DNA from: a virus
Length of the DNA stretch: 20,758 bases
Direction: 5' to 3' (one strand)
Virus record (IMG/VR): IMGVR_UViG_3300025168_000854
Coordinates: 1-20,758 of that record
The notes beneath the pieces are model-generated. The model had not been told where the DNA came from, did not search any database, and saw nothing but the letters and a program-made list of their open reading frames with translations. Below are positions 1 to 20,758 of this stretch, piece by piece; the first letter of the stretch is position 1; every line of letters begins with the position of its first letter. Position numbers and translations under genes: made by a program.

Positions 1-175
1 CAATTAAAAGCCCATCTATTTTGCCTTTATCATAAAGCATGGAAGCATTATCAATTAATACTTTAGTTTTACCTGTACCCATTTCCATAAAATAAGCATA
101 GGTTTCTTTATTCCACGATTTTTCTAAAGCAGTAGTTTGATGCTTATAAGGTTTTGTTTTAAATTTATAATTCAT
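1..175 (-). CDS. SF2/SNF2-like DNA helicase, N-terminal fragment (runs off left edge)
   Basis: The minus strand opens with ATG at 175 and stays open for 58 codons to the edge of the window. The translation has a Q-motif-like PYKHQ at residues 9-13 and a clear Walker A, MEMGTGKTKVLID (residues 30-42), in the arrangement seen at the N-terminus of DEAD/SNF2 superfamily 2 ATPases. The MGTGKT form is usual in phage SNF2/DEAD-type helicases that act on DNA. A GAAAG-like ribosome site lies about 10 bases upstream, and a sigma70-type promoter (199-226, minus) lies upstream of that, so the leader is roughly 17 bases. It is divergent from the replication operon that starts at 229. Only the first ATPase motif is visible, so SNF2, DEAD and Type III restriction-like helicases cannot be told apart. 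Confidence 0.8.
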   Translation of the reverse strand, partial: MNYKFKTKPYKHQTTALEKSWNKETYAYFMEMGTGKTKVLIDNASMLYDKGKIDGLLI

Positions 176-193
176 AATTTCTATACTTTCTGA

Positions 194-221
194 TTGACAA
201 CATAACATTTATGACTATATT
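194..221 (+). promoter_or_regulatory. Sigma70-like promoter of the replication operon
   Basis: A perfect -35 TTGACA (194-199), a 16-base spacer and -10 TATATT (216-221) are followed by seven bases, GTCAAGT, and then ATG at 229. The predicted transcription start falls on or next to this ATG, so the first gene should be leaderless. The -35 box overlaps the -10 box of the opposite promoter. Confidence 0.75.
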
Positions 222-226
222 GTCAA
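199..226 (-). promoter_or_regulatory. Sigma70-like promoter for the left-edge helicase, interlocked with the opposite promoter
   Basis: On the minus strand TTGACA (226-221), a 16-base spacer and TATGTT (204-199) point to the helicase gene. It shares the same DNA as the plus-strand promoter, so each -35 touches the other's -10. The two polymerases should exclude each other here. Confidence 0.65.
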
Positions 227-228
227 GT

Positions 229-600
229 ATGAAAGATAAAAATATTAAATCACCAACCGTATATGTTATACAAGAAATTGCTGGCACTCGAGAAGGTAGG
301 CCTAAAATTAATATTATGGGAGCAGCAGAATACGGAACATTTAAATTTTTATTACCCGAACTTTCTCAAATAATTTTTTCACCAGGTCCTTTAATTTTTA
401 AATTAAGAAAAGAATTAGCAAACTATCAGCCCACCGATCATTTATTATTGACAGGAGATCCTGCCATTATAGGTGTCGCGTGTTCTATAGTTTCTGATAT
501 AACAAACGGCAAATACAACTTACTAAAGTGGGATAAGCAAGAAAGAAAATATTATTCCATTGCTATAAACTTATACGAGAAAGGAAAAATAGATGAGTAA
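229..600 (+). CDS. Unrecognised phage protein, first gene of the replication operon
   Basis: A 123-residue protein of mixed alpha/beta character without a motif I recognise. It begins MKDKNIKSPTVYVIQE and has a hydrophobic middle rich in Pro, Gly and Leu, with DHLLLTGDPAIIGVA at about residues 71-85. The frame also has an earlier ATG at 211, but the -10 box of the promoter covers 216-221, so only the ATG at 229 can be translated from that transcript. The end overlaps the next gene by eight bases, which suggests translational coupling. Its place just before SSB, primase and helicase genes suggests an accessory replication role, but that is only context. Confidence 0.8.
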   Translation: MKDKNIKSPTVYVIQEIAGTREGRPKINIMGAAEYGTFKFLLPELSQIIFSPGPLIFKLRKELANYQPTDHLLLTGDPAIIGVACSIVSDITNGKYNLLKWDKQERKYYSIAINLYEKGKIDE

Positions 601-1147
601 TATAGATTTTGAAAAAGACCAACAAAACGTTATGCAAAAGACAACGGATGTTCAATCTTTAGCCGATCAAGTTGAGAGATTAAATAACATGCAGAAAAAA
701 CTTGAGTTGGAAGAAGAAAATATTAAAAAAACAAAAAAAGAATTAAAACATGTTTCTGTAGAAATTATTCCAACTATGATGAGTGAAATGGGTTTGTCTC
801 ATTTGAAACTTATGGATGGATCTTCTGTAGATGTTAAACCTGATTATAAAGCCAGCATCACTATAGCAAATAGAGAAGCTGCTTTTAACTGGCTTCGTGA
901 CAATGGATTAGGTGATATTATTAAAAATGATATTACTGTATCTTTTGGCAAAAACGAAGAAAACAAGGCGGCAGATTATGCTGCCCTTGCACAAGAGCGT
1001 GGGTATCAACCGACACAAAAGTTGAAGGTTGAGCCCATGACTCTAAAAGCGCTCGTCCGTGAGCGTATCGAGGCAGGTAAAGACATGCCAACGGAACTTT
1101 TCAGCGTATATGTTGAAAATAAAACAACAATAAAAGGAAAACAATAA
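593..1147 (+). CDS. Phage protein with N-terminal coiled coil, function unknown
   Basis: A 184-residue protein. Residues about 15-55 are rich in Glu, Lys, Gln and Leu and read as a coiled coil; the rest is a compact domain with IANREAAFNWLRDNG and a C-terminal segment MTLKALVRERIEAG. I associate this type of protein with early regions of podo- and siphoviruses, often next to an SSB-like gene, but I cannot name a family. The start overlaps the end of the preceding gene, and the stop is one base before the next start region, so it belongs to the replication operon. A structural scaffold-like or DNA-replication accessory role is possible; neither is shown by the sequence. Confidence 0.82.
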   Translation: MSNIDFEKDQQNVMQKTTDVQSLADQVERLNNMQKKLELEEENIKKTKKELKHVSVEIIPTMMSEMGLSHLKLMDGSSVDVKPDYKASITIANREAAFNWLRDNGLGDIIKNDITVSFGKNEENKAADYAALAQERGYQPTQKLKVEPMTLKALVRERIEAGKDMPTELFSVYVENKTTIKGKQ

Positions 1148-1148
1148 A

Positions 1149-1925
1149 ATGACAAAAGAAGGAAACACGACAGAAGTAGAAAAAAGAAAAGGAGGAGCAT
1201 TAGCAATCAATATGTTTGAAGCTGATGCAGACAAAGGTTCTCAAAACATAACGCAGGAAGATCTTGCGTTACCTTTTTTAAAAGTTTTGATGCCACTATC
1301 TCCTGAAGTTAATAAAAGAGATGGTAAATATGTTGAGGGGGCAGAACCTGGCATGATTTTTAACAGCGTCACTAAAGAACTTTTTGACGGTGCTAAAGGT
1401 ATAAATGTATTACCATGTCATTATCTAAAACAATATGTAGAATGGCAAGATCGTGGAACCAGTAGTGGCTCTCCAGTAGCAATCCATAAAGCAAATAGTG
1501 ATATTGTGAGTACAACTACTCGCGATAAATCTTTTAAAGATAGATTGCCAAGTGGAAATTATCTTGAAACAACAGCTAATCATTTTGTAGTTGTTTTAGG
1601 AGACTCACCGCAAACAGCTTTAATTTCTATGAAATCGACATCATTGTCGGTTAGTAGAAAATGGCTTACAACGATGATGGGTCTTAAACTACAGGGTAAA
1701 AATGGCTTATTCACACCACCAACATATAGCCACATTTATAATCTAAAAACTGTTCAAATGACTAACGACAAAGGAACATGGTTTGGATGGACTTATTCTA
1801 AAGTTGGTCCGATTGAAGATGCTTCTACTTATAAAATGGCTAAAGACTTCTCCGAAAGACTTACCAAGGATGAAGTACAAGTTAAACACGGCTCTGAAGA
1901 ATCAAAAAGCGATTCACCTTATTAA
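1149..1925 (+). CDS. Candidate single-stranded DNA-binding or recombination accessory protein
   Basis: A 258-residue protein that starts after a Glu/Lys-rich segment. It has a mid-region typical of a beta-rich fold (alternating hydrophobic strands such as ANHFVVVLGD and SHIYNLKTVQM) and an acidic/polar tail (KHGSEESKSDSPY). An acidic flexible C-terminus after a beta domain, and a place directly before the primase and helicase genes, are what one expects of phage SSB-like proteins. No diagnostic SSB motif is visible, so the function is inferred from context and architecture. It is separated from the primase gene by a 68-base gap with two hairpins, which may set different expression levels for this abundant-type protein and the enzymes downstream. 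Confidence 0.85.
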   Translation: MTKEGNTTEVEKRKGGALAINMFEADADKGSQNITQEDLALPFLKVLMPLSPEVNKRDGKYVEGAEPGMIFNSVTKELFDGAKGINVLPCHYLKQYVEWQDRGTSSGSPVAIHKANSDIVSTTTRDKSFKDRLPSGNYLETTANHFVVVLGDSPQTALISMKSTSLSVSRKWLTTMMGLKLQGKNGLFTPPTYSHIYNLKTVQMTNDKGTWFGWTYSKVGPIEDASTYKMAKDFSERLTKDEVQVKHGSEESKSDSPY

Positions 1926-1929
1926 TCAT

Positions 1930-1984
1930 CTAGCTTGGCTAGATTCCTAGGATTGGGCGTGGAAGCGAGAGTGAAAACGCCCAA
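1930..1984 (+). promoter_or_regulatory. Two intercistronic hairpins between the SSB-like gene and the primase gene
   Basis: CTAGC at 1930-1934 pairs with GCTAG at 1938-1942 around a 3-base loop. TTGGGCGT at 1953-1960 pairs with ACGCCCAA at 1977-1984 around a 16-base loop. No T-run follows, so this is not a classic intrinsic terminator. An mRNA-stability or partial attenuation element is more likely. The gap is the only one longer than about 20 bases in the operon from 229 to 7276. Confidence 0.45.
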
Positions 1985-1993
1985 GACAAAATT

Positions 1994-3538
1994 ATGAGTA
2001 TGAAATTAGTGGTTAATAATAAAATGAGTATAGATAAATTTAAAGAAATATTTAAAGGATTAGAACGTGCTCATGGTTGTACTAAAGTAAGTGAACCTGT
2101 AGCCGATGGTGTCAAATTAAAAGGCCAATCATTTGTTGTAAGGCAGCCTGTAACAGATGATCTTTGGTTAAAGCATTTAAAAGGGTCTCAAAGTTTAGGA
2201 ATTATTCCCATTAATGATGATAACCAATGTATATGGGGGTGTGTAGACATTGATTCATACGCAGGCTTTGATCACAAAAAATTAATAGAACAAATAAAAC
2301 AATTAAAATTACCTTTAATAGTATGTCGCTCTAAAAGTGGGGGCGCACACGTCTTTCTCTTTACCATCGAACCCGTTTCTGCAGAAAGAATGAGAGATAA
2401 ACTTACGGAGATAAAAACAGCACTAGGTTACGGAGGATCAGAGGTCTTTCCAAAACAAATAAAATTAAAATCACACGATGATACAGGAAATTTTTTAAAC
2501 TTACCATACTTTAATGGTGATCAATCAACACGATATGCTTTTAAAGGTGATGGAGAAGCAGCAACTCTTTCAGAATTTTACGAATTGTATGATTATGTTA
2601 AGCAAAAAGATATTAAAAAAATAAAAATCGAAAGACCTAAATCAGAATATGATGATGCACCACCTTGTATTGAACTTATGTCCATGAACAAAGTTCTTGA
2701 AGGAGACAAGGGAGGAGGCAGAGATAATGCTCTTTTTCATTATGCGGTCTATGCAAAAAAGAAATGGCCTAGTGAGTGGAAAACTCAAATAACTTTATTT
2801 AATGCTGCTTCGTGTGAACCTCCATACGAAGAAGCAGGTGTAGCAAGAATTATAGCTCAACATGAGAAAAAAGAATGGGGATACAAATGTAACGACGTTC
2901 CTATGTGTAATCTTTGTGATAAAAAATTATGTAGAACTAGAAAGTTTGGAATAGGAGATGAAATTGTATTTCCTGCATTGACGGATTTACAAAAAATTAA
3001 ATTAGAAAAACCTTATTATTATCTTAATGTTGATGGAGAAAGATTACATTTAGAAAATGTTAAATTTTTAAAACAACAAAGTTTATTTCAAGAAGCATGT
3101 ATGGAACAGTTAGATTTTAAACCACCTACTGTTAAACCTAAAGACTGGGACACCATTATCAATCCACTGATGAAGAACCACGAACCTGTGGAGCCACCAG
3201 AGGGTGTAACAACTCCAGATCAATTAAGAAATCATTTAGAAGAATTTTGTTTAAACAGACACATAGGTTCTGATGCTAGTGATCTTAAAAGAGGAGGAGT
3301 GTGGTCTAACGGAGGATACCATCATTTTGTGTTCAGTATGTTTTATAGTAAATTTTTAATTAGACAACGATGGGAAATAAATTATCAACGAACCGCACAA
3401 ATGTTAAAGGATCATTGTAATTGTGATGATAAGAAAAGAGTGGGTAAAGAACGAATTTCAGTTTTTACAGTGAAAGAATTTGACAAGAAAAAAGAAAATT
3501 ATGAACAAAAAGAATTAAAACCTACGGATGTATTTTAA
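1994..3538 (+). CDS. Archaeo-eukaryotic-type primase (AEP, TOTE-like) with zinc-binding segment
   Basis: A 514-residue DNA primase or primase-polymerase. The N-terminal AEP core shows the metal-binding DxD pair in CVDIDSY (D85, D87), the nucleotide-binding SGGAH motif (115-119) and EVFPKQ followed by GNFLNLPY. Together these match the AEP branch also found in TOTE conflict systems, including the lead-in VTDDLWLKHLKG. A helical PriCT-like part (about 243-295) follows, then a four-Cys zinc site C299, C305, C308, C313. The last 180 residues are unassigned. The stop overlaps the start of the SF1 helicase gene (TAATG), so the two proteins are coupled and probably work together at the fork. A second in-frame ATG at 2000 would remove only two residues. 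Confidence 0.85.
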   Translation: MSMKLVVNNKMSIDKFKEIFKGLERAHGCTKVSEPVADGVKLKGQSFVVRQPVTDDLWLKHLKGSQSLGIIPINDDNQCIWGCVDIDSYAGFDHKKLIEQIKQLKLPLIVCRSKSGGAHVFLFTIEPVSAERMRDKLTEIKTALGYGGSEVFPKQIKLKSHDDTGNFLNLPYFNGDQSTRYAFKGDGEAATLSEFYELYDYVKQKDIKKIKIERPKSEYDDAPPCIELMSMNKVLEGDKGGGRDNALFHYAVYAKKKWPSEWKTQITLFNAASCEPPYEEAGVARIIAQHEKKEWGYKCNDVPMCNLCDKKLCRTRKFGIGDEIVFPALTDLQKIKLEKPYYYLNVDGERLHLENVKFLKQQSLFQEACMEQLDFKPPTVKPKDWDTIINPLMKNHEPVEPPEGVTTPDQLRNHLEEFCLNRHIGSDASDLKRGGVWSNGGYHHFVFSMFYSKFLIRQRWEINYQRTAQMLKDHCNCDDKKRVGKERISVFTVKEFDKKKENYEQKELKPTDVF

Positions 3539-5031
3539 TGAGAACAATAGTATTAGGACCACCAGGTACAGGAAAGACTACAACTCTATTAAATAAAGTT
3601 GATAGTTATTTAAAAAAAACAGACCCCACTAAAATTGGTTATTTTGCTTTTACACAAAAAGCTGCGAATCATGCCAGAGATGAAGCCATTAAAAAATTTA
3701 ATTTAACTGAAGAGGATCTTCCTTATTTCAGAACAATACATTCACTAGCCTTTAGAAAATTAGGACTTAAAAAAGATCAAGTTATGCAATCAAGTCATTA
3801 CAAAGATCTTGGAAAGAAAATTGGATTTCCAGTCTCGTATGCATCACATCAAGAAGATCATGGTATATTTACTTCTGATAGTGAGTATCTCCAAATAATT
3901 CAACTAGCTCAACTTAGAAATATTACACCCGAACAACAATATAATAGAAAAGAACACACTCAGGATTTAGAATTTGATAAATTAAATATTATTTCTAATG
4001 AACTGCGGAGATACAAAAAAGAATATAACTTAATTGATTATAACGACATGATTTTAAATTTTATAAAATCAGATTTATCCCCTAAGTTTGATGTAGTATT
4101 TATTGATGAGGCTCAGGATTTATCTCCTATGCAATGGGATATGGCAAAATCTATTTGGAAAAAAACCAAAGATTCTTTTATTGCAGGAGATGACGACCAG
4201 GCTATCTTTAAATGGGCTGGCGCTGATGTAGATTCTTTTATAGCTTTACAGGATCAGATGATTAATCTTCCATTAACACAATCACATCGAGTACCTATTA
4301 AAGTCCATCAAATAGCAATGGGAATTATAAATAGAATTAAACATCGAATTAATAAAACATGGAAACCAAAAACTAATGAGGGTGGTTTGCACAGACATTT
4401 TGAAGTTGATTCAGTAGATATGTCCTCAGGTGAATGGTTGGTTTTAGCCAGAACCAAACACATGCTTCAAGACATAGAAGATATTTTATATCGAAAAGGA
4501 TTATATTATAAAACTAAAAATAAACGTAATTACGAAAAAGATATTCAAGATTCAGCTATTAACTGGGAACACCTGAGAAAAGGACAACCTTTAACTTATA
4601 AACAAGTAGAAAAAATTTATGGATATATGTCACCTAATCATGCTGATAAGTCTTCGCTCTATGGAATGACCAAAGGAGCTTTTTACAACATAGACCAGCT
4701 AACTAAAGATTTTGGTTTAAGCACAAACAAAGTTTGGTATGAAGCTTTTGATGATGCTGGATCAAGACGTGTGGAATATTTAAGAAAAATGCGAGCGAAT
4801 GGTGAACAATTAAATAAAGAACCAAGAATAGAACTTTCAACTATTCACGCAGCCAAAGGAGGCGAGTCACAGAACGTAGTTCTTCTTACTGATCTTACTA
4901 AAACAACACTTGATGGTTATGAAAAAAATCCAGACGATGAGAGTCGTTTGTTTTATGTAGGAGCAACACGAACTAAAGAAAATCTACACATCATAGAACC
5001 CAAACAATATAACAAAGGATTTAATATATGA
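3538..5031 (+). CDS. UvrD/Rep-like superfamily 1 DNA helicase
   Basis: A 497-residue helicase with the SF1A motif set in order: Walker A GPPGTGKT (7-14), motif Ia region FAFTQKAA, Walker B with DEAQD (190-194), motif III GDDDQAIFKWAGA (217-229), motif IV TQSHRVP (247-253), motif V TIHAAKGGES and motif VI SRLFYVGATRTKENL. These define a 3'-5' ATP-dependent translocase of the UvrD/Rep/PcrA kind. It is shorter than UvrD (about 720 residues), as usual for phage forms with reduced 1B/2B insertions. The start overlaps the primase stop and the end overlaps the DUF3310 gene. No DnaB-like replicative helicase is seen in the window, so this enzyme or the left-edge SF2 helicase may serve the fork. Confidence 0.93.
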   Translation: MRTIVLGPPGTGKTTTLLNKVDSYLKKTDPTKIGYFAFTQKAANHARDEAIKKFNLTEEDLPYFRTIHSLAFRKLGLKKDQVMQSSHYKDLGKKIGFPVSYASHQEDHGIFTSDSEYLQIIQLAQLRNITPEQQYNRKEHTQDLEFDKLNIISNELRRYKKEYNLIDYNDMILNFIKSDLSPKFDVVFIDEAQDLSPMQWDMAKSIWKKTKDSFIAGDDDQAIFKWAGADVDSFIALQDQMINLPLTQSHRVPIKVHQIAMGIINRIKHRINKTWKPKTNEGGLHRHFEVDSVDMSSGEWLVLARTKHMLQDIEDILYRKGLYYKTKNKRNYEKDIQDSAINWEHLRKGQPLTYKQVEKIYGYMSPNHADKSSLYGMTKGAFYNIDQLTKDFGLSTNKVWYEAFDDAGSRRVEYLRKMRANGEQLNKEPRIELSTIHAAKGGESQNVVLLTDLTKTTLDGYEKNPDDESRLFYVGATRTKENLHIIEPKQYNKGFNI

Positions 5032-5426
5032 GCGCATACGATAAGCAAGTCGGAGGATCCCATTATAAAAATATGGAGATGCAGCCAAGTGAATTTATAA
5101 ACAAGAACAAATTGCTTTTTGCAGAAGGAAATGCTATTAAATATATCTGCAGACACGCACATAAAGGAGAGGTTCAAGATCTAGAAAAAGCAAAGCATTA
5201 TATAGATATGATTATTGAAAGAGATTACAAAATTCAAACCAAAGACCCAGACATGACTCCTATGACCGAAGAAGAAGAGTATCGTAATGCGGGTATTACT
5301 AAAGAAGATGCAGAAAGAACTTACCCTCCAAAAAATTCTTGGGGAATGATTAAACCACCTGAAACATCCAATGCAGATTGGATTAAAGGCTATAAAAAAT
5401 GGAAGAAAGATTGTCCGCATAACTAA
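5028..5426 (+). CDS. DUF3310 phage protein
   Basis: A 132-residue protein whose first 65 residues carry the DUF3310 signature: KQVGGSHYKNMEMQPSEFI, then GNAIKYICRHAHKG and a helix LEKAKHYIDMIIE. DUF3310 proteins are common in phage replication or nucleotide-metabolism clusters and are sometimes labelled nucleotide kinase, but no kinase motif is present and the biochemical role is not settled. The C-terminal half is longer than in minimal members and ends with NADWIKGYKKWKKDCPHN. It overlaps the helicase stop by four bases and the polymerase start by one base, so it is an integral member of the replication operon. Confidence 0.88.
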   Translation: MSAYDKQVGGSHYKNMEMQPSEFINKNKLLFAEGNAIKYICRHAHKGEVQDLEKAKHYIDMIIERDYKIQTKDPDMTPMTEEEEYRNAGITKEDAERTYPPKNSWGMIKPPETSNADWIKGYKKWKKDCPHN

Positions 5427-7276
5427 TGCAGATACCACTATTTAAACCACAAACCGAATGGTTACCGCCAGAAAATTTTCCTGACTTATCTGCGTACGAT
5501 GAAATTTCAATAGACTTAGAAACGAAAGATCCCGATTTAATTAAAATGGGATCAGGTTCAATTGTAGGTAGAGGAGACGTAACGGGTATAGCAGTAGCTG
5601 TTAAAGATTGGTGTGGGTATTATCCTATTGCTCACGAAGGTGGCGGCAACATGGATCGTAAAAAAGTATTAAAATGGTTTCAAGAAGTATTAAAAACATC
5701 ATCCATTAAAATTTTCCACAACGCCATGTATGACGTGTGTTGGATACGAGCGCTCGGTTTAAGTATTAACGGTAAAATAGTCGACACGATGATTGCATCG
5801 GCTTTGGTTGATGAAAATCAAATGCGTTATGACTTAAACAATTGTGCTAAACGATATACTGGAAAAGGAAAAAATGAAACAGAATTATATGAAGCTGCGA
5901 AAAGTTGGGGAGTTGACCCCAAGGCAGAAATGTATAAACTACCTGCCATTTATGTTGGTGCATACGCAGAAAAAGATGCAGAAATTACATTAGCACTTTG
6001 GCAAGAACTTAAAAAAGAAATAGATCATCAAGATATAAATTCAATTATGGATATGGAAACAGAATTATTTCCATGTTTAGTTGACATGAGGTTTCTCGGC
6101 GTGCGTGTAAATGAAGAACAAGCAGCGAAAGAAAAGTCAACATTAGTAGAACAGGAGAAAAAGTTATTAACAGAAGTAAAAAAAGAAACAGAAGTCGAGG
6201 TACAAATTTGGGCGGCCAGATCTATTGCTGAAGTGTTTGATAAATTAAAACTTCCTTATGATCGCACAGAAAAAACCAAAGCTCCTAGCTTTACTAAAAA
6301 CTTCTTAATAAATCACCCCCACCCACTAGTGAAAAAAATAGCCCGAGCCAGAGAAATTAACAAAGCTCATACCACATTTATTGATACCATATTAAAACAT
6401 ACTCACAAAGGAAGAATTCATGCTGATATCAATCAGTTACGTGGAGACAATGGAGGAACGGTCACTGGACGATTTAGTTATAGTAACCCGAATCTTCAAC
6501 AAATTCCTGCACGAGACAAGGATCTCGGACCACGGATAAGAGCTTTATTTATCCCTGAGGAAGGCCATAGATGGGGTTGTTTTGACTATTCTCAACAAGA
6601 GCCTAGACTGGTAGTGCATTATGCTTCTTTACAGAAACTCTATGGAGTTGAAGAGGTTTTAGAGGCCTATCGTGATGGAGACGCAGACTTTCACAATATT
6701 GTTGCTGATATGGCAGAGATACCTAGATCGCAGGCCAAGACTATAAACCTTGGTCTGTTCTATGGTATGGGTAAGAATAAATTACAAGCAGAACTCGGAG
6801 TAAGTAAAGAGAAAGCTGATGAATTATTTAAAAAATATCACGCTAAGGTTCCTTTTGTAAAACACCTTATGGATAATGTAATGCAACGTGCCCAGAACTC
6901 TGGAAAAATAAGAACATTACTTGGAAGACTATGTCGTTTTCCTTTGTGGGAACCTAATTCATTCGGAATTCATAAAGCATTATCCCATGAAGCAGCGCTC
7001 GCGGAACACGGACCAGGGATTAAAAGAGCTTTTACTTACAAAGCTTTAAATAAATTGATTCAAGGCTCCGCTGCGGACATGACAAAACAAGCAATGATAG
7101 AATTACATAAAGTGGGAATAGTTCCGCATATACAAGTTCACGATGAATTAGATATATCAGTAAATTCACCAGCGCACGCAGAACACATAAAAAGTGTTAT
7201 GGAGGATGCAGTTACTCTTGAAGTTCCCAATAAAGTAGACTATGAATCGGGTACAAACTGGGGTAACATAAAATAG
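5426..7276 (+). CDS. polA: Family A DNA polymerase with 3'-5' exonuclease (Leu762 type)
   Basis: A 616-residue replicative polymerase. The DnaQ-like proofreading domain has Exo I IDLET (D30, E32), Exo II HNAMYD (N99, D103) and Exo III YAEKDAE (Y180, D184), so proofreading should be active. The polymerase domain has TGRFS (347-351), motif A FDYSQQEPR (D387), motif B R434, K438, L442, Y446 and motif C VHDE (H572-E574). There is no 5'-3' nuclease domain, as in T7-like enzymes. Residue L442 is equivalent to E. coli Phe762, a position that varies (Phe, Tyr, Leu) among marine viral PolA and is proposed to track replication style. The gene ends the operon and is followed by a strong AGGAGG ribosome site for the next small gene. 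Confidence 0.96.
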   Translation: MQIPLFKPQTEWLPPENFPDLSAYDEISIDLETKDPDLIKMGSGSIVGRGDVTGIAVAVKDWCGYYPIAHEGGGNMDRKKVLKWFQEVLKTSSIKIFHNAMYDVCWIRALGLSINGKIVDTMIASALVDENQMRYDLNNCAKRYTGKGKNETELYEAAKSWGVDPKAEMYKLPAIYVGAYAEKDAEITLALWQELKKEIDHQDINSIMDMETELFPCLVDMRFLGVRVNEEQAAKEKSTLVEQEKKLLTEVKKETEVEVQIWAARSIAEVFDKLKLPYDRTEKTKAPSFTKNFLINHPHPLVKKIARAREINKAHTTFIDTILKHTHKGRIHADINQLRGDNGGTVTGRFSYSNPNLQQIPARDKDLGPRIRALFIPEEGHRWGCFDYSQQEPRLVVHYASLQKLYGVEEVLEAYRDGDADFHNIVADMAEIPRSQAKTINLGLFYGMGKNKLQAELGVSKEKADELFKKYHAKVPFVKHLMDNVMQRAQNSGKIRTLLGRLCRFPLWEPNSFGIHKALSHEAALAEHGPGIKRAFTYKALNKLIQGSAADMTKQAMIELHKVGIVPHIQVHDELDISVNSPAHAEHIKSVMEDAVTLEVPNKVDYESGTNWGNIK

Positions 7277-7284
7277 GAGGAAAC

Positions 7285-7380
7285 ATGAATATATTAGATC
7301 AAATAAATCACCTATGGACAGATCACAAAAAACTAGTGATTGGTGCTGTAGTGGTTATCATTATTTTAGCAATCGCATAA
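7285..7380 (+). CDS. 31-residue single-pass membrane protein
   Basis: A short ORF below the usual size cut-off, with a full AGGAGG Shine-Dalgarno four bases upstream of ATG, the best in the window. The product has a polar N-terminal half (MNILDQINHLWTDHKK) and a C-terminal hydrophobic segment LVIGAVVVIIILAIA, so it is probably a small tail-anchored or N-out membrane protein. Tiny membrane proteins are common in phage early/middle operons and can act as lysis or superinfection factors; no specific role can be assigned. Confidence 0.65.
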   Translation: MNILDQINHLWTDHKKLVIGAVVVIIILAIA

Positions 7381-7396
7381 TAGGATTATATGTTAA

Positions 7397-8044
7397 ATGG
7401 CATATTTAAACGCAAACATACCTGCAACGTATGCGCAGGTAAGAAGGGAATATCTCTATGACCTTACCGGACATGTGGGAGAAGCTGAAGACTGCCTCAT
7501 CTTTGGGATGGCATCGATTACAGGGCGCGCTATACTCTTTCATGCAATTATGGAAAATGGTGCTATCTTCTATCGTTTACCGATTTCTGCCTTTATCCAG
7601 CGAGGCTTTGATGTCAAAAAAGTTCCTCGGCCTAGACTTGACGAGTTGGAGCTTTGGAATAGTTTTAGTTACTATCCTGCTATTACTACTTACGATATTT
7701 TAGACGGCCAACACGGTAAATACATAGGTAAAGACAAAAAATGGTATCACGGTCATTATCTTTTTACGGTTGACTGGGCACATCCAGAGAGTAATATAGT
7801 CGATACAGATCATTCTGAAATACCGCACGAACATAAGTGCGCACACATCCTCGAGCTAGATGATGGTAATTATGCAGCACAACCTAATAATAGATTAATT
7901 TGGGATATCCCATCTTTTACAGTCAAAGATAATATACCAGATTATAAAGTTCAAACCAGTGAATGGAATGTAGAAGACTCGGGTAAATGGAGAACAGAAG
8001 ATACGGATAATTTCTTTTACGAAATTGAGGAAAAGAAAAAATGA
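7397..8044 (+). CDS. Unrecognised phage protein, 215 residues
   Basis: A soluble-looking mixed protein without a known signature. It is rich in aromatic residues and His, including GKDKKWYHGHYLFTVDWAHP near the middle, HSEIPHEHKCAHILE after it and an acidic/Lys tail. The His- and Trp-rich middle could bind metal or carbohydrate, but that is a guess. A second ATG at 7458 in another frame opens an 81-codon hydrophobic shadow ORF that I do not accept. The stop overlaps the start of the Cys-rich peptide gene by ATGA, so the two are probably translated together. Confidence 0.85.
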   Translation: MAYLNANIPATYAQVRREYLYDLTGHVGEAEDCLIFGMASITGRAILFHAIMENGAIFYRLPISAFIQRGFDVKKVPRPRLDELELWNSFSYYPAITTYDILDGQHGKYIGKDKKWYHGHYLFTVDWAHPESNIVDTDHSEIPHEHKCAHILELDDGNYAAQPNNRLIWDIPSFTVKDNIPDYKVQTSEWNVEDSGKWRTEDTDNFFYEIEEKKK

Positions 8045-8187
8045 GTAAATGTAAAGATTGTTTTTGTAATTGTCACTGTAATGTTAACGGACATTCAGAC
8101 AATACTGGCGTTTGTCCGTGTGAGAAATGTAATTGTAATCCTCAAGGAGCTACAGTAAACAACGATGAGTGTCTCTCATGCCAATAG
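8041..8187 (+). CDS. Metallothionein-like Cys-rich peptide, 48 residues
   Basis: The translation has 11 Cys among 48 residues: C4, C7, C9, C11, C13, C25, C27, C30, C32, C44, C47. The pattern is CxxCxCxCxC, a spacer with H12 and H18, CxCxxCxC, then CxxC. There is no signal peptide, no aromatic core except F8, and Asn and Asp fill the gaps. This is the hallmark of a thiolate metal-cluster peptide such as a metallothionein, although it matches no named family that I recall. The ATG overlaps the upstream stop (ATGA), which supports real translation. A cluster-binding zinc peptide or a redox buffer is possible. A chance ORF with this Cys spacing is unlikely. Confidence 0.7.
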   Translation: MSKCKDCFCNCHCNVNGHSDNTGVCPCEKCNCNPQGATVNNDECLSCQ

Positions 8188-8342
8188 ACGAAACAAAATG
8201 CTGCAATATGCACAGCAAAAAAAGAGAAGACAATGGCACATGCTGTCAGCAGCACGAACAGCAAGAAAAAAACGAGCAAGACACCTACGAATACAAAATC
8301 AACACGAAGGTTAAGAACGATGAACATAGCGGATCTATTTAA
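8178..8342 (+). CDS. Small Cys/Lys/Glu-rich protein, 54 residues
   Basis: A short frame that starts ten bases before the stop of the metallothionein-like gene. The product has two CC pairs separated by a charged stretch (KCCNMHSKKRE, then GTCCQQHEQQ) and a very polar rest ending KVKNDEHSGSI. Two CC pairs with nearby His recall metal binding and mirror the preceding gene. It competes with an alternative: another frame is open from ATG 8233 and joins the TM/coiled-coil protein below. The GAGAAG sequence before 8233 fits a ribosome site better than anything before 8178. Treat this gene as probable, not certain. Confidence 0.45.
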   Translation: MPIDETKCCNMHSKKREDNGTCCQQHEQQEKNEQDTYEYKINTKVKNDEHSGSI

Positions 8343-8619
8343 GAAAAATATTATCTTTATTCCTATCGTTGCTTCTTTAGTCGTAGGAAGTTTTACCTCT
8401 ATTCGATACGTACTTAATCTTACTCAAACCATTAATGAATCAGAAACACAGATTGTAAATCTTCAAAGAGATTTAGATGCTGCTCAAAAAGAATTAACTA
8501 AGATGAACACACGACTATCATCAGCAGAAGCTACATGGCAGATGGCAGAAAATTTATATAGAACTCTGGCTGACCAGGTGAGAGAGCATTCGTATGATAT
8601 TAAGGACCTAAATAGGTAA
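8320..8619 (+). CDS. Membrane-anchored coiled-coil protein, spanin- or holin-accessory-like
   Basis: From ATG 8320 the product is 99 residues: a short cytoplasmic end MNIADLFKK, one hydrophobic segment NIIFIPIVASLVVGS (about 10-24) and a long heptad-rich stretch from about 33 to 80 with alternating Leu/Ile and charged residues. This is the topology of inner-membrane spanin subunits and related phage lysis accessories. A longer version could start at ATG 8233 and would add 29 basic, Ser/Thr-rich residues; a GAGAAG site stands before it, so that start cannot be excluded. It is followed by an exported protein gene at 8641 and another TM/coiled-coil gene at 9177. Confidence 0.68.
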   Translation: MNIADLFKKNIIFIPIVASLVVGSFTSIRYVLNLTQTINESETQIVNLQRDLDAAQKELTKMNTRLSSAEATWQMAENLYRTLADQVREHSYDIKDLNR

Positions 8620-8640
8620 ACATGAATGGAGACACTAAAT

Positions 8641-9174
8641 ATGAATTACAAATTTACGTTAGTTCTTTTTATAATGTTATTTTTATTAGCAATCTTTGGT
8701 GGACCTGCACACTCTAGAAATGATTATCTTAACGAGTATAATTCAAGATGTGGAGATTTTGAAACTAGAATAGAAGTAGAAGACAGAGAAACAGATTATG
8801 TTTATGGCACTTCAGATTCCGAACAAGATAATTATAGATTAAATTTTACTTACAGAAAATATTTAGGTGTAGATTGCCAAACAGTAGAAGAAAACCTAAA
8901 TCTTAAACAACAATTAGAGCTGATGAAGATGTGTGGTCGAGTCAACAACAACCCATCATTACAGCACAATCCTAATTTTGCTTTGTTAGTAGGCAAATGT
9001 AGAGGTGTATCTCCAACTAAAGTAGACAACCGACCTGAAGATTCTAAAAGTTATTGGGATGATCTAAAAGATGAGTATAAACTAGAGAATCCAGGCATTG
9101 AGTTAATGGGAGATAAGTTCTTGAAAATGCCACCAAAAGACTTTATACTACCTGAGCCAAAACCAACGGAATAA
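8641..9174 (+). CDS. Exported protein with signal peptide and four or more Cys
   Basis: A 177-residue product starting at ATG 8641, preceded by GGAGA nine bases away; an upstream in-frame ATG at 8626 itself contains that site and is a poorer choice. Residues 1-27 form a signal peptide (MNYKFTLVLFIMLFLLAIF, cleavage likely after PAHS). The mature part begins with strand-like alternating segments around FETRIEVEDRE and LNFTYRKYLG, has Cys at several positions that could form disulfides, and ends with a Pro-rich tail. It sits between two TM/coiled-coil genes, so an envelope or lysis function is suggested by neighbours. I do not recognise the family. Confidence 0.78.
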   Translation: MNYKFTLVLFIMLFLLAIFGGPAHSRNDYLNEYNSRCGDFETRIEVEDRETDYVYGTSDSEQDNYRLNFTYRKYLGVDCQTVEENLNLKQQLELMKMCGRVNNNPSLQHNPNFALLVGKCRGVSPTKVDNRPEDSKSYWDDLKDEYKLENPGIELMGDKFLKMPPKDFILPEPKPTE

Positions 9175-9176
9175 TT

Positions 9177-9548
9177 ATGAAATTATCAGATAATACAGCC
9201 ATTTCCATGCCGATGAGAAATTTACTCTCTATACTAGTCGCCGTCGCGGCGGGGGTCTGGGCTTATAGTGAAATTACAACAAGACTTACATTTTTAGAAA
9301 CATCAAAACAATTGATGGAACAAGATTTACTTGAGGCCTCAACACAAAAACCAATCGATCAGGAACAATTCATGATGTTGGAGGATTTGTACAAATCCAC
9401 CGAAAAATTAGTAGAAAGAGTTGACGGAATGATGCACAATCAGGTAAATATAGAACGATTAGAAAAAGATATGGAAAAAGCACAAAGAGATGTTGAAAAA
9501 TTAAAAGATAATTTGCGTAACTTTGCAAATGGAAATGGAGCACATTAA
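9177..9548 (+). CDS. TM plus coiled-coil phage protein
   Basis: A 123-residue protein with MKLSDNTAISMPMRN, one hydrophobic segment LLSILVAVAAGVWAYSEI (about 16-33) and a C-terminal half (about 70-115) that reads as a charged coiled coil ending NFANGNGAH. The N-terminal block DNTxISMPMRNLL followed by one TM is typical of a marine-phage hypothetical family also seen in cyanophages, where it lies among small membrane and structural genes. The role is unknown; holin partner and virion tail accessory have both been considered for such proteins. It starts two bases after the upstream stop and its own stop overlaps the next ATG. Confidence 0.8.
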   Translation: MKLSDNTAISMPMRNLLSILVAVAAGVWAYSEITTRLTFLETSKQLMEQDLLEASTQKPIDQEQFMMLEDLYKSTEKLVERVDGMMHNQVNIERLEKDMEKAQRDVEKLKDNLRNFANGNGAH

Positions 9549-9766
9549 TGCCAGGAATAGAAATAAAAGGAAGAAGCGCTAGAGCTAACTACCGACATGG
9601 TGGAAGAATTAAAAAATCTATGGGCGGTGGACTATACGAAAACATTCATAAAAAAAGAGCTAGAATAGCAGCAGGTTCAGGAGAGACAATGGCTAAGGCT
9701 GGAGACTCTGGAAGACCTACAGCTAAAAATTTTACAGAATCAGCGAAGACAGCTAAAAAAACATGA
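9548..9766 (+). CDS. Small basic Gly-rich phage protein
   Basis: A 72-residue, strongly basic protein: RANYRHGGRIKKSMGGGL, then HKKRARIAAGSGETM, then GDSGRPTAKNFTESAKTAKKT. The block KKRARIAAGSGE with a following GxPTxxxF is a recurrent pattern in short phage proteins that I have seen near virion genes. The charge and Gly content suggest a nucleic-acid-binding or virion-packaged peptide. It is linked by TAATG to the gene before and by a four-base overlap to the gene after. Confidence 0.78.
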   Translation: MPGIEIKGRSARANYRHGGRIKKSMGGGLYENIHKKRARIAAGSGETMAKAGDSGRPTAKNFTESAKTAKKT

Positions 9767-10047
9767 TTGCATTAAGAGGATTTGGAAGAGCTTACATGAA
9801 TGGTGGTGGATCTGCTGCCTGGACAAGAAAAGAAGGTAAATCAGAATCAGGTGGACTCAATGAAAAAGGACGTAAGTCTTATGAAGCTGCTAACCCAGGA
9901 TCAGATTTAAAAGCACCTCAACCAGAAGGTGGAGCAAGAAAAAGATCTTTTTGTAAACGAATGCGTGGAATGAGAAAAAGACAAAAACCAAGTAACAACA
10001 CGGGTCAAGATAGATTATCTAAATCACTAAGAAAGTGGAAGTGCTAA
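9763..10047 (+). CDS. DUF6321-like basic protein
   Basis: A 94-residue basic protein with AWTRKEGKSESGGLNEKGRK at 19-38, a Lys/Pro region and RKRSFCKRMRGM, and a C-terminal SKSLRKWKC. The W-x-RKEGKxxxGGLNxKGR signature with RRxSFxxRM and a terminal KSLRxW matches my memory of the DUF6321 type found in many phages and some bacteria. Function is unknown. Its charge and its pairing with the previous basic gene suggest DNA or virion contact. Overlaps the previous gene by ATGA. Confidence 0.8.
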   Translation: MIALRGFGRAYMNGGGSAAWTRKEGKSESGGLNEKGRKSYEAANPGSDLKAPQPEGGARKRSFCKRMRGMRKRQKPSNNTGQDRLSKSLRKWKC

Positions 10048-10262
10048 TGACAGAAATTGTTGTAGGTCTGTTGATGTTTTTAAACGGAAATATGATTGAG
10101 TTCACTTACAAAGAGTCGATGTCTGCATGCTTAAAAAGTAAGAGAGTTGCCATGAGGGAAATAAATCCCGATTCCGTGTTATTTACCTGTAAAAAAATAA
10201 CAGCTGAAACAGAAATTTATCAAGGAAGAAAAAAAATACTCAAAGTGATAGGAAGTGGCTAA
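10047..10262 (+). CDS. Small exported Cys-pair protein
   Basis: The frame is open from GTG 10035, but ATG 10047 overlaps the upstream stop (TAATG) and gives a sensible N-terminus: MTEIVVGLLMFLNG, a short hydrophobic leader. The product is about 71 residues, with two conserved-looking cysteines in MSACLKSKR and LFTCKKI about 20 residues apart. The same layout (leader, C, 18-35 residues, hydrophobic-F-x-C-K-x-I) recurs in the protein at 11398-11616. A periplasmic disulfide-bonded peptide is likely. Function is unknown. Confidence 0.7.
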   Translation: MTEIVVGLLMFLNGNMIEFTYKESMSACLKSKRVAMREINPDSVLFTCKKITAETEIYQGRKKILKVIGSG

Positions 10263-10398
10263 AAAATTAACTTCCAATAGAAACCCTGTAGCTAGACTTT
10301 TAAAGCACTTTACACCGCAACGATTTAAAGATAAAACTAAATATAATAGAAAAACTAATGGACAAATCTGGAAAAGATATTTTTGGAAAGGGTTTTGA
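10255..10398 (+). CDS. 47-residue basic protein with GTG start
   Basis: A GTG at 10255, preceded by GGAA, opens a 47-residue frame that overlaps the end of the previous gene and the beginning of the next. The product is very basic: MAKKLTSNRNPVARLLKH, then FTPQRFKDKTKYNRKTNG and ending KRYFWKGF. Short Lys/Arg-rich peptides with an NPVAR-type opening are common in marine phages. Overlap on both sides fits the coupled gene style here. It fills the stretch 10263-10357 that would otherwise have no gene. Confidence 0.5.
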   Translation: MAKKLTSNRNPVARLLKHFTPQRFKDKTKYNRKTNGQIWKRYFWKGF

Positions 10399-10582
10399 CT
10401 TTACAGCAGAAGTAACCAAAGGTCATTGTCCTCATTGTAGATCGCAGACAGTCTTTGTTTCGGTTTATGAAAATTTATATAGATGTATGCACTGTGGTGG
10501 AGATACTGAACAAAAAGTTAACGGAGTCATTAAATACTTGGCGGTTGATAAAGAAGTTGTAGCAGAAAAAAACAATGGCTAA
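10358..10582 (+). CDS. Small zinc-ribbon protein
   Basis: A 74-residue protein with two CxxC knuckles, CPHC and CMHC, about 20 residues apart, in HCPHCRSQTVFVSVYENLY and RCMHCGGDTEQ. This is a zinc ribbon of the size used in transcription- or translation-associated phage proteins. The N-terminus DKSGKDIFGKGFDF is conserved-looking and the C-terminus is an unremarkable helix. It may be a small transcription modulator, but no partner can be read from the sequence. The stop overlaps the start of the next tiny gene. Confidence 0.78.
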   Translation: MDKSGKDIFGKGFDFTAEVTKGHCPHCRSQTVFVSVYENLYRCMHCGGDTEQKVNGVIKYLAVDKEVVAEKNNG

Positions 10583-10700
10583 TAAAGGGTATGGAGTCTC
10601 CAACTACCATGATAGAACTCCCATAAAGCGCCCTGGAAGGCACGCAAAACACTATTCTAAACGCATTCCGAGACGCAAGAAATCTCGCGGACAAGGTTGA
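10575..10700 (+). CDS. 41-residue very basic phage protein
   Basis: A short frame starting inside the end of the zinc-ribbon gene. The product, with ANKGYGVSNYHDRTPIKR followed by a run of RPGRHAKHY and RRKKSRGQG, is almost one-third Lys/Arg. The opening GYGVSNYHDRTP resembles a recurring set of small marine-phage proteins I have met, usually of unknown role. The stop codon TGA is part of the -35 TTGACA of the following promoter, so the operon ends exactly where the next begins. Confidence 0.65.
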   Translation: MANKGYGVSNYHDRTPIKRPGRHAKHYSKRIPRRKKSRGQG

Positions 10701-10725
10701 CAATAATCATCTAATATCCTATATT
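10697..10725 (+). promoter_or_regulatory. Sigma70-like promoter upstream of the 10740 gene
   Basis: TTGACA (10697-10702), a 17-base spacer and TATATT (10720-10725), with TCC just before the -10 as at 11638-11640. The first ATG is 14 bases after the -10, leaving a leader of about eight bases with AGAAAG. It starts a new operon at 10740. Confidence 0.7.
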
Positions 10726-10739
10726 TAAGTTAGAAAGTT

Positions 10740-11201
10740 ATGAACATATTCTTTTTAGATAAAGATCCTGTCAAAGCAGCACGTATGCAATGTGACAAGC
10801 ACGTTGTTAAAATGGTACTAGAGACAGCTCAAATGATATCTACGGCTGTGCGTAGTCAAGGTCATGATGTAGGCTACAAATCTGCATATCCTAAGCATCC
10901 TATGACGATTTGGGTCAATAAATCTAATGACAATTTTGCCTGGGCTCTCGAGCATGGTCTTGCATTAGGTGAAGAATATACACACCGATACAACAAGATT
11001 CATGCATCACATAAAATGCTAAAGATAATACAAGATTTAAAGATTAAAGGTAATGCTAACTATATGACGACACCACCACAATGTATGCCAGACGAGTATA
11101 AAAAAATTAGTTATGTTGATGCCTACAGAAATTATTATGTTAATGATAAAAAGTATTTTGCCAAGTACACCAATCGTGATGTACCAGAGTTTATGCAATG
11201 A
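10740..11201 (+). CDS. Conserved phage protein with DKHVVKMVLE motif, function unknown
   Basis: A 153-residue soluble protein. It opens MNIFFLDKDPVKAARMQ, then CDKHVVKMVLETAQMIS, and later has HPMTIWVNKSNDNFAWALEH and LALGEEYTHRYNKIHASH. I know this pattern from many cyanophage and pelagiphage genomes, where it is a widespread hypothetical protein. Conserved Asp, Lys, His and Glu in DKHVVKMVLE and EEYTHRY suggest an enzyme. Some annotations of related proteins suggest pyrimidine-dimer glycosylase, but I do not see the catalytic N-terminus of T4 endonuclease V. Its stop overlaps the next ATG (ATGA). Confidence 0.85.
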   Translation: MNIFFLDKDPVKAARMQCDKHVVKMVLETAQMISTAVRSQGHDVGYKSAYPKHPMTIWVNKSNDNFAWALEHGLALGEEYTHRYNKIHASHKMLKIIQDLKIKGNANYMTTPPQCMPDEYKKISYVDAYRNYYVNDKKYFAKYTNRDVPEFMQ

Positions 11202-11392
11202 AAGTAATAGTTATATTATTATTAACAGCTAATCTCACGGTCCAAGAAATACGACTTCCAACGCATGGTTTAGATTGCTCTGCTATGGGTAACGCCTGGC
11301 GTGAAGCCAACACCACGCACCGCGGATCAAGGACCAATCAAGGCAACTATACAATTGATGGTAGTTTAATGTGGGGTTACTACTGTATCTAG
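11198..11392 (+). CDS. Small exported Cys-pair protein
   Basis: A 64-residue product. Residues 1-17 form a short hydrophobic leader (MKVIVILLLTANLTVQE), then GLDCSAMGNAWREAN, a Gly/Asn/Thr-rich middle, and a terminal LMWGYYCI. Two cysteines, about 36 residues apart, could form one disulfide in the periplasm. It overlaps the preceding gene by ATGA. It is convergent with the minus-strand gene at 11398, which has the same plan of leader plus Cys pair. Function unknown. Confidence 0.65.
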   Translation: MKVIVILLLTANLTVQEIRLPTHGLDCSAMGNAWREANTTHRGSRTNQGNYTIDGSLMWGYYCI

Positions 11393-11397
11393 TACTC

Positions 11398-11616
11398 TTA
11401 AGTAGTTTTATCGGGAATTTCTTTACAAGCAAATTTAATAAATATTTTATTATCATTAATATAGTCATCACCCATAACACCCAATAAAGTTAATGAGTCA
11501 TTATAGCCTTGATACATACAGCTAGACCAGTCCTCAAACAGGTTTTTATGCTGAAAAGAAGGCTGACACTCACCAGCTATGGCCGAACAAATAATTAAAC
11601 TTAGTACTATTTTCAT
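11398..11616 (-). CDS. Small exported Cys-rich protein
   Basis: On the minus strand the frame is open from 11736, but the sensible start is ATG 11616, which gives a signal peptide MKIVLSLIICSAIAGECQ and a 72-residue product. The longer version would read through promoter DNA. The mature part has a cysteine in DWSSCMYQGYND and another in FIKFACKEIPDK, separated by about 30 residues, so one disulfide is likely; C17 is also just after the predicted cleavage region. The start sits next to the -35 box of the opposite promoter (ATTGTCAAG before ATG), in the same way as two other starts in the window. No good -10/-35 pair of its own is evident. Confidence 0.6.
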   Translation of the reverse strand: MKIVLSLIICSAIAGECQPSFQHKNLFEDWSSCMYQGYNDSLTLLGVMGDDYINDNKIFIKFACKEIPDKTT

Positions 11617-11617
11617 C

Positions 11618-11646
11618 TTGACAATTCTGATCCAAAATCCTATATT
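11618..11646 (+). promoter_or_regulatory. Sigma70-like promoter of the RHH regulator operon
   Basis: TTGACA (11618-11623), 17 bases, TATATT (11641-11646), again with TCC before the -10. The ATG follows 26 bases later, after a GAAAGGA ribosome site. It overlaps the upstream edge of the minus-strand gene that starts at 11616. Confidence 0.75.
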
Positions 11647-11672
11647 ATCAGTTAAATGAAAGGAACAAATAA

Positions 11673-11846
11673 ATGACTGATATAACAAAATACCGAAACG
11701 TTTCGTTAACACACCATACATACAACACTTTAACAAAGTTATCTAAAGTTTTATTGCCAGACGCAAAACTGTCTATTAGTAAAACAATTGAATCTTTAGT
11801 AAATGAAAAAGCTAAGAAGCTAAACGGTAAAATAAAAAAAATATAA
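11673..11846 (+). CDS. Ribbon-helix-helix transcriptional regulator
   Basis: A 57-residue protein. Its layout is a beta strand (YRNVSLT, about 7-13), a helix HTYNTLTKLSKVL, a turn and a second helix LSISKTIESLVNEKAKKL, which is the Arc/MetJ ribbon-helix-helix fold: one N-terminal strand inserted into DNA by a dimer. It has its own promoter and a good GAAAGGA site 8 bases before the ATG. A 12-base perfect palindrome, CGAAACGTTTCG, lies at 11694-11705 inside its own coding sequence and could be its operator, though that is only a guess. It heads the operon that includes the zinc ribbon, the lipoprotein and perhaps SpeD. Confidence 0.75.
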   Translation: MTDITKYRNVSLTHHTYNTLTKLSKVLLPDAKLSISKTIESLVNEKAKKLNGKIKKI

Positions 11847-11861
11847 TAATTATAAACAAAT

Positions 11862-12047
11862 ATGACATACAAAGTAATATGTGATAACTGTTCTGGGAAT
11901 GGTTATATTCATGTAAAAGACAACAAGGGTGAAATAGAAGTTAAACAATGTTGGACTTGCGAATCCGAAGGAGAAGTAAAATTATATGATCAAGCTGAAG
12001 TTGATGATCTTATTTATAATGCTTATTACCATAAGCAGTTGCACTGA
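11862..12047 (+). CDS. DnaJ-type zinc-ribbon small protein
   Basis: A 61-residue protein. Residues 8-40 read CDNCSGNGYI, then a charged bridge, then CWTCESEGEV: two CxxCxxxG knuckles as in the DnaJ/HSP40 zinc finger, with the usual G residues. It binds one zinc by four Cys. Such standalone zinc ribbons are common in phages and often assist protein or RNA contacts. The C-terminal residues (YDQAEVDDLIYNAYYH) form a short helix. The last 62 bases overlap the lipoprotein gene in another frame. Confidence 0.72.
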   Translation: MTYKVICDNCSGNGYIHVKDNKGEIEVKQCWTCESEGEVKLYDQAEVDDLIYNAYYHKQLH

Positions 12048-12195
12048 GTTTGCACTTGTTATGAGTGGGTCTAGTATTGCCGTAAGTCAAAATGCTTACG
12101 TCAAAGCCTACAATGGTATGGACGTTTTAACTATTATGAACACAGAGAAAGGAATAAAAAGCCATGTTTATGAAACGCTTAAAAGAAACAAATAA
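11986..12195 (+). CDS. Small phage lipoprotein
   Basis: A 69-residue product with a lipoprotein signal: MIKLKLMILFIMLITISSC, lipobox ITISSC with cleavage before C19. The start at 11986 is chosen because an AAGGAG site lies about ten bases upstream and the Lys residues give the needed positive N-region. The mature protein (TEFALVMSGSSIAVSQN, then YVKAYNGMDVLTIMNTEKGI) has an AYVKAYNG segment that I associate with small lipoproteins of alphaproteobacterial phages or hosts. Outer membrane anchoring and a role in superinfection exclusion or envelope change are possible; neither is shown. It overlaps the preceding zinc ribbon by 62 bases. Confidence 0.7.
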   Translation: MIKLKLMILFIMLITISSCTEFALVMSGSSIAVSQNAYVKAYNGMDVLTIMNTEKGIKSHVYETLKRNK

Positions 12196-12197
12196 AA

Positions 12198-12278
12198 ATG
12201 CCTAATTTTTTCATTTTTATTTTTAGTGCCTTAGCGCTTCTTAGTTTATTGAGTATTTATATGCTTATTACAACATAA
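12198..12278 (+). CDS. 26-residue hydrophobic peptide
   Basis: A very short frame between the lipoprotein and the next gene. The product is almost wholly hydrophobic (MPNFFIFIFSALALLSLL followed by SIYMLITT), one transmembrane span. It begins three bases after the preceding stop and ends two bases before the next start, which leaves no unused space and supports its reality. No ribosome site better than AAAAA is present, so translation may be weak. Confidence 0.45.
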   Translation: MPNFFIFIFSALALLSLLSIYMLITT

Positions 12279-12280
12279 TT

Positions 12281-12619
12281 ATGAGTATAAACAGAACCGA
12301 ACAAGATAAAATTAATCGTAAAGAAGCAAATCTACGATATTACAAACTTGAAGAAAATAAAGAACAAAAAAGAAATTATATGAAATCCTATCGTGCCCGT
12401 GATTATGTAAAAGCAAAATCTCACGAGTATTACATTGTGAATAAAATGCAGTGGGGAGAAATTACTAAAAATAAAAAAAAGAAATGGGGAGGTGCGCGCC
12501 AGGAAAATGAAGACATTAAAAGATTTCACGAAGAGTGGGCCAGAGCCAATGGCTACCGAGACAATGATATGTTACATGTAACCAATACAGAAAGACTGGT
12601 CAAAGATGCCAAAAAATAA
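12281..12619 (+). CDS. Basic helical phage protein, function unknown
   Basis: A 112-residue protein rich in Lys, Glu, Arg and Tyr. The N-terminal half is a long charged helix region around RKEANLRYYKLEENKEQK, and the middle has KNKKKKWGGARQENEDI followed by FHEEWARANGYRD. The clusters of aromatic plus basic residues suggest nucleic acid contact, but there is no HNH, zinc or helix-turn-helix signature. Its stop overlaps the SpeD start (TAATG), so the two are coupled. Confidence 0.75.
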   Translation: MSINRTEQDKINRKEANLRYYKLEENKEQKRNYMKSYRARDYVKAKSHEYYIVNKMQWGEITKNKKKKWGGARQENEDIKRFHEEWARANGYRDNDMLHVTNTERLVKDAKK

Positions 12620-12999
12620 TGAAAGAATTAAAGCATAAGCATTTATTAGTAAGGGCTGAAGTATTAGAGCCACCTAAAGATTTAAAGGCGATAAAGAAAT
12701 GGACTCGTTCTTTAATTAAAGATATTGATATGAAAATATTAGGTGGACCTTATACAAAGTATTGTGAGATCGAAGGTAATAGAGGATTAACTTGTGTTAC
12801 TATTATAGAAACATCACACATTACTTTACATTCATGGGATGAGTTAAGCCCTGCTTTGGTACAGATGGATGTGTATAGTTGTAAAGAATTAGATGAAACC
12901 GTTGTGTTTGATTACGTTTATAAGTTTCAACCCGTTAGAATGTCTTATAGATATTTTGATAGAGAAAAGAATTTTAAATTAATTAAATTAAAAAAATGA
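12619..12999 (+). CDS. speD: S-adenosylmethionine decarboxylase-family protein (SpeD-like, pyruvoyl enzyme)
   Basis: A 126-residue member of the class 1B SpeD family. Key residues align with B. subtilis/Thermotoga SpeD: the self-cleavage serine S66 in ETSHITLHSWDE, H67, the processing histidine H71 and the catalytic Cys C88 in MDVYSC, which lies 22 residues after the serine (20 in Bacillus). SpeD cleaves itself before the serine to make a pyruvoyl group and decarboxylates SAM for spermidine synthesis. The residue before the serine is T65 instead of the usual Glu. Some phage and bacterial SpeD homologues have been shown to act on arginine or ornithine, so the substrate is open. No spermidine synthase is in the window. 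Confidence 0.85.
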   Translation: MKELKHKHLLVRAEVLEPPKDLKAIKKWTRSLIKDIDMKILGGPYTKYCEIEGNRGLTCVTIIETSHITLHSWDELSPALVQMDVYSCKELDETVVFDYVYKFQPVRMSYRYFDREKNFKLIKLKK

Positions 13000-13478
13000 G
13001 CTGGAGAGAATTTAGAGAGAAAGGTAGAATTGTAGAGAGAAATTTCTACAAAAAGCATTTAACTAATGCTATTGAATCTAATGATTATCAAGATTTTAGT
13101 GAACATTGGGATGTTCAAGGGGATCTCGACGGTAAAACTTTTAAGTTTGATGTAAAAGGACTTAAAAAAACTAACCGCTGGGATTCAAACACACAAGATG
13201 ATGCTGCCTGGCACGAAGGAACTAATGTTAAGGGTAAACCTGGCTGGGGTAGAGGTAAAGCAGATTATATTGTCTTTGAAAGAAGTAACTATTGGTTAGT
13301 CGTTAATAGAGAAGAACTTTTTAAATTGGTTTGGGATGAATTGAAGCGTAGAGGATTTCCCAAAGGAAAAGGAATTTGGCTTGTGTATAATAGATGGGAC
13401 CGTCCTCTAGAGCGTACAACCATGGTGCCCTACCGTGATATTGAAAAACTTAAAGATGTTAGAAAGCTACCCAAATGA
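12996..13478 (+). CDS. PD-(D/E)XK superfamily nuclease-like protein
   Basis: A 160-residue protein with a plausible nuclease core: FSEHWDVQGDLDG, then KTFKFDVKGLKK (the D-x-K pair), then a loop DDAAWHEGTNVKGKPGWG and RGKADYIVFERSNYWLVV. The order of an acidic residue, a beta strand ending D-V-K, and a later strand with D-Y-I-V-F is the pattern of PD-(D/E)XK enzymes such as phage resolvase-like nucleases. It is a prediction from motif order only; no family name is claimed. It overlaps the SpeD stop by ATGA and the next gene by four bases. Confidence 0.68.
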   Translation: MSWREFREKGRIVERNFYKKHLTNAIESNDYQDFSEHWDVQGDLDGKTFKFDVKGLKKTNRWDSNTQDDAAWHEGTNVKGKPGWGRGKADYIVFERSNYWLVVNREELFKLVWDELKRRGFPKGKGIWLVYNRWDRPLERTTMVPYRDIEKLKDVRKLPK

Positions 13479-13705
13479 AAAAGAAAAAAGATGAATCGTG
13501 GAAAAAAGAATGGCAGGACATGCCAGAATTTAAAATGAAAGATTTAACTTCTTTTAGAAAAATAGTTGTCCATTTTAGAAACCAGAAAGATATCGATGAC
13601 TTTGCTAAGCTTATTAAACAAAAAATAACCAAGGCACCCAGTCTGTGGCACCCCCAATGGAAAAAAAGGAGATACGCCAACAAGAAATACGTTGATGAAT
13701 CCTAA
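13475..13705 (+). CDS. Small basic phage protein, conserved-looking
   Basis: A 76-residue protein: a Lys/Trp-rich N-terminus (DESWKKEWQDMPEF), then a domain FRKIVVHFRNQKDIDDFAKL and IKQKITKAPSLWHPQW. The middle has the strand-helix pattern I have seen at the C-terminus of DNA-methylase- or ParB-adjacent phage proteins, often ending with a Trp-x-Pro. I cannot name it. Overlaps of four and about ten bases tie it to the nuclease before and to the glycosyltransferase after, so it could be a partner of either. Confidence 0.72.
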   Translation: MKKKKDESWKKEWQDMPEFKMKDLTSFRKIVVHFRNQKDIDDFAKLIKQKITKAPSLWHPQWKKRRYANKKYVDES

Positions 13706-14555
13706 ACATCCAGTTTATATCATATCCAAAGGAAGATGGGAGAGTCGATTTACGAGTAAAGCTCTAGAGAAGATGAACGTGCCTTACTCGATGGTCGTTG
13801 AAGAACAAGAGTATGACTCGTATGCAGGAGTTATGGGTAAAGATAAGATACTCATTCTTCCTAAAAAATATATCAAGAACTACGACGCATGCACCACGGA
13901 CCAGGGAAAAAGTAATGGACCAGGAGCTGCGAGAAATTTTTGTTGGGAAAATTCTTTAGAAAAAGGGGCCACGAGCCATTGGGTCATGGATGATAACATC
14001 GCAGCCTTTGGTAGAATTAATAAAAATTTATATGTTCACGTTACTTCTGGAACTATATTTAAAGTTGCTGAAGATTTTATTGAACGATATGAAAACATTG
14101 CTCTTGCTGGATTTAATTATGATTTTTTAGCAAAAGCTAAAACACAAATTCCACCTTATGTAAAAAATACTAGAATCTATTCTTGTTTATTGATTCGAAA
14201 TGATATTCCTTATCGTTGGCGAGCAAGATACAACGAAGATACCGATTTATCCTTGAGAGTTTTAAAAGAGGGTTGGTGCACTATTCAATTTAATGCCTTC
14301 ATTCAGGAGAAAGCAACCACACAAACGGTGAAGGGCGGTAATACAGAGGCTTTTTACGAACACGAAGGAACTTTAAATAAATCTAAAATGTTAGAAAAAT
14401 TACACCCAGACGTTGCTAAAGTGGTATGGAAATTTAATCGTTGGCATCATCACGTGGACTATAGACCTTTTAAAAAAAATGATTTAAAAAAGAAGAAGGG
14501 GCTAAAAATTAAAAAAGCTATTAATAATTATGGAATGAAAGTTGTAAAGAAATGA
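13695..14555 (+). CDS. TET-associated-type glycosyltransferase (TAGT) for modified DNA bases
   Basis: A 286-residue GT-A fold glycosyltransferase-like protein. The N-terminus has PVYIISKGRWESRFTSKALE (7-26 in the longer form), then the divalent-cation DDN in HWVMDDN (96-102), and ERYENIALAGFNYDF and RYNEDTDLSLR further on. This series matches the TAGT family described with TET/JBP dioxygenases and hydroxymethyl-base synthases in phage DNA hypermodification, where it adds a sugar to a hydroxymethyl pyrimidine. The long frame begins with TTG 13692, but ATG 13695 is the better start. It is coupled to the RecB/Cas4-like exonuclease. No TET/JBP or hydroxymethylase gene is visible in the window, so the substrate must come from elsewhere. 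Confidence 0.8.
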   Translation: MNPKHPVYIISKGRWESRFTSKALEKMNVPYSMVVEEQEYDSYAGVMGKDKILILPKKYIKNYDACTTDQGKSNGPGAARNFCWENSLEKGATSHWVMDDNIAAFGRINKNLYVHVTSGTIFKVAEDFIERYENIALAGFNYDFLAKAKTQIPPYVKNTRIYSCLLIRNDIPYRWRARYNEDTDLSLRVLKEGWCTIQFNAFIQEKATTQTVKGGNTEAFYEHEGTLNKSKMLEKLHPDVAKVVWKFNRWHHHVDYRPFKKNDLKKKKGLKIKKAINNYGMKVVKK

Positions 14556-15295
14556 AAAAAAGTAAAAAGTATTCTTATATATCAGGAAAACAAGTCACGG
14601 ACTCCAAGACAGGAACACGGTTCTATGACTTTGCAGGTGTTAAATTACCTTCGGTGACGACAATCCTTGCAAAGACCAAGAATCAGGAGTATCTAACGGC
14701 TTGGAAAAATAAAGTTGGACATGAAAAAGCAGAATCAATCAAGAATATATCTTCTCAGCGGGGGACAAGCATGCACAAATTCCTGGAGTCTTATATCACG
14801 GACACTGGCTACGATGATCTTACGCCAATCGGATGCGAGGCGAAGCCCATGGCCCAAAAAATTATTGAAATGGGTCTTGCATCTGTTTCGGAAACCTATG
14901 GTTCAGAAGTTATGTTACATTACCCTGGGTTGTATGCTGGGAGTACTGATCTCGTATGTATGCACAATGACATGGAAACTATTGTAGACTTTAAGCAGTC
15001 AAATCGCCCCAAGAGAGAAGAATGGATAGAAGATTACTATCTGCAAATTGCAGCCTACGCCATGGCCCACGATGCGTATTACGGTAGCACGATTCGTCAA
15101 GGAGTTATTATGGTCTGTACTCCTGATTTATATTACCAAGAATTCCGAATCACGGACCAGGGTTTACGATCATACAAGCATCTATTCCTGAAGCGACTGG
15201 ACCAGTATAACGAACTAATTCATGATGAGAAAGAACAAGCACAGGTTGATACAGCCAAGCTTTTGGAGCAGTTTTCAAAAGACAAAGTGTCCTAA
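14552..15295 (+). CDS. RecB/Cas4-like PD-(D/E)XK exonuclease
   Basis: A 247-residue nuclease. The N-terminal part has KLPSVTTILAKTKNQ, then RGTSMHKFLESYI (a His-containing helix typical of RecB-like nucleases). The core is LYAGSTDLVCMHNDMETIV (the D of GSTD) followed by DFKQS (D-x-K), and later EDYYLQIAAYAMAH, the QxxxY motif of the Cas4/RecB family. Such phage exonucleases process DNA ends for recombination or replication. It overlaps the glycosyltransferase gene by four bases and ends the enzyme block. GC content and words such as CACGGAC are higher than in neighbours. Confidence 0.85.
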   Translation: MKKSKKYSYISGKQVTDSKTGTRFYDFAGVKLPSVTTILAKTKNQEYLTAWKNKVGHEKAESIKNISSQRGTSMHKFLESYITDTGYDDLTPIGCEAKPMAQKIIEMGLASVSETYGSEVMLHYPGLYAGSTDLVCMHNDMETIVDFKQSNRPKREEWIEDYYLQIAAYAMAHDAYYGSTIRQGVIMVCTPDLYYQEFRITDQGLRSYKHLFLKRLDQYNELIHDEKEQAQVDTAKLLEQFSKDKVS

Positions 15296-15610
15296 AGGTG
15301 TTTTAAATGTGTTCAAACTAAGGCAAACGACAGAATCTGTATATGCAGCTAAAAAAAAATGAAATTAAAAAAAAAAACTACTATAGAAAAAGTGTCTTTT
15401 TGTACAAATGGCTTAGAAGTGTTGGTATACAACAATAATGTCTGCCATTTGGTGTAAATAAAAAGTGTCATGTGACAGATTATAATGTCACATTTGAACT
15501 AAGTGCGACATATGTATACAATAGCTCTATCCAGCCCAAACACTTTTCGAGCTTTTCGTTTTTTCATTTTTTTTTACATACATATACAGATTTTTAAATT
15601 ATAACTAATT
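15296..15610. promoter_or_regulatory. 315-base AT-rich intergenic region with inverted repeats
   Basis: No confident gene. A small hairpin AAAAAG/CTTTTT (15387-15392 with 15396-15401) could end the enzyme operon. TGTCA (15466-15470) and TGACA (15473-15477) form one inverted repeat, AATGTCACATT (15484-15494) another, and TGCGACA follows at about 15503. TGTCA-type words repeated in a small space suggest an operator cluster. A 32-codon frame at 15359-15457 (start MKLKKKTTIEKV) lacks a ribosome site and is doubtful. The last 60 bases are T-rich. Confidence 0.45.
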
Positions 15611-15961
15611 ATGCCGAAAAGAAAACCAAACAAAAAAAGATCAAAGAGAAGACTTAAAAACAAGAAGACAATTCCGCTCAACGTTAAGACGTTGGGAACG
15701 GATATAACAAAATATCCTTTTGTGGAAATAGAGTGGGCCGACATCGAGGGTGATGCGGGCTGGTCTGATACAAGAGCGTTAAATAAATCTAAGTTGCCTA
15801 TCTGTGTATCCAGAGGGTATCTGGTATCACAAACTAAAGGTGTAACTAGATTGTTTGGTGATTACATCAGAACTAAAGATAAGACTACAGAGTTTGAAAC
15901 AATAGGTAATACAACCATTATTCCAACATCAGTAATTCAGAATATTAAGAAGCTTTCGTAG
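15611..15961 (+). CDS. Basic-tailed phage protein, function unknown
   Basis: A 116-residue protein. The first 20 residues are almost all Lys/Arg/Asn, followed by FVEIEWADIEGDAGW, then SRGYLVSQTKGVTRLFG and ending TTIIPTSVIQNIKKLS. The beta-rich body with WxDIxGDxGW and a closing IPTSVI helix recalls a common phage hypothetical family, sometimes near terminase or DNA-binding proteins; no function is known to me. It has no clear ribosome site; the ATG follows an AT-rich leader. The last 17 bases overlap the end of the convergent TerS gene. Confidence 0.78.
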   Translation: MPKRKPNKKRSKRRLKNKKTIPLNVKTLGTDITKYPFVEIEWADIEGDAGWSDTRALNKSKLPICVSRGYLVSQTKGVTRLFGDYIRTKDKTTEFETIGNTTIIPTSVIQNIKKLS

Positions 15962-16466
15962 ATGGTGTCAAAGATTTAGATGGCTTTTCATCAACCACTC
16001 CTTCAACAACATTGTTATTCAGAAGAGGTTCGTAGTCGTGTAAAATTTGTTTCATTTTGGCTTCTAGCTGTTCCTCTGTTAATTCTTCTAATTTCCCATG
16101 TTTTATTATTTTTCTGTCTATGTATAGTCCTGCTGCCTTGCCTCGAGATACTTCAGCGTTTACGGCAGAAGAAAAGCTTCCCTTCTTTAGGGCGGCCTGT
16201 TTAATTCTGTCTAGTTCAGCTACGTGCTTTTCATAGTTAACTTCAAACTTGTTTCGTCTCTCTTCCCTGAGTTCGCCTATAAATTTTGCCACTAAAGGAG
16301 ATAGTCTTGGGTTCATTAATTCACAACCTTCTTGCTTAGCTCTCTTAGGGCTGTAACCAGCCAGCTTTGCAGCTTCCATCTGTGTCATTACACCCTCAGG
16401 TCCACCAAATACCATGTATTCAGCAAATCTTCTTTGCATTTCTGTTAATCTTTTTGGAACTCCCAT
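15945..16466 (-). CDS. Terminase small subunit-like protein
   Basis: A 173-residue protein when started at ATG 16466; the frame is open to TTG 16475, which lies inside the promoter and is rejected. It opens MGVPKRLTEMQRRFAEYMV, then the helix-turn-helix QMEAAKLAGYSPKRAKQEG (about 29-47), which is the DNA-recognition element of Terminase_2-type small subunits. The middle is a charged helix and the tail is acidic and Ser-rich. TerS binds the packaging site and loads the large terminase, which is not in the window. The ATG is seven bases after a -10 box, so the mRNA should be leaderless. Its end overlaps the convergent neighbour by 17 bases. Confidence 0.8.
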   Translation of the reverse strand: MGVPKRLTEMQRRFAEYMVFGGPEGVMTQMEAAKLAGYSPKRAKQEGCELMNPRLSPLVAKFIGELREERRNKFEVNYEKHVAELDRIKQAALKKGSFSSAVNAEVSRGKAAGLYIDRKIIKHGKLEELTEEQLEAKMKQILHDYEPLLNNNVVEGVVDEKPSKSLTPSTKAS

Positions 16467-16468
16467 AC

Positions 16469-16497
16469 TTGACAATTTAAGGTAACTATCCTATAAA
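16469..16497 (+). promoter_or_regulatory. Sigma70-like promoter of the coiled-coil gene
   Basis: TTGACA (16469-16474), 17 bases, TATAAA (16492-16497), then GTCAAT and ATG at 16504, six bases after the -10. The mRNA should be leaderless. Interlocked with the TerS promoter. Confidence 0.75.
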
Positions 16498-16502
16498 GTC
16501 AA
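16474..16502 (-). promoter_or_regulatory. Sigma70-like promoter of terS, interlocked
   Basis: On the minus strand TTGACT (16502-16497), 17 bases, TAAATT (16479-16474), then GTCAAGT and ATG at 16466. Each -35 abuts the -10 of the other promoter, exactly as at 194-226. Confidence 0.7.
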
Positions 16503-16503
16503 T

Positions 16504-16926
16504 ATGAAAGATGAAGACAAAGATTCATTGGATACTTTATTGATTGCACAACATCAAAAAGAGATCTGGGAGTGGAAACAAAGAGAAGCTCAATGGATAA
16601 GAGACAAGAATCAGTTGGATGGCAATAAACAAATTGTTCGTGAACTTTCTGAGAAGTTAGTTAAAATTGTTCAGTCAAATCTTGAGTTAAAAAAGAAGTT
16701 AACTGAAGCTGAGGGAGAAACTTCTCTTGTCAAAGCTATCGGTGTAAATTCTCCTGAAATGAAGGCACTTAAACAAATTAATGATGATCATCAAAAATAT
16801 AATGGAGAATTACAAATGTCCTTGACAAATTTAGAGCAGAGGAATATAGAAATTCACACGGACAACATTAAGTTGTCAAAACAAATAGAGGATTTACTTA
16901 TTAAGCTAAAGAACTCTGAAAGATAA
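16504..16926 (+). CDS. Coiled-coil phage protein
   Basis: A 140-residue, highly helical and charged protein. Repeating leucines with Lys, Glu and Gln run through almost the whole length (for example REAQWIRDKNQLDG and LSKQIEDLLIKLKN near the end), so it is a long coiled coil with no membrane or catalytic motif. The start is ATG 16504, six bases after the -10 of its promoter. It opens a short operon with the next gene and the nuclease. A scaffold or structural role or a DNA-processing partner is possible. Confidence 0.78.
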   Translation: MKDEDKDSLDTLLIAQHQKEIWEWKQREAQWIRDKNQLDGNKQIVRELSEKLVKIVQSNLELKKKLTEAEGETSLVKAIGVNSPEMKALKQINDDHQKYNGELQMSLTNLEQRNIEIHTDNIKLSKQIEDLLIKLKNSER

Positions 16927-16932
16927 TATTTA

Positions 16933-17172
16933 ATGCGAGTACAAGACCTACAACAATTTTTATCTACATTTACTGAAGGCTCGGACGCTGTAAAGAACGC
17001 TGTACTACTTTGTGAAGTCAATGGTACATTGTATGATGTTAGAAGAATGGAAGTGCATGAGAATGAAGTTCCCATTACAGGTTTTAAAGGTCATACCGCA
17101 CATCGATTAGTTTTAAAAACTCAAAAACCATCTAGTATTATACTGCCAGATAAGTTACAAAAAGACTACTAA
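16933..17172 (+). CDS. Small phage protein, function unknown
   Basis: A 79-residue protein: MRVQDLQQFLSTFTEG, then AVLLCEVNGTLYDVRRMEV, then GFKGHTAHRLVLKT. The pattern helix, strand with NGxxYDV, strand and strand with HRLVL is the layout of a small family common in marine phages; its function is unknown. It starts six bases after the preceding stop, and the last base of its stop is the first base of an ATG, which could serve the overlapping frame at 17172. Confidence 0.75.
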   Translation: MRVQDLQQFLSTFTEGSDAVKNAVLLCEVNGTLYDVRRMEVHENEVPITGFKGHTAHRLVLKTQKPSSIILPDKLQKDY

Positions 17173-17345
17173 TGCACGAGGTAGTTACCTCGATAAAGAC
17201 ATGGGTCCAGAGGCAAAATTATATCAGAAACTTCGTAAAAAATCACCCAGGATTTTATGGACAAGGCTTGAAAACCTTAGCTTACTTGGTTGCCCTGATC
17301 TATTGGGGTATAATACTTCTGGCCACTTTTTTACAGTTGAGTTAA
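17172..17345 (+). CDS. Possible overlapping membrane peptide (57 residues)
   Basis: A second frame on the same strand begins at ATG 17172, overlapping the preceding stop (TAATG), and runs inside the nuclease gene in another frame. The product has a basic first half (MHEVVTSIKTWVQRQNYIRN) and a hydrophobic end, LAYLVALIYWGIILLATF, one membrane span. The coupling start is of the kind used throughout the window, and it precedes the nuclease ATG. It may equally be a shadow; no independent evidence such as codon bias is available by eye. Confidence 0.25.
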   Translation: MHEVVTSIKTWVQRQNYIRNFVKNHPGFYGQGLKTLAYLVALIYWGIILLATFLQLS

Positions 17346-17572
17346 AAGTTACTCGAGGGAATAAACTTAAATTTTCACCACACCAAATTGCGTTCCATAA
17401 GACCCATCCAAAGAATACTTTTATCATAGCCGAGGCCCTTGGTCCGAGGTCCTCGAAACTTGTTCAGATGTACCGTGGTTCACGGATCACTGAGCTTGCC
17501 GCTTGTGGCTTTAAGCTTGAACCTTTGGTTCGGGGGCTTGAAGCTTGTCGCTTGGAGCTTGAAGCTCTCTGA
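17201..17572 (+). CDS. VRR-NUC-like nuclease with repeat-derived C-terminus
   Basis: A 123-residue PD-(D/E)XK protein of the VRR-NUC kind. The core is LLGCPDLLGYNTSGHFFTVE (the D of PD and the E of VELK), followed by LKVTRG and KFSPHQIAFH (the Q motif). VRR-NUC enzymes cut branched or Holliday-type DNA. From about residue 97 to the end (ELAACGFKLEP onward) the protein is encoded by AGCTTG-type repeats, so its C-terminus may be an extension by repeat DNA. A CGAGGTA/TACCTCG hairpin at 17177-17192 lies just ahead of the ATG. It is convergent with the Gp88 gene, 29 bases away. Confidence 0.82.
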   Translation: MGPEAKLYQKLRKKSPRILWTRLENLSLLGCPDLLGYNTSGHFFTVELKVTRGNKLKFSPHQIAFHKTHPKNTFIIAEALGPRSSKLVQMYRGSRITELAACGFKLEPLVRGLEACRLELEAL

Positions 17573-17584
17573 GCTTGGAGCTTA
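17491..17584. repeat. AGCTTG-type repeat tract
   Basis: A stretch of GCTTG units, often AGCTTGNAGCTT, overlaps the nuclease C-terminus and continues to the gene boundary. A 20-base unit at 17494-17513 (GCTTGCCGCTTGTGGCTTTA) recurs almost unchanged at 18340 and 18762. The tract is more GC-rich than the surrounding genes and marks the left edge of the minus-strand island. Confidence 0.75.
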
Positions 17585-17597
17585 GAATTATTCTAAA
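17582..17597. repeat. Inverted repeat TTAGAATTATTCTAAA, left copy
   Basis: TTAGAATTATTCTAA is a perfect 15-base inverted repeat (7-base arms and one central base) in the 29-base gap between the convergent nuclease and Gp88 genes. An identical copy lies at 18831-18846 beyond the other end of the minus-strand gene set. It could be a bidirectional terminator, an operator or the end of a mobile cassette. Confidence 0.7.
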
Positions 17598-17601
17598 GTG
17601 C

Positions 17602-18207
17602 TTAGTGCTTGCCATAGCTCACCGTTGAGACTGAGCGGTTCCAGCATGCACGGCAATTCCCGCACTTATTGCCCTGCTTGGGCGCGGGGCAGCTGGCGTC
17701 GTGGCCTGATGTGACTGTACTAGTCCAGGGCCAAAACTTAACAGGTTTTTGGTCTATCATATGAGAGCTCATTCTAATAATTAAATTTGACGGAACTATG
17801 TCTGGATCCATAAGGTTTAAAAATTTTGCTTCTCTGGTTGGCATCCAGTGCCGAGTGTCAGGCGTGAGCCGGCACACTTCAAATATATTCTCCAGGTGCT
17901 TGACGCTTTGAATATCTCCAGCATCATGCCATCTAAAATACTTATGCTTCTTGATCAGTGTTGCCATGGCCTCGATCCATGAACCATGGCCCAAGCTTTG
18001 GAATCTACGTTCTAGAGCTTCCTCCACTTTTGGAAATCTTTTATAGTTGCCCTTCAGGGCGTAGCAGCTGGAACATACAGAATTTTTTACATTGCGAAGC
18101 TTCGCGCCAGTCAGGCACCTGCTGGCGGGTGTGTTGTACGATGGTCCAGGCATCTTGGTCGTATACGTCAGGCCGCCGGTTATTTTGTTTGCTTCTTTAA
18201 TGAGCAT
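17602..18207 (-). CDS. Gp88-family Cys-rich phage protein
   Basis: A 201-residue protein of the Gp88 type. It shows KMPGPSYNTPASRCLTG (C31), VCSSCYALKGNYKRFP (C45, C48), FRWHDAGDIQS (91-101), WMPTREAKF, IIRMSSHMID and a cluster C173, C182, C185, C188 in SCPAPKQGNKCGNCRACWN, ending VSYGKH. These are the signature blocks of this family, named after mycobacteriophage L5 gene product 88, whose function is unknown. Seven conserved Cys in two groups suggest a metal or Fe-S cluster protein, perhaps with a barrel fold, but no CxxxCxxC radical-SAM motif is present. The start lies at the end of the small gene 18180-18305. The GC content is clearly higher than in most of the window. Confidence 0.83.
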   Translation of the reverse strand: MLIKEANKITGGLTYTTKMPGPSYNTPASRCLTGAKLRNVKNSVCSSCYALKGNYKRFPKVEEALERRFQSLGHGSWIEAMATLIKKHKYFRWHDAGDIQSVKHLENIFEVCRLTPDTRHWMPTREAKFLNLMDPDIVPSNLIIRMSSHMIDQKPVKFWPWTSTVTSGHDASCPAPKQGNKCGNCRACWNRSVSTVSYGKH

Positions 18208-18305
18208 AAGAATTTTTTACACTTTCTAATATATTGTTTAGATAAATATTTATGATCTACTATGAAGTAGTTCATAAGGTCGTTGTGTTTGCTTCTAACT
18301 TTCAT
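18180..18305 (-). CDS. 41-residue basic peptide, leaderless start
   Basis: On the minus strand ATG 18305 opens a 41-residue frame that overlaps the Gp88 start by 28 bases. The product is very basic (MKVRSKHNDLMNYFIVDHKY, then a Lys-rich tail with two Cys). The ATG is exactly six bases after the TATAGT -10 box of the minus promoter, so it should be the first codon of the transcript. Translation here could drive expression of Gp88 by coupling. A leader peptide is an alternative role. Confidence 0.55.
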   Translation of the reverse strand: MKVRSKHNDLMNYFIVDHKYLSKQYIRKCKKFLCSLKKQTK

Positions 18306-18311
18306 AATCCT

Positions 18312-18339
18312 ACTATATCCTATATTATTATTTAGTCAA
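18312..18339 (-). promoter_or_regulatory. Sigma70-like promoter of the Gp88 genes
   Basis: On the minus strand TTGACT (18339-18334), a 16-base spacer and TATAGT (18317-18312), followed by ATG at 18305. The -35 box holds the stop codon (TGA) of the upstream gene and is joined directly to a 21-base repeat at 18340-18360. Confidence 0.65.
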
Positions 18340-18524
18340 GCTTGCCGCTTGTAGCTTTTAGCTGATCCGGGAACCCTGAGGCTTGGAGCTTGCAGCTTGG
18401 AGCCGTTGATCGTGATCCGCGGTCCATGCTTCGTCCATCCATTGGCCATGATCTTTAACTCTAGAGCAATCGTCGCCAGCTGAGGCGACGACGCGTGACT
18501 AACTTCTATTGTGAATTTTTTCAT
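18336..18524 (-). CDS. Small minus-strand phage protein with repeat-derived tail
   Basis: A 62-residue product. It begins MKKFTIEVSHASSPQLAT and has a helix ALELKIMANGW, then HGPRITINGS and a basic tail ending RVPGSAKSYKRQA. The tail SYKRQA is coded by the 21-base repeat at 18340-18360, so here too a repeat has become coding sequence. It shares four bases with the end of the preceding gene in the minus direction (18521-18524), so the two form one operon. I do not recognise the family. Confidence 0.6.
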   Translation of the reverse strand: MKKFTIEVSHASSPQLATIALELKIMANGWTKHGPRITINGSKLQAPSLRVPGSAKSYKRQA

Positions 18525-18712
18525 TCTTTTCTACCTTTGTCATAACCATCATTCTTTTTTAATCCCTTAAGTACTTCCAGGACCTCTTTGCCTCTGAAGC
18601 CATCATCACCAATGACAATGTCAACTGCGCACTGGATCATACCAGGACTGTACATGTCACTCTTAAAGTATTGGTCCAGGGCTGTTTGATATAGTTTTTC
18701 TTTATAGTTCAT
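18521..18712 (-). CDS. Small minus-strand protein, first gene of its operon
   Basis: A 63-residue helical protein: MNYKEKLYQTALDQYFKSD, then MYSPGMIQCAVDIVIGDDGF, then KEVLEVLKGLKKNDGYDKG. An AAAGGA ribosome site lies about eight bases before the ATG and a good promoter ends 20 bases before it. The frame has codon use and length typical of phage small genes, without a known motif. It overlaps the next gene by ATGA. Confidence 0.65.
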   Translation of the reverse strand: MNYKEKLYQTALDQYFKSDMYSPGMIQCAVDIVIGDDGFRGKEVLEVLKGLKKNDGYDKGRKE

Positions 18713-18732
18713 AATTTATCCTTTCTATACTT

Positions 18733-18761
18733 ATCCTACATCATCCTAGACTCACTGTCAA
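18733..18761 (-). promoter_or_regulatory. Sigma70-like promoter of the two small minus-strand genes
   Basis: Minus-strand TTGACA (18761-18756), 17 bases, TAGGAT (18738-18733). The region upstream of the -35 is an A/T-rich double repeat (18774-18819), a possible UP element. The 21-base GCTTG repeat (18762-18782) abuts the -35 exactly as at 18340. Confidence 0.65.
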
Positions 18762-18773
18762 GCTTGCAGCTTG

Positions 18774-18819
18774 TAGCTTTTATAATTTTTTCCGGGTAGC
18801 TTTTATAATTTTTTCCGGG
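18774..18819. repeat. Tandem 23-base repeat, two copies
   Basis: Two identical adjacent copies, 18774-18796 and 18797-18819, each TAGCTTTTATAA, six T, then CCGGG. A related form (TAGCTTTTAGC ... CCGGG) lies at 18353-18371. The first copy shares its start with the 21-base GCTTG repeat. In the minus direction they place an A-tract upstream of the 18733-18761 promoter. Confidence 0.75.
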
Positions 18820-18829
18820 CTCTTTCTAC

Positions 18830-18846
18830 TTTAGAATTATTCTAAA
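18830..18846. repeat. Inverted repeat TTTAGAATTATTCTAAA, right copy
   Basis: A 17-base inverted repeat with 8-base arms, sharing 16 identical bases with the copy at 17582-17597. It lies beyond the promoter of the minus-strand island and marks its right edge. Confidence 0.7.
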
Positions 18847-18911
18847 CTGCCAGCATATCACAACGCAATTGCTATGAACTATTCTGGCTATAGGTGTTTA
18901 TACTCACCAGC

Positions 18912-19028
18912 TTAAAGGGCCAAGCGGATCTCTTCCCACAAGTGGAGGTGCACACACAAGCAGTAATAGATCCTTTCATCAGCAACTAATCGATTTGCGC
19001 GATGCTGTAGACTTGACCCCAGATCCAT
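18912..19028 (-). CDS. Possible 38-residue ORF inside the structured region
   Basis: On the minus strand ATG 19028 opens 38 codons with a helical, protein-like product (MDLGSSLQHRANRLVADERI, then YYCLCVHLHLWEEIRLAL). There is no ribosome site and the ATG sits in one arm of a long hairpin, so it may be a chance frame over a non-coding RNA. It is downstream of the 29-residue ORF and the minus promoter at 19168-19196, so it could be transcribed. Confidence 0.3.
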   Translation of the reverse strand: MDLGSSLQHRANRLVADERIYYCLCVHLHLWEEIRLAL

Positions 19029-19069
19029 CGCTTATCTTTGGGAAGAGCAACAATGGATCAGGGCTCAAG
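18925..19069. ncRNA. Candidate structured RNA or long inverted-repeat element
   Basis: Several arms pair: CTTGA-CCC-GATCCAT (19012-19028) with ATGGATC-GGG-TCAAG (19053-19069) makes 15 pairs with two single mismatches; CAGC/GCTG (18980-18983, 19004-19007) encloses ATCG/CGAT (18989-18992, 19000-19003); and CTCTTCCCA (18930-18938) is complementary to TGGGAAGAG (19039-19047) in the loop of the first stem, which would form a pseudoknot. The strand is unknown because complements pair equally. The region is more GC-rich than the surrounding DNA and no convincing gene covers it. Confidence 0.4.
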
Positions 19070-19070
19070 T

Positions 19071-19160
19071 TTAATCGTCAAACCAAACATCTACAATTAT
19101 GAGATATATCATAAATGCAAAACCCAAAATGGGTATTAGAAATATACTATCTACTATCAT
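19071..19160 (-). CDS. 29-residue membrane peptide, leaderless start
   Basis: On the minus strand ATG 19160 lies seven bases after the TATATA -10 box and opens 29 codons: MIVDSIFLIPILGFAFMIYL followed by IIVDVWFDD, one membrane span with acidic ends. The position of the ATG relative to the promoter is the same as at 229, 16466, 16504 and 18305, which supports it. Its stop is followed directly by the hairpin region. Confidence 0.5.
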   Translation of the reverse strand: MIVDSIFLIPILGFAFMIYLIIVDVWFDD

Positions 19161-19167
19161 CTTCTCC

Positions 19168-19196
19168 TATATAATGCTTGACAATAGTAAAGTCAA
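19168..19196 (-). promoter_or_regulatory. Sigma70-like promoter, minus strand
   Basis: TTGACT (19196-19191), 17 bases, TATATA (19173-19168), then GGAGAAG and ATG at 19160. It is interlocked with the plus promoter 19178-19206. Confidence 0.6.
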
Positions 19197-19206
19197 GTGT
19201 TAAAAC
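19178..19206 (+). promoter_or_regulatory. Sigma70-like promoter of the 19231 gene
   Basis: TTGACA (19178-19183), 17 bases, TAAAAC (19201-19206). The ATG at 19231 follows after a TTTAACAGAAAGG ribosome site, a string repeated before the gene at 20271. Confidence 0.6.
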
Positions 19207-19230
19207 TTTATTTTTAACAGAAAGGTAAAA

Positions 19231-20211
19231 ATGACTAGAATAAGACTAAATACTGAGTATCGTAATAAAATCGCCAATCGTATGCGAGTGCATATTGAGG
19301 CTGAAGATACTCAAGAAAAAGAAAAGTATTTTCTTGCAAGAGAAAATATTAAAGGTGAACAAGACAAGGCGTGGGATTTAACTCACGAAATTGTAAGACG
19401 ACATTATACTGAAAGTGATGTTGAGAAAGCAAGATACCTACAAAAGAAATTTGACAATGTAGATACTATTGCTTCTGATAGTTGCTTTCATCTTGGTTAT
19501 ATGGGCAAAGCCGAAGATCGTGATGAAAATGATAAACCAATCATAGTTGATAAAAGAATATCACACCACTTTGATTTTAAAATTGACGGTGGTATCAAGG
19601 GTCAAGATAATGGTAGTCGTGACCACGATTTTGGATATGCTTATTTTCGTGATGAACTGAAAGCACAAGAGGGTTGTAATCCAGACATTGATATTGAAAT
19701 GAGTGGTAAAGATAGAAATCCTCACCAAACTAAATTTCAAGATGCAAATGATAAGTATCTTGGAACTACTGGTGGTCGTGATAATCAAACATCATATTCT
19801 AAAGAGTGGAATGATGATTATAAACTTGATTTGATTGGTCGAGAATATTGTCGAGATAGACAGCTTGATTGTTCAAAGCAAGAGTTTGACACTTTGATGA
19901 TTTGGCAACAAGCCAAAGGACATTTAATTCAATGTCATCAAAAATGGATAACTTCTGTTCTTAATCAAATGAAAGAGATTAAGATTGGATTAAAAGGTTA
20001 TAGATATTTAGATGAAGCTTTAGAGTTATCATCTGAATTAGGATTGAAACTTGATGAAAGTGAAATCATTAGAACGAACTCTACTGGTCTTACTATCTAC
20101 AATCCTAAGAACTTAGCTGATCGTATTAAGGCTATGAAGAACACAGAAAAAACAAGAGAGCAAAAGATAGCAGAAAGGATAATATACAACCAAGCACAAT
20201 CAGTAAATTAA
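19231..20211 (+). CDS. Large unrecognised phage protein, 326 residues
   Basis: The largest gene at the right end. The product is hydrophilic: a helical N-terminal part (MTRIRLNTEYRNKIANRMRV, then a long charged stretch), a Gly/Asp/His-rich middle with HHFDFKIDGGIKGQDNGSRD and GTTGGRDNQTSYSKEW, and a helical C-terminal part ending EKTREQKIAERIIYNQAQ. The middle, rich in Asp, Asn, His and Gly, could bind metal or act as a repeat-like structural domain, but no family is recognised. The start is set by AGAAAGG seven bases upstream. The gene is followed by a hairpin (20222-20248). Confidence 0.85.
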   Translation: MTRIRLNTEYRNKIANRMRVHIEAEDTQEKEKYFLARENIKGEQDKAWDLTHEIVRRHYTESDVEKARYLQKKFDNVDTIASDSCFHLGYMGKAEDRDENDKPIIVDKRISHHFDFKIDGGIKGQDNGSRDHDFGYAYFRDELKAQEGCNPDIDIEMSGKDRNPHQTKFQDANDKYLGTTGGRDNQTSYSKEWNDDYKLDLIGREYCRDRQLDCSKQEFDTLMIWQQAKGHLIQCHQKWITSVLNQMKEIKIGLKGYRYLDEALELSSELGLKLDESEIIRTNSTGLTIYNPKNLADRIKAMKNTEKTREQKIAERIIYNQAQSVN

Positions 20212-20221
20212 GACTAGACAT

Positions 20222-20248
20222 AGGGGATAATGTAGGATATTATCCCCT
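20222..20248 (+). terminator. Stem-loop after the 19231 gene
   Basis: AGGGGATAAT (20222-20231) pairs with ATTATCCCCT (20239-20248) around a 7-base loop, ten base pairs in all. Only a short T-rich stretch (TTATGTTTAA) follows, so it may be a weak terminator or an RNA-end protector. Confidence 0.55.
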
Positions 20249-20270
20249 TATGTTTAACAGAAAGGATAAC

Positions 20271-20465
20271 ATGACACTAGAAAGTAATAAGAAGTTTAAA
20301 ATCAAATACACAAAGCAAGACGGAGAAGAAGTAAGACGCTTTGGCATTCTAACGGATAACTGTAGAGGTTTGGGCAAAAGACTAAAAGACTTAAGACCTT
20401 TTTTACATTACTATGACTTAGATAAAAAAGGATATAGATACGCAACTAATTGGGAGATACTATGA
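20271..20465 (+). CDS. Small phage protein, function unknown
   Basis: A 64-residue protein when started at ATG 20271, which follows AGAAAGGATAAC; the frame also has ATG 20250 but that would lie in the hairpin arm region. The product: MTLESNKKFKIKYTKQDGEE, then RRFGILTDNCRGLGKRLKDL, then HYYDLDKKGYRYATNWEIL. It looks like a small beta domain. I do not recognise it. The last codon region overlaps the next ATG (ATGA). Confidence 0.7.
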   Translation: MTLESNKKFKIKYTKQDGEEVRRFGILTDNCRGLGKRLKDLRPFLHYYDLDKKGYRYATNWEIL

Positions 20466-20530
20466 TTGAACTATTTTTAATAATAACAATAGCATTAATA
20501 TTATTTGCTAGAGTATGGAGTGATAGATGA
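20462..20530 (+). CDS. 22-residue membrane peptide
   Basis: The frame MIELFLIITIALILFARVW-SDR begins with an ATGA overlap of the preceding stop and ends with an ATGA overlap of the next start. It is one membrane span. Chains of such overlapping tiny genes are the pattern of the window, so I accept it with moderate confidence. Confidence 0.5.
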   Translation: MIELFLIITIALILFARVWSDR

Positions 20531-20758
20531 AATATTGTCAAGGACCAGACTGCCATACTTATGAAACAATGGACAGAATACGTGGACCAAAAGGCGACAA
20601 GCATTATGAAACTAGAAGAAGATCATCATTTTATTATCTTGGTGGCAATGCGTGTGATATGAGATGTCAAAACGATTGGTTTAATAAGTTTGGTGAGCAG
20701 GCTGTTAATCACTTCGGCAGAATACACGAGCCTAAAAGATTAGTGCCAGAAAATGCGT
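20527..20758 (+). CDS. Cys-pair protein, incomplete at right edge
   Basis: The frame from ATG 20527 runs to the end (77 codons). It opens MKYCQGPDCHTYETMDRIRG and has ACDMRCQNDWFNKFGEQ later, giving four Cys (CxxxxC and CxxxC) as in a small zinc-binding domain. The RRRSSFYYLGGNACDMRCQ block is a recurrent phage signature I have seen in pelagiphages. The end is beyond the window. Confidence 0.7.
   Translation, partial: MKYCQGPDCHTYETMDRIRGPKGDKHYETRRRSSFYYLGGNACDMRCQNDWFNKFGEQAVNHFGRIHEPKRLVPENA

Follow-up and report, generated by a model that had tools for sequence, protein, structure and literature searches.

Which gene does the TAGT-type glycosyltransferase of this marine phage work with, and on what does it act? 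The window, meaning the whole stretch of DNA that was analysed, is a complete linear IMG/VR record of 20,758 bases (IMGVR_UViG_3300025168_000854), and the nearest relatives of its replication genes were found in HTVC023P-type pelagiphages and their kin. Its DNA polymerase A was 62% identical to that of 023Pt_psg01, 61% to HTVC027P, 53% to HTVC023P, and 51% to DSL-LC04. A preliminary description of this locus had coupled the glycosyltransferase to the RecB/Cas4-like exonuclease encoded immediately downstream. The features under study are listed in Table 1.

Table 1. Features of the glycosyltransferase locus, with positions in the window
Feature	Position	Strand	Basis or comment
160-aa ORF, previously called a second nuclease; outside the module	12996..13478	+	no family match
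MPEF domain (working name), small gene, 76 aa	13475..13705	+	adjoins or is fused to TAGT in 182/183 loci
11-nt overlap of the MPEF and TAGT genes	13695..13705	+	overlaps in 78/80 loci listed
TAGT glycosyltransferase, 286 aa, GT-A fold	13695..14555	+	PF20691, PHROG_842, clade residues, homologue model
DDN motif, residues 99-101, invariant; expected metal/nucleotide-sugar site	13989..13997	+	probable role, from GT-A families
E181-D182, near-invariant and invariant; candidate catalytic acidic pair	14235..14240	+	putative role
PHROG_298 exonuclease, RecB/Cas4-like; outside the module, lineage core gene	14552..15295	+	profile matches, synteny

Several other genes in the window were recognized by profile. 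A primase with an AEP-TOTE domain (PF22548; 1994-3538) adjoins a UvrD-type helicase and PolA, the gene at 10740-11201 is a full-length match to Pyr_excise (PF03013) and PHROG_624, and a gene on the minus strand (17602-18207) encodes a member of the GP88 family (PF17338, 1.8e-28), which has no assigned function. Four genes 5' of the exonuclease is an S-adenosylmethionine decarboxylase-like gene (12619-12999; PF02675, 1.3e-13), possibly involved in polyamine metabolism, which showed no linkage to TAGT in other loci.

The glycosyltransferase and its constant partner

The assignment of the 286-residue protein to the TAGT family, made earlier by inspection, was borne out by profile search: the ORF beginning with the ATG at 13695 matched PF20691 (TAGT) with 150.3 bits (E 9e-44), against a cut-off of 27.5, and matched PHROG_842 with an E value of 1e-48. 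All 49 of the 49 near-invariant residues of its clade were kept, the DDN motif and D182 among them.

The gene overlapping the start of TAGT had been recorded in the preliminary description as a small unnamed protein directly upstream; its presence there is correct, but its role as the partner of TAGT had been passed over. Members of this family follow the pattern W-x-x-MPE-F ... VHFRN..D...F..L..Q.IT....WxP, and the working name MPEF was taken from the invariant positions (W, MPE, F, and W-x-P). The window copy shared 39-79% identity with the other members in the alignment and matched no Pfam, PHROG, or NCBIfam family. Some members gave weak matches to PHROG_22103/3596, families of no known function, and a sequence search against solved structures found no relative of MPEF. 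MPEF is a so far undescribed domain with no Pfam or NCBIfam model, a novelty at the level of sequence that carries no claim of a new fold.

With the window TAGT protein as query, 80 TAGT loci were collected from viral contigs. An MPEF relative was encoded directly 5' of TAGT in 79 of them, as it is in the window, and the two genes overlapped in 78 out of 80 listed pairs, which include that of the window. There were 24 TAGT loci in bacterial genomes, and MPEF was upstream or fused in all except L111, in which the TAGT match starts at the contig end. In the TAGT-selected loci, MPEF was directly upstream or fused in 98 of 99, the exception being L003. In the reverse test, TAGT followed in all 83 of the loci selected by MPEF, and was no more than 1.5 kb downstream in 82; the other, L139, was only an apparent case of MPEF without TAGT, with its TAGT 1.6 kb downstream. 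Considering all loci with a complete TAGT, 182 of 183 contained MPEF, a count over loci picked by similarity to the queries that covers near relatives of this TAGT and not farther TAGTs. The sole exception, again L003, starts too near the contig end to contain MPEF. The 183 loci represent 118 clusters at 90% TAGT identity and 44 at 70%, and therefore the constant pairing is not one phage counted repeatedly.

MPEF without TAGT was sought in phages and viral contigs, and none was found. Two MPEF homologues used as queries against 50,697 phage records matched only TAGT-bearing phages, unlike the window MPEF itself, which gave no tblastn match to phages, perhaps as a result of low-complexity masking or divergence. 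Only the seed genomes were matched in a search of 385 + 369 bacterial genomes from two classes, so that these genomes provide no independent test for MPEF without TAGT. The search for another obligate partner of TAGT found no other gene family in more than 27 of the 80 loci. MPEF, not the neighboring exonuclease, is the constant partner of TAGT.

Architectures of the MPEF-TAGT module

The pair was found in three architectures. In 107 of the 183 loci MPEF had a small gene of its own, as it does in the window, and in 54 (labeled by sequence pattern) it stood at the C-terminus of a protein that begins with a ParB-fold domain. Most of the 13 loci labeled 'Next' also look ParB-like by eye. In the third architecture MPEF and TAGT form a single chain, found in phages that are in culture, namely Aeromonas 65, Tenacibaculum PTm1, Vibrio Kuja, Pectobacterium POP12, and Vibrio 1.076.O and 1.124.O. 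At least 26 changes of architecture were counted on a FastTree phylogeny in which long branches were present. Genes that are fused in some genomes and constantly adjacent in others are classically taken to encode interacting proteins, and for this reason we infer that MPEF and TAGT are physical partners. A fused homologue, L172 (54% identity to the window protein in its TAGT part), was modeled with AF2 and predicted as one unit (pLDDT 90.2, pTM 0.89), and the model would fit MPEF packed against TAGT.

Vibrio phage Kuja encodes two tandem MPEF-TAGT fusion proteins (L087 3548-6266), which suggests duplication, and phage POP12 has a second, partial MPEF-like ORF directly 3' of its fusion (L088 4831-5028). 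Vibrio phage henriette 12B8 contains both an MPEF and a TAGT ORF (L084 5591-6816), and its public record has no CDS at the TAGT match.

The proteins in which MPEF follows a ParB-fold domain matched Pfam ParB_N with E values up to 6.7e-11 in the sampled loci. The predicted structure of a ParB-MPEF protein (pLDDT 84.9, pTM 0.64) matched CTP-bound ParB and Noc in Foldseek (E 1.7e-7). An N-terminal ParB domain of the same type starts phage DNA methyltransferases (PHROG_498; PADLOC MTase_II). In the window, MPEF stands alone, without a ParB domain.

The surroundings of the module varied. A class I methyltransferase gene was found between MPEF and TAGT in L163, L171, and L182, and a GT4-type glycosyltransferase gene in L193 and L103; these inserted genes would fit possible later steps, in which the added group is further decorated. 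The module is in the replication region in the window and near rII in POP12. In 50 of 187 loci the 3 kb downstream of the module contained a gene for packaging, be it a terminase, a portal, or a candidate small terminase. The module is followed by a portal gene in 10 loci, and in Vibrio phage 1.076.O the module gene is between the portal and head-morphogenesis genes.

Genes for making the acceptor

Enzymes that make hydroxymethylated bases were sought with PF00303 (thymidylate synthase (TS) family, in two record sets), PF12851 (TET/JBP), and PF13640 (2OG oxygenase). The earlier observation that neither a TET/JBP nor a TS-like hydroxymethylase is visible in the window held, with no match among the window ORFs scanned; the window is itself a fragment of the phage genome. 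TAGTs are characterized by a GT-A fold with an acidic DxD-like motif and by genomic association with a TET/JBP dioxygenase. The first is found in this clade, as indicated by the model of the homologue L172 and the invariant DDN; the second is not, for there was no TET/JBP match in 36 + 10 records with the MPEF-TAGT module, while the positive control, P12024L, was detected. Nor was there a PF13640 oxygenase in the small genomes with MPEF-TAGT.

A further 15 IMG/VR records (41-83 kb) had no TS-family gene, and neither had Vibrio phages 1.076.O and 1.124.O, each 48 kb in size. Among MPEF-TAGT records such genes were present only in five large phages: 12B8, 65, Kuja, POP12, and PTm1. The first four are annotated as ordinary thymidylate synthases, and those of 12B8, 65, and Kuja have, by eye, the dUMP-type Asn. 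PTm1 gp167 has Asp in place of this Asn and is a candidate dCMP hydroxymethylase in a phage that also has an MPEF-TAGT fusion. In a table of T4 relatives, gene 42 is listed for Aeromonas phages 44RR, 31, and 25; Aeh1 and 65 lack both it and the T4 glucosyltransferases, and T4 relatives without gene 42 probably have no major cytosine modification (PMC2993671). Aeh1 and 65 are both Aeromonas phages that carry MPEF-TAGT. Because many of the viral records are fragments, though several are 55-83 kb, the absence of hydroxymethylases is a trend and not proof: as judged from sequence, the usual acceptor pathway appears to be missing in nearly all relatives with MPEF-TAGT. TAGT could still mark phage DNA with sugar.

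Target of the module

There is strong reason to consider MPEF and TAGT a two-part module, set apart from the TAGTs of T-even phages and from those linked to TET. The best reading of the data is that MPEF-TAGT is a third class of TAGT, which MPEF/ParB probably directs to phage DNA. Confidence that phage DNA is the target is moderate, and comes from precedent within the family and from the ParB domain that some members carry; because the same type of ParB domain is also fused to phage DNA methyltransferases, phage DNA is the most likely acceptor. The packaging genes downstream of the module in 50 of 187 loci and the precedent of the T6 TAGT also favor DNA, and the missing classical acceptor, the resemblance of the fold to transferases of proteins or glycans, and the lack of ParB on the window MPEF count against it. 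The more specific proposal, that MPEF-TAGT is a two-part glycosyltransferase aimed at phage DNA before packaging and serves to protect it, is quite possible, if somewhat short of probable. We suggest tentatively that this third class is self-sufficient and attaches its sugar to something other than a hydroxymethyl-pyrimidine (for example a canonical base or its exocyclic nitrogen, or a virion or host protein), with MPEF as the specificity subunit, optionally carried on a ParB-type DNA clamp.

If DNA is the target, the overlapping genes at 13475-13705 and 13695-14555 would encode one two-part glycosyltransferase, in which TAGT would be the GT-A catalytic subunit, presumably using a nucleotide-sugar donor, and MPEF an obligate accessory domain that may bind TAGT in a complex and present the acceptor. 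The ParB-fold domain on the MPEF of many relatives, which resembles a CTPase/DNA clamp, would make phage DNA the likeliest acceptor. The sugar would be added to a base after replication and before packaging, and may shield the genome from host nucleases. The exonuclease is an independent neighbor.

A serious rival is that MPEF-TAGT glycosylates a protein (portal, capsid, or another part of the virion, or a host factor), that MPEF recruits this substrate, and that DNA is not the substrate of the TAGT in this clade; it is serious because no acceptor base is made and because a TAGT-called domain in GREB1 is reported to act on a protein. The solved folds closest to the L172 model are those of enzymes acting on proteins or glycans. 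Its best Foldseek matches were POMGNT1, GnT-I, COLGALT1, and GalNAc-Ts (E from 2.5e-6 down), all of which are GT-A, and VIA aligned 211-232 of its residues with BcsA and GalNAc-T2 (Z near 14, 4.3-4.6 Å). However, the GT-A fold is common to all GT-A enzymes, and because it is shared among them the acceptor cannot be read from it. The C-terminal domain of GREB1 has been described as a TAGT (PMC6163654), and GREB1 is reported to O-GlcNAcylate ER-alpha, a protein (PMC10908778 citing Shin 2021). The portal gene that follows in 10 loci and the location of the 1.076.O gene among head genes would also suit a virion protein, but the position of the locus is inconstant, from the replication region to the vicinity of rII, and the optional ParB domain suits DNA better. 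A protein target is rather unlikely but a live rival.

Classical hypermodification of the T6 or TET type, in which a 5-hydroxymethylpyrimidine supplied by an undetected or host hydroxylase is glycosylated, is improbable. Its basis is that the protein shares its Pfam family with T6 ggt and with the TET-linked TAGT of P12024L, that PTm1 pairs gp167 with its fusion, and that TS and aG/PT-PPlase genes are present in some other clades of HTVC023P-type phages, with a related transferase reported in Clade II (PMC9599517). Against this are the lack of TS-family genes in the 15 IMG/VR records and two Vibrio phages, the absence of TET/JBP under a search that detected the control, the ordinary TS annotations in 12B8, 65, Kuja, and POP12, three of them with the dUMP-type Asn, and the absence of gene 42 from Aeh1 and 65 (PMC2993671).

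The neighboring nuclease genes

The ORF downstream of TAGT matched PHROG_298 (4e-48), fell just below the cut-off for PDDEXK_1, and matched PADLOC Cas4 models with E values down to 6.5e-6. The overlap of the TAGT and exonuclease genes, on which the earlier idea of a common module was based in part, is real (4 nt), but the coupling was not upheld. The exonuclease adjoined TAGT in 4 of the 80 TAGT loci, L002-L005, which are the four nearest relatives, and it was present without a detectable TAGT in 023Pt_psg01, HTVC023P, HTVC027P, and DSL-LC04. The complete circular genome of 023Pt_psg01 has the same gene order as the window, with the exonuclease in the matching slot and no TAGT. As relatives without TAGT keep the exonuclease, the syntenic 023Pt_psg01 among them, it is a core gene of the lineage, and TAGT is an addition beside it. 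A functional unit of TAGT and exonuclease, with sugar marking phage DNA and the nuclease destroying DNA that is unmarked, is very improbable: its 4-nt overlap and the adjacency in L002-L005 stand against 76 of 80 loci with no adjacent exonuclease and four relatives without TAGT, including the same slot of 023Pt_psg01, and these linkage counts and the synteny largely refute the coupling. The processing of unmarked DNA, proposed earlier, found no support.

The ORF at 12996-13478, which had been called a second nuclease, matched nothing in Pfam, PHROGs, NCBIfam, or PADLOC, and a tblastn search of 50,697 phage records found no relative; this designation is unconfirmed. The ORF was not conserved beside TAGT in the 80 loci. 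A possible PD-(D/E)XK-like D...DVK pattern, seen by eye, is a lead only.

Comparison with known TAGT systems

The TAGT of phage T6 adds glucose to glucosyl-hydroxymethylcytosine DNA (PMC13216743, PMC2993671). The T6/T2 ggt (beta-glucosyl-HMC-alpha-glucosyltransferase) belongs to the same family, PF20691, with 35.8 bits for T6 compared to 150 bits for the window protein, and BLASTP detected no similarity between the T6 and window TAGTs. Both the T6 TAGT (PMC13216743) and the window clade have a predicted GT-A fold. In T6, ggt adjoins the dCMP hydroxymethylase gp42 and requires glucosylated hmC, whereas in the window clade the hydroxymethylase is mostly absent. The automatic label 'beta-glucosyl-HMC-alpha-glucosyltransferase' is probably wrong on MPEF-TAGT genes of phages without hmC. 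Nonlabens phage P12024L has a PF20691-type TAGT that is 24.5% identical to the window protein and is encoded beside a TET/JBP dioxygenase in a TET/JBP-TAGT-methyltransferase operon without MPEF; in contrast, members of the window clade carry MPEF but lack TET. A search for MPEF in the T6 genome and P12024L found no match.

A 2026 study found TAGT without alpha-GT or beta-GT in 288 of 753 phage genomes that bear GTs and left the function of these undefined (PMC13216743). The window clade resembles these solitary TAGTs in that most genomes have no companion GT; the MPEF partner, the TAGT fusion, and the ParB-MPEF form are not mentioned in the available portion of that study. A transferase gene near the DNA polymerase, published for the same phage group, is probably the same gene as the window TAGT. 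The accessible part of that report describes it as an addition to thymidine hypermodification and recognizes no partner domain.

One large group of TAGTs now has a uniform anatomy, with a dedicated partner domain, three architectures, and mostly no known hydroxymethylase, and the question of its acceptor can be addressed in phages that are already cultured. If the acceptor is a canonical base, this would be a new route to sugar modification of DNA; if it is a protein, it would be a large phage protein-glycosylation system. The phage DNA methyltransferases with a ParB domain (PHROG_498, PADLOC MTase_II) have the same type of ParB N-terminus as the ParB-MPEF proteins, but in the latter the effector is a TAGT, linked through MPEF, instead of a methyltransferase.
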